Positions 1 through 64,000 of a stretch of 64,000 bases of DNA are shown one piece after another (the stretch's first letter is position 1; each line of letters starts with the position of its first letter). Made by a program: the position numbers and the translations under genes. Under the pieces are notes generated by a model. It saw nothing but the letters and a program-made list of their open reading frames with translations, did no database searches and was not told the origin of the DNA. The DNA is taken from assembly GCA_019240405.1 (NCBI GenBank), contig JAFAYL010000056.1, forward strand, positions 1 to 64,000, given 5' to 3'. This DNA is from Acidobacteriaceae bacterium. Lineage in GTDB: Bacteria > Acidobacteriota > Terriglobia > Bryobacterales > Bryobacteraceae.

Positions 1-1
1 A

Positions 2-2740
2 CGGAGACGCCGCGGCGGGCTGATTCTTTTCGCGATTCTCGTTGTCATTCTCCTTATTTGCTCGCGCTACATCGCGTCAACGTTAATTGATTACCAGTGG
101 TGGTCGGAAGTCCATCAGGTCGACACCTGGATCAACCTTCTCCTGTATGGAACCGTTCCGATCGTTCTGGCCGTCATTCTGTTTTTCGCCGCATTCTGGA
201 TTGCCTTTCGGCTCGGCATTCGCCGCGAGCTTCAAACCTCCCGGTTCAGCATTTTCAAAAGCGGATTCATATCCCGAATCGCTGCCCTCGTACTCGCTCT
301 CCTAGCGATCGTCGTCGCAAACGCCACGGTCGACAACTGGGCAGTTGTGCGGTATTGCGGCGGCCTTCGTCTGCCGTCCCAGAAATCGGAATTCATCGAT
401 CCGATCTTCGGCAAGCCGCTGCACTTCTATTTCTTCGGTCTGCCGTTCTATAGCATGCTACTGCGGGTCGTCTTAGTAGGAGCAGTGCTCGCGCTCCTTA
501 TCTACTGGCTGGCCTCGCACATCGAGAATCTCACGCGCCGGCTCCCCACATTCCAATCCGGAGCGGATTTTCAGTTTGACCAGATGTCAATCGGTGAAGC
601 ATTCGATTCCACGTTTGTCCGCCTTGCCGCTGCCGTCTTGCTCGTAGGACTTGCCATCAAGTTCTTTTTCAGCCGCTACAATTTTTTGGTCGAAGATCAC
701 GGCGCTTACCTGGTCGGCGTCGATTGGGTTGCAGACCACGTTATTCTGCCGCTGCAGTGGCTCATGATCGCCGGGGCCTTCGCGGCAGCCATTCTGATTT
801 TGATGAAACGCTCGCGATGGGCGCTGATTTTGTTGCTGATACTTCCGGTTCGCTACATTTTGCCGTCCTTGGTGTCTGCATTGTACGTACGCCCCAACGA
901 GCTGGCTCTGGAGCGGCCTTACATCCAGCACCACATCGAAGCAACGCGCTCGGCTTTCGGATTGAATCAGCGCGTGAAAGAGACCGGTCTCGATGCGCAA
1001 GCTGAAATTCCGATCGACTATCCCAAACACAAAGCCTTGCTCGACAACGTGCGCCTTTGGGACTGGCGAGCCTTCCACGACACCGTTTCGCAGATCCAGC
1101 CCCTGCGGCCGTACGTTTACATCGATTCCGATGTGGACCGCTACAACATCGACGGGCAAATGAGACAGGTTTTGATCTCACCTCGCGAACTCGAGATTCG
1201 CCAACTAGGCGAAGCCCGAAATCGCTGGATCAATCCGCATTTCATCTACACGCATGGTTACGGCATTGTGATGGCGGAAGCGAATCGCATCACCCCTGAC
1301 GGTTTGCCCGTCCTGTTCATCAAAGACGCTCCGCCGGTTGTAACCACCAAGAGCCTCAATTTCACCCGGCCCGAAATCTACTACGGTGAAGCCGCGCACG
1401 AGCCGGTATTCGTAGACACCGCGCAGCCCGAGTTCAATTACCCGTCCGGCACCGAAAGCGTCTACACGCGCTATAGCGGCACCGGAGGATTTCCGATTTC
1501 ATCGCCTTTCTTGCGTTTAGCAGCCGCAATCGAATACGGCGATCTGAATATCATCTTGCCGAGTCCGATTACAGCGAATACTCGCATGATGATCCGGAGA
1601 TCAATCCTGCGGCGGCTGTCGATAATCGCCGGCTTTCTAACCTGGGACTCGGACCCCTATCTCGTGCTCACAAATTCCGGCCGCTTGACTTGGATCGCTG
1701 ATGGCTACATGGCTTCCGATGCGCATCCCTATTCGCGGAGTATCGAACTAACCAACGGCCCAACGTTGAATTACATCCGGAATTCTGTCAAGGCTACCAT
1801 CGACGCCTACACAGGAGAAACCAACCTTTATGTGTTCGATCCGGGCGACGTTCTCATCCAGGCTTATTCGCGCTTGTTCCCCACTCTATTCAAGCCCGCC
1901 TCAGAGATGCCCGCTGACTTGCGAGCGCATGCACGATACCCGGAGACGCTGTTCAGCGCTCAGGCTGAGATGTATCTGAATTTCCATATGCGCGATCCGG
2001 AGGCCTTCTATAATCGCGCCGACCTCTGGGACCTCGCAAAATCGAGCAGCAAACAAGGCGAGCCAGCCTCGCCCGTAACACCAACGTATGTCGTCGCGAC
2101 TCTGCCGGGCGAGGACACGCCAGAGTTCATGCTGATCATTCCTTTCACTCCCGCGAATAAGGACAACCTGATTGGCTACATGGCCGCGCGCTGTGACGGG
2201 GCACATTTAGGCGAACTGGTAATCGAGCAGCTATCCAAACAAAACATCATCTACGGCCCCATCCAGATCGAAGCGCGCATTAACCAGGACCAAAACATTT
2301 CAAAAGACCTGACCTTGTGGAATCAGCAAGGGTCGCAAGTACTGCGAGGCCAGATTCTCGTACTGCCAATTGAGAACAGCTTCTTATATATCGAGCCGAT
2401 TTACATTCAGGCTTCGCAAGCAAGCATGCCGCAACTCAAGAAGGTTGCGCTCGGAATGGGAAACCGGCTCGCCTACGCCGATACATATGAGCAATCGCTT
2501 GCCCAACTGATCGCCTCGCTGGGCGGCACTCAACCGGCACAGCCAAGCACAGCCGTCCAGGGCGCCCCAACGCCTACTCCCGCCGCCGCGCCTCCCAGCG
2601 CTCGTCCCTCCGATCAAGCAACGCAGACGCTCAATCAATTACGCGAACATCTGCGCCGCTATCGGGAGCTCAACGCGCAAGGCAAATGGGCCGAAGCTGG
2701 CAAAGAATTGGAAGAAATTCAGAGATTGCTCGAAAAGTAG
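2..2740 (+). CDS. UPF0182 family integral membrane protein (5' partial)
   Basis: The reading frame is open from base 2 and ends with TAG at 2738-2740, so the start lies upstream of the window and about 912 codons are visible. The N-terminal third holds roughly seven hydrophobic segments (for example around bases 20-75, 145-215, 270-320, 450-515, 625-670, 755-800 and 820-860). A long soluble region follows, then a low-complexity Pro/Ala linker (about bases 2530-2615) and a helical tail with a YRELNAQGKWAEAGKELE motif. This architecture, length and tail are typical of UPF0182 (PF03699), a widespread bacterial family without an established function. The first ATG in the window, at base 347, is internal, because coding sequence with membrane segments continues upstream of it. 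The gene converges on ispG. Confidence 0.85.
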   Translation, partial: RRRRGGLILFAILVVILLICSRYIASTLIDYQWWSEVHQVDTWINLLLYGTVPIVLAVILFFAAFWIAFRLGIRRELQTSRFSIFKSGFISRIAALVLALLAIVVANATVDNWAVVRYCGGLRLPSQKSEFIDPIFGKPLHFYFFGLPFYSMLLRVVLVGAVLALLIYWLASHIENLTRRLPTFQSGADFQFDQMSIGEAFDSTFVRLAAAVLLVGLAIKFFFSRYNFLVEDHGAYLVGVDWVADHVILPLQWLMIAGAFAAAILILMKRSRWALILLLILPVRYILPSLVSALYVRPNELALERPYIQHHIEATRSAFGLNQRVKETGLDAQAEIPIDYPKHKALLDNVRLWDWRAFHDTVSQIQPLRPYVYIDSDVDRYNIDGQMRQVLISPRELEIRQLGEARNRWINPHFIYTHGYGIVMAEANRITPDGLPVLFIKDAPPVVTTKSLNFTRPEIYYGEAAHEPVFVDTAQPEFNYPSGTESVYTRYSGTGGFPISSPFLRLAAAIEYGDLNIILPSPITANTRMMIRRSILRRLSIIAGFLTWDSDPYLVLTNSGRLTWIADGYMASDAHPYSRSIELTNGPTLNYIRNSVKATIDAYTGETNLYVFDPGDVLIQAYSRLFPTLFKPASEMPADLRAHARYPETLFSAQAEMYLNFHMRDPEAFYNRADLWDLAKSSSKQGEPASPVTPTYVVATLPGEDTPEFMLIIPFTPANKDNLIGYMAARCDGAHLGELVIEQLSKQNIIYGPIQIEARINQDQNISKDLTLWNQQGSQVLRGQILVLPIENSFLYIEPIYIQASQASMPQLKKVALGMGNRLAYADTYEQSLAQLIASLGGTQPAQPSTAVQGAPTPTPAAAPPSARPSDQATQTLNQLREHLRRYRELNAQGKWAEAGKELEEIQRLLEK

Positions 2741-2750
2741 AGTAGTAGCT

Positions 2751-2783
2751 GTGGCGCAGGCCATCGTTTTCCGTGGCCTGCGA
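2751..2783. repeat. Intergenic hairpin repeat, copy 1
   Basis: A perfect 9-bp inverted repeat (CGCAGGCCA at 2755-2763, TGGCCTGCG at 2774-2782) encloses a 10-nt loop. It starts 10 nt after the stop codon of the UPF0182 gene. A second copy lies at 13155-13187 with the same GTGGCGCAG entry, stem length and loop length, and one compensated base pair. A further GCAGGCCAC at 2814-2822 could pair with the right arm instead, so the structure may serve the two converging genes. It may be a REP-like element or a bidirectional terminator, but there is no U-tract. Confidence 0.6.
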
Positions 2784-2821
2784 GAGCCCCAGTCTTATTA
2801 ACAGATCACTGCGGCAGGCCA

Positions 2822-4060
2822 CTAGAAGATGCCGACGGGTTCAAGCGCCCCGTATTTCTGAGCCACGTAATTTTCAAGGATCGCGCGGAATTCGGCCACA
2901 ATGTGATCCCCGCGCAACGTGGTAGAGAGCTTGCCGTCAATGTAGACCGGCGCCACCGGCTTTTCGAACGTGCCGGGCAGTGAAATCCCGATATTCGCGT
3001 GCTTCGATTCGCCCGGGCCATTGACCACACAACCCATGACCGCCACCTTCATCTCCTCCACGCCCGCATATTTGTCGCGCCAGATCGGCATCTGTTCCCG
3101 CAGGTAGGTTTGGATCTGGTCGGCCATGTCCTGGAAGAACGTACTCGTGGTGCGGCCGCAGCCCGGACACGCGGCTACCTGAGGAGTAAAGCTGCGCAAA
3201 TTCAACGCCTGCAGAATCTGCTGGCACACGATCACTTCTTCCGTTCGATCACCGCCAGGCAGCGGTGTCAATGACGCTCGGATCGTATCGCCGATCCCCT
3301 GTTGCAGCAGAACCGAAAGCGCAGCGCTCGTTGCCACGATTGCTTTCGATCCCAGTCCAGCTTCCGTCAGTCCGACATGCAATGGGTAATCGGAACGGCT
3401 GGCCAGCATCTGGTACACGTCGACAACGTCCTGCACGTTGCTAACTTTCGCGCTCAGGATGATCTTGTCGTGCGCGAGACCGAATTTTTCGGCCAGCTCG
3501 GCGCTACGAATCGCGCTCTCAACGATAGCTCGCTTCGTCACGTCCATCGCATCAAGCGGTTCCGGAGATCGAGAGTTCTCATCCATCATTCGCGTCAGCA
3601 GCGCCGAATCGAGCGAGCCCCAATTCACGCCAATCCGAACCGGCCGGTCATACTCGATGGCGGCCTCGATCATGGTTCGAAAGTTGTCGTCGTGCTTCTT
3701 GCCGATGTCGACATTGCCCGGATTGATGCGGTACTTCGAAAGCGCCCGCGCACACAGCGGATACTTTTTCAGCAGCAAGTGCCCATTGTAATGAAAATCT
3801 CCGATGATCGGAACATTCACTCCGAAGCTTCGAATCGTGTCAACGATCGTGGGAACCGCTTCGGCAGCTTCTTCCGTGTTTACAGTCACCCGCACCAGTT
3901 CTGAGCCGGCGCGGGCAAGCTCCATGATCTGATTCGCCGTCGCCGCTGAATCCGCCGTGTCGGTGTTAGTCATCGACTGGACGACGATTGGGTGCGAGCC
4001 GCCAACTTTCACGCCTCCGACGTCGACGACCACAGATTTGCGGCGCGCCAATGCAGCCAT
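2822..4060 (-). CDS. ispG: 4-hydroxy-3-methylbut-2-enyl diphosphate synthase (flavodoxin-type) IspG
   Basis: IspG (GcpE) catalyses the penultimate step of the non-mevalonate isoprenoid pathway, reducing MEcPP to HMBPP with a [4Fe-4S] cluster. The 412-residue protein has the N-terminal TIM-barrel signature [15 protein letters not shown] near residues 21-35. The C-terminal cluster-binding cysteines are visible in [10 protein letters not shown] and [11 protein letters not shown]. The latter is an almost invariant IspG signature. The length fits the short bacterial form without the plant/chlamydial insert. The ATG start gives a normal family N-terminus. It is convergent with the UPF0182 gene and lies downstream of, and in the same direction as, the kinase gene with about 270 nt between them, so it is probably transcribed separately. 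Confidence 0.96.
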
Positions 4061-4333
4061 TTAGCAAACTCCCCGGTTCAAATGAAACACGATGAACCTT
4101 AATTGTAACAATCAGATCAGTGATTTAGGGCCATTCTGACGTCTCCCGATTGCGGGAGGACATCGACACACGCCATCTACAGCGGCGCTGGACAACCCGG
4201 CACCTTTCCGCATTTCCGGCCCACCGTTTGGCCCCCGATATCAGTGAAGGTGTGAAGTGGTGCGGCATGATTCCCGGATGCAGGCGCGTCGAAACTTCTG
4301 GGATTACAATGTTGTCGAAGCTACTGACCACTA

Positions 4334-6832
4334 TCACCTTGGCCCGGGGAGTCCAACCTGATGCACGAGTTCGTCAAAGCGCGGATCAGAATGGAGTTTG
4401 TCCAAACGCTCATCCACCGTCAGATACGTGAGTAAATAGGATCGCTCCTGATAAGCGCGATTCAGCCATACAAATGCCGCATCCTTTTCTCCCAGACCCG
4501 CACAAATAACTGCGATATTGTAAGGAGCGACATATTCGCGAGTCGACAGTCCTCTGAGATGTTCGATGACCTTCTGCGCCTCTTCCCTTTTGCCCGACAC
4601 CGCGTAGACGTGTCCAAGACTGGACCATACCTCAGTAGTGCCCTCAAGCGATATCGCCTGCTTAAGGGCAGCAATAGCTTCGGGAAATCTCCCCTTTTGC
4701 ACATATGCCCTGCCCAGGAAATAGTGATCGAACCAAGAATTTGGATCGAGATCGATGGATGAACGCAGTTGCTCGATCGCTTTGTCCCACTGATGCGTGA
4801 ATACAAAAACAGAACCCAGGTTGGCATTGAGGCCGAGGGGATCGATTTGCAATCCACGCTTAGCTTCGGCGATTGCTTCATCGCCGCGCCCCACGATCGG
4901 CAGGAACCATGAATAATATCCGCGCGCGCCGCCGTCATCCGGATTGAGTTCAATGGCTCGTTTGAATTCGCGCTCCGCGCCGGCCCAGTCCCACTCGTAC
5001 CATTGCGATTCGATAGCCATCACGACATGTGCTGCCGCGTTGCTATTGTCCAGTTCCAGCGCCTTTTGGGCAACTTCTCTGGCCCTTGGTGCGGCGACCT
5101 TCGGAGCCATAAACCAATCGACCTGATTGATGTAGTTAAAAGCAAGGGCGCTGTAGGCCAGCGCATAGTTGGGATCAATGGCGATGGCTTGGTTGAGGTT
5201 ATCGATGCCTTTGTCAAAACCATCTTTGGTGAATTTAAATGTGTAATGTACGCCCTTGAGATAGTGTTGATACGCCTCTGGATTTTGCGTTGATCCCAAG
5301 GCCAGTTTCAGCCGGTCGGCGGGATGATCGGAGTGAAGCCGCTGAGAAACTTCGCTGGCAATATCGGTTTCCACTCTCAACAGATCGCTAACCTTGCCTG
5401 AGTATTGCTGGCCCCAGAGCTGTTTCCCATCGCGAACGTCATCGAGTTCAACGCCGATGCTGAGGTTGTCGGCATGTTGCGCTACACGGCCCGTAAGCAC
5501 TTTCCGAACTCGCAGAGCGTCGCCCGTCTTCTGAATGTCGACCGCCCTGCCCTTGTAACGAAGGGCAACGCTGTAGGGAATCACCCTTAGGCTCGGCAGC
5601 TGTGCCAAGCTGTTGTTAATACTTTCCGCAATGCCATCCGAAATGTAATCCGCTTCAGGATCGGTGCTGCGCAAATTGAACCGCAGAACGGCGATTGAAT
5701 CAATCTGTCCAGATTTGAACTTCCTCCGATACATGCCGGCTCCGATAGCAACAATCCCCAACAGGACCAGCAGAGCGACGGCAATCATCGCCCGGTTCCT
5801 GTGCGGTGTGATTCGATCAACGACGCTGGAACTACCTGCGGTTGAGGCTTCCGTCAACGCCGTCATGAGTTCGGTTGCGGTTTGGTAACGCGCGTTGGGC
5901 GATTTGGACAGGCACTTGAAGACAATTGAATTCAGCGCAGGGGGTGCGTTCAGGGGGTCCGGGGTCTTATGCAGGATTGCGCCGAGAGTGGAAGCAATGG
6001 AATCGCCCGAAAAGGCACGATGTCCCGCGAGCATTTCGTAAAGCACTGCGCCAAACGAGAAGATGTCGGATCGCGCGTCGGCAGGTCGACCTTCGGCTTG
6101 CTCTGTAGACATGTAAGCCGGGGAGCCCATGATCGTTCCTGCCTGGGTAAGACTCATCGTCTCGGCTGTGTCCTGGGCCGAGTCGCCATCGTGGCTTTGC
6201 TTTGCTAGTCCGAAATCGAGGAGCTTTACCTGACCTCCGGGCGTCACCAGGATGTTTGCCGGTTTCAGATCGCGATGAATGATGTCTTTTGCGTGCGCGG
6301 CCTCGAGAGCAGACGCCATCTGCAGTGCGAGTGCGAGAGCTTTCGACGGCGGAATGGGAACATTTTCATGCTGTTCGGTAGTTACAATGGTACGGCCGTC
6401 GACAAACTCCATCACGATGTAATTTGGGCCAATGTCATAAATCTGGCAGATATTCGGATGGTTGAGCGAGGCAATCGCTCGCGCCTCGCGTTCGAAGCGC
6501 TTGGTGAACTGTCCTGCGGAGAGCTTGATTGCAACCAGGCGATTCAAGCGCGTATCTGTTGCCCGATATACTTCGCCCATACCGCCTGCGCCTAGTCTGG
6601 CTTCTATACGGTATGGTCCGAGTTGCTCTCCGGGTGCGATTTGCCATGCCCGTGCATCCTGCGGGGGAGGGTCTGCCTGCTCCCACGCAGGACGATCCAG
6701 CACCTTTTCCCCCGAAGTCCCCTGCGCGAGCAACGCTTCAACCCCACATCTTACCTCGGGATCAGATTCCGCCAACAGCGCCTTTCGCCCTTCGCCGGAT
6801 TTTTCCAGCGCGGCGTGGTACAGTTCCTCCAT
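4334..6832 (-). CDS. Membrane Ser/Thr protein kinase with FlgO/TolB-like domain and TPR repeats
   Basis: This 832-residue protein has a Hanks-type kinase domain at about 73-330: glycine loop LGAGGMGEVY, Lys103 in AIKLS, HRDLKPAN at 186-193, DFG at 206-208 and a GSPAYMSTEQ activation segment. One transmembrane helix lies at about 349-366. An extracytoplasmic region of about 377-510 resembles the TolB-like/FlgO-type domain (IAVLRFNLRS, ISDGIAESINNSLAQL), and TPR-like repeats fill about 540-825. This is the acidobacterial 'kinase-TolB-TPR' layout, probably sensing or scaffolding outside the membrane. All catalytic residues seen are present. The ATG is the first conventional start, but family-like sequence (ELWQK) continues in frame upstream to an ATT at 6881-6883, so the true start may be ATT or the N-terminus is shortened. 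It lies near a sigma factor gene at 7753. Confidence 0.9.
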   Translation of the reverse strand: MEELYHAALEKSGEGRKALLAESDPEVRCGVEALLAQGTSGEKVLDRPAWEQADPPPQDARAWQIAPGEQLGPYRIEARLGAGGMGEVYRATDTRLNRLVAIKLSAGQFTKRFEREARAIASLNHPNICQIYDIGPNYIVMEFVDGRTIVTTEQHENVPIPPSKALALALQMASALEAAHAKDIIHRDLKPANILVTPGGQVKLLDFGLAKQSHDGDSAQDTAETMSLTQAGTIMGSPAYMSTEQAEGRPADARSDIFSFGAVLYEMLAGHRAFSGDSIASTLGAILHKTPDPLNAPPALNSIVFKCLSKSPNARYQTATELMTALTEASTAGSSSVVDRITPHRNRAMIAVALLVLLGIVAIGAGMYRRKFKSGQIDSIAVLRFNLRSTDPEADYISDGIAESINNSLAQLPSLRVIPYSVALRYKGRAVDIQKTGDALRVRKVLTGRVAQHADNLSIGVELDDVRDGKQLWGQQYSGKVSDLLRVETDIASEVSQRLHSDHPADRLKLALGSTQNPEAYQHYLKGVHYTFKFTKDGFDKGIDNLNQAIAIDPNYALAYSALAFNYINQVDWFMAPKVAAPRAREVAQKALELDNSNAAAHVVMAIESQWYEWDWAGAEREFKRAIELNPDDGGARGYYSWFLPIVGRGDEAIAEAKRGLQIDPLGLNANLGSVFVFTHQWDKAIEQLRSSIDLDPNSWFDHYFLGRAYVQKGRFPEAIAALKQAISLEGTTEVWSSLGHVYAVSGKREEAQKVIEHLRGLSTREYVAPYNIAVICAGLGEKDAAFVWLNRAYQERSYLLTYLTVDERLDKLHSDPRFDELVHQVGLPGPR

Positions 6833-7027
6833 TTTCTGCCATAATTCGCGGTTCGTTTGGAGACCCTCGAGGTCAGGGTCAATGTTATCGCGAAATCAGA
6901 GCCCGGCCCAACGAGAAGTACTAGAACCGCGCCAGCGGCAGCCCATCCTGCGGAACTACGCACGAAACGCAGGAAAAAAGGGCAGCCATGATCGGCTGCC
7001 CGCAATATTTGTCAGCGTCCGCGAGAG

Positions 7028-7576
7028 TTACTTTGGGGCCTGCACGACAATCCGCTTGGCCGTAATGGTAAAGGTTCCACTGATGCTGAGAATGGGGTTG
7101 CCCTGCAGATCGTAGTAGGTGTAATCGCCAGACCCGGTGTAAGAGTTTCCACTCTTGTCAATCTTGGTAGTCTGGCGGACTTTCAGCGTTCCAGTCGGAT
7201 TGCCAGTGCTGAAGGAATCGAACGTGAGATTGAGGTAGGTGAGGTCGAATGTCCTTTCGCCTGTCATCTTCCACGCGCCGTGACCGGCGCTCGCCACCGC
7301 AATGGGATTGAAGGATAGCTGGTCGGCTTCCGTGTAGCCTCCCCCAGCAGAGTATGTCTCAATCCCCTGGAAGGTGTATCCCGGAATGGTCACGGTGTAG
7401 AGCCATGACCCTTCCGGTCGCTGCGGAAGCCTTTCACACTGGGCCTCCGGTTCATCCGCATCTTGAGCTGCCGCCTTCGGAGCTCCCAATAGGATGAGAG
7501 CCACCAAAACGGTCAAAGCTGCTGCAGAAAGTTTCAGGAACGCGCAAGTTTTCTTGTTCATCCATTCGATTTTCAT
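7028..7576 (-). CDS. Small secreted protein of unknown function
   Basis: This 182-residue protein starts with a positively charged stretch and a hydrophobic core (about residues 14-32, ending in GAPKAAAQ), which reads as a signal peptide with cleavage after AAAQ or nearby. The mature part is rich in Gly, Thr, Ser and Tyr with alternating beta-like segments and few Cys, suggesting a small beta-barrel or lipocalin-like fold. That fold is a guess from composition only. The start is well supported: a strong AGGAGGT Shine-Dalgarno (complement of 7584-7590) precedes the ATG by 7 nt. It lies between the kinase gene and the divergent sigma factor, so it may belong to that signalling module. No named family was recognised. 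Confidence 0.75.
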   Translation of the reverse strand: MKIEWMNKKTCAFLKLSAAALTVLVALILLGAPKAAAQDADEPEAQCERLPQRPEGSWLYTVTIPGYTFQGIETYSAGGGYTEADQLSFNPIAVASAGHGAWKMTGERTFDLTYLNLTFDSFSTGNPTGTLKVRQTTKIDKSGNSYTGSGDYTYYDLQGNPILSISGTFTITAKRIVVQAPK

Positions 7577-7752
7577 AAGAAAGACCTCCTAATGGTCTGT
7601 TGAGCCCTCCCGGGCTGAAACCAAGCCGCCCGTAGTCTTCATGGCGCCGGTTTCAACCTGGTAAGCGAGAAACATCGCTAAGAACTACAACAACGGCGAA
7701 TAATTCTCCGCTTTCGTCACGAGGTCGTAAGATCAAGGCATCGGCGGGACTC
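7577..7752. promoter_or_regulatory. Divergent regulatory region between secreted protein and sigma factor genes
   Basis: This 176-nt gap separates two divergent genes. It contains a short hairpin AGCCC-TCCC-GGGCT (7603-7616) and an inverted repeat TGAAACC (7616-7622) / GGTTTCA (7649-7655) with centres about 33 nt apart. GAAAC-type elements can serve as ECF sigma -35 boxes, so self-regulation by the adjacent sigma factor is possible. No matching -10 could be assigned, so the role is inference. Confidence 0.3.
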
Positions 7753-8319
7753 ATGGTCGGAGAGACGATAAGCGTCACCCTTCTTCTGAAGGCTTGGAGC
7801 GGCGGCAACCAGGAAGCTCTAAGGGACCTCACTTCGAGGGTCTACCCAGAGCTACGGCGGATGGCAGCAAAATATATGCGCAAAGAGCGGCCGGGCGACA
7901 GTCTGCAGGCAACTGCGCTAGTCCACGAAGTCTTTCTGCGGCTGGTGGAAGTGGACAATGTCAGCTGGCAGGATCGCGCGCATTTCTTCGCCGTTTCGGC
8001 AAACATGATGAGGCGGATCCTGGTGGATCGAGCCCGCGCAAAGAACATGGCCAAACGGGGCAACGTCGCGGTCCATGTGAACTTCGATGACGCACCGGAG
8101 ATCGCGTCAGACTCGAGAGACCGGGAGATGGTTGCCATCGACGACGCGTTGAATGAGCTCGCTGAAATCGACCCACGCAAAGCAAAGGTCATCGAGCTTC
8201 GATTTTTCGGAGGATTGAGCGTCGAGGAAACGGCGGAAGTGTTGAAGATTTCTCCCCAAAGTGTGATGCGAGATTGGAAGATGGCCAGGGCCTGGCTTCT
8301 CACCGAACTCGCTCGCTGA
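7753..8319 (+). CDS. RNA polymerase sigma factor, ECF-like (TIGR02999 / sigma-70 X6 type)
   Basis: The 188-residue protein shows the two-part sigma-70 ECF structure. Region 2 (about residues 10-100) contains LQATALVHEVFLRLV and FFAVSANMMRRILVDRARA, the hallmark of the 'ECF-like X6' family common in Acidobacteria and Planctomycetes. Region 4 (about 125-185) contains AKVIELRFFGGLSVEETAEVLKIS, a helix-turn-helix that would read the -35 element. No anti-sigma gene follows. In this family, genes for TPR-bearing Ser/Thr kinases are often nearby and are thought to control activity; here such a kinase lies about 0.9 kb away on the opposite strand. The ATG start follows a GGCGGGA stretch. Regulon unknown. 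Confidence 0.92.
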   Translation: MVGETISVTLLLKAWSGGNQEALRDLTSRVYPELRRMAAKYMRKERPGDSLQATALVHEVFLRLVEVDNVSWQDRAHFFAVSANMMRRILVDRARAKNMAKRGNVAVHVNFDDAPEIASDSRDREMVAIDDALNELAEIDPRKAKVIELRFFGGLSVEETAEVLKISPQSVMRDWKMARAWLLTELAR

Positions 8320-8502
8320 ACAAGGCTTCCAACAGGCGAGATTTCGGCGCTTCCGAAATGAGGATCCGCTGCATGAAAACCACACGTTCCGCAAACGCAA
8401 GCAGTGAGCGGGTTTAGAAAATCAGAAACGGCCTACTATTTACTAAGGCCACTGAGCCTTCCGCATGCCTAAGAAGGCGAGAAGTGCCTGAACGCCTTCC
8501 AA

Positions 8503-10173
8503 TTACTTCCAACTGATCTGAATCAGCGACACAGCTTCGGAGGGCAAAGAAAACCGGAGCGCTTCTGCCGATTTCCGATCCGTCCAGATTGGAGAAGTCA
8601 GGGTCTGCAACTGCCCGGCACTTTCGAGTTGCGCCTGTTCCTGTTCAGTCGGTTGTTGGGGCGAGCCTATTTGCTGCCATAGTGTGTATGAGTTGCTGTG
8701 CTGCTGGTCGATGCGATAGTGCCGGAGCAGCACCCGGCCCGCCTTTTCAGGTATTCCCGAGACGTTCAGTTGGATTTCAGCCGACGGAACTGGTTTATCC
8801 TGATCACGGTAATTCCAGATCAAAACAGTGACGTCGTGATCTGATTTTGCGGCGAGCGCATCGATGTCGGCCGGCCCCGAAACGCCGCCGTTCACGATAG
8901 CATCCGCAGGGAGGGCAGCCGTGCTGTCCGCTTTCACTCGCACGCCGGTCATCAATCCTGCCATACGAAAGAAATTCAGAACTGGCTTGTCGATCCCGTT
9001 AGTTGCCAAGGAGCGAAAGCCATCAAAGTAAGGCTGATCTTCGAACTCGAATGCCCAAGTGAGAACTCCCTGCAAGTTTACTCCGTGTTCATGAGCGAGT
9101 TCCAGGATTGTTTTATAGGCAGCAGCTTCGTAGGCGGCATACAGCGTGCCATTGCGATAGGCGTTCTGGGGGTAGACGCGCGCCGAACAAGCGGCGCAGC
9201 CTTCCGGGTCCGCTTCGCTCAGCACAACTGGAAGATGCGCGAATTGGGGAAACGAATGAACGATCGCGAAACCGCTGGCTGCATCGCTCATTTCGTATGA
9301 GATTCCCATGATGTCCTGGCTGTTGACGACTCGAGGCCGCCCCTTCGCGTGGAAGCTAACGAAGTCGAGAGGCGATCCTTGTCGGCCCGTGGCGTAATTC
9401 CTTCCTGTTGCGCAGTGCTGCAGAAACTCCCGCAAGAAATCAGCGGCGTGCGATTCTGCAGGACCGGTAGATGCTGGGCCACCCACGCGAGCGGCGGGCA
9501 GTGCTCGTTTAACCGCATCGACGGTGTAGTCGTAGAGCTTATCGTAGTCCTCCGGCGTGCCGTGCCAATAGCCGATGTTCGGCTCGTTCCAAACCTCCCA
9601 GTCCCATTTCTCCACTTCAGCTTTCCCGTACTTCTCGACCGAGTGCCGGACCCAGCGGTAGATCAAATCAGCCCACTTCTCGTAGTTCTTGGGCGGGTAC
9701 GTCCAGCCAATGTAGTAGTTATCGTTTCTGGCGCCGGGTATCCAAGTGGGCGTGTAGGGCTCCGGGCGTGTTGACAAAGCTTGCGGCATGAACCCGATCT
9801 CGACAAATGCACTAACACCGGCGTCAACATAAGTGCCTAGGATCTTGTCGACGACCGTCCAGTTGTAGATAGGTTTGCCGGCGCTGTCTTCCGTGTAGGC
9901 GTTTGTGGATCCGAATTTCAAGCCGCCTTTGCCGTCGCCGGTTACCAGCAGGAAGTGCGTGCGAATGTGCACTGGCGCCTCGCTGAGTTCCGCGAGTTCC
10001 CTGATGAGTTTTTGACCGTTACGTGCGTACGTGTAATTGGCCTCGTCGTAACCGAAATAAGCCCAGGATCGAGGAGCCGGACCGGCCTCAGCACCCGCAT
10101 TCACGTAGATTCTTGCCGCCTCCGGGAAAGCAAACACCGGCAGCAGAAACAGGACGGCAAGTCTCGTTTTCAT
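8503..10173 (-). CDS. Secreted glycoside hydrolase, family 39-like (beta-xylosidase/iduronidase type)
   Basis: The 556-residue protein begins with a signal peptide (MKTRLAVLFLLPVFAFPEA). The GH39/clan GH-A signature WEVWNEPNIGYWHGT lies at about 192-206, with Glu197 as the predicted acid/base. Glu320 in VVLSEADPEG is the likely nucleophile. The segments RVGGPAS and FVSFHAKG also fit GH39. The substrate would be a xylan or glycosaminoglycan-like plant or microbial polysaccharide, but specificity cannot be read from sequence. The open frame extends 63 codons further upstream, but that part would overlap the divergent xthA and precede the signal peptide, so ATG at 10171-10173 is preferred. It stands alone, with no SusCD or transport genes nearby. 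Confidence 0.85.
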   Translation of the reverse strand: MKTRLAVLFLLPVFAFPEAARIYVNAGAEAGPAPRSWAYFGYDEANYTYARNGQKLIRELAELSEAPVHIRTHFLLVTGDGKGGLKFGSTNAYTEDSAGKPIYNWTVVDKILGTYVDAGVSAFVEIGFMPQALSTRPEPYTPTWIPGARNDNYYIGWTYPPKNYEKWADLIYRWVRHSVEKYGKAEVEKWDWEVWNEPNIGYWHGTPEDYDKLYDYTVDAVKRALPAARVGGPASTGPAESHAADFLREFLQHCATGRNYATGRQGSPLDFVSFHAKGRPRVVNSQDIMGISYEMSDAASGFAIVHSFPQFAHLPVVLSEADPEGCAACSARVYPQNAYRNGTLYAAYEAAAYKTILELAHEHGVNLQGVLTWAFEFEDQPYFDGFRSLATNGIDKPVLNFFRMAGLMTGVRVKADSTAALPADAIVNGGVSGPADIDALAAKSDHDVTVLIWNYRDQDKPVPSAEIQLNVSGIPEKAGRVLLRHYRIDQQHSNSYTLWQQIGSPQQPTEQEQAQLESAGQLQTLTSPIWTDRKSAEALRFSLPSEAVSLIQISWK

Positions 10174-10287
10174 CGTCAAGCCGCTGTGTGATTCGAAGAT
10201 CGAGGCACATGGCTGTTGTATCTCACTCCAATGATCGAAATTGGTTTGAGCCCTGGGTAGGAGATGATTTACTTCGAGACTTAGCCT

Positions 10288-11070
10288 ATGGTCATTGCCA
10301 GTTGGAATGTAAATTCGATTCGCGCGCGACTGGAACATGTGAGAAGGTGGCTCGCTGCGCACAATCCGGATATTTTGCTATTGCAGGAACTCAAAGCGGC
10401 GGAGTTTCCCGCAGAGTTATTTGGCCAGCTAGGATATCGAAGCGCGGCGGTTACGCAAAAGTCCTACAACGGCGTGGCCATCGTGTCTCGTTCCCCAATT
10501 GAGATCGTTTCGACAACGCTGATTGGTGACGAGGCGGATAGTCATGCGCGCTTCGTGGAAACTTTGATCAGCGGCATTCGCGTTGTCAATATCTACGCGC
10601 CGAATGGGAACCCGCCTGCCAGCGATAAGTTTCTTTACAAGCTGGCGTGGATGGATCGGCTGCTCCAACAACTGCAGATTTGGCTAAAAAACGAGATCCC
10701 GACGTTGGTGGGGGGCGACTTCAATGTCATTCCAGAGGACATCGATTGCCACAAACCTTCCTCCTGGATGCACGACGCGCTGTTTCAACCTGAGCCGCGG
10801 GCTCGCTATCGTGCGTTTCTCGGGCTAGGCTATACGGACGCGTTTCGTTCTTTGCATCCGGGCGAGACCGGCCAATTCACGTTTTGGGATTACTTCCGAA
10901 AAGCATTTGAGTACAACCGTGGCATTCGGATCGACCACCTTTTACTCTCCCCGAGATTAGCGCAGCGATTGGAGAGTTGCGAGATCGATAAGGCACCCCG
11001 AGCCATGGAGAAACCGTCGGACCACACGCCGATCGTTGCTCGATTGCGCCCCGCCATTGGGAACTCGTAA
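10288..11070 (+). CDS. xthA: Exodeoxyribonuclease III / AP endonuclease
   Basis: This enzyme cleaves DNA at abasic sites and trims 3' ends in base-excision repair. The 260-residue protein has all EEP-superfamily motifs: Asn8 in SWNVNSIRAR, metal ligand Glu34 in LLQELK, Tyr103 in NIYAPNG, Asp144/Asn146 in GGDFNV, and His246 in SDHTPI. Length matches bacterial ExoIII. It is divergent from the GH39 gene with a 114-nt gap that must hold both promoters, although none is clear. No strong Shine-Dalgarno precedes the ATG, but the N-terminus starts exactly where the family does. Confidence 0.95.
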   Translation: MVIASWNVNSIRARLEHVRRWLAAHNPDILLLQELKAAEFPAELFGQLGYRSAAVTQKSYNGVAIVSRSPIEIVSTTLIGDEADSHARFVETLISGIRVVNIYAPNGNPPASDKFLYKLAWMDRLLQQLQIWLKNEIPTLVGGDFNVIPEDIDCHKPSSWMHDALFQPEPRARYRAFLGLGYTDAFRSLHPGETGQFTFWDYFRKAFEYNRGIRIDHLLLSPRLAQRLESCEIDKAPRAMEKPSDHTPIVARLRPAIGNS

Positions 11071-11120
11071 TCTCTCGACACTCATTTTGAATATCAGTGC
11101 CTACGCCCTGTCATGCGAGT

Positions 11121-12218
11121 ATGTCTGAGCGCCTGCCGTTACCAGCCCTCTTGTCGCACGCATTGGTGGCGTTTACGATCGAATTCGACAACGAGTTCGA
11201 ACATCAGACACCCCATCGAACAACAAACCATGACCAGACACCAGGATCAACTTCCGTCCCATGGCTCGTCTCCATGGCGATGTGGATCAAGTTTATGCGA
11301 TTCGTGCCGGATGACGGGACGGCGATTCGGGACTTGCTGCGGCGCGCTGCCCTAAAGAGCAAAGAAGCGAAAGTCTGGTTGACCCGGATGAGCAAATGGT
11401 GGGGCTACGTTGCCGTCGACCGAAGTGCATCAGATCATCCGCTGGATTGGATCGTCCGGCCCACGGCTGGCGGCAAGAAGGCTTTACGGGTATGGCGGCC
11501 TCTAACCGGCATCATTGAAGAGCGTTGGGGGGAGCGGTTTGGGAACGATACAGTCGCCGAGCTTCGCCGATCATTGCAATTGCTGGCCCGACAACTGAAC
11601 CGGAACCTTCCAGATTATCTTCCGATTCTGGGGTACGAAATGATGAGCGAGGGGCCCGAATCCGACCCGCCCAGCCCTAATGCAACTGCTTTGCCGGGTG
11701 AATTCACGCTGCCCATACTCATGTCGAAGGTTCTTTTGGCCTTCGCCCTTGAGTTCGAGCGAGAGTCCGGGCAGTCGCTCGCAATCGCCGCCAACGTTTT
11801 GCGACTGGCAGGCGACGAAGGTACCCGCGTTCGCGACCTGCCTCTCTTATCGGGTGTATCCAAAGAAGCCATTGCAATGGCGGTAAAACGCCTGCAGGAG
11901 CGCGGCTTCGCTGTCGTCGAGCCGAGCCAACAGAACCCCCGGGCAAAGGTACTCATTCTCACGGCTAAGGGAAAGGACGCGCGCAACACATACCGCCGGC
12001 TGGTCTGGACAGTCGAGCAGCGTTGGGAAGCCAAATTCGGCTCGCATGTTATCAATCTGAGGCAGTCGCTAGAGCGCCTCGCCGGCGAATCGGGGTCCCT
12101 ATTCTACAGTGGACTAGAGCCTTATCCCGACGGCTGGAGAGCGTCGCTACGCAGGCCAGAGACGCTCCCTCACTATCCGATGGTTTTGCACCGCGGTGGT
12201 TTCCCGGACGGCAGTTGA
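11121..12218 (+). CDS. Protein with two tandem MarR-like winged-helix domains
   Basis: The roughly 365-residue protein is an internal duplication. Segments LPALLSHALVAFTIEFDNEF and LPILMSKVLLAFALEFERES align, as do DDGTAIRDLLRRAALKSKEA and DEGTRVRDLPLLSGVSKEAI, then EERWGERFG and EQRWEAKFG. The second unit has a standard MarR-like winged helix-turn-helix (LSGVSKEAIAMAVKRLQERGFAV, wing with VLILTAKGK). In the first unit the recognition helix is diverged (ALKSKEAKVWLTRMSKWWG). One chain could thus mimic a MarR dimer. A GTG at 11097 would add eight residues; ATG at 11121 is preferred because the duplication boundary begins just after it. It follows xthA by about 50 nt on the same strand. The ligand and target are unknown. 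Confidence 0.75.
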   Translation: MSERLPLPALLSHALVAFTIEFDNEFEHQTPHRTTNHDQTPGSTSVPWLVSMAMWIKFMRFVPDDGTAIRDLLRRAALKSKEAKVWLTRMSKWWGYVAVDRSASDHPLDWIVRPTAGGKKALRVWRPLTGIIEERWGERFGNDTVAELRRSLQLLARQLNRNLPDYLPILGYEMMSEGPESDPPSPNATALPGEFTLPILMSKVLLAFALEFERESGQSLAIAANVLRLAGDEGTRVRDLPLLSGVSKEAIAMAVKRLQERGFAVVEPSQQNPRAKVLILTAKGKDARNTYRRLVWTVEQRWEAKFGSHVINLRQSLERLAGESGSLFYSGLEPYPDGWRASLRRPETLPHYPMVLHRGGFPDGS

Positions 12219-12529
12219 GGGGATGATTCGGCGGACAGATCCTTGATCACGTGTCAAATGGAAGTAAAGCTATTTCGCGCTCAACTTCGCGGAAAACGGT
12301 GCGTTCCGTCGATGTGACGTGTTCCGGAGCGGTTGTCGGCTATCCGGCCTGCCCTCGAGAGATCTCCAGTAAGCGCACCTCTCTCACATCTCGCTCGCCG
12401 AACGCCCCGACCGCATTCACAAAACTCCTAAAAGTTTCTTCTCCTTGAAAACAAACGCCCATCGAATCTCAGGTCGTTCTGTTTCGCCGGGCCTGAATGC
12501 TAGATTCTGCTCCGAAGGAGCAACTATCT
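12219..12529. other. Intergenic region without a supported gene
   Basis: About 310 nt lie between the winged-helix gene and the next gene. A short plus-strand frame opens at GTG 12251 but has no ribosome site and atypical composition. On the minus strand a 30-odd-codon stretch (around 12350-12445, reading VNAVGAFGERDVREVRLLE) looks protein-like but ends in a stop and lacks a clear start; it could be a gene remnant. No promoter or terminator is convincing except the Shine-Dalgarno at 12515-12520 for the following gene. Confidence 0.4.
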
Positions 12530-13147
12530 ATGTCTACGCCAGCTCAGATCACCGCGAATCGCGCCAATGCGCAACATTCCTCGGGTCCCAAAACGCCCGA
12601 AGGGAAAGCCATTTCCTCGCGCAACAATTTTCAGTGGGGTTTCTGCGGCCGCTTCACCGTCCTTCCCTGCGAATCCCAACAAGAATTCGACGAACTCAAG
12701 GCTGCGCTCCGCAACGAGCACCAGCCCGCCACTCCGACCGAAACCATCTTGGTCGACAAAATGGCCGAGCATCACTGGCTCACCCGCCGCGCTCTCCGAT
12801 TGCAGAATGCCGCTTTGGCCGAAGCCGATGACAAAAGCTTCGCGCTGTTCCTTCGCTATCAGACCACGAATGACCGCGCCTTCCACCGCTGCCTCAATGA
12901 CCTCGTAAAGCTCAGAGCCGAAAAGCGCAAACAGGAAATTGGCTTCGAATCGCAGCGTCGCAAGAACGACGAGCTTGCCCTCAGACAAGCCATCGAACAA
13001 CGCAAGCAGGACACCCACCGATGGGATATTTTGCTCGCGCAGGCCAAAGTCGACAACCAGGTTCTACAAAACATCCACTTGGAAACTCCCGAACATCGCA
13101 TCACGGTCACGCCCCAGCGCATCATCGCCGTAGAAAACGCTGCCTAA
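12530..13147 (+). CDS. Uncharacterised protein with GPKTPEGK N-terminal motif (lineage-specific family)
   Basis: The 205-residue soluble protein starts MSTPAQITANRANAQHSSGP followed by KTPEGKAISSRNN. This N-terminal block, (A)NRxNAxxSxGPKTPEGKxxSxxN, is one I associate with a multi-copy family in Acidobacteria and relatives; its function is not known to me. The rest is helical and charged with coiled-coil potential at about 125-175 (LRAEKRKQEIGFESQRRKND). ATG 12530 is chosen because AAGGAG (12515-12520) sits 9 nt upstream; an in-frame ATG at 12497 has no such site. The stop is followed 11 nt later by hairpin repeat copy 2. Confidence 0.7.
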   Translation: MSTPAQITANRANAQHSSGPKTPEGKAISSRNNFQWGFCGRFTVLPCESQQEFDELKAALRNEHQPATPTETILVDKMAEHHWLTRRALRLQNAALAEADDKSFALFLRYQTTNDRAFHRCLNDLVKLRAEKRKQEIGFESQRRKNDELALRQAIEQRKQDTHRWDILLAQAKVDNQVLQNIHLETPEHRITVTPQRIIAVENAA

Positions 13148-13154
13148 GAATCGG

Positions 13155-13187
13155 GTGGCGCAGACCATCGGGGTTCGTGGTCTGCGA
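13155..13187. repeat. Intergenic hairpin repeat, copy 2
   Basis: A perfect 9-bp inverted repeat (CGCAGACCA at 13159-13167, TGGTCTGCG at 13178-13186) with a 10-nt loop. It matches copy 1 (2751-2783) in entry sequence, stem length, loop length and position just after a stop codon. The one stem difference is a G:C to A:T swap that is compensated on the other arm, which points to selection for the structure or to independent palindromic copies of one element. No insertion-sequence ends were seen beside it. Confidence 0.6.
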
Positions 13188-13360
13188 ATCGACGCCCTTC
13201 TGCCCAATTATTCGACAGGTCCAGCCAAGTCACGCAGTATCTGCTCGCGACTCAGCCCTGCGCCATTCACAAGTCCGCCGTGGGACGATATGCACTTTCA
13301 TTTCAGCTAGATATCTTGCGCCGAGTGCATAACGCCGCAGCAGCATGCCCACACTCGGGC

Positions 13361-13867
13361 ATGGATCAAAAGAATAGAAAATCCGCGCGCAAAGCAAGTC
13401 AGTCTAAATCTGCCAAGCAGCCGAAGAGTCCGGACCAAAACGTATTTCAAGGACAAAATTATCCGAAGAAGAGCCGCAAGCTCGTGATTCTCAATCAATG
13501 GATTGAAATCGAGGTCGAGGACGGGCAAACGATCACCACGTTGTATCCTTCCAACGAGCAACTGATCAAGGAAGGAAAAGCCATGCTCCCACCCCCGGAC
13601 CTGGTGTATCGCCGTCTGAATTTTTCGACGTGCGTTCCGCCCGAATACCGCTGGGCGACCAGGAATCCTGAAGCATGGGAACGAGGCGGGACTGGAATTC
13701 AACGCATGACAGTCGACACGTGGCTAAAGGTCATCGAGCAGGAGAAGGCGCTTGGTACCGGTCACGTGGGTCCCACTGGAGCGGGCACTTTGCCGCGCCC
13801 TGCCGAGCACGGCGAGTGCGAATGCGAGGTTTGCCGGCGCAATCAGGTGAAGTCAAGTGAGAACTGA
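13361..13867 (+). CDS. Uncharacterised small protein with C-terminal Cys motif
   Basis: The protein of about 168 residues starts with a very basic, disordered stretch (DQKNRKSARKASQSKSAKQ). A mixed region (RKLVILNQWIEIEVEDGQTITTLYPSNEQL) follows, and the chain ends with GECECEVCRRNQ, a CxCxxC cluster that might bind metal. No known family was recognised. The frame opens at 13280, but ATG 13361 is preferred because the upstream 27 codons have poor coding character and lie in the region following the hairpin repeat. The predicted ribosome site is weak in either case. It precedes the DUF1385-prfA-prmC cluster with a 43-nt gap that holds a promoter-like -10. Confidence 0.55.
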   Translation: MDQKNRKSARKASQSKSAKQPKSPDQNVFQGQNYPKKSRKLVILNQWIEIEVEDGQTITTLYPSNEQLIKEGKAMLPPPDLVYRRLNFSTCVPPEYRWATRNPEAWERGGTGIQRMTVDTWLKVIEQEKALGTGHVGPTGAGTLPRPAEHGECECEVCRRNQVKSSEN

Positions 13868-13892
13868 TCGAACACCCTCATTTGGCTATAAT
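13864..13892 (+). promoter_or_regulatory. Candidate sigma-70 promoter for the DUF1385-prfA-prmC operon
   Basis: A perfect TATAAT (13887-13892) lies 18 nt before the TTG start of the DUF1385 gene. A weak -35 (CTGATC, 13864-13869) is 17 nt upstream of it. The predicted transcript would start near 13899 with a leader of about 12 nt including GGGAGA. The -35 is poor, so the call rests on the -10 and its position. Confidence 0.4.
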
Positions 13893-13910
13893 ACGTAGGG
13901 AGATCCCTTC

Positions 13911-14900
13911 TTGAACGTGCGCGGATTTGTGCGTCTTTTCACGCACATACAATTACTGCCTATCCTCGAAAATGGAGAGGAGACTACCCTGGTTGGCGGT
14001 CAGGCCGTCATGGAAGGCGTGATGATGCGCTCGCCTCAAAGCTATTGCGTGGCAGTGCGCAAAGCGACCGGCGAAATCGTTACAGAAGAGAGTCCCCTGC
14101 CCCGCTTATCCGAGCGATACCCAATTTTCAAATTACCAGTGCTCCGCGGCTTGGGAACACTCGGGCAAGCGATGTGGCTGGGCATGAAAGCGCTGAGGTT
14201 TTCTGCCGAATGCGCTCTCGATGCGAAGGCGGCTCCCTCGGCCAACCCGGCACGTAAGGAAGTCTCATCCTGGACAATGGGTCTGAACATACTGTTCTCC
14301 TTAACCTTCTTCATCGCTTTATATAAATTCGTTCCACTGTATCTCGCTACCCTGCTCGGAAAAGCATTTCCCACCATCGGCAGCCGTTTCGCTATTAACA
14401 TGACCGATGGCGTACTTCGCATCGCGATTTTCCTCGGCTTCCTGTACTTGCTATCTCGCATGAAAGACATTCATCGCGTCTTCGAGTATCACGGCGCCGA
14501 GCACCGGGTCGTATTTAATTTCGAATCCGGGCAGGCCGTCACGGTTGAGAACGCTCAACGATTTGTCACCTGGCACCCGCGTTGCGGCACTAGCTTTTTG
14601 ATGGTCGTAATGATCATTTCCATGATCGTTTACGCGTTTCTCCCGTTCGATAATTTCGGGCTGAAGCTTGTCTCTCGCATAGCCTTGCTACCCCTGATCG
14701 CTGGCGCAAGCTATGAACTCATTCGCTTCGCAGCGAAGCATCAACGCGGTTTGATGGCCGTACTCACTCGGCCCGGTCTTTGGCTGCAGCGCGTCACAAC
14801 CCAGCCCCCGTCAGATGCTCAGACGGAAGTGGCAATTCACGCGTTAGAACGAGCAATGGAACTCGAACGCGAACAAGGGGGCGTGCTGGTTATCGCCTAA
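13911..14900 (+). CDS. DUF1385 (YqhQ-type) membrane protein
   Basis: The 329-residue protein carries the defining DUF1385 N-terminal motif VGGQAVMEGVMMRSP (about residues 27-41). Transmembrane helices follow at about 122-145 and 160-183. Then come the conserved EYHGAEHRVVFNFE and HPRCGTSFL motifs, and two more membrane helices at about 229-245 and 250-270. The biochemical role is unknown; the His/Glu/Cys-rich motifs hint at metal binding. In many bacteria this gene sits next to prfA and prmC, as here, and it ends directly against the ATG of prfA. The start is TTG with GGGAGA 7-8 nt upstream; an alternative GTG lies two codons later. Confidence 0.9.
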   Translation: MNVRGFVRLFTHIQLLPILENGEETTLVGGQAVMEGVMMRSPQSYCVAVRKATGEIVTEESPLPRLSERYPIFKLPVLRGLGTLGQAMWLGMKALRFSAECALDAKAAPSANPARKEVSSWTMGLNILFSLTFFIALYKFVPLYLATLLGKAFPTIGSRFAINMTDGVLRIAIFLGFLYLLSRMKDIHRVFEYHGAEHRVVFNFESGQAVTVENAQRFVTWHPRCGTSFLMVVMIISMIVYAFLPFDNFGLKLVSRIALLPLIAGASYELIRFAAKHQRGLMAVLTRPGLWLQRVTTQPPSDAQTEVAIHALERAMELEREQGGVLVIA

Positions 14901-16010
14901 ATGGCAATAATCCTGGACGCCGACGCTCTCATGCAATATCAAGATCGCCTGAACGAAACAGAGGCGCGTTATAACGAGCTCACAGCGCGCATGGCAGATC
15001 CGGCCGTGATCAACGACGCCGAGCAATATCGCAAAATAGCGAAAGCGCAAAGCGAACTCACTGAGCTGGTTTCTAAGTACCAGGAATGGAAGAGAGCGCA
15101 GCAAGAGCTCGAGGACGCGCGGGCCATGCTCGCCGAGAGCGATATCGAGCTTCGGCAAATGGCTGAGGCGGAAATACTGCGGCTTGAGCCACAGGTCGCA
15201 TCTATCGAAGAAAATCTGCAGGTTCTTCTTTTGCCCAAAGATCCCAACGATGAAAAAGATGTCGTGGTCGAGATCCGAAAGGGCGCCGGTGGCGACGAAG
15301 CATCTCTGTTTGCTGCGGAAGTCTTTCGGATGTACGCCCGTTATGCCGAAGAGCAGGGATGGCGTGTCGAGGTAACTTCGCTCAGCGAGTCTTCCGTCGG
15401 CGGCCTGAACGAGGTCATCGCGCTGATCAGTGGAAACAAGGTTTATAGCCGACTAAAGTACGAGAGCGGCGTGCATCGCGTGCAGCGCGTGCCGGCGACC
15501 GAAACCCAGGGGCGCGTTCACACCTCAACCATTACCGTCGTCGTCATGCCTGAAGCTGATGAAGTGGATGTGCAGATCGACCCGAAGGACTTGCGTATCG
15601 ATACGTTTTGCTCATCCGGCCCCGGCGGGCAATCGGTCAATACGACATATTCGGCGGTTCGAATTACGCATTTGCCCACCAACACCGTCGTTTCCTGCCA
15701 GGACGAGAAATCGCAAATTAAGAACCGCTCGAAGGCACTCCAGGTTCTTCGTTCCCGGCTCTACCAAATGGAGCTAGAAAAGCAGCTCGCGCAGATTGGC
15801 GCGGAACGTAAGAGCATGGTCGGCACGGGAGACCGCAGCGAAAAAATCCGAACGTACAACTTTCCGCAGAATCGGCTGACAGATCATCGAGTCGGGCTGA
15901 CATTACATCAACTCGATCTGATCATCGAAGGCCGCCTTCAGCCAGTTATCGACGCTCTGACAAGCTATTACCAGGCAGAGCGGCTGCGCGAGCAAGGCCG
16001 GGCAGCATAA
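14901..16010 (+). CDS. prfA: Peptide chain release factor 1
   Basis: RF1 recognises UAA and UAG stop codons and triggers peptide release at the ribosome. The 369-residue protein has the codon-recognition tripeptide PAT at about 198-200 ([17 protein letters not shown]), which marks RF1 rather than RF2. It also has the GGQ motif at 242-244 ([12 protein letters not shown]), whose Gln is methylated by PrmC. The ATG follows the stop codon of the DUF1385 gene without any spacer, so translation is probably coupled. prmC follows after 44 nt, placing the factor and its modifying enzyme in one operon. TGA is used as a stop codon by several genes here, so an RF2 must be encoded elsewhere. Confidence 0.97.
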
Positions 16011-16054
16011 TCGAGAGATCGCGCCGGGCGGAAGCGCGCACCCACTTTCCGGCC

Positions 16055-16894
16055 GTGACGATTCAGACCGCTCTACTTCAGGGGGCCGAAATACTCGAGA
16101 AAGGCGCAATTTCCCCAGCGCGGCTTACAGCCGAGGTGTTGCTGTGCCACGCCATGCACTGCGAGCGGGCCTACCTTTATGCGCATTGCAATGACGATCT
16201 GACTCAACTCGGCTGGATTCATTACGGGCGCTACTTGCATGAGCGCCTCAAAGGAAAGCCGACCCAATACATCACACACCGGCAGGAATTCTTCGGTCGG
16301 GAATTCTATGTAAACCAGGATGTGTTGATTCCCCGTCCGGAAACCGAACATCTGGTTGAAGCAGCGCTGGCGTATCTCAAAGCCCATCCCCACGCCACCG
16401 CGCTTGATCTTGGAACGGGATCGGGAGCAATCGCCATCAGCCTCGCGATTGAAAGCCAAAGCCGGATTATCGCGTCGGATATCTCAATCCAGGCTCTTGC
16501 TGTAGCGAAACGCAATTGCGAAAAGCATCAAGCTCCGGTATCGCTTTTCGCAGGCGACCTGCTGGAGCCGGTCAGGCCGCGAAGCATCGACCTGCTCATT
16601 TCAAATCCTCCCTATGTACCTGGCGCGGACGCCGCGAATATGCAGCGCGAGGTTCGCGACTGGGAGCCCCACATCGCGCTATTTGCGGGCGATACTGGAT
16701 TTGAAATATACGAGCGGCTAATTCGCGGCTCGGAGTTGAACCTGAAGCGCGGCGGACGTTTGTTGATGGAATTAGGATACCGGTCGCTCGAAGGAGTTCG
16801 CGAGATGTTGACGCCGGCATGGAGTGACATCGAAGTGATTTCCGATCTTGCCGGGTTGCCGCGAGTCATCGGAGCGACCCTGCGGAGTTCATAA
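16055..16894 (+). CDS. prmC: Release factor glutamine methyltransferase PrmC
   Basis: PrmC transfers a methyl group from SAM to the glutamine of the GGQ motif in release factors. The 279-residue protein has an N-terminal helical domain (1-85), the SAM-binding loop DLGTGSG at 118-124 and the catalytic NPPY motif at 184-187 (LLISNPPYVPG). IPRPETEHLVE at about 92-102 is a further PrmC hallmark. The start is GTG at 16055; no ATG is available near the expected N-terminus. It is the third gene of the DUF1385-prfA-prmC group and is followed 8 nt later by dinB. Confidence 0.95.
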   Translation: MTIQTALLQGAEILEKGAISPARLTAEVLLCHAMHCERAYLYAHCNDDLTQLGWIHYGRYLHERLKGKPTQYITHRQEFFGREFYVNQDVLIPRPETEHLVEAALAYLKAHPHATALDLGTGSGAIAISLAIESQSRIIASDISIQALAVAKRNCEKHQAPVSLFAGDLLEPVRPRSIDLLISNPPYVPGADAANMQREVRDWEPHIALFAGDTGFEIYERLIRGSELNLKRGGRLLMELGYRSLEGVREMLTPAWSDIEVISDLAGLPRVIGATLRSS

Positions 16895-16902
16895 GGCGGG
16901 AA

Positions 16903-18162
16903 TTGGTGCAGCGCCTCATTTGCCACGTGGACATGGACGCGTTCTTCGTTTCGGTCGAAGAGCTTTTCAATCCATCGCTCAAGGACAAACCCGTCGTAGT
17001 CGGTGGCAAAGCAAACCAGCGCGGAGTTGTAGCTGCCGCTTCCTATGCTGCGCGAAAATTCGGAGTCCACTCTGCAATGCCGTTGCGCACCGCTGCGCAA
17101 TTGTGCCCCAAAGCAATCTTTGTCGAAGGCGCTCCGCATCGTTACCGGGAGTATTCAAAAAAAGTTTTTGCGATATTGAATCGCTTTTCTCCGCAAGTGG
17201 AGATGGCCTCCATCGACGAAGCTTTCATCGACTTAACGGGAACGGAGCGGCTCTGGGGACCTCCGCTTCGAGCGGCTCACGCCCTACACGAGAGCATACA
17301 AACGGAAACTAGCCTGAGATGCTCGCTAGGACTTGCCTCTTCGCGACTGGTCGCAAAGGTGTCTTCTGATCACGCGAAACCGAATGGTGTATTGTTCGTT
17401 ATACCCGGCCAGGAGGCGCGCTTTTTAGCGCCTCTGAATATCCGCAAGATTCCCGGCGTCGGAAAGAAGACCGAGGCCTCGCTTCACCACTTCGGCATCA
17501 GGCGGGTAGGTGATTTGGCCGCGCTTGAGGAAGATTTCCTGGCCTCTCACTTCGGGCGTTGGGGTCTCGCGCTTGCCGGGAAGGCGCGAGGAGAGGACGC
17601 TGGCGGGTGGTTCGATTCTGACGTTGGCGCCGAGGAAGACCCAAAGTCGATCAGTCACGAGCACACGTTTTCCGACGACACGGCTGACCGCGATCGCATT
17701 GAAACCACTCTGATGAAACTCTCGGAGATGGTCGCCAAACGCTTGCGTGAGCACCGGCTCTATTCGCGCACAATTCAGCTCAAATTGCGCGATCAGGATT
17801 TTTCAACCATCACTCGAGCCTGCACGCTCGATCACGCCACACAGCTCGATTCCGAAGTTGCCAGCGCGGCGATTCGCTTGTTTCGTGGTGCTTGGGATGG
17901 CGCAACGCCGGTTCGGTTGGTGGGCGTTCATGCAGGATCTCTGCAGAATGCTGAAGGCCAAATGAACTTGCTCGAAGAACCGCAGACCCGACGCCTGCGC
18001 GAGGCCTTTCGCTCGATCGACCACATCCGAGCCAGGTTCGGGGATGGATTCATCTCACTCGCGAAGACCCTGGATTCAAATATCCGTGAAAAAGTGCACG
18101 AGAATCCCTTCGACCTTCCGGGCAGAGCAGGTCCACACAAGGGAGAGGATGAGTCACAATAA
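16903..18162 (+). CDS. dinB: DNA polymerase IV (Y-family translesion polymerase)
   Basis: Pol IV copies damaged DNA with low fidelity. The 419-residue protein shows the N-terminal metal-binding motif CHVDMDAFFVSVEE, the catalytic SIDEAFIDLTG (about 104-114) and the helix-hairpin-helix IRKIPGVGKKT (about 182-192). A little-finger domain occupies about 240-350. The C-terminus has no obvious QL(S/D)LF clamp-binding motif; QMNLLEEP at about 352-359 may serve as the beta-clamp motif. The start is TTG (16903) or the adjacent GTG (16906), preceded by AAGGCGGG. Its 3' end overlaps the antitoxin gene by 14 nt. No LexA box was identified. Confidence 0.95.
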   Translation: MVQRLICHVDMDAFFVSVEELFNPSLKDKPVVVGGKANQRGVVAAASYAARKFGVHSAMPLRTAAQLCPKAIFVEGAPHRYREYSKKVFAILNRFSPQVEMASIDEAFIDLTGTERLWGPPLRAAHALHESIQTETSLRCSLGLASSRLVAKVSSDHAKPNGVLFVIPGQEARFLAPLNIRKIPGVGKKTEASLHHFGIRRVGDLAALEEDFLASHFGRWGLALAGKARGEDAGGWFDSDVGAEEDPKSISHEHTFSDDTADRDRIETTLMKLSEMVAKRLREHRLYSRTIQLKLRDQDFSTITRACTLDHATQLDSEVASAAIRLFRGAWDGATPVRLVGVHAGSLQNAEGQMNLLEEPQTRRLREAFRSIDHIRARFGDGFISLAKTLDSNIREKVHENPFDLPGRAGPHKGEDESQ

Positions 18163-18376
18163 TTCTATGGAAAAGGTCATCATTCGTGACCCGGAAATCA
18201 TGAGCGGTGAACCCTGCTTCCGCGGCACGCGCGTGCCGTTCAAGAATCTCCTCGATTACATCGAGCACGGCCACACTTTAGATGAATTTCTCGAACAGTT
18301 CCCGGGCGTGACCAGAGAGATGGCGATTGCTGCGCTCGAGAGTGCGAAAGAGTCGTTGCTTGCGCGGATCGCGTGA
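18149..18376 (+). CDS. DUF433 antitoxin-like protein
   Basis: The 75-residue protein matches DUF433 (VapB45-like): IIRDPEIMSGEPCFRGTRVPFKNLLDYIEHGHTLDE and FLEQFPGVTREMAIAALE, a small winged-helix-like fold. DUF433 proteins usually pair with DUF5615 PIN-like toxins, as here. Two starts are possible, ATG 18149 (inside the end of dinB, following GGGAGAG) and ATG 18167; the conserved region starts right after the second. The stop overlaps the GTG start of the toxin gene (GTGA at 18373-18376), indicating coupled translation. Role in toxin-antitoxin control is inferred from the pairing. Confidence 0.85.
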   Translation: MSHNNSMEKVIIRDPEIMSGEPCFRGTRVPFKNLLDYIEHGHTLDEFLEQFPGVTREMAIAALESAKESLLARIA

Positions 18377-18699
18377 AGATCCTCTTAGATGAGTGCGTCC
18401 CCAAAGATCTTTGCAAAAGCTTCCACGGACATCAATGCTATGCCGCTCAGCGCGCTGGCTTCGGCGGAAAAAAGAACAGCGATCTTCTCACTGCTGCCGA
18501 ATTAGCTGGATTCAATGTCCTCATTACGGTTGATAAGAGCATACCTGAGCAACAGAATTTGGCGAGCCGTAGCTTGGCCCTGATCATTCTCCTTACGCCT
18601 TCGAACGATTTGGAGCATTTGCTTCCGCACGTTGCCGCTTGTAGAAGTGCATTGGAATCGATCAAACCAGGTGAAATAATCAGAATCAGTCCCGATTAA
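18373..18699 (+). CDS. DUF5615 PIN-like toxin/nuclease domain protein
   Basis: The 108-residue protein is a DUF5615 PIN-like domain. MKILLDECVPKDL gives the first acidic metal ligands (Asp6, Glu7), and LLTAAELAGFNVLITVDKSI gives the downstream Asp, matching the Mut7-C/PIN-like active site. A typical VapC has further acidic residues near the C-terminus that are less clear here. It is translated from GTG overlapping the DUF433 stop. Its last 14 nt overlap the 3' end of tpiA on the other strand. RNase toxin activity is likely by family analogy but unproven for DUF5615. Confidence 0.85.
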   Translation: MKILLDECVPKDLCKSFHGHQCYAAQRAGFGGKKNSDLLTAAELAGFNVLITVDKSIPEQQNLASRSLALIILLTPSNDLEHLLPHVAACRSALESIKPGEIIRISPD

Positions 18700-19450
18700 C
18701 CCGAGCCGCCTTCACAATCTGAGCGAAAGATCGCGGATCAAGGCTGGCGCCCCCTACCAGCACGCCATCGATTTCCGATTCTTTCATAAGGCCTTCGATA
18801 TTGTCAGGCTTTACACTGCCGCCGTATAGAATTCGCAACTGTTCTGCGGCCTTGCCGAACCTCTTCTCGGCTTCAGTGCGAATGAGCGCATGCGCTTCCG
18901 ATGCAATTTGCGGCGTAGCTGTTTGCCCGGTGCCGATTGCCCAAACCGGCTCGTACGCAATGACAACCTTCGCAAACTGCTCTTCAGTCAAGCCCGCGAT
19001 GCCGCCTGCGAACTGGCCAATTAGCACTTCTCTAGTCTTTCCCGCCTTGTGTTCTTCCAACCGTTCGCCAATACAAATGATCGGGGTTAACTCAGCCGCT
19101 ATCGCAGCTTGACCCTTTTTCAAGACCTCGCCATTCGTTTCGTGAAAATACTGGCGTCGCTCGCTATGACCAATCAACACCCAAGTCGCGCCGACGGCCC
19201 TGAGCATTTCACCGGAGACTTCGCCTGTATAGGCGCCCTCATTCGCCCAGAAAAGGTTCTGTCCGCCGATGCGGATCGATGTTCCCTGCGCAGCTTGAAT
19301 CGCCGTCGGAATGTTCACGCTAACCGGAAAAATCACCAGATCGCAATCATTGAAGCCGTTAACTGACGGGATGAACTGCTCGAAAAAAGAAGCCGTTTGC
19401 TGGGCGGTTTTGTACATCTTCCAATTGCCCGCCATAACGCGACGCCTCAT
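18686..19450 (-). CDS. tpiA: Triosephosphate isomerase
   Basis: TpiA interconverts dihydroxyacetone phosphate and glyceraldehyde 3-phosphate in glycolysis and gluconeogenesis. The 254-residue protein contains Lys11 in AGNWKMYK, His95 in IGHSERR and the catalytic Glu167 in AYEPVWAIGTG (loop 6). The phosphate-binding YGGSVKPDNI and GVLVGGASL also match. The ATG start yields the expected N-terminus; a second Met at codon 6 is possible. It is the last gene of the yebC-ruvC-unknown-deoB-tpiA minus-strand run, 9 nt after deoB. Confidence 0.97.
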   Translation of the reverse strand: MRRRVMAGNWKMYKTAQQTASFFEQFIPSVNGFNDCDLVIFPVSVNIPTAIQAAQGTSIRIGGQNLFWANEGAYTGEVSGEMLRAVGATWVLIGHSERRQYFHETNGEVLKKGQAAIAAELTPIICIGERLEEHKAGKTREVLIGQFAGGIAGLTEEQFAKVVIAYEPVWAIGTGQTATPQIASEAHALIRTEAEKRFGKAAEQLRILYGGSVKPDNIEGLMKESEIDGVLVGGASLDPRSFAQIVKAARVNRD

Positions 19451-19459
19451 GGTCGGATA

Positions 19460-20650
19460 CTAATTGAATCCTTTCTGGATGTCTTTCAAAAAACTTGTGC
19501 CGGCTTGGATTTGCGTTCCAAAATTCTCCGCTACCATCTGCCCAATGTCGGCAAGCGTGGCCCGAGTCCCCAGGTTCACGCCTGCCTTGACCCGATCTCC
19601 GTAAGCGAGTAGCGGAGTGTATTCACGAGAGTGATCGGTTGATGCTGTGGTGGGATCACATCCGTGATCGGCAGTCAATAGAATCAGGTCGGAAGGTTCA
19701 GGTTTCAAAGTGCCTAGCCATCGATCCACAGCCTCCAGAGCTTCCGCGTAGCCTTCGATATCGTTCCGATGACCGTACAGTTGGTCGAAATCAACGAGGT
19801 TCACAAATATCAATCCAGCAGCTCGTTTGCGCATTGCCTCTTCGGTCTTCTGCATTCCGTCCGCATTGTTCTTTGTTTTCACTGATTCGCTTATGCCGCG
19901 ATGCAAGAAGATATCCGAAATTTTGCCAACCGCGTACACCGGGATCTGCCGTTCAGAAAGTTTGTCTAGCAGCATGCCTTGAGATGGCGGAACGGCAAAA
20001 TCCTTGCGGTTTGACGTTCGAACAAACCGGCCTGGCTCACCCTCGAATGGCCGGGCGATTACTCGCCCGACCTCATGCGAACCGCGCAGCACCTCGCGAG
20101 CAATCGCGCACATGCGATAAAGCTCGCCCACTGGTATGACGCTCTCATGAGCTGCGATCTGAAAAACACTATCCGCTGATGTGTAGACAATGGGCCACCC
20201 TGTTTGAAGATGCTGTTCGCCTAACTCCGCGATGATTTCTGTTCCAGAAGCTGGCTTGTTGCCGAGTGTCCTTCGACCGACCCGTTTTTCGAACTCCTCG
20301 ATCACTTCCGGAGGGAAGCCGCGCGGGTAAACGGGGAACGGCTTTTCGAGCAGGATGCCCGCCATCTCCCAATGTCCTGTAGTCGTGTCCTTACCGGGCG
20401 AAGCCAAGGCGCACTTTCCGTATGCCCCAATCGGATGTTGAACCGCAGGTAAATTTGGCAGCGGCTTGATATTTCCCAAACCCAACCCGCAAAGATTGGG
20501 CAAAGTGAGTTTCCTCTGCTTCGCTATGTTGCCGAGAGTGTCGCTTCCCGCATCACCGAACTCGGCCGCATCCGGCATTGCCCCGATCCCGACGCTGTCG
20601 AGCACGATCCAAATAATGCGTCGAAATTCGCTCACTGCAGTCTGGTTCAA
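19460..20650 (-). CDS. deoB: Phosphopentomutase
   Basis: DeoB converts (deoxy)ribose 1-phosphate to the 5-phosphate, linking nucleoside breakdown to the pentose phosphate pathway. The 396-residue protein is an alkaline-phosphatase-superfamily enzyme: metal-binding [20 protein letters not shown] near the N-terminus, nucleophile Thr in [11 protein letters not shown], and metal ligands in [11 protein letters not shown] and [10 protein letters not shown] near the C-terminus. Length matches the family. The start codon overlaps the stop of the upstream unknown gene (ATGA at 20647-20650). Being upstream of tpiA by 9 nt makes a small carbon-salvage pair. Confidence 0.96.
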
Positions 20651-21288
20651 GACTGCTGCTTTGCGGACGCATTTGTCGGAGGGGCCTGAAACTCATCCCG
20701 CAGCCTAGCCGCACGTTCGCGCGCAAGATGCATAAACGCTTCGTGCACTGCGATCCGATTCAGCAGTGGAATAAATTGCTGCGGAGCAACGAGCTGCTTA
20801 TGCAGCCAGAGAGATTCAATGTTCGCCAATGCTTCATTCACGCCCAGTTTGTCGTAATGAATCGTGCGATCCAGCTCGATGTACGCGCGCTCTGTCGCAG
20901 CGATCTGCTCGAAGCGATCCAGCAACTGCTGCGCAGTTTCGTTCATCGAATAGTTGAAGGAAACTTCCGTCGTCGCGCCATTCTCGGGGAGATACTTAAA
21001 CGTCTTCTTGCCGGTATTTGCAACCTTCAAACCCGATTCGAGAGGCGATTTGAAGTAGTCAAGCTTCTCAGCCATCGTAAAGAGCGGTGCGGTTTCAGAG
21101 TCTTCGAGCTGCGCAGTCAAAGGATGATCGTCTGTAGGTGATTCCTTATATTGAAGCGCGCCGGTACGGTCCACGCGCACGGAGCAGTATTCCGGAGTGC
21201 TTCCCGGGAAACTTTTCGTAAAGACAATCACCGGACTACGGCCATAAAGCATTACGGCCCAGAGATACGCAAACGCTATTCTTCTCAT
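20647..21288 (-). CDS. Exported protein of unknown function in the ruvC-deoB run
   Basis: The 213-residue protein starts with a hydrophobic stretch ([15 protein letters not shown]) that could be a signal peptide or anchor. Next comes a beta-rich part with [23 protein letters not shown], then a helical part (about 120-200) rich in Arg and Glu. No known family was recognised; I have the impression that similar proteins occur in Acidobacteria. The gene is tightly packed: its ATG overlaps the ruvC stop (TAATG) and its stop overlaps the deoB start (ATGA), so it is almost certainly real and co-translated. Confidence 0.7.
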
Positions 21289-21809
21289 TAGCGTGCTCCG
21301 GCGCCGTTCGCAATCTTCGCGTGCGTAGCATGGCAGATGGCGACAGCTAATGCATCCGTCGCGTCGAACGACTCGATCGACTGCAGGTCAGGGTTACGGC
21401 CCTTGGCCCCATGCATTTCAAGAAGAGAGTGAACCATCATCTGCACTTGCTGTTTCTCAGCACGCCCATATCCAACAACGCTCATTTTGACTTCGAGCGG
21501 AGAATACTCGCTGACTTTGAGTCCTGCTTCCGCCGCAAGCAGGAGCGCTACACCGCGCATATGGGCCAACTTTAGCGCTGATTTCGCATTAACTGCATGA
21601 AACACTTCCTCTACGGCGAAAGCTTCAGGAGCGAATGTCTCCAAAATGCTCCGTAGTTCACTAGCAATACACAGCAGCCTTTCCTCGAGTAGATCCGCCG
21701 TCCGCGTACGGATCACGCCCGCTGAAACCAACTGATGAGTCCGCCCATCCGTGTCGATTACGCCGAAACCTGTCTTTTCAGTTCCGCAATCTATCCCGAC
21801 AATTCGCAT
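21288..21809 (-). CDS. ruvC: Holliday junction resolvase RuvC
   Basis: RuvC cuts Holliday junctions with the RuvAB complex in recombination. The 173-residue protein has the expected acidic active site: Asp7 in [10 protein letters not shown], Glu67/68 in [11 protein letters not shown], and the C-terminal pair in [14 protein letters not shown]. The length is standard. It follows yebC by 12 nt, a pairing seen in many bacteria. ruvA and ruvB are not in the window. Confidence 0.96.
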
Positions 21810-21821
21810 CCGAAGAATCGG

Positions 21822-22565
21822 CTAGGCGAGAGCTTCTACTTCCGCCTGATTGACTTCATAGTTTCCGTAAACGTTCTGAACGTCGTCATGATCCTCGAGC
21901 GTCTCGTAGAGCCGTAACATCGCCTGGGCATTCTTTCCTTCGAGCTTGATCGTGTTCTTTGGCACCATCGCAATCTCGGCTGTTTCAGTCGGAATACGCG
22001 ACTTTTCGAGAGCTTGCAAAACAGCTTCGTGGGCCTCGGGCGGAGAGAGAATCTCGAAGGCACCGCCGTGATCGCGGATGTCATCGGCTCCCGCATCGAG
22101 CACTATGCCCATTAATTGGTCTTCGCTCGCCTTTTCAGCATCGACAAAAATCTGGCTCTTGCGTTCAAACATCCAGGAAACGCTGCCTTGTTCGCCGAGA
22201 TTCCCGCCGTTTTTCGAAAACAGGTGGCGAATTTCGCTAACCGTCCGATTGCGATTGTCAGTAGCGACATTTACCAGAACCGCAGCACCACCGGGTCCGT
22301 AGCCTTCGAACTGAATTTCGTCAATCTGTCCGCCTTCGAGCTCGCCGGTACCGCGCATGATGGCCCGTTTAATGTTATCGGCCGGCATGCTTTCCGCTTT
22401 GGCAGCCAAAATCGCGGTGCGCAGCCGCGGATTCGCATCAGGATCCCCGCCGTTGCGCGCGGCAATTGTAATTTCCTTGATCAAACGCGTGAACGTCTTT
22501 CCGCGCTTCGCGTCAAGAGCGGCTTTTTTGTGTTTGATCGTCGCCCACTTACTATGTCCTGACAT
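21822..22565 (-). CDS. YebC/PmpR family protein
   Basis: The 247-residue protein starts MSGHSKWATIKHKKAALDAK, the invariant YebC signature, and contains GPGGAAVLVNVATDNRNRT and a C-terminal DDVQNVYGNYE. Family members have been described as transcription regulators, and more recently as helping ribosomes through difficult (for example polyproline) sequences. It is first in the yebC-ruvC minus-strand operon and diverges from the nuo operon across a gap of about 220 nt. Confidence 0.95.
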   Translation of the reverse strand: MSGHSKWATIKHKKAALDAKRGKTFTRLIKEITIAARNGGDPDANPRLRTAILAAKAESMPADNIKRAIMRGTGELEGGQIDEIQFEGYGPGGAAVLVNVATDNRNRTVSEIRHLFSKNGGNLGEQGSVSWMFERKSQIFVDAEKASEDQLMGIVLDAGADDIRDHGGAFEILSPPEAHEAVLQALEKSRIPTETAEIAMVPKNTIKLEGKNAQAMLRLYETLEDHDDVQNVYGNYEVNQAEVEALA

Positions 22566-22710
22566 GCGAAAACCTCAACTGTTCCGTAACTTTCGAGGAT
22601 AACAAAGATGGAGAGGTTTAGGCACGATGAGTTCGGCGGCTCGAACAGCACCGCAGCAACCGGGCAGCCTCTGGAGTACAAGTTGGAACTCAAGCACCGG
22701 TCAAATATAC

Positions 22711-22739
22711 TTGAAATTTGATTGAAAGCAGTGCATACT
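22711..22739 (+). promoter_or_regulatory. Candidate promoter of the nuo operon
   Basis: TTGAAA (22711-22716) and CATACT (22734-22739) are separated by exactly 17 nt, giving a good sigma-70 promoter. Transcription would begin near 22746 and leave a leader of about 40 nt with GGAGG (22772-22776) before the GTG of nuoA. This is the only strong candidate in the gap between yebC and nuoA. Confidence 0.5.
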
Positions 22740-22786
22740 TCCTCGAAGGCGCTGCGCTTTTGCGCCGCTCTGGAGGCTGAGGAACC

Positions 22787-23161
22787 GTGGACCTCTGGCC
22801 ATTGGGCGTTTATGTAGCCCTGGTCGCGCTACTTGTTGGAGCGATGTTGGGGCTGTCCTACGTGCTGGGACAGCGGCATCACGACCGCTCCACCGACTCG
22901 CCATATGAATCGGGGATTTTGTCGGAAGGCTCTGCCCGCGTTCGGCTTTCCGCGAAATTTTATCTGGTCGCGATGTTTTTTGTGATCTTCGATCTCGAAG
23001 CGATTTTCATTTTTGCTTGGGCAGTAGCGGTCCGGGAAACCGGTTGGACCGGCTATGCGGAAGTGTCTATTTTCATTTTGATTTTGCTGATCGCACTTGG
23101 CTATCTCTGGCGAGTAGGAGCTCTCGATTGGGCCTCTGGCCGCTTCAAGAGGCCAAGTTGA
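22787..23161 (+). CDS. nuoA: NADH-quinone oxidoreductase subunit A
   Basis: NuoA is a small membrane-arm subunit near the quinone site of complex I. The 124-residue protein has three membrane helices (about 5-27, 66-86, 94-114). The conserved loop [27 protein letters not shown] holds the Cys-replacing position (here Ile/Leu) seen in many NuoA proteins, and [18 protein letters not shown] follows. The start is GTG with GGAGGCTGAGG upstream. It is the first gene of a complete operon through nuoN. Confidence 0.95.
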
Positions 23162-23174
23162 AGGGACATCCTGG

Positions 23175-23810
23175 ATGCGTTATTCAGTAACCAAAGTGGC
23201 CGCGCCGCCCGGCGAACCTTGCCATAATCACGTCGAGACCGCTGTTCGCCGAAGCCTGATTCTCTCGCGACTCGAAGACCTGGTTGCGTGGAGCCGCAAG
23301 AACTCTATTTGGCCTTTTCATTTCGGACTCTCTTGTTGTTTCGTCGAGATGGCGACGAGCATCACTAGTAAATATGACATTTCTCGCTTCGGAGCGGAAG
23401 TGATCCGCGGCACACCGAGGGAAGCGGATCTTATGGTGGTCGCTGGAACCGTTTTCATCAAAATGGCGCCCGTCATTCGCCGGCTCTATGAACAGATGAT
23501 GGAGCCGCGATGGGTGATCTCCATGGGATCATGCGCGAATTCCGGAGGAATGTACGACATATACAGCGTGGTTCAAGGCGTGGATAAATTCTTGCCCGTC
23601 GACGTTTATGTGCCGGGTTGCCCGCCGCGACCCGACGCCTTTTTAGAGGGACTCGTATTGCTTCGCGACGCCGTCGGACAAGAAAAGCGGCCGCTCAGTT
23701 GGGTAGTCGGCCCGCAAGGCGTAGAGAAAGCTCACATGCCCTCGATGCGCGATCTGAAGCGAACCGAGCGGCAAAAGCTCACCGTGCTTCGAACGCCGGA
23801 TCAGGTTTAG
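23175..23810 (+). CDS. nuoB: NADH-quinone oxidoreductase subunit B
   Basis: NuoB carries the terminal N2 [4Fe-4S] cluster that hands electrons to quinone. The 211-residue protein has the tandem cysteines Cys54-Cys55 ([10 protein letters not shown]), a third Cys in [20 protein letters not shown] and a fourth in [12 protein letters not shown]. All four N2 ligands are thus present. The C-terminal tail (after RPLSW) is about 35 residues longer than a minimal NuoB. It is translated 13 nt after nuoA. Confidence 0.97.
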
Positions 23811-23816
23811 CACTCT

Positions 23817-25562
23817 ATGCAACCTGCGCTCGTCTCGAATGAAGAGTTAGCGGTTGAACTCGGAGCAGAGGCCAAGTCGGAAATAACCCGAGACGGTATC
23901 CCGACATTTTGGTTGGCTCCGAACGAGATTCACGAAGTTGTGCGCAGGCTTCGAGAATCTGTTCCGCGACCGTTCAAAGTGTTCTACGACCTGACTGCGA
24001 TCGATGAGCGGGCCCGGCGGAATAGAAACGGTCGCTCGGCGGGCGATTTTACAGTCGTTTATCACTTGTTTTCCTACGAGCGCAATGATTACGTGCGGCT
24101 CAAAGTTCCGCTCGACATAAAACACCCCTCAGTGCCGTCGATCGTTGACATTTTTCCCGCTGCCAATTGGTACGAACGTGAAGTGTGGGACATGTTCGGA
24201 ATCGCTTTCGAAGGGCATCCTCATTTGACGCGTATTCTTATGCCGCGGTCCTGGCAAGGACATCCTTTGCGGAAAGATCATCCGGCGCGTGCGACAGAAA
24301 TGGGTCCGTTCGTCTTGCCTGACGAAAAGTTGGACGCCGAACAAGAAGCGTTGCGCTTCCGGCCCGAGGAATGGGGCATGGCGCGAGGGCGGGAGGATAC
24401 CGATTTTTTGTTTTTGAATGTTGGCCCTCAGCATCCCGGAACTCACGGCGTCCTGAGGATCGTGTTGGAGCTGGATGGCGAAGAGATTGTCAACGCTGTT
24501 CCCGACATCGGATTTCACCATCGGGGCGCGGAGAAAATGGGCGAGCGCCAGACCTGGCATACTTACATTCCGTACACCGATCGGATCGATTATCTCGGCG
24601 GTGTCATGAACAATCTCGCCTATCTCACGTCTTTCGAAAAGCTCGCGGGAATTACAGTGCCGCCGCGAGGCCAGATGATTCGCGTGATGACGGCGGAGTT
24701 GTTTCGTATCATCAGCCACCTGGTTTGGTACGGCACATTCGCCCAGGATGTTGGCCAGATGTCGCCGGTCTTTTACACGTTCAACGATCGTGAAAAAGCG
24801 TTCTCGATCATTGAAGCTGTTTGCGGAGCGCGCATGCATCCCAACTGGTTCCGGATTGGCGGTGTAGCGCAAGATCTGCCGCGCGGTTGGGACGCAATGT
24901 TTCGAGATTTCGTGAACTATCTTCCGGCTCGCTTGGATGAATACGACCGCACCATCATGCAGAACCTCCTATTCCAGGCGCGCACCAAGGGAGTGGGCGG
25001 GTGCACCATTGATGAAGCCATGGAGTGGAGTATGACCGGACCGAATCTCCGCGCCTGCGGATTCGAATGGGATGTTCGCAAAAAGCAGCCTTATGCGTGT
25101 TACGACCAACTCGAATTCGACATACCAACGGGCAAGACCGGCGATTGCTACGACCGCGCGATCGTGCACGTCGAAGAAATGCGGCAAAGCTTGCGGATCA
25201 TCCGGCAATGCGTAGACCAGATGCCCGGAGGACCGTGCAACGCCGAGCATCCGCTGACGACGCCTCCGCCGAAAGCGCGGACGATGCACGATATTGAGAC
25301 GCTGATCGATCATTTCTTGGGTGTGAGCTGGGGGCCTGTGGTGCCGGCGGGCGAAGCCTTCGCGGCAATTGAAGCGACTAAAGGGAACAATGGTTACTAC
25401 CTGGTCAGCGATGGTGGAAACGGGTCCTATCGAACACGCATCCGCACGCCATCATTTGCACACATGCAGATGTTGCCGCTGCTGGTCCGCGGTCTGATGA
25501 TCCCGGATCTACTGGCGATTCTCGGAAGTCTAGATTTCGTGCTGGCGGATATTGATCGGTGA
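23817..25562 (+). CDS. nuoCD: Fused NADH-quinone oxidoreductase subunits C and D
   Basis: One 581-residue chain combines NuoC (about 1-180; [42 protein letters not shown]) and NuoD (about 195-581; [44 protein letters not shown]). NuoD forms the quinone cavity and is related to [NiFe]-hydrogenase large subunits, without metal cysteines. The fusion is as in E. coli rather than the split nuoC/nuoD of many other bacteria. The linker at about 165-195 is charged and shows no leftover stop codon. It starts 6 nt after nuoB. Confidence 0.97.
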
Positions 25563-25581
25563 GGAGAGGCGGAGAAGAGTT

Positions 25582-26046
25582 TTGCTGACGGCTGAAGAGC
25601 AGAAGGAAATCGGCGAGGAGCTGGCGCATTACCCGTGCAAGCAGGCAGTGTGTATCGACGCGATGCTAATTGTGCAGCGCCACCGCGGCTGGGTTTCTGA
25701 TGATGCAATTCGGGATATCGCAGAGATGCTCGAAATGTCGACAGCCGATCTGGACGGCGTCGCTACGTTTTATAATCTCATCCGGCGCAAGCCGGTAGCG
25801 CGGCATGTGGTCCTAATCTGCGACAGCGTGAGCTGCTGGATTATGGGCTGCGAACGGGTGCGTGATCAGTTATGCACCAGATTGGGCACGACGCTCGGCG
25901 GATCCACGGCCGACGGGCGGTTTACCTTGCTGCCCATTGTTTGTCTGGGAGCCTGCGATCGCGCACCCGCCCTAATGATCGATAACAATCTACACACCAA
26001 TGTAGACGAGCATCGCATCGGCGGAATTCTAGAGGCCTACAAGTAA
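25582..26046 (+). CDS. nuoE: NADH-quinone oxidoreductase subunit E
   Basis: NuoE binds the N1a [2Fe-2S] cluster in the NADH-dehydrogenase module. The roughly 154-residue protein has the four expected cysteines: CDSVSC (C-x4-C) and, 30-40 residues on, CLGAC (C-x3-C). The thioredoxin-like fold and the N-terminal helix KQAVCIDAMLIVQRHRGWVSDD also match. The frame also opens at TTG 25552, inside nuoCD; TTG 25582 is preferred because GGAG (25571-25574) lies 7 nt upstream. Both starts are non-ATG, so the exact N-terminus is uncertain. Confidence 0.93.
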   Translation: MLTAEEQKEIGEELAHYPCKQAVCIDAMLIVQRHRGWVSDDAIRDIAEMLEMSTADLDGVATFYNLIRRKPVARHVVLICDSVSCWIMGCERVRDQLCTRLGTTLGGSTADGRFTLLPIVCLGACDRAPALMIDNNLHTNVDEHRIGGILEAYK

Positions 26047-26050
26047 CCCG

Positions 26051-27325
26051 ATGAGAGAGCGACCGCTCACGAGCAATCTTCGGCCCGACGGCGAAGCAGT
26101 CGATATCAGCGCATACGAGCAAGCGGGCGGGTATCAGGGTCTCCGCAAAGCGCTGCAGCTCCAGCCCAACGATGTCACCGAACTGGTTAAGCAGTCGAAT
26201 CTTCGAGGGCGCGGAGGAGCAGGGTTTCCAACCGGAATGAAATGGAGTTTCGTTCCGATGGGAGCAGATGCGCCACGGCCGAAATACCTGGTCGCGAATG
26301 CGGACGAGATGGAACCCGGCACATTTAAGGATCGCGTCCTCATGGAGGGCGATCCGCATCAGTTAATTGAAGGAATGGCAGTGTCGGGGTACGCGATTCA
26401 AGCTGATATAGGCTACATTTTCCTGCGCGGAGAATATCGGATCTCGGCTGAGCGGCTAAGCGTCGCGCTCGCCGAAGCAAGAGAACGCGGCTATATCGGT
26501 CAAAACATTTTAGGTTCCGGCTACAGCTTCGAGCTGTATCTGCACGTGAGCGCGGGCCGCTACATCTGCGGAGAAGAAACTGCTTTGTTGAACGCTCTCG
26601 AGGGCAAGCGAGCGCATCCGCGCACCAAACCTCCCTTCCCTCAGGTTTCCGGCTTGTTCGGAAAACCTACTATCGTCCAGAATGTCGAGACGCTCTGCAA
26701 TGTCCAGCACATCGTGAATCGTGGGCCTGAGTGGTTCCGAGACCAGAGCCTGACGGAAGATGGGGGAACGAAACTTTACGGTGTGAGCGGAAAAGTTAAT
26801 CGGCCGGGCCTTTGGGAACTCCCGCTCGGCACAACCATGCGGGAGATTCTCGAAGAGCACGCGGGCGGTATGCGCGATGGACTTACGTTCCGAGGTCTTT
26901 TGCCCGGCGGGGCCTCAACGGATTTTCTCGTTCAAGAGCACTTGGACGTGCCAATGGATTACACGCAAGTGCAGAAGGCGGGTAGCCGGTTGGGAACAGG
27001 CACCATGGTGGTTCTCGATGACAAAACGTGTCCAGTAGGGATGGTCTGGAATCTCGAGCACTTCTTCGCTCAGGAATCGTGCGGGTGGTGCACGCCGTGC
27101 TGGAGCGGTCTGGCCTGGACGGAAAAAATTCTCGCCAGCATGGAGGCGGGCACGGGTGAAGAAAAAGACCTCGAGACGCTGAGCTTTCAGACAAGATTTC
27201 TCGCGCCTGGAAGCACTTTTTGCGCCTTTGCTCCAGGAGCCGTTGAGCCGTTACAAAGCGCTCTGAAGTATTTCGGCGACGATTTCCGCCGTCATATTGA
27301 GGAAAAGCGCTGTCCCTGGAGATAA
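26051..27325 (+). CDS. nuoF: NADH-quinone oxidoreductase subunit F (NADH-binding)
   Basis: NuoF binds NADH and FMN and carries the N3 [4Fe-4S] cluster, the entry point of electrons. The 424-residue protein has the FMN/NADH motif GRGGAGFPTGMKWSF, the NADH-binding region NADEMEPGTFKDR, the segment GAYICGEETALL-like (AGRYICGEETALL), and the cluster motif ESCGWCTPCWSG with the distant Cys in TFCAFAPGAVEP. TPCWSG replaces the common TPCREG, so a conserved Arg is Trp here. It follows nuoE by 4 nt. Confidence 0.96.
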   Translation: MRERPLTSNLRPDGEAVDISAYEQAGGYQGLRKALQLQPNDVTELVKQSNLRGRGGAGFPTGMKWSFVPMGADAPRPKYLVANADEMEPGTFKDRVLMEGDPHQLIEGMAVSGYAIQADIGYIFLRGEYRISAERLSVALAEARERGYIGQNILGSGYSFELYLHVSAGRYICGEETALLNALEGKRAHPRTKPPFPQVSGLFGKPTIVQNVETLCNVQHIVNRGPEWFRDQSLTEDGGTKLYGVSGKVNRPGLWELPLGTTMREILEEHAGGMRDGLTFRGLLPGGASTDFLVQEHLDVPMDYTQVQKAGSRLGTGTMVVLDDKTCPVGMVWNLEHFFAQESCGWCTPCWSGLAWTEKILASMEAGTGEEKDLETLSFQTRFLAPGSTFCAFAPGAVEPLQSALKYFGDDFRRHIEEKRCPWR

Positions 27326-27327
27326 CG

Positions 27328-30030
27328 TTGGCAACGATCTACATCGAGAACGAAGCGCGAGAGGCGGACGGCTCGCAAAATCTACTTCACGTGCTTTTGT
27401 CTTTGGGATACGACGTGCCATACTTCTGCTGGCATCCCGCGCTCGGATCGGTAGGTGCATGCCGGCAGTGCGCGATCAAGCAGTTCCGCAACGAGCAGGA
27501 CAAGGCGGGCAAAATCATTATGGCCTGCATGACGCCTGCGGCGGATGGCACGCGAGTATCGATCAAAGATCCCGAAACGGTTGAATTTCGTGCTGCGGTG
27601 ATTCAGGGACTTATGCAGAATCACCCGCACGATTGTCCAGTGTGTGATGAAGGCGGCGAGTGCCATTTGCAGGATATGACTGTAATGACGGGACATTGCG
27701 CGCGGCATTACCGCTTCAGCAAGCGAACGTTCCGGAATCAGTATCTCGGGCCACTGATCAATCATGAGATGAACCGGTGCATCCAGTGCCAGCGTTGCGT
27801 CCGGTACTACCGCGATTACGCCGGAGGCCACGATCTGAATGCGTTTCGACTGCGCGACGTAGTCTACTTCGGCAGATTCGAAGACGGAGTTCTTGAAAAC
27901 GAGTTTGCGGGAAATCTTGTCGAGATCTGTCCAACAGGCGTATTTACGGACGCGACCCTGAAACGGCACTACACCAGGAAATGGGACCTGCAAATGGCGC
28001 CGTCTGTGTGTGTTCACTGCGCAGTCGGCTGCAACATTAGCGTTGGCGAGCGTTACGGCTCGTTACGTCGCGTAATCAACCGCTACAACCATCAAGTCAA
28101 TGGGTATTTCTTGTGCGATCGCGGGCGCTTCGGATATGAGTTTGTCAACAGCGGCGATCGAATTCGTGACTGTCTGGTGAATGGCGAACCGAGCGATTCA
28201 TTGGCCGCCGCCGTGTCAAAGCTCGAAACGCTGGTTCGCGAGACTCGCTGCATCGGAATTGGATCGCCTCGGGCGTCACTCGAAAGTAATTTCGCTCTGC
28301 GGCAGCTTGTAGGCCCAGATCACTTCTATGCCGGCGTCGCGGAAAACGAGTGGTCCGCAACGTTGACAGCTTTGGACCTCATGCGAAATGGCCCGGCGAC
28401 CTCGGCCTCTTTAGATGATGTTGAACATTGCGACGCGGTACTCGTGTTGGGCGAGGATGTAACGAACGTTGCACCCGTGATGGCTCTGCGCTTGCGCCAG
28501 TCGGTACGCCAGCAGCCGATTCAAACAGCCAAAAAATTGAACATCCCGCTTTGGCTGGACCACCCGGTTCGTGAACTGGTTCAAAACGAGAAGGGGCCGT
28601 TCTTCGTTGCTGCGCCTTACGCAACAAAACTTGATGAGATTGCGACCGAAGTAATACGAGCCGCGCCTGACGATCTTGCTCGATTGGGGTTCGCGATCGC
28701 GCGGGCGATTCAAGGCGGACCTCCGCTTCCCGGTCTTTCAAGTGAATTATCCACATTTGCTAATCGAATCGCCGAAGTGCTGGGCTCTGCTTCTTCCCCA
28801 CTGGTGGTCTCAGGGACAAGTTGCCGTAGCGCAGCGGTTCTTAATGCAGCGGCGCAGGTCTCACATGCACTCAGTCAAATCGGAAAGCCAGCCAAGCTGG
28901 CCTTTTGTTTTCCTGAATGCAACACCGTCGGGCTTCGATTGATGAAGCCGCGCTCACTTTCGGAAGCGTTTCAAGCCGTGCGAGACGGGCAAGCCGATAC
29001 GATCATCGTTGTCGAAAATGATCTATATCGACGAGCTTCGAAAGAGGATGTTGAGGCGTTCTTCAATAGAGCGCGTCATGTAATTGCGATAGATCACCTG
29101 AAAAATCAGACAACCGAAAAGGCCGAACTCGTTTTGCCCGCAGGAACGTTCGCTGAAACCGATGGCACGCTTGTGAACTACGAAGGACGGGCGCAGCGCT
29201 TCTTCCAAGCATTGGTTCCGAGCGGCGAAATGCGGGCGAGCTGGAGATGGCTGGATGCCGATTTCGTTCCAGAGATTCATCCGGACAAACGAGGTTGGCG
29301 CACGCTCGATGACATCGTCAGCGCAATCGCGCTCGAGATCCCGGAACTCGCGGATATCGGGCTAGCCGCCCCTTCTCGCAGCGAGTTCGGAAAAGTGGCG
29401 CGCGAGCCTAGCCGCTACAGCGGCCGCACCTCGATGCTAGCGAATATTTCGGTCCACGAACCTAAACCGCCGCAAGATCCGGATTCAGCTCTGGCTTTTT
29501 CGATGGAATCGGGACCGCAGCCTCCGCCACCGCCGCTCAACCCGTTCTTCTGGGCGCCGGGATGGAACTCCATTCAGTCGGTGAATAAGTTTCAGAGTGA
29601 AATAGGAGGGCCGTTGCTCGGAGGCGATCCGGGAGTTCGCCTGATCGAGCCTGAAGAACGCGGTGGGTGGAATTTCGCCGGAATCCCGAGTGCTTTCGAG
29701 CCTAATCCTGACTCTTGGTTACTGTTGCCTTGTTTTCACATTTTTGGCTCTGAGGAACTGAGCCAGCGAGCGCCGGCTATTGCGGAACTCGCTCCAAGTC
29801 CCTACATAGCGGTTAACACAATGGATGCCGATCAACTCGGCGTCAGCTCAGGCAACTTGATCAAGCTAAGCGTTAGTGATTCCATCCACGAATTGCCGGT
29901 CTCTGCGCGGCCGGACGTCCCGCGAGGCGTCGTGCTGATTCCTATCGGCCTGCCCGGAGTTGCTGGTCTGACGTTACCCGCGTTCGGAAAATTGGCGCCA
30001 GCCTCCGCCATGCAAGGAGTCACGAAGTGA
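27328..30030 (+). CDS. nuoG: NADH-quinone oxidoreductase subunit G
   Basis: NuoG carries several Fe-S clusters in the peripheral arm. The 900-residue protein has the N1b [2Fe-2S] ligands Cys34, Cys45, Cys48 and Cys67, the His-containing N5 motif [14 protein letters not shown] (about 99-112), N4 ligands in CIQCQRC (151-157) and CPTG (201). It also has an N7 motif Cys228-x2-Cys231-x3-Cys235-x27-Cys263, seen only in some bacteria such as E. coli. A long molybdopterin-oxidoreductase-like domain lacking cofactor function follows, ending with [10 protein letters not shown] and [11 protein letters not shown]. The start is TTG with GGAG 6 nt upstream. Confidence 0.96.
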
Positions 30031-30977
30031 TCAATCTCTATCCGCTGCTAATCATTGCGGTGGTTTTGTTTATAGTGCTGAACCTTGCAGCCGGCCTCAT
30101 TTGGGTCGAGCGTCGCTTGCTTGCGCTGTGGCAAGACCGCTATGGACCGAATCGCGTCGGGCCGTTCGGACTGGGACAGGTGCTGGCAGATTCGGTAAAG
30201 CTCTTTTTAAAAGAAGACTGGATTCCGCCGTTCGCAGATAAGGGCGTGTTCATTCTTGCGCCGGGAATTATCGTCGCGACTGCAATTCTTTCGTTTGCTG
30301 TCATACCGCTTGCGCCCGGATTCGTCGTAGCAGATCTGAACATTGGAGTGCTGTTTTTGCTGGCTATGTCGTCCCTCGGCGTGTATAGCGTAGTGCTCGC
30401 AGGTTGGGCATCCAACAATAAGTATTCACTGCTTGGCGGTATCCGGGCATCTGCGCAAATGTTAAGTTACGAAGTCTTCATGGGACTTTCGCTTCTCGGC
30501 GTCGTCATTCTGGCAGGTTCGTTTCGCCTGACAGATATCGTCGAGGCGCAGCGAAAGGTGTGGTTCGTGATTCCGCAGTTCCCCGGCTTTGTGCTCTTTC
30601 TCATCGCGGGTGTCGCCGAAACGCGCCGCTTGCCGTTCGATCTTGCGGAAGCAGAGAGCGAACTGGTGGCGGGCTTCCATTCCGAGTATTCGGGCATGAA
30701 GTTCGGCATGTTTTTCGTTGGCGAGTACATTGGCGTGATCCTCATCTCAGTCGCGATTTCGCTTCTTTATTTCGGAGGCTGGCTGGGGCCAGTGCTGCCA
30801 CCGGGACTTTGGCTCGCTATCAAGACGATGACTTTCATCTGCCTTTTTATATTGATGCGGGCTGGCCTGCCGAGACCGCGTTTCGATCAACTCATGTCTT
30901 GGGGCTGGAAATATTTGCTTCCTCTTGCGCTTCTAAATTTGCTTGTAACTGGAGCCGTGGTGCTCGCTCTATCGTGA
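30027..30977 (+). CDS. nuoH: NADH-quinone oxidoreductase subunit H
   Basis: NuoH is the membrane subunit that forms the floor of the quinone channel and contacts the proton path. The 316-residue protein has about eight membrane helices and the hallmark motifs [21 protein letters not shown], the charged loop [28 protein letters not shown] and [18 protein letters not shown]. The start is GTG overlapping the nuoG stop (GTGA), with AAGGAG upstream inside nuoG. Confidence 0.97.
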
Positions 30978-30993
30978 ACCGGAGAAATTGCTG

Positions 30994-31509
30994 ATGCTAA
31001 GTCTCGTGCGCTCATTATGGGAAGTTTTCCGGCATGGCTTTCACAAGCGCGTAACGGTTCAATATCCGGAAGAGAAGCCGTATCTAGCGCCGCGCTACCG
31101 CGGCCGAATCATTTTGACGCGCGATCCCGACGGCGGCGAAAGATGTGTGGCATGCAATCTGTGTGCCGTCGCCTGCCCGGTAGATTGCATTTCGTTGCAA
31201 GCTACGGAAGACGAAACCGGCCGACGTTATCCGGAATTCTTCCGCATCAATTTCTCGCGGTGCATCTTCTGCGGTTACTGCGAAGAGGCGTGTCCTACCT
31301 ACGCTATTCAACTGACGCCCGATTTTGAGATGGGCGAATACAACCGGCAGAATCTTGTCTACGAAAAGAAAGATCTTATGGTCGACGGTCCCGGAAAATA
31401 TCCCGACTACAACTTCTGGAGAGTCGCAGGCGTCGCGATAGGCGGCAAGGACAAAGGCCAAGCAGAGAACGAGGCCGCGCCCGTAGATCTGCATAGCCTG
31501 TTACCTTGA
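30994..31509 (+). CDS. nuoI: NADH-quinone oxidoreductase subunit I
   Basis: NuoI holds clusters N6a and N6b that link the peripheral arm to NuoB. The 171-residue protein has two ferredoxin motifs, [15 protein letters not shown] and [16 protein letters not shown], with all eight cysteines. The N-terminal amphipathic helix lies on the membrane. ATG 30994 is preferred to TTG 30988 because the GGAG at 30981-30984 is then 9 nt upstream. Its C-terminus is long and hydrophilic ([12 protein letters not shown]). Confidence 0.96.
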
Positions 31510-31519
31510 ACGAACAACA

Positions 31520-32110
31520 ATGCTGATCGCATTCTATATAGCTTCGGCCATCGCAGTTCTCGCGACGATCATTGCGATTACCCGACGCCACGCCGTGCAC
31601 GCGCTGCTGTATCTAATTGTTTCGCTGCTCGGTGTCGCAATCGATTTTTTTGTCATTGGCGCGCCTTTCCTCGCCGCGCTCGAGCTGATCATCTACGCAG
31701 GCGCTATCATGGTGCTTTTTCTTTTTGTAGTGATGATGCTGAATATCGGCGAGCACGCGACGGAAGTGGAAACAGCGTCCCTTAAACCAGGCGTCTGGGG
31801 TTGGCCTTCTGCTCTCGGCGTAGTTCTTATCGCAGAGTTGATCTATGTGGCCGCGCACGCTTCAGCCCCACCCGGTCCCATGCACGTCGTTTCAGCGAAA
31901 GAAATCGGAATTTCGCTTTTTGGACCTTATGCAATCGGAGTGGAGCTCGCGTCTCTGCTTTTGACATCTGGTCTGGTGGGCGCCTATCACCTCGGGAGGC
32001 GCACTTCAAGAGAGGAGGAACGGAACGATGCCGGTACCGTTGGAACACGTATTGGGTCTAGCGGTGATCTTGTTCGCAGTGGGTCTGGTCGGACTTCTTA
32101 CACGGCGTAA
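31520..32110 (+). CDS. nuoJ: NADH-quinone oxidoreductase subunit J
   Basis: NuoJ is a membrane-arm subunit with five helices. The 196-residue product has the conserved [16 protein letters not shown]-like first helices, the pi-bulge helix [20 protein letters not shown] and a last helix ending at GAYHLGRR. The natural C-terminus should be near residue 165-170. The frame instead runs on 28 more codons through the start of nuoK and ends at TAA 32108-32110, overlapping nuoK by 83 nt in another frame. That tail ([16 protein letters not shown]) is hydrophilic and unlike NuoJ. Confidence 0.92.
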
Positions 32111-32333
32111 TCTCATCTTCACGCTGATGTCGATTGAGGTCATGCTGAATGCGAGCGGTCTCGCGTTTGTGGCCGGAAGCTACAAGTGGGGACGCGTCGA
32201 CGGGCAGATCATGTTCCTGTTTATCCTCGCGATGGCGGCAGCCGAAGTGTCTGTCGGCCTCGCGCTCTTCCTCCAATTTCATAGAACGCAGCCGACGCTC
32301 GATTCCGACGCGGCTAGCGAAATGCGGGGCTAA
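32028..32333 (+). CDS. nuoK: NADH-quinone oxidoreductase subunit K
   Basis: NuoK is a small three-helix membrane subunit related to MrpC that takes part in proton movement. The 101-residue protein has the conserved glutamates in [14 protein letters not shown] and [15 protein letters not shown] very strong Shine-Dalgarno, GAGGAGG at 32012-32018, lies 9 nt before the ATG, so independent initiation inside the nuoJ frame is clear. nuoL begins immediately after its TAA. Confidence 0.97.
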
Positions 32334-34232
32334 GTGCTGAGTCTGCTCTGGTTGATTCCGGCGATTCCGTTTGCGAGCGCTGCGGTACTCGCACTATTCG
32401 GCTCGCGTCTTTCGCGACGGGCTGCGGGTTGCCTGGGCGCCGGATCAATTGGTATTTCAGCCCTGGTTGCGATTCTCGCGGCGGTGGAATTCCTCGTATC
32501 AACCCCACCCGGCAATGCGACAACTCAGCATCTGTGGACCTGGATGAGCGTCGGCGGGTTTCGTCCCGGACTCGGCCTGTATTTTGACCCCGTTGCATTG
32601 GTCATGGTGCTTGTCGTCACTTTCGTCGGCTTCCTCATCCACCTGTATTCAGTCGAGTACATGCGCGATGACGATGGGTTCTCCAGATTCTTCGCCTATA
32701 TGAACCTCTTTGTCGCTGCAATGCTCACGCTTGTGCTGGCGAACAATCTTTTGCTGCTGTATCTGGGTTGGGAAGGCGTCGGGCTCTGCAGTTTTCTGCT
32801 CATCGGTTTTTGGTATCGAGATCCCGCGAATGTGCGCGCTGCGAATAAGGCGTTTCTCGTTACCCGTATCGGTGATACAGCCATGGCGATTGGCTTGTTT
32901 CTGATAGCCACTCAATTGGGAACCTTGGACATTCAGGAAGCGATGCATCGCGCAACTGCGCAATGGTCTGCGGGCAGCGCTATTGCAATCGCGACCGCGG
33001 CTCTGCTGCTCGGGGGAGCCGTGGGCAAATCGGCGCAATTACCGCTGCAAACCTGGCTGCCCGATGCAATGGCCGGCCCTACACCAACGAGTGCGCTAAT
33101 TCATGCGGCAACTATGGTCACGGCGGGCGTCTACCTGATCGCGCGCACGAGCGCGCTGTTTACTCTTGCGCCGCCCGTGCAGTTCGCTGTGGCGCTGATC
33201 GGTGCGACCACGATGCTGCTTTCGGCGTTCAGTGCGATGGCCCAACGTGATCTGAAACGCGTGCTTGCCTATTCAACCATGAGCCAAATCGGTTACATGT
33301 TTCTGGCTCTTGGTCTTGGCGCGTGGTCCGCGGCCATTTTTCACCTGATGACACACGCTTTTTTCAAAGCGCTGCTGTTTCTTGCTGCGGGAGTAGTCAT
33401 TCAGGCCATGCACCACGATCAGGACATGTTTCATATGGGAGGTCTCCGGTTCGAACTGCCGGTGGCATTTTGGTCATTCGTTATTGGCGGATCTGCGCTC
33501 GCTGGCCTACCCTTAATCACGGCCGGCTTCTTCAGCAAAGACCTGATTCTGTGGCAGGCCTGGGCGGGACCAAACGGGAACGGTTGGTTTTGGATTATTG
33601 GCCTCTTCGGGGCCGCGCTCACCTCCTTTTATACATACAGAATGATCCTTCTTGTATTTTTTGGCCCCGAGAAGGAAGACCTCGCCTACAAGCCTGGCCC
33701 AGTGGCCGCCATTCCGCTGGTTGTCCTATGCGTTTTCTCCATAATTGGCGGATATGTCGATACACCTCCGGACTTTGGCGGAGTGCCCGCATTATCGAAT
33801 TTCTTGAACAGCATATTGCCGCCGCTGAATGAAGTTCACATCGGTCCGATCACAGAAGTAATCACGGCGATCTGCGCCAGTGCGGCTTTCGCGATTGGAC
33901 TTGCTTTCGCTTATTTGATCTACGGACCGTGGCGGGCCAGGACAGCAGCGCCGCGCGAAGACCTGTTACTCCGGCTCTGGTACTCGGGATTTGGCTTCGA
34001 CAAGCTTTACGAAATCCTCTTTGTGACGCCTTTCCAATTTGTCGCGCGCAGAAGCTCATCCGATGTTATCGATCACATCTACACGGGCATAGCGAAACTT
34101 GCGGATCTCGGCTCGCGCGGTCTACGGCACGCGCAGAATGGGCGCGTGCGATGGTACGCCACCGGAGTGGCCGCCGGGTTCATAGTGCTGTTTGCCGTCG
34201 CGCTTCTAGGCTCGTTAATTCTGTGGGGCTGA
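32334..34232 (+). CDS. nuoL: NADH-quinone oxidoreductase subunit L
   Basis: NuoL is the distal antiporter-like proton-pumping subunit with the long lateral helix. The 632-residue protein has the core motifs NLLLLYLGWEGVGLCSFLLIGFW, GKSAQLPLQTWLPDAMAGPTPTSALIHAATMVTAGVYL and MTHAFFKALLFLAAG, with the conserved Glu, Lys and His residues visible. The C-terminal region after residue about 540 contains the lateral helix and a last membrane segment. The start is GTG directly abutting the nuoK stop. Confidence 0.97.
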   Translation: MLSLLWLIPAIPFASAAVLALFGSRLSRRAAGCLGAGSIGISALVAILAAVEFLVSTPPGNATTQHLWTWMSVGGFRPGLGLYFDPVALVMVLVVTFVGFLIHLYSVEYMRDDDGFSRFFAYMNLFVAAMLTLVLANNLLLLYLGWEGVGLCSFLLIGFWYRDPANVRAANKAFLVTRIGDTAMAIGLFLIATQLGTLDIQEAMHRATAQWSAGSAIAIATAALLLGGAVGKSAQLPLQTWLPDAMAGPTPTSALIHAATMVTAGVYLIARTSALFTLAPPVQFAVALIGATTMLLSAFSAMAQRDLKRVLAYSTMSQIGYMFLALGLGAWSAAIFHLMTHAFFKALLFLAAGVVIQAMHHDQDMFHMGGLRFELPVAFWSFVIGGSALAGLPLITAGFFSKDLILWQAWAGPNGNGWFWIIGLFGAALTSFYTYRMILLVFFGPEKEDLAYKPGPVAAIPLVVLCVFSIIGGYVDTPPDFGGVPALSNFLNSILPPLNEVHIGPITEVITAICASAAFAIGLAFAYLIYGPWRARTAAPREDLLLRLWYSGFGFDKLYEILFVTPFQFVARRSSSDVIDHIYTGIAKLADLGSRGLRHAQNGRVRWYATGVAAGFIVLFAVALLGSLILWG

Positions 34233-34233
34233 C

Positions 34234-35724
34234 ATGATCCTCGTTTGCCTGATTCTCCTTCCTCTAACCGGCGGCATCGCTTCATTGCTCGCCGCTCGCT
34301 GGCACCGCGATGCTTCGCGGTGGATCGCAATGGCTGCAGTGGGAATTGATCTGCTCCTCACGGTGGTCCTCTGGAGCAGCGCGCCGCAATCGCGATGGCT
34401 GTACGAATGCAATCAGGACTGGATACCCCAGTTCGGGATTCGATTTCATCTCGCAGTCGACGGTCTCAGCTTGATCCTGCTTGCGCTGACTTTCTTCTTG
34501 GGACTGATGTCGGTTCTTGCTTCATGGACCGAAATCCAAGATCGAATTGGATTCTTTCACTTCAATCTGCTGTGGGTGTTAGCTGGGATCACCGGCGTGT
34601 TCCTCTCGCTCGATCTGTTCCTGTTCTATCTCTTCTGGGAATTAATGTTGGTCCCCATGTACTTCTTAATCGGCATTTGGGGCCACGAGCGGCGAATCTA
34701 CGCAGCAATCAAATTCTTCCTCTTTACCCAGCTCAGCGGCCTCTTAATGCTTGCGGCGATCATCACGCTGGCGATCCTCCATCAGCGAAGCAGTGGAGTT
34801 CTTAGCTTCGATTATGACTCGCTGATGAACACTCCTCTTTCTTCGGGAATGGCGCGTCTATTAATGCTGGGCTTCTTTGCGGCATTCGCTGTTAAATTAC
34901 CGGCAGTTCCCGTTCATACCTGGCTTCCCGACGCTCACACAGAGGCGCCGACCGCGGGCAGTGTAGTTTTAGCTGGACTGCTGCTGAAGACCGGGGCTTA
35001 TGGCCTGATTCGTTTCGTTCTTCCGTTCTTCCCCACGTCGTCACACGAGCTCGCGCCAGTGATGATGACTCTCGGCGTGGTAGGCGTTCTCTACGGTGCT
35101 TTCATGGCGCTCACGCAACCAGATCTCAAGCGCTTAGTTGCGTACACAAGTGTGAGCCACATGGGCTTTGTGCTGATCGGAATCTTTGCAGGAAATGATA
35201 TTGCCTTGACGGGCGCATTCATGACGATGATCAGCCACGGTATAAGCACGGGCGCGCTATTCATCCTTGCGGGGGCCCTTCAGCATCGGATGCACACCCG
35301 GCAGATTGCCCGAATGGGCGGACTGTGGGAGACTATGCCGGCTTTGAGCGGCGCTGGCGTGTTTTTCGTGATGGCCTCCGTCGGGCTTCCAGGCTTGGGC
35401 GACTTTATAGGCGAATTTCTGGTGCTATTCGGGGCTTATCGCGCAAGCGTTCCGCTTACAGCAATCGCGACTTTGGGAATCATTGCAGCCACCCTGTACG
35501 GTTTGAAAGTGACATCCCAAGTGTTTCAAGGACCCAATCGCCACAACTGGCGGCTGCACGATCTCTTTGCGCGCGAGTGGGTGATCATCGGCTCGATGAT
35601 GGCTTGCCTTCTCTGGCTAGGCCTGTATCCTCAATCCTTTATTCGAATGTTTCAGACCTCGACGACAGCTTCGCAAACAATCGCGTCAGCGAGCATCTCT
35701 CCGGATGGAGCGAGCAGTCGATGA
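34234..35724 (+). CDS. nuoM: NADH-quinone oxidoreductase subunit M
   Basis: NuoM is the second antiporter-like subunit. The 496-residue protein shows the family motifs FLFYLFWELMLVPMYFLIGIWG, KLPAVPVHTWLPDAHTEAPTAGSVVLAG and YTSVSHMGFVLIGIF. The Glu in WELML and the Lys in VKLPAVPVH are the proton-path residues. It starts 1 nt after the nuoL stop, and its own stop overlaps the nuoN start. Fourteen membrane helices are expected. Confidence 0.97.
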   Translation: MILVCLILLPLTGGIASLLAARWHRDASRWIAMAAVGIDLLLTVVLWSSAPQSRWLYECNQDWIPQFGIRFHLAVDGLSLILLALTFFLGLMSVLASWTEIQDRIGFFHFNLLWVLAGITGVFLSLDLFLFYLFWELMLVPMYFLIGIWGHERRIYAAIKFFLFTQLSGLLMLAAIITLAILHQRSSGVLSFDYDSLMNTPLSSGMARLLMLGFFAAFAVKLPAVPVHTWLPDAHTEAPTAGSVVLAGLLLKTGAYGLIRFVLPFFPTSSHELAPVMMTLGVVGVLYGAFMALTQPDLKRLVAYTSVSHMGFVLIGIFAGNDIALTGAFMTMISHGISTGALFILAGALQHRMHTRQIARMGGLWETMPALSGAGVFFVMASVGLPGLGDFIGEFLVLFGAYRASVPLTAIATLGIIAATLYGLKVTSQVFQGPNRHNWRLHDLFAREWVIIGSMMACLLWLGLYPQSFIRMFQTSTTASQTIASASISPDGASSR

Positions 35725-37145
35725 CCGAATCTATAGTGACCGCCTCTCTCCCGCTGCTCGTTCTTTCGGCGACCTCAGTCGCCATTATGATCGCCATCGC
35801 TATCAAGCGCGATCACCGTGCGGTGGCCATTATTTCGTTTGCAGGATTCGCTCTCTCGTTCGTGAGTCTCTGGCCTGCATCCTCCGGCGCACCCGTTCGG
35901 ATTGGCTCACTCTTAATCATCGATCGCCATGCGCTGGTTTATATGGGATTGGTACTTGCGGCGAGCGCCGCCATAATCCTGCTTTCCTTCCGGTATCTCG
36001 AAGACCGGTCCGAGCACAAGGAAGAGTTCTATCTGCTGCTCGTTTTCGCCACCGTGGGTTCGATGGTCTTGGCAGCAAGCAGCCATATGGTTTCCTTCTT
36101 TCTCGGATTAGAGTTATTGAGTGTCTCGCTATACGCGCTCGTCTCGTATCCGCGAATTGAGGCGCTTCCGCTCGAAGCGGGACTGAAATACCTGGTCCTA
36201 GCTGCCTCCTCCTCGGCGTTTCTGCTGTTCGGGCTCGCGCTAATCTATATCGTCCAAGGCACGATGGACTTCAGCCAGATCGCATCAGTCGCCCCGGACG
36301 CACAATCGCGTTTTATTTATCTCGGCGGAATGGTTCTTTTCTTCACGGGAATCGGCTTCAAACTCGCGGTTGTGCCGTTCCATCTGTGGACGCCGGACGT
36401 CTATCAAGGAGCGCCGATCCCTGCGACTGCGTTCGTAGCCACTACTTCGAAGGGCGGCGTCTTTGCATTCCTATTGCGCTGGTTCGCGGCTGAAGGCGGA
36501 GCTAATCAGAGCATGGTCGTAATCCTCGGAATCGTCGCGATCGCTTCCATGCTGGTTGGCAATCTTCTTGCACTACGTCAGACGAACATCAAACGGCTTC
36601 TTGCGTATTCGTCCATTGCCCACATGGGCTATTTCCTTGTGGCTGTTATCGCGGGAGGGACTCTGGGCAGATCGGCAGCGACGTATTATCTCGCAGCGTA
36701 CATCCTCACCATTGTTGGAGCATTCGGGTCATTGCTCGCGCTCTCACACGGAACGCGCGAAACTGAAACCTTCGACGACGTGCGCGGGCTTTTCTGGCGT
36801 CAGCCCGTGCTCGCGTCGATCTTTACCGCAATGATCCTTTCGCTCGCCGGGATTCCCCTCACGGCGGGCTTCTTGGGGAAATTTTACGTGCTCGCGGCGG
36901 GTGCATCTGTCGCCGCATGGACGTTAGTCATCGTGCTCATCATCAGCAGCACTATCGGATTGGTTTACTACCTGCGCATCATCGTCGCGATGTTTACCGA
37001 TTCAGATCGACCCGGAAGCGAGCTCATCAGAGAACGGATTCCGTTCACACCACGAATTGTGCTGGTTTTGTTGACCATTGCTCTGATCTTTCTTGGGATT
37101 TATCCGCAGCCGCTCTGGAACGCAATTACCGCCGGTCTGGGATGA
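35721..37145 (+). CDS. nuoN: NADH-quinone oxidoreductase subunit N
   Basis: NuoN is the third antiporter-like subunit and the last gene of the operon. The 474-residue protein has FFLGLELLSVSLYALV, GIGFKLAVVPFHLWTPDVYQGAPIP and LLAYSSIAHMGYFLVAVIAG, with the expected Glu and Lys. ATG 35721 overlaps the nuoM stop (ATGA at 35721-35724). The frame stays open for another 132 codons upstream, but that stretch is out-of-frame nuoM sequence. It ends 15 nt before the convergent CBS gene. Confidence 0.96.
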   Translation: MTESIVTASLPLLVLSATSVAIMIAIAIKRDHRAVAIISFAGFALSFVSLWPASSGAPVRIGSLLIIDRHALVYMGLVLAASAAIILLSFRYLEDRSEHKEEFYLLLVFATVGSMVLAASSHMVSFFLGLELLSVSLYALVSYPRIEALPLEAGLKYLVLAASSSAFLLFGLALIYIVQGTMDFSQIASVAPDAQSRFIYLGGMVLFFTGIGFKLAVVPFHLWTPDVYQGAPIPATAFVATTSKGGVFAFLLRWFAAEGGANQSMVVILGIVAIASMLVGNLLALRQTNIKRLLAYSSIAHMGYFLVAVIAGGTLGRSAATYYLAAYILTIVGAFGSLLALSHGTRETETFDDVRGLFWRQPVLASIFTAMILSLAGIPLTAGFLGKFYVLAAGASVAAWTLVIVLIISSTIGLVYYLRIIVAMFTDSDRPGSELIRERIPFTPRIVLVLLTIALIFLGIYPQPLWNAITAGLG

Positions 37146-37160
37146 AATTTCGGCCCAGGT

Positions 37161-37613
37161 TTAATGGGATAAATCCCCTGCTATGTAGTGCTCCATGTGC
37201 GCGATTGTGTCGTCCTGGGCCGACACAATCCAGTTCACGAGATCGCCAATCGATAGAACGCCTGCAACTGTTCCGTCGGAATTGATCACCGGGAGATGCC
37301 GGATCCGATTGTCGGTCATCGTTCGCATTGCATCTTCGACAGATGTGTCGCAACGAATGGTGATGGGCGAAGGAGTCATGATCTCGCGGACAAACGTGTC
37401 CTTCGAAGACCGGCCTTGCAGGATGACTTTGCGCGCATAGTCGCGCTCTGAGATAATGCCCACCAATTGATCGCCATCAATCACAAGTAGAGCGCCGACG
37501 CGTTTGTCGGCCATCATTTCGATCGCCGAATAGACCGACGCATCGGGAGGCAATGAAAATATACCGCCCCCCTTTTGCTTGAGCAGCATAGAAACCCGAT
37601 CAAGAACTCTCAT
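37161..37613 (-). CDS. CBS-domain pair protein
   Basis: The 150-residue cytosolic protein consists of two CBS domains: ALLVIDGDQLVGIISERDYARKV in the first and MTDNRIRHLPVINSDGTVAGVLSIGDLV in the second. Such Bateman modules bind adenosine nucleotides and regulate partners or sense energy charge. The stand-alone form resembles the 'inosine-5'-monophosphate dehydrogenase-related' CBS proteins. ATG at 37611-37613 is chosen because GGGAGGG precedes it by about 5 nt; the frame is open 29 codons further upstream without such a site. It converges on nuoN. No partner gene is apparent. Confidence 0.88.
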   Translation of the reverse strand: MRVLDRVSMLLKQKGGGIFSLPPDASVYSAIEMMADKRVGALLVIDGDQLVGIISERDYARKVILQGRSSKDTFVREIMTPSPITIRCDTSVEDAMRTMTDNRIRHLPVINSDGTVAGVLSIGDLVNWIVSAQDDTIAHMEHYIAGDLSH

Positions 37614-37707
37614 CAGCCCTCCCGCGAAGTATGGGATCGTTTTACGCTGAGAGCAGTATACGCCTTGTCTTCGGCCCGCTTCAAGGCCTACTGTAACCAC
37701 CGGACGA

Positions 37708-38718
37708 CTACGCTAATCCGCCACTGCGCGCAAATTTTAACGCTTCTACAGCCGCTCCCCGCGCCCCCGCGCAGTCACCGTTCGGCATCACGTGGATGGG
37801 AATATCGGCTTGCTCTACACGCTGCTTGGGCATCACCGCGCGAATCTCATCGATGAACCAGCCCTGAAATTCCGGTTTAGTTTCAAGTGCGCCACCGCCG
37901 ACAATCAGCGCATCCGGGTCGAAAGTATTGATCATTTCGTCGAACAGCAGCCCGAGCGCATGCGCCTGCACACGAAAGATCTCTTTACACATCGGATCTC
38001 CTCGCTCCGCCAAACCTCGCACCAGCTTCGAGGCTTGGCGAAGATCACCGAGCTTCCCAAGTTCGTGGTCCGGAAACCGCCGGAGAAAAAAAGGGAGCAG
38101 GCACTTCTCTATCGCGATCAAAGAGCAAAGCGATTCCAGGTCTCCAATGCGGCCGCAATTACATACCGGCTCGATGCCATCGATCCCGCGAATACTCTGG
38201 TACGGAATCAGCACATGGCCCAGCTCTCCACCGAATCCCTTACGGCCAATTACAACGTTTCCCTCTGTGATGACTCCGCCGCCCAGACCAGTCCCGATGA
38301 TTGCCGATATAGAGCTAGTCTTGGCATCGAATCCAAAAAGGACAAAGTGGCCCCAAAGCGCTCCCGCGTTTCCATCATTCAGGTACAACACAGGCTTGGC
38401 AAGCTTTTTCGCAAGATTCTCCCGGATATCGAATCCCGCCCAATCCGGATGCACAAAATTCGTGGAACCTCGCGCGCTTAGAACCCCAGTCGCGCTCGCA
38501 GGTCCTGGAGTGTCAAGACCAACCATGACGACATCCTCGAGCGGAACGCCAGCCTTTTCAGCGGCAATGCTGAAACCATCTGCGACTTGCGCAAGACATA
38601 CCTCGGGTCCCTCTCTGGCACGCGCAGGATGCTCACACAAGCTCTCGATAAGGAACTGCTCTTCCGCGGTTAGAAACGTGTAGTTGATCGCCGTTCCGCC
38701 AACATCCACTCCGGCCAC
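37708..38718 (-). CDS. ROK-family sugar kinase (glucokinase-like)
   Basis: The 336-residue protein has an N-terminal ATP phosphate loop GVDVGGTAINYTF, the sugar-binding segment NDGNAGALWGH, a GTGLGGGVI adenosine loop and GELGHVLI, all diagnostic of ROK kinases. The zinc motif, normally CxCGxxGCxE, reads CNCGRIGDLES: the third Cys is replaced by Asp, so zinc binding may differ. The substrate may be glucose or another hexose and cannot be decided. The start is GTG, the first possible one after an in-frame stop. It lies 95 nt upstream of the CBS gene and about 100 nt downstream of pyruvate carboxylase. Confidence 0.87.
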   Translation of the reverse strand: MAGVDVGGTAINYTFLTAEEQFLIESLCEHPARAREGPEVCLAQVADGFSIAAEKAGVPLEDVVMVGLDTPGPASATGVLSARGSTNFVHPDWAGFDIRENLAKKLAKPVLYLNDGNAGALWGHFVLFGFDAKTSSISAIIGTGLGGGVITEGNVVIGRKGFGGELGHVLIPYQSIRGIDGIEPVCNCGRIGDLESLCSLIAIEKCLLPFFLRRFPDHELGKLGDLRQASKLVRGLAERGDPMCKEIFRVQAHALGLLFDEMINTFDPDALIVGGGALETKPEFQGWFIDEIRAVMPKQRVEQADIPIHVMPNGDCAGARGAAVEALKFARSGGLA

Positions 38719-38821
38719 TACGTGCAGGGCTAATACCTCGCTTTAAATAATTTGGCTTCCGCAGTGTTAGCGTATCAGGACGGACTCTTTAGAATGCCGC
38801 GACAGCAACGTTGCCGAAACA

Positions 38822-41800
38822 CTATTCGATCGTCAGGAGAATGTCCCTGGCCTCAACGGTATCGCGGGGACGCACGCTAATTTCTTTCACCATTCCAGCG
38901 ATGGGCGCGTGAACGGTGGTCTGCATTTTCATCGCATCCATAACCAACAGGCGATCTCCCGGACTGACTTGCTGGCCGTCTTTCACGTGCAGCACCGTAA
39001 TCGCGCCGGGAATCGGAGCGCCAACCTCGCCCGCTTTCGCCGGATCCGCCTTCCGGCGAGCCGCGATGACTTGCTTGAATGACTTGTCGCGAATTTCCAC
39101 TTCGCGGGGTTGGCCGTTCAGCTCAAAAAATACGGTCCGCATCCCGTCGGGCCTAAGTTCTCCGACCGTCAAAAGGCGGATCACGAGCGTCTTTCCAGGC
39201 TCCAGCTCAACTGTCATTTCTTCGGTTTCGTGCAAGCCATAAAAAAACTGAGGTGTCGGGAGAACTTCGAGCTCGCCATATTGGGCCCGCGCGGCCGCGA
39301 AATTGAGAAACACGTCCGGATACATCAAATAGCTCATCAGGTCGGTCTCGGATGTAGAGCCGGTCTGCTCAGCCAATTTCTTGGCGGCGCCCTCTAGGTC
39401 GGCGGGCTCGAGCCGCTCTCCGGGCCTCCCCTCATACGGGGAGCGCCCTCGCAAAATGACCTGCTGCAGCTTCGCGGGCCAGCCCCCTTCGGGCTCGCCC
39501 AGAGAACCCATGAACATATCGATCACCGAGTTCGGAAAAGTCAGATTGTGATTCACCGGCAGCCTTTGCACATCAGCGACAGTCATGTCATGGCTGATCA
39601 GGTAAAGAGCGAAATCGCCGACGGCCTTGCTCGACGGAGTAACCTTGATGATGTCTCCAAATGCCCGGTTTACCTCCGCGTATGCGCGAGCGACTTCAGG
39701 CCACCGGCCGCCTAATCCCATAGCCTCGGCTTGCTCCTTTAAGTTGGTGTATTGCCCGCCCGGCATTTCGTGAATGTAAACATCGGCGCTACCGGATTTT
39801 GGCGCGTTGTCGAAGGGTAGATAGTAGGTGCGCACCGTCTCCCAATAATCCGAGCAGCGATTCAGCGCTTCGAAACTCAATCCAGTGTCGCGATCGGTAT
39901 GCGCCAGCGCGGCCACGACCGAGTTCAAATTGGGCTGGCTCGTGACGCCGCTCATTGAGGAGATTGCTCCGTCCGCCACTTCAACGCCCGCCTCGGAAGC
40001 TTTCAGAATCGTCGCCGCATTGATCCCGCTCGTGTCATGGGTATGTAAATGAATTGGAAGACCAATCTCTTCACGAAGGGTCTTCACGAGCTTGAATGCC
40101 GCGTATGGCCGCAGCAGTCCAGCCATATCTTTAATGCCGAGAATGTGTGTACCCATTTGCTGCAATTCTTTGGCGAGCCGTACGTAGTAGTTCAGCGAAT
40201 ACTTTTCTCGTGATGGGTCCAGAATGTCGCCGCTATAACAAATTGCAGCCTCGCAGAGCCTGCCTGTTTTCAAGACAGCTTCAACGGCAACTTTCATATT
40301 GGGCATCCAGTTGAGCGAATCGAAGATGCGGAAGATATCGATACCGTGCAGCGCTGCGTCTTCTACGAATTTCTCGACAACGTTATCCGGATAAGCCGTG
40401 TAGCCGACTGCATTCGAAGCCCTGAGTAGCATTTGAAAGCAAATGTTTGGGATTCTTTGCCGCAGCTCCTCCAAACGCTTCCATGGGTCCTCTAGCAGAA
40501 ATCGCATCGCTACATCGAAAGTCGCGCCCCCCCACATTTCGAGGCTGAATAGTTGCGGCAACTCCTTCGCGACAAACTCTGCGATACGGAAAAGATCATA
40601 GGATCGCACTCGCGTTGCCATCAACGACTGATGTGCATCGCGGAATGTGGTATCAGTCAACAACAGTCTGGATTGCTTTTGCGTCCAATCCGCGAAGCCT
40701 CTTGGTCCAAGCTGATCGAGCAACTGGCGGGTTCCGTGAATCGGCTCGCCTGCATGCGTCTGGGGCACCACGGCTTCGCGAATCACCGCTGGTCTCGGTT
40801 TGTCTATGACCTCTGGATTTCCATTAACGATCACCTCGGCGAGATAGGTGAGCAATTTTGTTGCGCGATCGCGCCGCGGCGCAAACTCGAATAACTCGGG
40901 AGTATCGTCTAGAAACGAAGTTGTCGCCTGACCCGCTTGAAAGTCGGCGTGATTCACTACGTTTTCTAAGAAAGGAATATTCGTCTTTACACCGCGGATC
41001 CGGAACTCGCGCAAGGCGCGATCCATGCGCTGGCAGGCCTGATTGAAATTCGCTCCCCACGCGGTAACCTTCACAAGCAGGGAATCGTAATACGGCGAGA
41101 TGACCGCGCCGTTATAAGCCGAGCCGCCATCGAGACGAATGCCGAAGCCTGCCGCCGAACGATATGTCCGAATCTTGCCGTAGTCCGGAGCAAAGTTCTT
41201 TTCAGGATCTTCAGTGGTTACCCGGCATTGCAGGGCTGTGCCGTGCAGAGGGATCTCCGGTTGCGCAGGCAGTGCAACTTCCTCATCATGAAGGCTGCGC
41301 CCCTGCGCCATTAGAATCTGGGTTCGAACGATATCGATGCCGGTGATCATCTCAGTCACCGTGTGCTCCACTTGCAGCCGTGGATTCACCTCAATGAAAA
41401 ACCATTCGTGAGTATCCGCATTGACCAAAAATTCGACGGTTCCGGCGTTGTAATAGTTGACCTCTCGCGCTAAAGCAACCGCCGCTTCGGCCAGCACTCT
41501 TCGCACCGAATCGGGCAGCCCGATTGCGGGAGCAATCTCGATGACTTTTTGGTGCCGCCGTTGGACTGAACAGTCTCGCTCATAAAGATGAAGGATGTTG
41601 CCGTGAGTGTCCCCGATAATCTGAATCTCGACGTGCTTCGCGTGCGGTACATATCGCTCCAGAAACACAGCACTGTTGCCGAATGCCGCGTCTGCCTCTT
41701 CGCTCGCCTCTTCGAGGTTCGACCGAAACTCAGCGGCTGAATTGACGACTCGCATACCACGTCCGCCGCCACCAAACGCGGCTTTCACCATGAGTGGAAA

Positions 41801-42259
41801 TCCAATTCGTGCACCGGTGTCGAGAGCCTCGTCACTCTTCGGATCAATCGGATTCTCAGTTCCAGGGACAACGGGTACGCCCGCGCGCTCCGCGAGTTTG
41901 CGCGCCGCAGTTTTATCGCCTAATTTTTCCAGGATTTCAGCGCTTGGTCCCACGAACGTGATTCCAGCGTTTTGACAAGCGCGCGGAAGAGCAGGATTCT
42001 CAGCGAGAAAGCCATATCCCGGATGAATGGCGTCAACTTCTTTTTCGAGGGCGAGCGCGAGGATCCCGTCCACGTCCAGATACGCCTGAACCGGGCCTTT
42101 TCCTTTTCCGATCAAATACGCTTCATCGGCTTTGAACCGGTGCAGACTGAGCCGGTCTTCCTGTGAATAGATCGCAACTGTGCGAAGTCTGAGCTCGTTC
42201 GCTGCTCTCAGGATGCGAATTGCAATTTCTCCGCGATTGAGAGCCAGCAGTTTCTTCAT
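38822..42259 (-). CDS. pyc: Pyruvate carboxylase (single-chain)
   Basis: Pyruvate carboxylase makes oxaloacetate from pyruvate, bicarbonate and ATP to refill the TCA cycle. The 1145-residue chain contains in order biotin carboxylase (about 1-450; KKLLALNRGEIAIRI, AAFGGGGRGMRVV, EVNPRLQVEHTVTE), the carboxyltransferase TIM barrel (about 525-800; LTDTTFRDAHQSLMATRVR), the PYC/OADA allosteric region, and the biotin carrier with Lys1111 in VMDAMKMQT. Full length with no lost motif. It follows the ACT-domain gene by 25 nt, so both are probably one operon. Confidence 0.96.
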   Translation of the reverse strand: MKKLLALNRGEIAIRILRAANELRLRTVAIYSQEDRLSLHRFKADEAYLIGKGKGPVQAYLDVDGILALALEKEVDAIHPGYGFLAENPALPRACQNAGITFVGPSAEILEKLGDKTAARKLAERAGVPVVPGTENPIDPKSDEALDTGARIGFPLMVKAAFGGGGRGMRVVNSAAEFRSNLEEASEEADAAFGNSAVFLERYVPHAKHVEIQIIGDTHGNILHLYERDCSVQRRHQKVIEIAPAIGLPDSVRRVLAEAAVALAREVNYYNAGTVEFLVNADTHEWFFIEVNPRLQVEHTVTEMITGIDIVRTQILMAQGRSLHDEEVALPAQPEIPLHGTALQCRVTTEDPEKNFAPDYGKIRTYRSAAGFGIRLDGGSAYNGAVISPYYDSLLVKVTAWGANFNQACQRMDRALREFRIRGVKTNIPFLENVVNHADFQAGQATTSFLDDTPELFEFAPRRDRATKLLTYLAEVIVNGNPEVIDKPRPAVIREAVVPQTHAGEPIHGTRQLLDQLGPRGFADWTQKQSRLLLTDTTFRDAHQSLMATRVRSYDLFRIAEFVAKELPQLFSLEMWGGATFDVAMRFLLEDPWKRLEELRQRIPNICFQMLLRASNAVGYTAYPDNVVEKFVEDAALHGIDIFRIFDSLNWMPNMKVAVEAVLKTGRLCEAAICYSGDILDPSREKYSLNYYVRLAKELQQMGTHILGIKDMAGLLRPYAAFKLVKTLREEIGLPIHLHTHDTSGINAATILKASEAGVEVADGAISSMSGVTSQPNLNSVVAALAHTDRDTGLSFEALNRCSDYWETVRTYYLPFDNAPKSGSADVYIHEMPGGQYTNLKEQAEAMGLGGRWPEVARAYAEVNRAFGDIIKVTPSSKAVGDFALYLISHDMTVADVQRLPVNHNLTFPNSVIDMFMGSLGEPEGGWPAKLQQVILRGRSPYEGRPGERLEPADLEGAAKKLAEQTGSTSETDLMSYLMYPDVFLNFAAARAQYGELEVLPTPQFFYGLHETEEMTVELEPGKTLVIRLLTVGELRPDGMRTVFFELNGQPREVEIRDKSFKQVIAARRKADPAKAGEVGAPIPGAITVLHVKDGQQVSPGDRLLVMDAMKMQTTVHAPIAGMVKEISVRPRDTVEARDILLTIE

Positions 42260-42284
42260 GAGGACAGGGTGGGCGAGTAGTATT

Positions 42285-42986
42285 TCAGAACTCTCGCCGG
42301 CTCAAGCGTTCAATTCTGAATTTAGCTGTGTCGGCAACTGCCATTACGGCCATAACGCCGGCTTGAACAGGATCAGTAACCACTAAGTCACAAGCGGCCG
42401 GTACGCTTCCGGCCATATTCAGACTAATCACCAGCAGCCCTTGGTCGCGCACTTCGCGCACTGCCGCTTCGATATCGCCACCCATTAGCGCGCCGGCCAT
42501 TACCAGCGCTCGAACGCGTGGCAGGCGCAAGACGGCCCGAACAGCTCCGGCGAGCGCTTGTTCACCCACAAGCGGAATCGTGTCGACTGAAATGCGTTCA
42601 CCGCGGATGTTGTGCCGGTCAGCTTCAGAAATTGCGCCAAGCGCGACTTGGCCCACCTGAGCTCCTCCCCCGACGATGATGATTCGCTTCCCGTAGATCT
42701 TTTGCATCGATTCCACGCGCGTGATAGAACGGACAACATCGAGACCCTGCAAATCGGAAACTAGAGCTTCCGAAGCACCCGGCACGTCTACTTCGAGGTA
42801 GATGTTGGCAGCGCCTCCCTGATCCTCAATGATCGAAATGGAACGAATATCGCCCCTGTGCCTGACGATGACTCCCGTGAGTTGATGGAGAACGCCCGGC
42901 GCGCTGAGTGTCACGAGCACCAACCCGACGAGTTTATTCCCGCCCTGATTGTTGGCATTCTCAGCGTGTAACGAATCTCGATCCAT
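42285..42986 (-). CDS. ACT-domain protein, DUF5612-like
   Basis: The 233-residue protein starts with a variable segment, then an ACT domain (about 18-90; LVTLSAPGVLHQLTGVIVRHRG, SISIIEDQGG). A second domain (about 98-225) follows, with GKRIIIVGGGAQVGQVALGA, a Rossmann-like GGGxxxG loop, and a repeated alternation of hydrophobic strands and Ala-rich helices. I recall this pair as ACT plus DUF5612, found mainly in archaea and some bacteria and annotated as a predicted amino-acid-metabolism regulator. The ligand is unknown. It lies directly upstream of pyruvate carboxylase and downstream of tRNA-Ser. Confidence 0.65.
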   Translation of the reverse strand: MDRDSLHAENANNQGGNKLVGLVLVTLSAPGVLHQLTGVIVRHRGDIRSISIIEDQGGAANIYLEVDVPGASEALVSDLQGLDVVRSITRVESMQKIYGKRIIIVGGGAQVGQVALGAISEADRHNIRGERISVDTIPLVGEQALAGAVRAVLRLPRVRALVMAGALMGGDIEAAVREVRDQGLLVISLNMAGSVPAACDLVVTDPVQAGVMAVMAVADTAKFRIERLSRREF

Positions 42987-43005
42987 CAGAGTAGCGATTG
43001 CGACT

Positions 43006-43100
<95 letters not shown>

Positions 43101-43402
43101 AGGTAACGGCGGGTCCTTTTGCATGCTAGCACGGCAATTTGTTCAGCAAGTTGCCTAACCCGGTAGCCGGATGGCTGGGCAGCGCGACAACTGAGAAATC
43201 TTTTTCAGACAAATCTGGCGTACTATTCACGACGGTAGACATACTTACCCTGTTCACGGAGTAAGCGTTTGAAGATCCCTTACCTGAGTGTTATTGTGAT
43301 CTTGTAGTCCGCGAAGATGTTCGAAACAGGCGGATTCAACCGACCGGCGATCATCAACTAGCCCACTTTCAAGTACGAAGGAAATTATAGGAATTGAATA
43401 AG
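43101..43402. other. Intergenic region between tRNA-Ser and carbamoyltransferase genes
   Basis: About 300 nt with no credible gene. It must hold the promoters of both the tRNA (leftward) and the carbamoyltransferase gene (rightward). A small CGGTAGCCGG...GGCTGGG hairpin lies around 43160-43180. A possible -10-like TACTAT lies around 43219, but without a clear -35. No tRNA-end duplication or integrase was seen, so there is no direct evidence of an integrated island. Confidence 0.35.
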
Positions 43403-45172
43403 ATGGACCGACCTGTCTACGTTCTGGCCGTTCATGATGGGCACAATGCCTCGGCTTGCCTTTTGGCTGACGGCAGGATTGCATACGCCATCCAGGAAGA
43501 GCGGCTGACGGGTGAAAAGAATGCGAATTGCTTCCCTGCACTTTCCATTCAGGCGTGTCTCGATTTCGCGGGTCTCCAGCCACGCGATATTGCGAAGCTC
43601 GTGTTCGCAAGTCACCGAAGCACCCCAGCAGGCTTGCGTTCTCACGACCAAATGAAGGCCAGCCGCCGGGAGGCAACGCTTACAGGGACACTTCGGCGAG
43701 CCCTTTGGTATCCGTACTACCAAACGCGTACACATCTCGGCCTTCCAGAGCGGATGAACAATCTAGAGCGGGCTGGATTCGGTCGAAATCAATACTCCGA
43801 GTATGAGCACCACTTGTGTCATGCCGCCTCTGCCTACTATGGGCTGCGCGACGATTCTCAAACAAGCTACGTCGTTTTGACCGTAGATGGTTTTGGAGAT
43901 CTGGATTGCGCCACTGTGTGGATCAATCGGGACGGAATCCTGGAACGGATTGCCCGGACGCCGTTCACAGATTCACTCGGGACGATTTACGGTATTACCA
44001 CCGGCATGATGGGTTTTCGGCCACTGGAACACGAATACAAGCTGATGGGGATGGCCCCGTATGCCTCTCGCAAGCACGCGCAGCGCGTGGCGGAATCGTT
44101 TCACAAGCTGTTGGCGGTTGACGAAGACCGCATGCGCTTCAAACGCCGCACCCTGGAGCCGAGCTTTCTTTATACACGGCGAATTCGAGACATGATCAGC
44201 GGCGAGCGATTCGATCTGGTATGTGCGGGGCTGCAACAATTCACCGAAGAACTGCTTCTCAAGCTAGCGAACAGCACGGTGCGAGCAACCGGCGTCGGCC
44301 GGCTCTTGTGCGCGGGCGGCGTATTCATGAATGTTAAGGCCAATAAGCGGCTCATGGAGCAACCTGATATCGAGTCGATCGGTGTCTTTCCGTCTTGCGG
44401 CGATGAAACCTTGCCAATGGGCGCAGCTTATCTCGCCTACATTGCCGAGGGCGGGAAAGAAGCCGCGGAGCGCATCGAACCCATCACTGACTTTTATCTG
44501 GGCGGTGATGTGAGTGATGAATCGTGCCGGCAAGCAGCCGAGTCGAGGGGTCACGACGTTCGTTATCACGATGATGTTGAAGCAGAGGTCGCGAGAATAC
44601 TCATAGCCGGCAAGCCGCTCGCGCGGTGTAAAGGCCGCATGGAATTCGGAGCCCGCGCGCTCGGGAATCGCTCAATTCTGGCCGACCCTAGCAACCAAGA
44701 CGTGGTCCGGGTGATCAACCGTATGGTGAAAAATCGCGACTTCTGGATGCCATTCGCGCCCGTCGTTCGTCGTGAGAGAATGCACGACTATTTCGTAAAC
44801 CCGAAGCATCTCCTTAGCCCGTATATGATGCTGACGTTTGACACCCGAGAGAATTTTCGGGAGCTTATAGCGGCGGTACATAACGCCGACCTCACAGCTC
44901 GGCCTCAAGTAATTGAGGCCCACCAGAATCCGGACTACTATCGTCTCTTGCAGATTTTTGAACAACAGACCGGGCGGGCGGTGCTACTCAATACCTCCTT
45001 TAACCTGCACGGATTCCCCATCGTGAATACGGCCCAAGACGCTATGAACGTGTTCGAGAATAGCGGGCTTGAGTATCTGAATTTAGGTCAGCTCATCGTC
45101 CATAAGCGCGAAGTAGTACGCGTAAACACAACGAGCGCGTTCGCCGAACGCGAAGTTGCACATTCACATTAA
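43403..45172 (+). CDS. Carbamoyltransferase, NodU/CmcH/TobZ family
   Basis: The family transfers a carbamoyl group from carbamoyl phosphate and ATP to hydroxyl or amino groups of natural products. The roughly 589-residue protein has the N-terminal Kae1-like part (LAVHDGHNASACLLADGRI, QEERLTGEKN, EHHLCHAASAYYGL, TVDGFGDLDC) and the YrdC-like C-terminal part (about 380-580; FGARALGNRSILADP, FWMPFAPVV, LLNTSFNLHGFPIVNTAQDA). The DGHNAS, HHxxHA and DGxGD metal/ATP motifs are intact. Here it stands alone, without polyketide, aminoglycoside or glycosyltransferase genes, so the acceptor is unknown. ATG 43403 is preferred; a TTG at 43394 is too near the AGGA. Confidence 0.92.
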   Translation: MDRPVYVLAVHDGHNASACLLADGRIAYAIQEERLTGEKNANCFPALSIQACLDFAGLQPRDIAKLVFASHRSTPAGLRSHDQMKASRREATLTGTLRRALWYPYYQTRTHLGLPERMNNLERAGFGRNQYSEYEHHLCHAASAYYGLRDDSQTSYVVLTVDGFGDLDCATVWINRDGILERIARTPFTDSLGTIYGITTGMMGFRPLEHEYKLMGMAPYASRKHAQRVAESFHKLLAVDEDRMRFKRRTLEPSFLYTRRIRDMISGERFDLVCAGLQQFTEELLLKLANSTVRATGVGRLLCAGGVFMNVKANKRLMEQPDIESIGVFPSCGDETLPMGAAYLAYIAEGGKEAAERIEPITDFYLGGDVSDESCRQAAESRGHDVRYHDDVEAEVARILIAGKPLARCKGRMEFGARALGNRSILADPSNQDVVRVINRMVKNRDFWMPFAPVVRRERMHDYFVNPKHLLSPYMMLTFDTRENFRELIAAVHNADLTARPQVIEAHQNPDYYRLLQIFEQQTGRAVLLNTSFNLHGFPIVNTAQDAMNVFENSGLEYLNLGQLIVHKREVVRVNTTSAFAEREVAHSH

Positions 45173-45191
45173 CGGCTAACGCTGAGCGCCG

Positions 45192-46523
45192 TCAGAAGCC
45201 GCGCTCCATCGGCATTGCGAGTGGAGCATCGACCAGAAAGTCTGCATCACGAATTTCGACCATCGCGTCGCGGATCGCTTGTTCCTTTGCAGGCTCGGTT
45301 GTCACAACAAAAGGCAAATCCCGCCAATCTTCTCTGGGAAGCTGCAATACGGCGTCAATGCCGATATTGTGTTTGGCGAGGATGGTTGCGAGCGTTGCGA
45401 TGATGCCGGCTTTATCTTCAACACGAAACCGCAAATAGTACGGCGATTCCTGAGTTCGAATGGAGAGCGGCTTATATTCGCCAAGCCGCTCATGCGCGAA
45501 TGGGCTCACGCGCGCGTGGCTTCCGAATCTGATTTCTCGCGCGACCCGCATCAGATCGCTCACGACGGCAACGCCGGTGGGCTTGGAACCCGCGCCGCGC
45601 CCGTAATAAAACGTATCCTCGCTGTATGCGCCTCTGATCCAGATCGCGTTATATGCTCCCTTGACCTGAGCAAGAATCGCAGACTGCGGAATCAAGCTTG
45701 GCCGGACGGAAAGGAACAAGCCTTCGGGGGTCTGTCGCGCAACGCAGAGCAAACGGATCGTGTGCTTGAGTTGATGCGCATATTCAAAGTCGATTGGCAT
45801 CAACCGGCGAATGCCCTCCGTAAAAACATCCGCCGCGGTCAGCTTCTCTCCAAAAGCGAGCGCTGCCAAGATCGTCAGCTTTGCACGAGCGTCAAGTCCA
45901 TCGATATCCGATGAGGCATCCGCCTCGGCATATCCCAATTTTTGCGCATCCGCAAGCACCGATTCAAAAGCAGCATTGCTTTTTTCTATTTCAGTCAGGA
46001 TGAAATTACTGGTACCGTTCAGGATTCCATACAGCTCGATGATGCGATCTCCCGCAATACCTTCTCTCAAGACAGAGTGAATCGGAATTCCACCGGCCAC
46101 GCTCGCCTCCATTGCCAAATTCGTGCCATTCTGATTCGCAAGTGCCCACAACTCGGGACCGCGTAGCGCGATGAGTTCTTTATTCGCCGTCACGACCGAC
46201 TTTCCGGCCCGCAGAGACTCTTCCACGATATGTCCGGCAGTACCGATGCCCCCGACAGCTTCGACGATCACCTCGAGGTCAGGATGGCCAACAAGCTCGC
46301 GCCAGTTAGTCGTGCGAACGACGTGATCAGTGAGCGGCGGTAGAGTTTTTTGCTGAAGATTGCGACTGCAGACCGCATTCACCTGAAGCGGAAATCCGAG
46401 CTTTTCTTCAATCGAGCGGGCGTTCTCGATCAAAATCTGCAGCGTGCCCAGTCCCACGTTGCCAAGCCCTATGATGCCGACCCTCACTTGCTTGTCGCGA
46501 AGCTCCTGGTCTCGCGGCTTCAT
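45192..46523 (-). CDS. hom: Homoserine dehydrogenase
   Basis: This enzyme reduces aspartate semialdehyde to homoserine, leading to Thr, Met and Ile. The 443-residue protein has an N-terminal NAD(P) Rossmann motif (VGIIGLGNVGLGTLQIL), the catalytic region with GGIPIHSVLREGIAGD and NGTSNFIL, Lys/Asp motifs (ASSDIDGLDARAKL), and a C-terminal ACT domain (about 350-430; YLRFRVEDKAGIIATLATI) for feedback by threonine. The start codon lies inside a palindrome CATAAG-TGG-CTTATG (46521-46535). It diverges from the next gene with only about 23 nt between starts. Confidence 0.96.
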   Translation of the reverse strand: MKPRDQELRDKQVRVGIIGLGNVGLGTLQILIENARSIEEKLGFPLQVNAVCSRNLQQKTLPPLTDHVVRTTNWRELVGHPDLEVIVEAVGGIGTAGHIVEESLRAGKSVVTANKELIALRGPELWALANQNGTNLAMEASVAGGIPIHSVLREGIAGDRIIELYGILNGTSNFILTEIEKSNAAFESVLADAQKLGYAEADASSDIDGLDARAKLTILAALAFGEKLTAADVFTEGIRRLMPIDFEYAHQLKHTIRLLCVARQTPEGLFLSVRPSLIPQSAILAQVKGAYNAIWIRGAYSEDTFYYGRGAGSKPTGVAVVSDLMRVAREIRFGSHARVSPFAHERLGEYKPLSIRTQESPYYLRFRVEDKAGIIATLATILAKHNIGIDAVLQLPREDWRDLPFVVTTEPAKEQAIRDAMVEIRDADFLVDAPLAMPMERGF

Positions 46524-46535
46524 AAGTGGCTTATG
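46521..46535. promoter_or_regulatory. Palindrome over the hom start codon
   Basis: CATAAG (46521-46526), centre TGG, CTTATG (46530-46535) form a perfect 6-bp inverted repeat. It covers the ATG of hom (minus strand) and lies 11 nt upstream of the ATG of the divergent gene at 46547. It could be an operator for both genes or simply chance in a dense divergent junction. Confidence 0.25.
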
Positions 46536-46546
46536 ATAGCAACCGT

Positions 46547-46885
46547 ATGGATGATACGCGCCGTTTCGCGTTGCTGTCTTTAATAGCTTCGCCGTTACTG
46601 CGCGCGAAAGGGCAGGAGCAGCAGAACCCTAGCCGGCAACTGCCGGTTCCGCCTAGCCCCGAAGAGGATCGAAAACTTCCCAACGGCAAATCGCAAAACG
46701 ACGCGATCGCCAAAGCGGCGCATGAGCAGGCTCTCAAAGACACCAAGGAGCTGATCACCGTAGCTGAACAGCTTCAAGATGAATTGCAAAAGGCGGGAAG
46801 CTATGTGGTTCCCGTCTCCTCGCTCAAGAAGACGGAAGAGATTGAAAAGCTTGCGCGACGGATTCGCGGACGACTGAAAGAATAG
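46547..46885 (+). CDS. Small exported coiled-coil protein of unknown function
   Basis: The 112-residue protein begins with a charged start and a hydrophobic stretch (RRFALLSLIASPLLRAKG) that looks like a signal peptide. A Pro/Gln-rich linker follows, then an alpha-helical part of about 60 residues (HEQALKDTKELITVAEQLQDELQKAG) with coiled-coil character. No known family was recognised, but small secreted helical proteins of this type are common. GTG 46526 would extend it upstream, but ATG 46547 gives a normal signal peptide. It is divergent from hom and precedes pyrR by about 100 nt. Confidence 0.6.
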   Translation: MDDTRRFALLSLIASPLLRAKGQEQQNPSRQLPVPPSPEEDRKLPNGKSQNDAIAKAAHEQALKDTKELITVAEQLQDELQKAGSYVVPVSSLKKTEEIEKLARRIRGRLKE

Positions 46886-46982
46886 CTCAAGTCCAGCGCA
46901 CGGCCAAAACCTACCGCCCCGCCAACTAGCTCGCCGTCCCAGCCATGATAACCTGACGTGACAGCAATAGTTACCTCTGCTG

Positions 46983-47558
46983 ATGTCTCAAATCCGCGAG
47001 AAGAAGCAGCTCATGAGTGCGTCGGAAATCGACCGTACACTCGTGCGTCTCGCTCACGAGATTCTGGAAAAAACCGCTAAGGTTGAGCGCCTCGCATTCA
47101 TCGGGATAAAGCGCCGGGGCGTCCCGCTCGCGCAGCGACTCGCGGCCAAGATTGAGAGCCTCGAAGGACGCAAGATTCCGACAGGCATGCTAGACATTAA
47201 TTTGTACCGCGACGATCTCTCGACGGTTGGCGAGCGGCCGGTCATACAGGCAAGGCAAATCGATTTTGCGGTCGCAGGGAAAGATATCGTTCTGATGGAT
47301 GATGTGCTTTACACGGGTCGAACCATCCGTTCCGCGCTTGACGCGCTCTTCGATCATGGGCGGCCGGCGCGCGTTCAATTGTTGGTGCTAATTGATCGTG
47401 GTCATCGAGAATTGCCGATCGAGGCTCGCTATGTCGGGCGCCTGGTGCAAACCAGCTCAAAGGAAATCATTGAAGTGAAATTCAATGAAGTGGATGGTCA
47501 AGAAAGAGTTTTGCTCGTCGAAAAAGTGGATGACCCGGTCTTCCAAGACATGAAGTAG
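46983..47558 (+). CDS. pyrR: PyrR: pyr operon regulator and uracil phosphoribosyltransferase
   Basis: PyrR controls pyrimidine genes by binding RNA with UMP and may also have uracil phosphoribosyltransferase activity. The 191-residue protein has the PRPP-binding motif VLMDDVLYTGRTIRSALDAL (about 103-122) and the flexible region ERLAFIGIKRRGVPLAQRL near the N-terminus, typical of PyrR. The C-terminus is slightly long. It starts the run pyrR-pyrB-pyrC. No clear PyrR-binding RNA element was found in the about 100-nt leader, so how it acts here is open. Confidence 0.93.
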   Translation: MSQIREKKQLMSASEIDRTLVRLAHEILEKTAKVERLAFIGIKRRGVPLAQRLAAKIESLEGRKIPTGMLDINLYRDDLSTVGERPVIQARQIDFAVAGKDIVLMDDVLYTGRTIRSALDALFDHGRPARVQLLVLIDRGHRELPIEARYVGRLVQTSSKEIIEVKFNEVDGQERVLLVEKVDDPVFQDMK

Positions 47559-47567
47559 CAGGTACGG

Positions 47568-48479
47568 ATGCGGAGAGGTCTGCTTGATATTGAATCCCTC
47601 ACGCGCCCCGAAATCGAAGCCATTTTGGCTCGTTCCAAGGATTTTCAACCCGCTCCTCGCGAGCCCTTCAAACGATTTGAAAGCTTGCGCGGACAAACGA
47701 TTGTAAATCTTTTCTTCGAAGCATCCACGCGCACGAGAACCAGCTTCGAAATCGCTGCTAAGCGGTTAGGCGCCGACCTGATTTCAATTACAGCTTCCGG
47801 CTCAAGCGTTTCGAAAGGCGAATCCTTGGTTGACACACTCAACACTCTCGGCGCAATGCGGCCCGATGCCATTGTCATGCGCCATTCCGCATCGGGTGCG
47901 CCACATTTTCTTTCGCGCTATTTGCCGGTGCCGATTGTCAATGCGGGCGATGGAACGCACGAGCATCCAACGCAGGCATTACTAGATGCGTTGACAATTA
48001 GAGATCGCCTGGGAACTCTCGAAAATTTGCGCGTGGCCATTATTGGCGACATCGCTCACAGCCGCGTCGCACGATCCAACATCTTTCTACTCTCCAAATT
48101 CGGCGTACATGTTGTGCTCTGCGGTCCCGCTTCCCTGCTCCCGCGCGAGATGGGCCAATTAGCGCCAGCTATCGAGCTGACCACCGATATGGAGGAAGCC
48201 ATTCGGAACGCCGACGTAATTATGATGTTGCGCGTACAATTGGAGCGCCAACACGAGCCCGGATTTGCTACGAATGAATACTTTCAGTTCTTCGGCTTGC
48301 GGCCGGAGCATATTGAACTGGCGAAACCAAATTTGATTGTCATGCATCCGGGGCCCATTAACCGGGGCCGTGAAATCTCTTCCGAAGTAGCCGATTCACA
48401 GCGCTCGGTTATTCTCAACCAGGTAGAGAACGGGGTGGCGATTCGAATGGCTGTTCTCGAGCGAGTTCTCACGCAATGA
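47568..48479 (+). CDS. pyrB: Aspartate carbamoyltransferase catalytic subunit
   Basis: PyrB makes N-carbamoyl-aspartate from carbamoyl phosphate and aspartate, the committed step of pyrimidine synthesis. The 303-residue protein has the carbamoyl phosphate-binding signature FFEASTRTRTSFE, HPTQALLDALTI, and the aspartate-binding loop near HPGPINRG. No regulatory PyrI subunit gene is beside it. It starts 9 nt after pyrR, and its stop overlaps the pyrC start (ATGA at 48476-48479). Confidence 0.97.
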   Translation: MRRGLLDIESLTRPEIEAILARSKDFQPAPREPFKRFESLRGQTIVNLFFEASTRTRTSFEIAAKRLGADLISITASGSSVSKGESLVDTLNTLGAMRPDAIVMRHSASGAPHFLSRYLPVPIVNAGDGTHEHPTQALLDALTIRDRLGTLENLRVAIIGDIAHSRVARSNIFLLSKFGVHVVLCGPASLLPREMGQLAPAIELTTDMEEAIRNADVIMMLRVQLERQHEPGFATNEYFQFFGLRPEHIELAKPNLIVMHPGPINRGREISSEVADSQRSVILNQVENGVAIRMAVLERVLTQ

Positions 48480-49759
48480 GTAAGCTCGTCGTCAAGAACG
48501 GTAGGGTTGTGGATCCGTCTCAAGAGTTGGATCGCGTCTGCGACGTTGGCATTGAAGACGACGTGATTCTTGAAATCGAGGATGGCATTTCAACAGTGGG
48601 CTGCGAGCAGTTCGACGCATCGGGTCTAGTCGTCGCGCCGGGTTTCATCGATATGCACGTTCATCTTCGGGAACCTGGATTTGAACATGCGGAAACAATA
48701 GAAACGGGCTCGCGGGCCGCTGCTGCGGGAGGCTTCACCTCAATCTGCTGCATGCCGAACACCGAGCCGGTAAACGATAAACCCACGGTCACGAGCTACA
48801 TCATCGATCGGGCGCGCCGGTCCGCAATCGTGAATGTGTACCCCATAGGCGCGATTACAAAGAATAGCGCCGGCAAAGAACTATCGGCGATTGCGTCCAT
48901 GAAGCAGGCTGGTATTGTCGCGATTTCGGACGACGGAAAGCCCGTGATGAACGCGCGAGTTTTGCGGCGGGCTATGGAGTTTGCGCAGGCGCTTAACATT
49001 CCACTTATCCAGCACTGCGAGGATCTGGATCTGAGCGCTGGCGGGCTCATGCATGAAGGCCTCGAATCCACTCGTCTCGGCTTGCGCGGTATACCCCGCA
49101 CTTCAGAGGACGTCATGGTCGCGCGAGATATTCTTCTGGCTGAACTGACCGGCGCTCGCTATCATGTGGCGCACGTCTCTTCGAAAAATTCGGTTGAAAT
49201 GGTGGCGTTCGCCAAACGCCGGGGTCTGCCGGTAACCTGTGAAGCAACTCCGCATCACTTCGCGCTGTGCGATTCCGAAATGCGGCCCTACGATAGCAAT
49301 TTCAAAATGAAGCCGCCGTTACGGGAGCGCTGCGACTTGGAAGCGATTACGCAGGGAATTGTACACGGGGTCATTGATGCCATTGCAACCGACCATGCTC
49401 CTCACCCTGGAGATGAAAAAATGCAAGAGTTCGAGCGGTGCCCTTTTGGCATCATCGGCCTGGAAACTGCGCTGGGTTTGGGGCTCGAGCGGCTGTACCA
49501 TTCGGACAAAATAGACATCTCGCGTCTGATTAGCCTGTTCAGTAAAAAGCCCGCAGAGATTCTGTCGCTCGATCGGGGAACTTTGCGCGTGGGCGCGGCA
49601 GCGGATATCACTATTTTTGATCTGGAGCGCGACTGGACATACGACGTGAATCGCTCACCATCAAAGAGCCGCAACACGCCATTTCACAGACATAAGTTCA
49701 GAGGCGGACCGGTGGCTACGATCGTAGCCGGCCAGATTGTGTGGCGACTCGAGGCATAG
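48476..49759 (+). CDS. pyrC: Dihydroorotase, type I
   Basis: PyrC closes carbamoyl-aspartate to dihydroorotate. The 427-residue protein belongs to the amidohydrolase superfamily: HVHLREPGFEHAETIETGSRAA gives the first two zinc His; further ligands are in HCEDLDLS and YHVAHVSSKNS, and the catalytic Asp is in TDHAPH. Its length and the HVHLREPG motif mark the longer type I form rather than the short E. coli type. The last 44 nt overlap the 3' end of selA on the opposite strand. The pyrR-pyrB-pyrC order matches pyr operons of Firmicutes. Confidence 0.96.
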   Translation: MSKLVVKNGRVVDPSQELDRVCDVGIEDDVILEIEDGISTVGCEQFDASGLVVAPGFIDMHVHLREPGFEHAETIETGSRAAAAGGFTSICCMPNTEPVNDKPTVTSYIIDRARRSAIVNVYPIGAITKNSAGKELSAIASMKQAGIVAISDDGKPVMNARVLRRAMEFAQALNIPLIQHCEDLDLSAGGLMHEGLESTRLGLRGIPRTSEDVMVARDILLAELTGARYHVAHVSSKNSVEMVAFAKRRGLPVTCEATPHHFALCDSEMRPYDSNFKMKPPLRERCDLEAITQGIVHGVIDAIATDHAPHPGDEKMQEFERCPFGIIGLETALGLGLERLYHSDKIDISRLISLFSKKPAEILSLDRGTLRVGAAADITIFDLERDWTYDVNRSPSKSRNTPFHRHKFRGGPVATIVAGQIVWRLEA

Positions 49760-51065
49760 CCGCGTGCACAGCGGACACTAGCGACTCTTCTTCCTGGTCC
49801 GCAACTGTCCGCATATCCAAAATGATCTTGTCGCGTTCGATTCGCGCAATCACCGGCACTGAAGCCCGCCGCAAATTGCCCTCGAAAGCAACTGGATTGT
49901 GGACCGCCAGTTCGACGACCCAGGTAGTAAGCACTTGATCCGGTGTAGAACCACCGCCTATCGCAGATTCATCCTCGCGAATCACGGCATTCAGCCCTTC
50001 GAGCCTCCTCAAGACGCGTTCGGCGCGCTGGTGGATTTCTTCAACCGACGTGAAGATCATCTGTAGCGTTGGAATCGACTGCCAGCTTCCCTTTAGCACG
50101 TGCCTGAGTGTCGTTTCGAGAGCTTCGACAATCAACTTGTCCACGCGAAATGCCCGGTACATCGGATTGCGCCGGACCCGGTGAACGAGTTCCGCGTCGC
50201 CTGCGACGATTCCACTCTGAGGACCACCAAGGAGTTTGTCGCAACTGAACGAAACTAAGTGGGCTCCGGCGGCCAGGCTGTCGGAAACGAGCGGCTCGTC
50301 GATTCCTAGCGTATGGAGATCGACCAAACAGCCGCTACCCAGATCTTCGTAAACCGGGATGTCATGAGCTCGTCCTAACTGCACGAGATCTTTCAGCTCC
50401 GGGCGTTCTGTAAAACCGGTCACGCGAAAATTCGACGGATGCACGCGTAATATCAGCCGTGTGCGGTCGTTGATTGCCTCCCTGTAATCATTCACGTGCG
50501 TGCGATTCGTGGTTCCCACTTCGCGCAAGATTGCGCCTGAGCGGGTCATGATCTCCGGAATCCGAAATCCATCACCGATCTCGATTAGCTCGCCGCGCGA
50601 AACGATGACTTCATGATTGGCGGCAAGCTCGTTCAAGACCAGGTAAACAGCCGCAGCGTTATTGTTGACAACGATCGCTGCGAGTCCGAGCAGGTGCTCG
50701 AGAAGGCGGGCTGTATGCACATCGCGTTTGCCGCGCCGTCCGGTTTCGAGATCGTATTCCAGATTTGAATATCGCGGAATCGGGTCAAAATCAGCGAGGG
50801 GCGCTCGCCCTAAATTGGTATGAAGGATCACGCCCGATGCATTGATCACCGGTCGAAGAGAGGGCCTGAGAAGAGCAGCGATGCGATTCTCGACCGCTTG
50901 CGCGACTGGAATGTCCCCGATGTCAGCACCGTTGATCAGCGCTTTTCGCCGTTCTGCTAGCTCAGCACGAACTTCGTTCGCTAGCAGCTTGCGAGGCAAG
51001 CGGTCAAGGTGTTTCAATTGGCGCAGCACTTCGTCAACGGACGGTAGTGTGCGAACCGACTGCAT
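49716..51065 (-). CDS. selA: L-seryl-tRNA(Sec) selenium transferase SelA
   Basis: SelA converts seryl-tRNA(Sec) to selenocysteinyl-tRNA(Sec) using selenophosphate. The 449-residue PLP enzyme has the N-terminal tRNA-binding helical part, the segment VVNNNAAAVYLVLNEL, EDLGSGCLVDL, and the PLP lysine Lys277 in SFSCDKLLGGPQSG. It abuts uvrA: the uvrA TAG is directly followed by the selA ATG. selB, selC (tRNA-Sec) and selD are not in the window, so the pathway must be completed elsewhere or be absent. Confidence 0.93.
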   Translation of the reverse strand: MQSVRTLPSVDEVLRQLKHLDRLPRKLLANEVRAELAERRKALINGADIGDIPVAQAVENRIAALLRPSLRPVINASGVILHTNLGRAPLADFDPIPRYSNLEYDLETGRRGKRDVHTARLLEHLLGLAAIVVNNNAAAVYLVLNELAANHEVIVSRGELIEIGDGFRIPEIMTRSGAILREVGTTNRTHVNDYREAINDRTRLILRVHPSNFRVTGFTERPELKDLVQLGRAHDIPVYEDLGSGCLVDLHTLGIDEPLVSDSLAAGAHLVSFSCDKLLGGPQSGIVAGDAELVHRVRRNPMYRAFRVDKLIVEALETTLRHVLKGSWQSIPTLQMIFTSVEEIHQRAERVLRRLEGLNAVIREDESAIGGGSTPDQVLTTWVVELAVHNPVAFEGNLRRASVPVIARIERDKIILDMRTVADQEEESLVSAVHAAMPRVATQSGRLRS

Positions 51066-54005
51066 CTAAGCGATTGCTCTTTGAGCAAGAACCCGCTTCA
51101 AATACTTGCCGGTGTGCGATTCCGGCACGTTGGCCACGGCTTCCGGCGTACCCTGCGCGACAATGCGGCCACCGGCTTCCCCGCCCTCGGGTCCTAAATC
51201 GATAATCCAATCAGCAGCTTGAATCAGATCGAGATTGTGCTCGATGAGGAGAATGCTTCCTCCATTGCGGATTAAGCGCTCGAATGATTCGAGCAGTTTG
51301 GCAATATCGTCAAAATGTAGGCCGGTGGTTGGCTCATCAAATAGGAACAGCGTGCCTTCGCACGTTGATTGGGCCAGATGCGCGGCGAGTTTGACACGTT
51401 GCGCTTCGCCGCCACTCAGCGTTGTGGCCGATTGACCGAGCCTGAGATAACCCAGCCCGACATCCTGGAGCACTTTAAGCCGCGCTGCCAGTCGAGGCGT
51501 TCCTGCGAAAAACGAGAGCGCCTCGCGGATTGTCAACTGCAGCACCTCGTGAATGTTGAGACCCTTATACCTGATGTCCAGAACACTCGATTTATACCGC
51601 GTACCTTTGCATTCATCGCACACGAGTTCAACATCTGCGAGAAATTGCATCTCAACTGTCACGGTGCCATCACCTTGACAAGTTTCGCAGCGGCCGCCTG
51701 GAACATTAAACGAGAAATGACCCGCATTGTAGCCTCGCCTTTCAGCTTCGGGCGTAGACGCAAAGAGATCGCGAATCAAATCGAACGCTTTCACATAGGT
51801 AACGGGATTCGATCGCGGAGTTCTGCCGATCGGCGATTGATCCACCATAATGACACTGGTGAGAAGATCGGCGCGCTCGACGCGCTTAAGTGCGATTTTC
51901 CGGGCAGCGTTGTGAACGTCGTCACTCCCGGCGTTCTCTCGCGGTTTGTTTACGTGTAAATCCAGAGCTCGATAAATCACATCCTGGACCAGGCTCGATT
52001 TTCCGGAACCGGAAACGCCTGTAACGGCAACCAGGATTCCGAGCGGAATCTCTACATCGATATTTTTGAGATTATTCGCCTTCGCTCCAATGAAGCGAAT
52101 GACTCTTTTGGGGTTGACTTTCCGGCGATCAAGCGAACGCGATACTTTCAGCTCGCCGCGGAGATATCGGCCTGTAAGCGACTGCGCGCTTTCCCTAAAA
52201 GATAGCTCCTTGGAGGAAGGCGGGAAAAGCAATTGATGATAGGAGCCGGAGAAGATCACTCGGCCGCCGTTTTCGCCTGCGCCAGGGCCTAGGTCGAGAA
52301 TGTGATCCGACTCTCTCATTACGTCGGGATCGTGCTCGACAACGATGATTGTGTTTCCGAGTTCCCGAAGATCTTTGAGTATGTGAATCAGCCGCGCTGT
52401 ATCACGTGTGTGAAGGCCGATGGATGGCTCGTCCAGCACATAGGTTGCTCCAACCAGGCGCGATCCGAGACACGTGGCAAGCTGAATGCGCTGCGCCTCA
52501 CCACCGGAGAGTGTCGCGGAAAGCCGGTCGAGAGTCAAGTATTCCAACCCGACATCATTCAGAAACTTACATCTTTGCCGGATTTCGTCCAGCACGCGGT
52601 CGGCAATGGCCGATTCTTCGGGGCTCAGTTGCAAGTTATCAAAGAATGCCTGCGCGTGCGCTATGTTCATTCGCAACACGTCAGCGATATTCGATTCCCC
52701 GAGCCGAACCCATAACGCCTGCGGCCGCAAGCGCGCGCCGCGGCATGCCGAACATTCCGTGTAAGCGCGATAGCGGCTCATGAACACGCGGACATGAACT
52801 TTGTACTTCTTCCGTTCCACCTCTTCGAAAAAGCGATGGATGTGGGTTCGGACGAACTCTTTTTCGTGCGAGCTCAGTTCCGCATAGGGGACATTCAGTC
52901 GAGCCTTGCCGCGAGACTTCGGCTTAAATTCTTCTTCGTAGTACCACTCGTATTGAGGCTTGGTCCAGGGATCCACGGCCCTGCTCTCGAGCGACAATGT
53001 CGGATCCGGAATAATAAGATCGAGATCGTAATCGATCGTGTTTCCAAAACCCTGACAAACGGGGCAAGCTCCGATCGGGCTGTTAAAGCTGAAGAGCGTC
53101 GGTTCCGGAGGCGTCGCGACGAGGCCGCAGACTTTGCAGGCGAATTTTTCATTGAAGTGAAGCGTTCGCGGTTCAGCTACGCCCGCTTCCTGAAAGAAAA
53201 TTTCACCCGCTTCGCGATAGCAGATCTCGACGGTATCCACTAATCGCTGGTGCAAATCCGATTGAATGACAAGACGGTCTGCAAGCACGTAGACGGGTTG
53301 AGTGAAATTGATATCGAGAAGAGATTCGGGAGTGGAAAACTCAAAAACGCGTCCGTCTTGGAAAAGCCGGTTGAAGCCTTTTTTTCGAAGCTCAAACAGG
53401 TGGTCACGTAACGCCGCTGCGTGTGCGCCACTATCTTTTTTTGAGCTACTTTCTTTAGCGGGAACATTGACTGGAAAGAGCGCGTACCAGCGCGATCCTT
53501 CCGGCTGCACAAGCATTGCACTCGCGACTTGATCGACTGTGTCGCGCTGTATGCGGCGGCCATCGTTTGGACAATAGGTCCGCCCCGCGCGCGCGTACAA
53601 CAGCCGGATGAAATCGTAGAGCTCCGTTGCAGTCGCCACGGTCGAGCGCGGATTGCGAGTCTGATTCTTTTGACGGATCGCGATCGGCGGCGCGATGCCC
53701 AAAATTTCATCGACATCGGGCTTTTCCATGCGCTCGAGGAACTGGCGCGCATACGCAGAGAGCGACTCGACATAGCGCCGCTGACCCTCAGCGTAGATCG
53801 TATCGAAGACGAGCGAAGATTTCCCGGAACCAGAAACACCCGTTACGACGGTAAGTTTGTTGTGCGGAATGTCCACATTGATATTTTTGAGATTGTGGAC
53901 GCGCGCGCCGCGGATGCCGAGAAAGGGCTGAGCAGCCGCTTTCACTTCTTCCGCCAAAGCCGTTTCACACGACGATAAGCTAAAGTTTTCCGGGATCGTT
54001 TGCAC
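51066..54005 (-). CDS. uvrA: Excinuclease ABC subunit A
   Basis: UvrA recognises bulky DNA damage in nucleotide-excision repair. The 979-residue protein has two ABC ATPase modules: Walker [15 protein letters not shown] near residue 56 and [14 protein letters not shown] near 678, and signatures [13 protein letters not shown] and [13 protein letters not shown]. Zinc modules are visible as CKVCGLV...CPVCQGFG and [10 protein letters not shown]...CDECKGTRY. The start is GTG, giving a somewhat long N-terminus before [12 protein letters not shown]; a downstream start is possible. It is divergent from mutY with a 75-nt gap, and selA follows without a spacer. Confidence 0.96.
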
Positions 54006-54080
54006 GATGAAGGATCAATCAGCTCCCGCAGCTACAAGACGTAATGGCGCGGGAAAACGAGGTTTCCTCACCAGTATAGG

Positions 54081-55136
54081 ATGATTCGCGAACTGCTTTT
54101 GTCGCACCGGGAAATAGACCATTTTCGTGGCGAGCTCCTCGGTTGGTTTGCCCGTCACGCGCGCGATTTGCCGTGGCGGCACACACGGGACCCATACCAC
54201 ATTCTGGTTTCTGAGATTATGCTTCAACAGACCCGTGTTGTTACTGCGATTCCCTACTACGAACGGTTTCTGACACGTTTTCCGACACTTGAGAAGCTCG
54301 CGGATGCACCGGAATCAGAGGTACTCGCCGAATGGGCGGGGCTGGGATACTATCACCGGGCACGCAATCTTCAAAAAGCGATGCAATTCGCCCGCGATGC
54401 GGGACGTTTTCCGGACACCATGCCGGAGATCCGAAACCTTCCCGGGGTTGGGGATTACACAGCGGCCGCGGTCGCGAGCATTAGCTTCAATCTTCCGGAG
54501 CCCGCGCTTGATGGCAATGTGTTTCGCGTATTGAGCCGGGTGTTTGACGATGAAACGAATATCGCCTCACACACCGCCCGCGAGCACTTCTCAGCGCTCG
54601 CACGTGACGTGCTCGATCGCGATCAACCGGGCACGTTCAATCAGGCAATGATGGAACTCGGGGCAACAGTTTGCCTCCCCAAGAGTCCACATTGCCTGAT
54701 CTGTCCTGTCGCGGGCCTCTGCCGGGCGCGGCTGCATGGGTGCGAAAACGTTCGACCTGTCAAAACAAAACCTCGCTCCAGCGTGGAGCAGCGGCGGGTA
54801 TTGCTCTGGGTCGAGCGTAATGGAAGCATTTTGGTCTGGCAGCGCCCCGAGACGTCTCGCCTCATGGCTGGCTTCTGGGAGCTGCCCGAGCCGGCTCAGC
54901 TTCCAAGCGCCGCCAGAGGGCGGAAAATGGGCCGTTTTCGCCACACCATCACATTTCACCGATATCTCTTCGAGGTAATCGAAACTACTTGCGTAGACGG
55001 ATCGTCGGATATGGGCGGATGCAAATGGATGGCGCTGAGTGACTTAGAGAATCTGCCCGTGAGCACGATCTTAAGGAAAGCAAGGCGAATTGTCGAAAAA
55101 ACCAAGTCGAAACACAGGGCTGCTTTTTGCAGCTAA
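54081..55136 (+). CDS. mutY: A/G-specific adenine glycosylase
   Basis: MutY removes adenine mispaired with 8-oxoguanine. The 351-residue protein has catalytic Glu45 in SEIMLQQTRVVTAIPYYERF, the helix-hairpin-helix LPGVGDYTAAA (120-130), catalytic Asp144 in ALDGNVFRVL, and a C-x6-C-x2-C-x5-C [4Fe-4S] motif (CLPKSPHCLICPVAGLC). A C-terminal NUDIX-like 8-oxoG recognition domain (about 230-345) includes WVERNGSILVWQRPETSRLMAGFWELP. Divergent from uvrA. Confidence 0.96.
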   Translation: MIRELLLSHREIDHFRGELLGWFARHARDLPWRHTRDPYHILVSEIMLQQTRVVTAIPYYERFLTRFPTLEKLADAPESEVLAEWAGLGYYHRARNLQKAMQFARDAGRFPDTMPEIRNLPGVGDYTAAAVASISFNLPEPALDGNVFRVLSRVFDDETNIASHTAREHFSALARDVLDRDQPGTFNQAMMELGATVCLPKSPHCLICPVAGLCRARLHGCENVRPVKTKPRSSVEQRRVLLWVERNGSILVWQRPETSRLMAGFWELPEPAQLPSAARGRKMGRFRHTITFHRYLFEVIETTCVDGSSDMGGCKWMALSDLENLPVSTILRKARRIVEKTKSKHRAAFCS

Positions 55137-55158
55137 ACTGAAATACAGAGGTAACTGG

Positions 55159-56022
55159 ATGCTAAAACGCTTGGCAGTTTTGGTTCTGTTTGGAGGCGCA
55201 AGCGCCGCGATCTTTGCTCAAGACAATAGGGGTCAAGCCACTGTGCCGGCAACTCCGGCCCCGGCAGCGCAACCTCAACAGGCCGCTCCTGCCGAACAAG
55301 CACCTGCAGAGTTGAAGCAACGCGAAAACCCGCCACCCGCGCCGCCGCCCGGAAGCTATCGTGTCGAGCCGGGCACGCGCATTCTGCTGAACATGATTAA
55401 CAGCGTCAGTACCAAGGAAGCGGCAGTAGGCGATCGCATTTACCTTGAAACGGCGTTCCCGGTTCTTTCCGGAAATCGCATTGTCATACCGCAAGGGAGT
55501 TGGGTGACGGGGACGATTTCTGAAGTGAAGCGCCCTGGGCGAGTAAAGGGCCGCGGCGAACTCCAAGTACGGTTTGACTCGCTCACCTTGCCGAACGGCG
55601 TGACACGCGATTTTCGCGCGGATTTGGGCGCAATCGATAGCCGCGCAGATGAAACGTTGAAGCGCGAGCAAAACAAAGTCAAGGCACCAGGCGACAAAAT
55701 GGGCGATGTCGGCAAGGTAGCAACGACCACTGCAACCGGGACGGTCATTGGTAGCGGCATCGGAGGAGCCGCGGGCAACTGGGGCCGCGGAGCCGGAATC
55801 GGCGCGGGTGCTGGAGCGGCAGCGGGACTCGCTAGCGTGCTCTTGACGCGCGGACCGGATGCGACACTGAGCAAGGGATCCGTCGTTGAGATGGTTCTCG
55901 ACCGCCCGCTACAGTTCCAAGAATCGGAACTGAACTTCGCAAATGCGCCGCCGCGCGCGACCTTGACCGAAGGAACTGATCCATCGGCACGCGTGAAGCG
56001 TTCATCAGGCCGCGTCTTCTAG
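55159..56022 (+). CDS. VirB10/TrbI-like envelope protein with glycine zipper
   Basis: The 287-residue protein has a signal peptide (LKRLAVLVLFGGASAAIFAQ), a Pro/Ala/Gln-rich linker, and a beta-domain (about 70-180; PGTRILLNMINSVSTKEA, LSGNRIVIPQGSWVTGTIS) resembling the outer-membrane beta-barrel part of VirB10/TrbI. A glycine-zipper segment (GTVIGSGIGGAAGNWG, GIGAGAGAAAGLAS) and a hydrophilic tail follow. Type IV secretion genes are absent, so it is more likely an envelope protein that shares the fold. ATG 55159 with GAGG upstream is preferred over an earlier ATG at 55090 that lies inside mutY. Confidence 0.7.
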   Translation: MLKRLAVLVLFGGASAAIFAQDNRGQATVPATPAPAAQPQQAAPAEQAPAELKQRENPPPAPPPGSYRVEPGTRILLNMINSVSTKEAAVGDRIYLETAFPVLSGNRIVIPQGSWVTGTISEVKRPGRVKGRGELQVRFDSLTLPNGVTRDFRADLGAIDSRADETLKREQNKVKAPGDKMGDVGKVATTTATGTVIGSGIGGAAGNWGRGAGIGAGAGAAAGLASVLLTRGPDATLSKGSVVEMVLDRPLQFQESELNFANAPPRATLTEGTDPSARVKRSSGRVF

Positions 56023-56040
56023 GTCGGCGCAACGGCTGCA

Positions 56041-56325
56041 ATGGGCGATGAAGACGCGATAGAGATTCCGATCACCGATATCTTCGATCTTCATACGATC
56101 GCTCCGCGCGATACCAAGGCGGCAGTAGAAGCGTATTTAGAGGAAGCGCACCGGCTCGGGCTTACTGCGCTGCGGATTATTCACGGGCGAGGGATCGGAG
56201 TTCAACGCGAAACGGTGCGGTCAGTTTTGAGCAGGACCCCATACGTCGTGTACTTTGGAGATGCTCCCGCTGAAGCGGGCGGTTGGGGCGCGACGATAAT
56301 CACTCTGACGAAATCAGAGAGCTAA
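56041..56325 (+). CDS. Smr-domain protein (small MutS2-type nuclease domain)
   Basis: The 94-residue protein is a stand-alone Smr domain: IFDLHTIAPRDTKAAVEAYLEEAHRLG, then LRIIHGRGIGVQRETVRSVLSRTP, the hallmark loop (usually HGKGxGxLR), and a final strand ending GWGATIITL. Smr domains bind or nick branched DNA or cleave RNA. Here the DxHG of the first motif is DLHT, so the canonical Gly is lacking. It follows the envelope protein by about 18 nt; its last 26 nt overlap the nitroreductase gene on the other strand. Confidence 0.88.
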   Translation: MGDEDAIEIPITDIFDLHTIAPRDTKAAVEAYLEEAHRLGLTALRIIHGRGIGVQRETVRSVLSRTPYVVYFGDAPAEAGGWGATIITLTKSES

Positions 56326-56953
56326 CCGGCTGGTTCCAATCTGCGCCGAAGACGAGCTCATTCAGCGGCTTGCGTTGTCTTTTCGAGATTTCGCCGTCGC
56401 GATATCGTTCCGGCAATTGATCGGGCGGAGCGAGATAGCCTAGAGCGACTGCGGCCCCAAGCTCATAATCGTCGGGAATGTGAAGATCTTTGCGCGCTCG
56501 CTCGGCATCAAAGCCAGCCATTCCGTGCGCGTGAAGCCCGAGAGCTGTCGCTTGTAGAAACACGTGCGCCAATGCCTGTCCTGTATCGTGCATGGCGAAG
56601 CGATTTGGCGAGCCACTAGGTGAAAACGTCCGCTTCGACGCCATAATCATCAAGACGGGCGCTGCCTTGGCCCAGGCTTGGTTAGCGGGAACAAGAAGAT
56701 TCAGCAATTTCTCAAAAGCTGCGGCATCCGACTTTCGCGCGACCAGGAACCGCCAGGGTTGCTCGTTATTGGAAGAAGCGGCCCAGCGGGCTGCGTCCAA
56801 AATTGTCTTCAAGTCCCGGTCCGAGATGTCGCGTGAAGAGAACGATCGCGGGCTCCATCGAGCACGAATGAGCTCGTGGACGCCGGGCAGAGTATCGGCA
56901 AGCTTCGCCGGTGGTCCATCGAAAATTTCCGTTACGGTCGATTGCATGCTCAT
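56300..56953 (-). CDS. Nitroreductase-family protein
   Basis: The 217-residue protein is an FMN-dependent nitroreductase-fold enzyme. RARWSPRSFSSRDISDRDLKTI near the N-terminus contains the FMN-binding RxSxR pattern, AARWAASSNNEQPWRFLV the catalytic loop, and a C-terminal ELGAAVALGYLA the flavin-binding glycine. The family reduces nitroaromatics, quinones or other electron acceptors using NAD(P)H; the true substrate is unknown. It converges on the Smr gene (26-nt overlap) and lies just downstream of the export operon. Confidence 0.88.
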   Translation of the reverse strand: MSMQSTVTEIFDGPPAKLADTLPGVHELIRARWSPRSFSSRDISDRDLKTILDAARWAASSNNEQPWRFLVARKSDAAAFEKLLNLLVPANQAWAKAAPVLMIMASKRTFSPSGSPNRFAMHDTGQALAHVFLQATALGLHAHGMAGFDAERARKDLHIPDDYELGAAVALGYLAPPDQLPERYRDGEISKRQRKPLNELVFGADWNQPVSSLISSE

Positions 56954-57047
56954 ATCGTAAGCGGTACGCCGCCATTAGCGGCGAGATCCACCCGATTCGA
57001 TGCGCAACAGTGTGAACGGGATTCGGAAGCGATTTTCGGCGGCTTTA

Positions 57048-57983
57048 CTAGACCCAATAAAGGGTCCCGGCTTCGGTTTGCGTTCGCTTGCCCTGTTCGC
57101 CAGAATCGTATCCGTACTGGTAGCTGTATTTGCCCAAATCCCCATGCGGAGATCCATTAACGACAACGCCGAGGACGTTATTTTCACAAAGCGATTGAAG
57201 CGCGCGCGTGACTGCATCGTACGTAGTCGTCCCGATGCGGACTACCAGGATGGTTCCATCGCACATTGTGGCAAGTAAGTTGGCGTCGGCAGCCGACAGA
57301 AGCGGAGGTGTATCGAGGATGACCCAATCGAAGTGCGTCCGCAGTTGATCGATCAGGTTCTTACATTCCTTGAGGTTCAGCAATTCAAGGGGATTCGGAA
57401 CGGATTCACCCGCCGTCATTAGCCACAGATTCATACCCGCGACTTTACGGACGACATCTTCCATGGCCGCTTGCCCCGCGAGGTAGTCAGTGACTCCGGG
57501 CGAGGAATCAATTTGAAGCGCCGTATGAACATTCGGGCGCCGCAAATCAAAATCAGCGAGCAAGACTCGTTTTTCCGACAACTGCGCTTGAGTGATTGCA
57601 AGATTCGCAGCCGTGAACGATTTTCCTTCAGCAGGCGAGGCGCTCGTTACCACCAATGTGTGAAGCGACTGAAGCGTCTGCAAATGATTGAGGCGGGTTC
57701 GAAGCGAACGAAACTCTTCGCTCGGAGCTTCGCGCGGCTTTGCTGGATTCACTAGCAACGACCCGTTGGCCGGATCGAATGCAACTTCGCGGGCATTACG
57801 AATGATCTGGTTGAACTCATCGAGCTCGACTTCCTCGGGCTCGACAGTTTCGACGAGAGCGGTGGCGGAAGGCGGCGCTTTTTCGAACATCTGCGAATAT
57901 CGTTCGTCCCGCGTTTCCGAGGGTCGCGGCCGCTCGATATTTTCTTGTGCAGCTTTCCGTAATGCTTCGTGAATCCGGCTCAT
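57048..57983 (-). CDS. Exopolysaccharide BY-kinase ATPase domain protein (CpsD/CapB-like)
   Basis: The 311-residue cytosolic protein starts MSRIHEALRKAAQE, common to stand-alone bacterial tyrosine-kinase subunits. It has the variant Walker A SASPAEGKSFTAANLA, Walker A' LLADFDLRRPNVH and Walker B WVILDTPPLLSAADAN. Near the C-terminus is a Tyr cluster (KYSYQYGYD), the presumed autophosphorylation site. It is separate from its membrane partner, the Wzz-like protein, whose gene ends 4 nt upstream, resembling the Gram-positive split CapA/CapB type rather than fused Wzc. Confidence 0.9.
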   Translation of the reverse strand: MSRIHEALRKAAQENIERPRPSETRDERYSQMFEKAPPSATALVETVEPEEVELDEFNQIIRNAREVAFDPANGSLLVNPAKPREAPSEEFRSLRTRLNHLQTLQSLHTLVVTSASPAEGKSFTAANLAITQAQLSEKRVLLADFDLRRPNVHTALQIDSSPGVTDYLAGQAAMEDVVRKVAGMNLWLMTAGESVPNPLELLNLKECKNLIDQLRTHFDWVILDTPPLLSAADANLLATMCDGTILVVRIGTTTYDAVTRALQSLCENNVLGVVVNGSPHGDLGKYSYQYGYDSGEQGKRTQTEAGTLYWV

Positions 57984-57987
57984 TTGT

Positions 57988-59616
57988 TTAGGCCTTGTAT
58001 AAGTAATACCGGGCTACTGAGCCCGCCATAATCAGCAGTCCTGCGAGAGTGGCGGCAGTCCATCCTAGCCAACTTATTCGCTTGCGCCGGCGCACAATCG
58101 CCTCGTTCAGCAACAGCGGCACGCTTCCGAGAATTGACAGGTTCGTATAGAGGCGCGCATCTTTTAAGTTTTTGAGCGAAGTGTCTTTAATTTCACGAAT
58201 CGCAACGATCACGATTCCCAAGAGCAAGCCAACGACGGCTCCTATTGGAATAATAAGAGCGCGCTTCGGAGCGGTGGGAGTAGTCGGCAACGATGCGGGA
58301 TCGAGCACCTCCAGAGTTTCACCCTGCTGGTGACTCTCCATATCCATCGAGATAGCTGATTTCTGGCGCTTTGCTTCGAGTTCCTGATATTTCTGTTTCG
58401 CCAGATCACGATCGCGGATCAGTTCCGAGTATTCCTGATCTCCGACAGGCGAACCCTCGACGCGCCCTTGATAATTCCTTAGAGAAGCGTTGACGGACTG
58501 AAGTTCTTTGCTAATCTGCTGCCCTTCGACCGCATTCGCTTTGAGCTGAGTTTGCAGCATCTCAATGGCCGCTTGGGCATCCTGACGCTCACGCATGGTT
58601 ATGGGATTTTCCACTGCGGTTTCAGCTTTCTGTGTTTTCTCTTGTTTTGCAGCGTCTTCTCGCTGACGCTTGAGAACGGCTAATTGCGCGCGAGCGCTTT
58701 GAAGGTCCGGATAATCCTCCGTATAGCGGTCTTTTAGATCAGCAATATTAGTTTCAAGAGCCTGGATTTGCCTGTCGAGCTGGAGTAGATGCTCATTCCG
58801 GGCCTGCGCTTGAGGAGGAACATCCTTGATGGAGGCAAGCCTGTCTTTTGCGATTCGGAGGTCGGATTCGAGTAACATTCGCTGCTCGTTGTTCCGGCTC
58901 CCGGCCTCGTTTAAGGTGGTGGCCCGCTGCTCGAGTGCGTTCATCTCAGAGAGATTCATTTGCATTTGCTCGGGGAGATGGCCGGCATTTCGCTTTCGGA
59001 AATCGGTCAGCTTCTGTTCCAAAGTATCGAGCTCGCGCTTCGAACGCTCAAACTCATCATTCAAGAATTCATTGGTCGCACGCTCGTTGGTCATGCGGTC
59101 CACCGTGTGCTCGTTCATGAAGCGCGATACCAAATCAGCGCATACTTTCTGCGCCAAGTTCCGGTCACGGTAAGAGAACGATACCTGCATGGCAGGCAGA
59201 TTTTTTCCGGTTACGTTTGTGACTCCAGATGTCGGCTGAATTTTGATATCCGTCGTCCGCATCTGGTTGATGACATCTTCAAGCGGCTCGCTCTTGAGCT
59301 CCTTTTTGTAGAGACCGTACGTATTGATCAGGTTCGAGAGCGTGTTCCGGCTCTCGATTGTTTCTGCCATGGCGTTGATGTGATCGGCCAATTGCTGGCT
59401 CGTCGCAGTTTGTACGAGCGCTTCGTTGATTTGTTGCGGAACCAGCCGAATCAGCGCTTTCGAAACATACGTGTCGTCGATCAAATAGGCAACGACGGTC
59501 GATATTACCAGCCCAAAGAACGCGGGCGCCAGAATCCAGCGTCGATTTCGCCTCAAAATATCGACATAGTCCTCGAAATCTGGAGGGCGACGGGGGACGG
59601 AGAGCTGTTCCAGCAT
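57988..59616 (-). CDS. Wzz-type polysaccharide co-polymerase / chain-length determinant
   Basis: The 542-residue protein has a Wzz domain at the N-terminus (EDYVDILRRNRRWILAPAFF, first membrane helix about 31-49), a long coiled coil (about 175-400), a PCP-type Pro motif LPTTPTAPKRALI and a membrane helix at about 455-475. A further hydrophobic helix closes the protein (about 515-537, WTAATLAGLLIMAG). Typical Wzz proteins have two helices, so this third one is unusual. It forms an operon with the BY-kinase-like gene and the Wza-like gene for capsule or exopolysaccharide export. Confidence 0.9.
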   Translation of the reverse strand: MLEQLSVPRRPPDFEDYVDILRRNRRWILAPAFFGLVISTVVAYLIDDTYVSKALIRLVPQQINEALVQTATSQQLADHINAMAETIESRNTLSNLINTYGLYKKELKSEPLEDVINQMRTTDIKIQPTSGVTNVTGKNLPAMQVSFSYRDRNLAQKVCADLVSRFMNEHTVDRMTNERATNEFLNDEFERSKRELDTLEQKLTDFRKRNAGHLPEQMQMNLSEMNALEQRATTLNEAGSRNNEQRMLLESDLRIAKDRLASIKDVPPQAQARNEHLLQLDRQIQALETNIADLKDRYTEDYPDLQSARAQLAVLKRQREDAAKQEKTQKAETAVENPITMRERQDAQAAIEMLQTQLKANAVEGQQISKELQSVNASLRNYQGRVEGSPVGDQEYSELIRDRDLAKQKYQELEAKRQKSAISMDMESHQQGETLEVLDPASLPTTPTAPKRALIIPIGAVVGLLLGIVIVAIREIKDTSLKNLKDARLYTNLSILGSVPLLLNEAIVRRRKRISWLGWTAATLAGLLIMAGSVARYYLYKA

Positions 59617-59632
59617 GGTTTGCCTGTATTTG

Positions 59633-60289
59633 TTAGGGGACGATTACATGGTCGCCAGGCTCGAGCTGGACGTTTTGCTCCATGTGCCTGCCGTGAGTAA
59701 CTTCCTTGTAGTTGAAAGGAATCCGTTTATCTCCGCGAAGGATATATATTTTTTTCTCGTTAGCGAATTCGCGCAGGCCTCCTGCTTTGCTGATCGCCTC
59801 AAGAACTGTAGTGGGAGTAACCAGAGTATATTCGCCTGCGCGGGCGATTTCGCCGTCAAGATAATACTTTTTGCTTACTACTTCCTGCACGGTTACCGTT
59901 ACACGAGGTTTGACAACATATTTTGTAAGAGCGTGCGTTATTACCTGCTCGATTTCGACCGGGGTTTTGTCGCCGACGCCTAAGTCCCCGATAAGAGGCA
60001 GGGTGATTTTGCCGTCCGGATGCACGGAGACTGGCCCGGTGAATTCTTGTTCATGCCACACCCGAATATTCAGCACATCCCCCGCTCCCACCTTGTAGGA
60101 ATTGGAGTCGACTGGCGCTGAGGGAGTTTGTGACTCAGGAGGGATTTCTGCTGGAGCTTGGATTTGATTCTGAGCTGGTAAGTCCGCGGTTGGCAACGCG
60201 GTATTTTGTCCGAGAGCTGCGAACGAGGCCCAAAGAACTAAACAGCTACTAATATGAAAAGGTCTTAAGATAGACAAACTTCGAGTCAT
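59633..60289 (-). CDS. Wza-type polysaccharide export outer-membrane protein
   Basis: The protein has a polysaccharide-export domain (about 75-150; YKVGAGDVLNIRVWHEQEFTGPVSVHPDGKITLPLIGDLGVGD) followed by a SLBB-like part (YLDGEIARAGEYTLV). This is the Wza/KpsD family, which forms the outer-membrane channel for secreted polysaccharide. The N-terminus has a hydrophobic region (ISSCLVLWASFAALGQ) that could be a signal peptide; a lipobox Cys is not clear. The frame allows upstream starts at 60337 and 60352; ATG at 60287-60289 gives a normal signal peptide with AAAGGA just before it, but the start is unsure. First of three export genes. Confidence 0.88.
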   Translation of the reverse strand: MTRSLSILRPFHISSCLVLWASFAALGQNTALPTADLPAQNQIQAPAEIPPESQTPSAPVDSNSYKVGAGDVLNIRVWHEQEFTGPVSVHPDGKITLPLIGDLGVGDKTPVEIEQVITHALTKYVVKPRVTVTVQEVVSKKYYLDGEIARAGEYTLVTPTTVLEAISKAGGLREFANEKKIYILRGDKRIPFNYKEVTHGRHMEQNVQLEPGDHVIVP

Positions 60290-60399
60290 TCCTTTCGCGA
60301 CCTGAATATACTTGATCTTAACCAGTTTTTCCCTCATTTTGCACGCATACATACTGATCGACCAAAACGCTCCTCTTCGCGGTTCAGCTTGCTATCGCC

Positions 60400-62472
60400 T
60401 TACTTGCTTTCCGCGTGTCGAGCCCCGTTGGAGCCTGAAGTCGAGCTCGCGCTTACATCAAACCTGGATAAAGGCACCCAGACTTCAATTGGTGTCGGCT
60501 CACGGTTCGCAATGGCGTAGTACGGGATAAACGTCAGTGTAATGGGCCGCTTTGAACGATTGAGAGCGGTTGCAAGCGGCTCGTATAGAGATTCCTCCCC
60601 AAGGGATTTTTCGGCTGCCGATCCCGAAACCTTTAGAGTGGTAACCCCACCCAGCAGATCCTTCCTCGCTTCCGCCGAAGCCGGCCCGTTCGCACGGATG
60701 AAAAGGTCGCCCAGCGACACGCCGCCTTGATCCATTTGCTCCAATGCATAGACTAACGGCCCGCGCTGCATAGCCACGCGCCCGTAGAGATCGGCGACGC
60801 GAGGATTTGCAACGGTGGGAACCGGTTGCAAGGGTAAGCTCAGCGCGACAGTGTCGCCAGGGCTCCAGCGACGGGTTATCGGAATGAAGGAGCCGTGCTT
60901 CAAGTCGGCAGTTTGAAAAGGCTGACCGTTAACCTGAACATCTGCCGAAGACGCCCAAGCCGGCCATCTTAGGTAGACCGTGAAATTTGAGGCGCGCTCA
61001 GGATTAACGGTCAGCTTGATATCGCCGGTCCAAGGATAATTTGTCGCCTGAGTAATTTTCAAACCTGTCTTATCTTCTAAGTGCCAGTCGAGCTCGGAAT
61101 TGTGATAGAGATTTACATACACACCGTCGCGGCTAATGAAATAGAAATACCCCGGCAAGGATTCCAAAAGGCGTTCAATGTTCGGTGGACAGCAGGTGGT
61201 TTCATACCACGGATTGCGGATCTTTTCACCGTTTGTCGCCAGCGGATTGCGGTAACAGTAGAGAGTTCCTGAAAGCGACATTCCGGAATTCGCGCCGTTG
61301 TAGAGAGTGCGCTCGAGAACGTCGGCGTAGCGGGCATCGCCAGTCAGCGCGAGCAATCGAAAGTTCCACATGACGTTTGCGACTGCGGCGCATGTTTCGG
61401 CGTAAGCGTCGGCACTCGGGAGATCATATGGATCGCCAAATCCCTCGTAGGAAGCGCGCGAGCCGACCCCGCCCGTAATGTACATTTTTCGCGCCGTGAG
61501 ATCGGTCCAAAGAAGATCGAGCGTGCGTTTGAAGGCGGGATCGCCTGCTTCGGCGAAGTAATCGGTAGCGCCGGAAGCAGCGTACAGGGCGCGAACGGCG
61601 TGGCCCTCGAACTCGGTACGCGAAGTGAAAGGTTTTCCGCTGAACATGTAGCGAATCTCGGAGTCTTTCAACTTCAGGCGGTCTCGCTCCACGCCGCTGA
61701 AAATGTAACGAACGAAATCCAAGTACTTCGCTTCACCGGTCGTGCGATAGAGCTCGACTAGCGCCATTTCGAGCTCCGGGTGACCGGTGAGGAACGGGCG
61801 CTTGGTGGGACCGAAATTGTCGACGACGTAATCAGCGAACTTGATCGCGGCGTTGAGCAAGGTTGGATTGCCGGTTGCGCGGTAATAGGCGATCGCAGCT
61901 TGAATCAGGTGACCGAGGCAGTAATCTTCATGTGAGCGCGTGAGCTCTGTGAATCGAAGGTGAGCTTTGTCGCCGACGTAGTAAGTGTTGAGGTAGCCGT
62001 CCGGCTCCTGAGCGGCGATGATGTCTGAAATGAGCGATTCAATTTGACCCAGCAGTTTGTGCCGATCTACATCGGAGGTTTCGTTGGAGGCGATGGCCCA
62101 AGAGGCCGCCTCGATCCATTTGTAGAGATCCGAGTCCGTATAAAGAGGCCCTTTACGGGGAACGTTCTTGCGTCCCGAGAGCCGCCGGAAGTTATCGACC
62201 ACGCCGTGTTCTTCGAGGAGATCGAGCATGGTCGGCAGGCTGCGCTCAACCGTTACCTTGCGGCGGACGCTCCAGAAGCCATCGCCTAAGTGGACGGCTG
62301 AGATGGGAACGGTGTGGAGGCGCGCGTTAAGCGAATGGTCGAGATAGATGACACCTTCGTTTTTCCAGTCGGCGGTCAGGTGATTTTTCGATCGATCATT
62401 TTGCTCTTGAGATGAAAAGACCAGCAAGGGGATGATTACGGCCACAACGATGAAGAACGACGCCCGCTTCAT
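60400..62472 (-). CDS. Secreted GH127 beta-L-arabinofuranosidase-like hydrolase (DUF1680)
   Basis: The 690-residue protein has a signal peptide (about 1-20, VVAVIIPLLVFSSQ) and an (alpha/alpha)6-barrel of the GH127/DUF1680 family. Residues matching the metal-cysteine active site of HypBA1 are visible: Glu359 and Cys361 in DAYAETCAA, and Cys427-Cys428 in YETTCCPPNIERLL. The family removes L-arabinofuranose from plant glycans. The start is fixed by a 4-nt overlap with maf (ATGA at 62469-62472); the frame extends upstream inside maf. Specificity could differ, since GH127 is diverse. Confidence 0.9.
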   Translation of the reverse strand: MKRASFFIVVAVIIPLLVFSSQEQNDRSKNHLTADWKNEGVIYLDHSLNARLHTVPISAVHLGDGFWSVRRKVTVERSLPTMLDLLEEHGVVDNFRRLSGRKNVPRKGPLYTDSDLYKWIEAASWAIASNETSDVDRHKLLGQIESLISDIIAAQEPDGYLNTYYVGDKAHLRFTELTRSHEDYCLGHLIQAAIAYYRATGNPTLLNAAIKFADYVVDNFGPTKRPFLTGHPELEMALVELYRTTGEAKYLDFVRYIFSGVERDRLKLKDSEIRYMFSGKPFTSRTEFEGHAVRALYAASGATDYFAEAGDPAFKRTLDLLWTDLTARKMYITGGVGSRASYEGFGDPYDLPSADAYAETCAAVANVMWNFRLLALTGDARYADVLERTLYNGANSGMSLSGTLYCYRNPLATNGEKIRNPWYETTCCPPNIERLLESLPGYFYFISRDGVYVNLYHNSELDWHLEDKTGLKITQATNYPWTGDIKLTVNPERASNFTVYLRWPAWASSADVQVNGQPFQTADLKHGSFIPITRRWSPGDTVALSLPLQPVPTVANPRVADLYGRVAMQRGPLVYALEQMDQGGVSLGDLFIRANGPASAEARKDLLGGVTTLKVSGSAAEKSLGEESLYEPLATALNRSKRPITLTFIPYYAIANREPTPIEVWVPLSRFDVSASSTSGSNGARHAESK

Positions 62473-63023
62473 AGTGCCTTCAAATACCGGTAGACGAGTG
62501 AGACCGGCAAGCCGACGACGTTGTGGTAGCATCCTTCAATGGAAGAAATAAATTTTGAAGCGAGTCCCTGAATGCCGTATGCCCCAGCCTTGTCTCGCGG
62601 CTCACCGCTGCGAGTGTACTCCCGAATCTCGCTCTCACTGAGTTGGATGAAGGAAACCCGGGTAGTGGATACGTCGAGAATGGTCCCAGTACCAGAAACC
62701 AGGCAAATTCCCGTGTGGACGTAGTGATCGCGGCCGGACAAGCGTCGCAACATGCGCGAAGCGTCTTCGTCGTCCGTGGGTTTGCCGAACAGTTCCTCTT
62801 TATCATCTCCCGGGCAGACTACTGTATCGGCCCCGAGAACGAGGTCGGTAGGCGAACAAACGACGGCACGTGCTTTGGCTTCAGCAATTCGCTGGACAAA
62901 GGCGGTGGGGGATTCGCCCGGGTGGCGTTGTTCCGCAACGGAGGCCGTGCGGACGACGTGATCGATTCCGGCGGCACAGAGGAGAGCGTGGCGGCGCGGG
63001 GAGGCTGAGGCAAGAATCAGCAC
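62469..63023 (-). CDS. maf: Maf-family nucleotide pyrophosphatase
   Basis: Maf proteins hydrolyse modified or non-canonical nucleoside triphosphates, such as m5UTP, dTTP or UTP, and have been linked to cell division arrest. The 184-residue protein starts MLILASASPRRHALL with the invariant SxSPRR motif and carries LVLGADTVV and the DKAGAYGIQGLAS signature with a conserved Lys and Gln. The stop overlaps the start of the GH127 gene, an odd functional partner, so the coupling is probably positional. Confidence 0.94.
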   Translation of the reverse strand: MLILASASPRRHALLCAAGIDHVVRTASVAEQRHPGESPTAFVQRIAEAKARAVVCSPTDLVLGADTVVCPGDDKEELFGKPTDDEDASRMLRRLSGRDHYVHTGICLVSGTGTILDVSTTRVSFIQLSESEIREYTRSGEPRDKAGAYGIQGLASKFISSIEGCYHNVVGLPVSLVYRYLKAL

Positions 63024-63046
63024 TAATTCAATAAGATAGCGGATAT

Positions 63047-63195
63047 TGCGAAACGAACTCAGGCTTCGGTTTGGCCGAGCTAGTTCCGTCGACCGCTGGT
63101 CTGCGAAACGAACCCAGGTTGTGGAGGTTGGGGCTGTTTGCGAAACGAACTACCCCGGGTTGGGAGATTGGGTTCGTTTTTGCGGATTGGGTTCG
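63047..63195. repeat. Cluster of short repeats upstream of the Rieske oxygenase gene
   Basis: TGCGAAACGAAC occurs three times in direct orientation (63047-63058, 63102-63113, 63139-63150), the first two followed by YCAGG. A near reverse complement, GTTCGTTTTTGCG, lies at 63172-63184. GATTGGGTTCG occurs twice (63166-63176 and 63185-63195), flanking that inverted copy. Starts of the direct copies are 55 and 37 nt apart, so this is not a tidy CRISPR-like array. It could be a set of regulator sites or a degenerate intergenic repeat. The region lies between the maf start and the Rieske start. Confidence 0.6.
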
Positions 63196-63228
63196 GTTAG
63201 TATCTGAGATTGGCGAAAGTGGCCGGAA

Positions 63229-64000
63229 ATGAAACACCTCAATGAGCTGATCGGGGAATACGACGATAAGGCGGCGCTCGAGGACGCATTTACGATTCCG
63301 GCATCCTGGTATCTCAGTCCAGAGATGTTGGAACTCGAGCAGCGGGCTGTGTTCGGGCGGAACTGGCAGGTGATCGGTCGAACGGAGCAGGTTAGGTCGG
63401 CTGGCGATTACATTACGGCGGAGGTGGCGGGTGAACCGGTGGTTGCGACGCGGGGAGCAGACGGGATCCTCCGAGCGTTCTTCAATGTGTGCCGGCATCA
63501 TGCGGCGGCGGTGGCGGTAGAGGAGTGCGGGCGGGCGCAGTTGTTCCGGTGTCCGTATCACGGTTGGACCTACGGATTGGACGGGAGCTTGAAGGGCGTG
63601 CCGGAGTTCACCGGCGTGCGGAACTTCGACCGGGCGAAGAACGGGTTGGTTCCGGTGGCGGTGGATACGTGGGAGCAGTTTGTATTTGTCGCGCTTGAGC
63701 CGAACGCTCGATCGCTCCGGGAATTTCTCGGTGGATTGACGGATCTGGTGAGCCCGCTGGATCTGGGAAAACTGAGTTTCTACACGCGTAAGGTTTACAC
63801 GCTGAATTGCAACTGGAAGGTATTCGTCGATAACTATTTGGATGGCGGTTATCACGTGCCGCACATCCACAAAGGGCTGAACGACGTTCTCGAATATAAG
63901 GAGTACACGATCGAGAATGGCGACCGATGGTCGCTGCAATCGAGTCCGATGGTGGCGCTCGATGCGGGTTCGTCTGACCGAGACGCTGCGGTGGCGGCGA
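63229..64000 (+). CDS. Rieske non-heme iron oxygenase, alpha subunit (3' partial)
   Basis: Reading from ATG 63229, 257 codons run open to the end of the window. A Rieske [2Fe-2S] domain is seen with CRHHAA (C-x-H at about 88-90) and CPYHGWTYG (C-x2-H at about 108-111). The catalytic domain begins with VDNYLDGGYHVPHIH (about 205-219), which holds the iron ligands His (x2); the Asp is expected further on, outside the window. The family hydroxylates aromatics or demethylates/oxidises choline- and carnitine-like compounds. Ferredoxin and reductase genes are not visible. Codons are GC-rich with many GTG/CGG. Note that repeats lie just upstream. A GGAAA before the ATG is a weak Shine-Dalgarno. Confidence 0.88.
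   Translation, partial: MKHLNELIGEYDDKAALEDAFTIPASWYLSPEMLELEQRAVFGRNWQVIGRTEQVRSAGDYITAEVAGEPVVATRGADGILRAFFNVCRHHAAAVAVEECGRAQLFRCPYHGWTYGLDGSLKGVPEFTGVRNFDRAKNGLVPVAVDTWEQFVFVALEPNARSLREFLGGLTDLVSPLDLGKLSFYTRKVYTLNCNWKVFVDNYLDGGYHVPHIHKGLNDVLEYKEYTIENGDRWSLQSSPMVALDAGSSDRDAAVAA

Follow-up and report, generated by a model that had tools for sequence, protein, structure and literature searches.

Classical MarR regulators carry a single winged-helix domain per chain and form homodimers of ~145-residue chains, whose identical reading heads bind palindromic DNA in a ligand-responsive manner. Two MarR-like winged-helix domains within one chain are known from Sar proteins. According to an excerpt of a 2023 paper (PMC10715151), SarS is no dimer; it is instead a larger protein composed of two homologous halves. 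A passage of a second source (PMC9781258) groups SarS, SarU, and SarY as a two-domain subfamily; excerpts of two further papers (PMC4379015, PMC12733317) added nothing on two-domain Sar proteins. Among the literature listed, titles and abstract openings mentioned no tandem, fused, or pseudo-dimeric MarR family of the kind analyzed here.

The window (the whole stretch of 64,000 nucleotides that was analyzed) encodes on the plus strand, at positions 11121–12218 (ATG at 11121, stop at 12218), a tandem MarR-fold protein of 365 amino acids (P0001). As in SarS (SarH1), SarU, and SarY, two homologous MarR-like winged-helix halves share one chain, but the protein is longer than SarS (365 versus 250 residues), ends in a conserved C-terminal tail, and has acidobacterial relatives. 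An earlier note on this DNA, made from the sequence, knew of no described example of such a chain; SarS (1P4X), grouped with SarU and SarY, has this two-domain build. As SarS already provides a one-chain pair of winged helices, the surprise is limited. What appears to be new, in that we found none described, is a patchy acidobacterial family derived from one duplication, whose clades differ as to which half is the less MarR-like one.

In structure comparisons of the predicted model, Foldseek ranked SarS from S. aureus eighth, with 308 columns across both halves (rmsd 11.1), and VIA-align gave a Z-score of 9.8 with 227 aligned over residues 2–303 (rmsd 9.1). Both domains thus match SarS, with an rmsd of 9.1–11.1 for their mutual arrangement, and the TM-score of the superposition was no better than those of single-domain MarRs. 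1P4X was absent from the 48 sequences that the family profile matched at E ≤ 10, and also from the 25 found in another search at E ≤ 1. The duplication was presumably independent of the one in SarS; a remote kinship between the two is possible.

Internal duplication and predicted fold

The ORF at 11121–12218, for which an in-frame GTG at 11097 is a possible alternative start, was the sole match in the 4.45 Mb source assembly (E 0.001), and it contains an internal duplication. Local alignment (BLOSUM62) of residues 1–178 with residues 179–365 yielded a score of 141, which was reached by none of 5000 shuffles of half 2 (mean 29.9, SD 4.9, maximum 72), and profiles of half 1 and half 2 from 19 family members matched each other with a probability of 99.87% (E 1.8e-31). 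The halves also scored higher against each other than against the best of 24 single-domain MarRs (maxima 77 and 124), of which 23 came from the genomes of relatives and one from a Streptomyces plasmid. The earlier note had placed a one-chain pair of winged-helix domains at this ORF, and had named a missing duplication signal or a prediction of two unrelated folds as results that would speak against it. The pair is borne out by the alignment and profile match of the halves, which constitute a strong duplication signal, and by the predicted folds described below. The claim that the halves align over their whole length went too far: the alignment comprises residues 7–156 and 197–321 only, half 1 has 22 additional residues after helix 1 relative to half 2, and nothing in half 1 corresponds to the final 44 residues of the protein. 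The note had also pointed to dimer-like end helices. The two stretches, EERWGERFG (residues 133–141) and EQRWEAKFG (residues 299–307), do lie at the end of helix 5 in each half, but the motif is that of an ordinary MarR helix 5/6, and the single-domain MarR L009 has a similar text (IEREWSAELG).

AlphaFold2, run with five sequences in the alignment, predicted the same fold twice rather than two unrelated ones (pTM 0.74, mean pLDDT 72.4), each half showing its structural elements in the MarR order. Across the five models the mean pLDDT ranged from 72.4 down to 42.4, and confidence was low for residues 36–51, 165–193, 335–344, and 351–365. Half 1 (residues 1–168, positions 11121–11624, plus strand), which aligns to half 2, was modeled as a winged helix with helices at residues 7–29, 48–59, 69–76, and 80–93, strands at 97–100 and 111–114, and helices at 116–140 and 142–159; the model places its Trp-rich recognition helix, SKEAKVWLTRMSKW, at residues 80–93 (positions 11358–11399, plus strand). 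Half 2 (residues 197–321, positions 11709–12083, plus strand) was predicted as a canonical MarR-like winged helix with helices at residues 197–216, 220–227, 237–244, and 248–260, strands at 264–268 and 276–280, and helices at 282–306 and 308–321, its modeled recognition helix occupying residues 248–260 (positions 11862–11900, plus strand).

The predicted fold of half 2 (residues 192–322) superimposed on E. coli MarR (3vb2_A) with a VIA-align Z-score of 11.3 (rmsd 2.5, 130 aligned). When the 19-member profile was compared with the PDB, positions 51–159 matched 7krh (E 2.1e-7) and positions 198–318 matched TcaR (3kp2; E 2.9e-6). The MarR winged-helix fold, i.e., helices 1–4, a wing hairpin, and helices 5–6, is thus predicted for both halves, for half 1 by the order of its elements and the 7krh match, and each half has the fold of single-domain MarR/EmrR proteins (E. 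coli MarR 3vb2, MarR 3bpx, TcaR 3kp2, Variovorax 7krh). Because two homologous domains reside in each chain, the protein represents a tandem variant of the MarR fold and not a classical MarR. A sequence search of the PDB to E 10 with half 1 of the window protein alone found no MarR, and a profile of five half-1 rows reached a PDB MarR at E 0.035. Half 1 modeled alone attained a mean pLDDT of 49.8, whereas in the full-chain model 13 of its first 16 ten-residue blocks had pLDDT values of 74–93. Such an improvement would be expected if half 1 needs its partner, but it may only reflect the additional context available to the program.

The Pfam model MarR_2 matched the window protein at residues 230–271 only (E 0.00088), where it scored 19.8 bits; the curated cut-off is 27, which the relatives L065 (32.1) and L067 (27.9) passed, and at E 0.01 it matched 8 of the 19 family members.

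Family, subfamilies, and tree of the halves

Among 237 genomes of the window's family, 24 contained a match at 1e-12, and in 16 of the 237 one open frame spanned both halves. A phylum-wide draw of 396 genomes, with at most five candidates scored per genome, gave 24 matches at 1e-6; besides the window and G466, these were 22 weak matches that covered the profile only in part, and 19 of the 22 lay in frames of 141–192 amino acids. A contig scan, within reach of close relatives only, returned five loci, all under acidobacterial record names (Bryobacteraceae, Acidobacterium, Acidobacteria, Acidobacteriaceae, and Candidatus Sulfopaludibacter). L020, the locus in the Bryobacteraceae record, encodes a protein identical in sequence to that of G051 from the window's family, so that the window probably derives from Bryobacteraceae; its host is probably a soil bacterium.

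The alignment used for the comparisons below contains 19 sequences, 12 from subfamily A, including the window protein, and seven from subfamily B; members with incomplete or broken frames (L004, L008, L015, L024, L074, L076, L078–L080, and L084) were left out. Subfamily A proteins share 47–56% overall identity with the window protein and end in HRGGFPDGS or HRGGYPDGS, and subfamily B proteins end in NRGFGP. In a distant tandem group from the same phylum, subfamily C (L012, L016, and L025), the halves are separated by a stretch reading PHYPASYG or PHYPANYG and by an SITG motif; identity is low (30% for L016, 28% for L012). Like the window protein, subfamily C has two MarR-like halves, with the PHYP motif after half 1; it differs in the shorter reading part of half 2 and in the absence of the PMVLHRGGFPDGS tail from L016 and L025, the frame of L012 being broken.

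A maximum-likelihood tree was calculated from 67 rows, namely 43 tandem halves (without the second half of L012) and the 24 single MarRs. The first and second halves of each subfamily (A1, A2, B1, B2, C1, and C2) and the single MarRs each formed one group. A1 grouped with B1 (support 98/86) and A2 with B2 (90/84, below the tool's star), and the tandem halves stood together against the 24 single MarRs (98/97), which are no fair MarR sample, as they include flagged long branches and were mostly fetched via the family's own profile. Given these groupings of the halves, the duplication most likely arose within the family and predates the split of subfamilies A and B.

For subfamily C, whose succession of a canonical half, a PHYP linker, and a degenerate half initially suggested it, a circular permutation with swapped order of the halves was also considered. 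It would be favored by the first half of C, which, too, scores better with half 2 of subfamily A. However, the second half of C likewise scores better with A half 2 than with half 1, the first half of C groups with half 1 in the tree (88/80, although its branch is long, at 2.3), and the linker after half 1 is where the PHYP stretch aligns. A permutation is thus conceivable but not supported.

Unequal divergence of the halves and a putative mechanism

The two halves have diverged unequally, and the direction differs between the subfamilies. When both halves were compared with a profile built from the 24 single MarRs, half 2 scored higher than half 1 in all 12 subfamily A members, with margins below 6 bits in L072, L073, and L022. 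In subfamily B, half 1 was ahead in six of seven members, four times by more than 5 bits, while the halves of L005 and L068 differed by ~1 bit; in the exception, L077, half 2 led by 12 bits. Because most rows of the single-MarR profile were fetched by half-2 matches, it leans to half 2, and the subfamily B result is the more telling one. Pfam MarR_2, where it was seen, agreed with this pattern: its best stretch was located in half 2 in the window protein, L065 (two stretches), and L067, and in half 1 in L005 and L070 (weak, E 0.03). The first half is therefore not always the diverged one among the orthologues, a point that the earlier note had proposed to check.

For the window protein itself, the earlier note held that half 2 keeps a MarR-like helix-turn-helix, which agrees with the confinement of the Pfam match to this half and with its score of 63.0 bits against the single-MarR profile, compared with 30.8 bits for half 1. 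The companion claim that half 1 has lost typical residues is right insofar as half 1 scores lower against the MarR profile, but its recognition helix is retained at full length, starts with SKEA at residue 80, and is rich in Trp (KVWLTRMSKWWGY). The recognition helix of half 2 likewise begins with SKEA, at residue 247, and SKEA or SKEG marks its start in 10 of the 12 subfamily A rows, the exceptions being L072 and L069. The recognition helix of half 1 comprises 14 residues in four of the 12 subfamily A members, including the window protein, eight residues in the other eight, where six residues are missing from this region, and 13 residues in all seven subfamily B members. That of half 2 has 14 residues throughout subfamily A (12/12) and 11 throughout subfamily B (7/7). 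In the tree, from which the helix columns had not been deliberately left out, the four subfamily A members that have the long helix group together (100/97). Most simply, the helix would have been shortened once in half 1, within subfamily A, and once in half 2, within subfamily B.

We consider it probable that the window protein is a covalent MarR-type pseudo-dimer regulator derived from one duplication, with half 2 as the main reader, half 1 as a fixed partner, and a non-palindromic site. The pair would have been made by a single internal gene duplication in the ancestor of the acidobacterial family. The halves may pack via their end helices like two MarR monomers, and by analogy with SarS the chain most likely folds on itself like a MarR dimer and binds DNA as a monomer. 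In subfamily A, the helix-turn-helix of half 2 most likely makes the main base contacts, whereas half 1, with a dimer-type helix 1 that would be strongly constrained and a recognition helix that would be free to vary, perhaps touches DNA weakly or reads a different half-site. The mean entropy of half 1 in subfamily A was 0.57 for helix 1 and 1.61 for the recognition region; because helix 1 is constrained while the recognition helix varies, half 1 would mainly serve as a fixed partner. Since the two reading heads are unequal, the preferred site should be non-palindromic. The earlier note had raised two possibilities, an asymmetric operator and a half used for sensing only; neither a shared operator nor a widely conserved neighbor that could bear on them emerged from the comparisons described below.

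The variable recognition region of half 1, six residues short in most of subfamily A, and its strongly conserved helix 1 would also suit a dimer of two tandem chains with four winged helices, in which half 1 dimerizes or scaffolds off the DNA and each half 2 reads one part of a palindrome. This arrangement seems unlikely, as the single chain was predicted at a pTM of 0.74 (in modeling confined to single chains) and SarS, the nearest described build, was reported not to be a dimer in the excerpt of PMC10715151. Moreover, no direct or inverted repeat of at least eight bases occurs at 10980–11160 upstream of the ORF, a finding that is relevant here only if the gene is autoregulated; a sigma-70-like site was not found either.

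Returning to the covalent pseudo-dimer, a more far-reaching version is conceivable but doubtful: the two clades may have given up the reading helix of opposite halves, that of half 1 in part of subfamily A and that of half 2 in subfamily B, with the tail as a built-in lid or docking signal, and would thus represent natural hetero-pseudo-dimers. If so, regulation would rest on one true reading head and a fixed partner, and the family would provide a natural test of how much of the specificity of a MarR dimer one head carries. A duplication that frees one head to change could show how operators become asymmetric or how a half evolves for sensing only, and within this family losses in both directions can be compared.

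C-terminal tail, upstream regions, and genomic context

The C-terminal tail (residues 348–365, positions 12162–12215, plus strand; pLDDT <50 for residues 351–365) has the sequence LPHYPMVLHRGGFPDGS and is nearly invariant in the 12 subfamily A members (compare the C-termini of L020–L023, L065–L067, and L073). Its mean entropy of 0.34 was the lowest of 12 regions, with 11 of 18 columns invariant, followed by helix 1 of half 1. In subfamily B, the tail also had the lowest entropy (0.23, next region 0.46). The last 16 residues of the window protein are identical in L020, L065, L066, L067, and L073, and at an overall identity of 54–56% this points to selection. A search of the 237 family genomes with the last 35 residues gave 17 places in 16 genomes. 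These were tandem genes and their fragments or broken copies, together with L113, where only the tail was found, and two weak matches, L115 and L114, the latter a remnant that retains some of half 1. None of the 17 places showed a clear tail on another kind of protein, L113 and L115 being known only by the match itself. As guesses, the tail could fold back on the pseudo-dimer as an intramolecular lid or serve as a docking peptide.

Another function of the tail would follow if half 1 and the tail formed a pocket for a ligand or metal and half 2 were the sole DNA-binding domain. In 12/12 subfamily A members, the HRGG tail is accompanied by a PHRTT-like segment that follows helix 1 of half 1, and 7/7 subfamily B members lack both; across the 19 rows, half 1 has an invariant E21 and D23 and a nearly invariant E25. 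We regard such a sensor as rather improbable, because the co-occurrence amounts to one contrast between two clades and hence may reflect a single event, and because the tail was predicted with a pLDDT <50 and the window protein lacks Cys. The lack of Cys excludes Cys-based redox sensing for this protein.

For the neighborhood analysis, we clustered 222 ORFs of at least 100 amino acids from 24 stretches, among them the window and several that were truncated where their contig ended. Cluster 0, which holds the tandem proteins, occurred in 22 stretches, and none of the neighbor clusters occurred in more than three of the 24; L021 and L023 had two neighbors in common. In 17 upstream stretches no 8-mer was common to more than three, as in shuffled sequences (maximum 3 to 5 in 30 rounds). 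An imperfect inverted repeat, defined by an ad hoc rule without chance control, was present in seven of the 17 and absent from that of the window. This operator comparison is weak, as at least eight of the 17 upstream start points (L086, L087, and L089–L094) lie inside a coding frame. No relative was found on viral contigs or in phages. In searches of plasmids, two queries matched only MarR-annotated records over at most 26% of the query, one inspected record being a single-domain protein, and two other queries had no match. PADLOC returned one weak match, PDC-M21A (E 0.0056), which we read as general winged-helix likeness.

The tandem genes are spread over two frames in L108 and L024, which may represent identical or sister loci, and in L111 and L012, owing to decay or assembly error. 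With no widely conserved neighbor and with such broken copies, the gene looks stand-alone and may be dispensable in some lineages. Its patchy occurrence and the frame-broken copies could even suggest a decaying or non-functional gene; for the window copy we deem this highly improbable, as its frame is open throughout and five other subfamily A members share its last 16 residues unchanged.

The stop codon of the gene preceding the ORF on the same strand (10288–11070), which from its sequence features we take to be exonuclease-III-like, lies 50 bases before it. Downstream, the ORF at 12497–13147 with the motif ANRANAQHSSGPKTPEGK presumably belongs to a common uncharacterized acidobacterial protein type, and a single frame of 581 amino acids at 23817–25562 reads, judging from its sequence features, like fused NADH dehydrogenase subunits C and D, which we assume it to encode.
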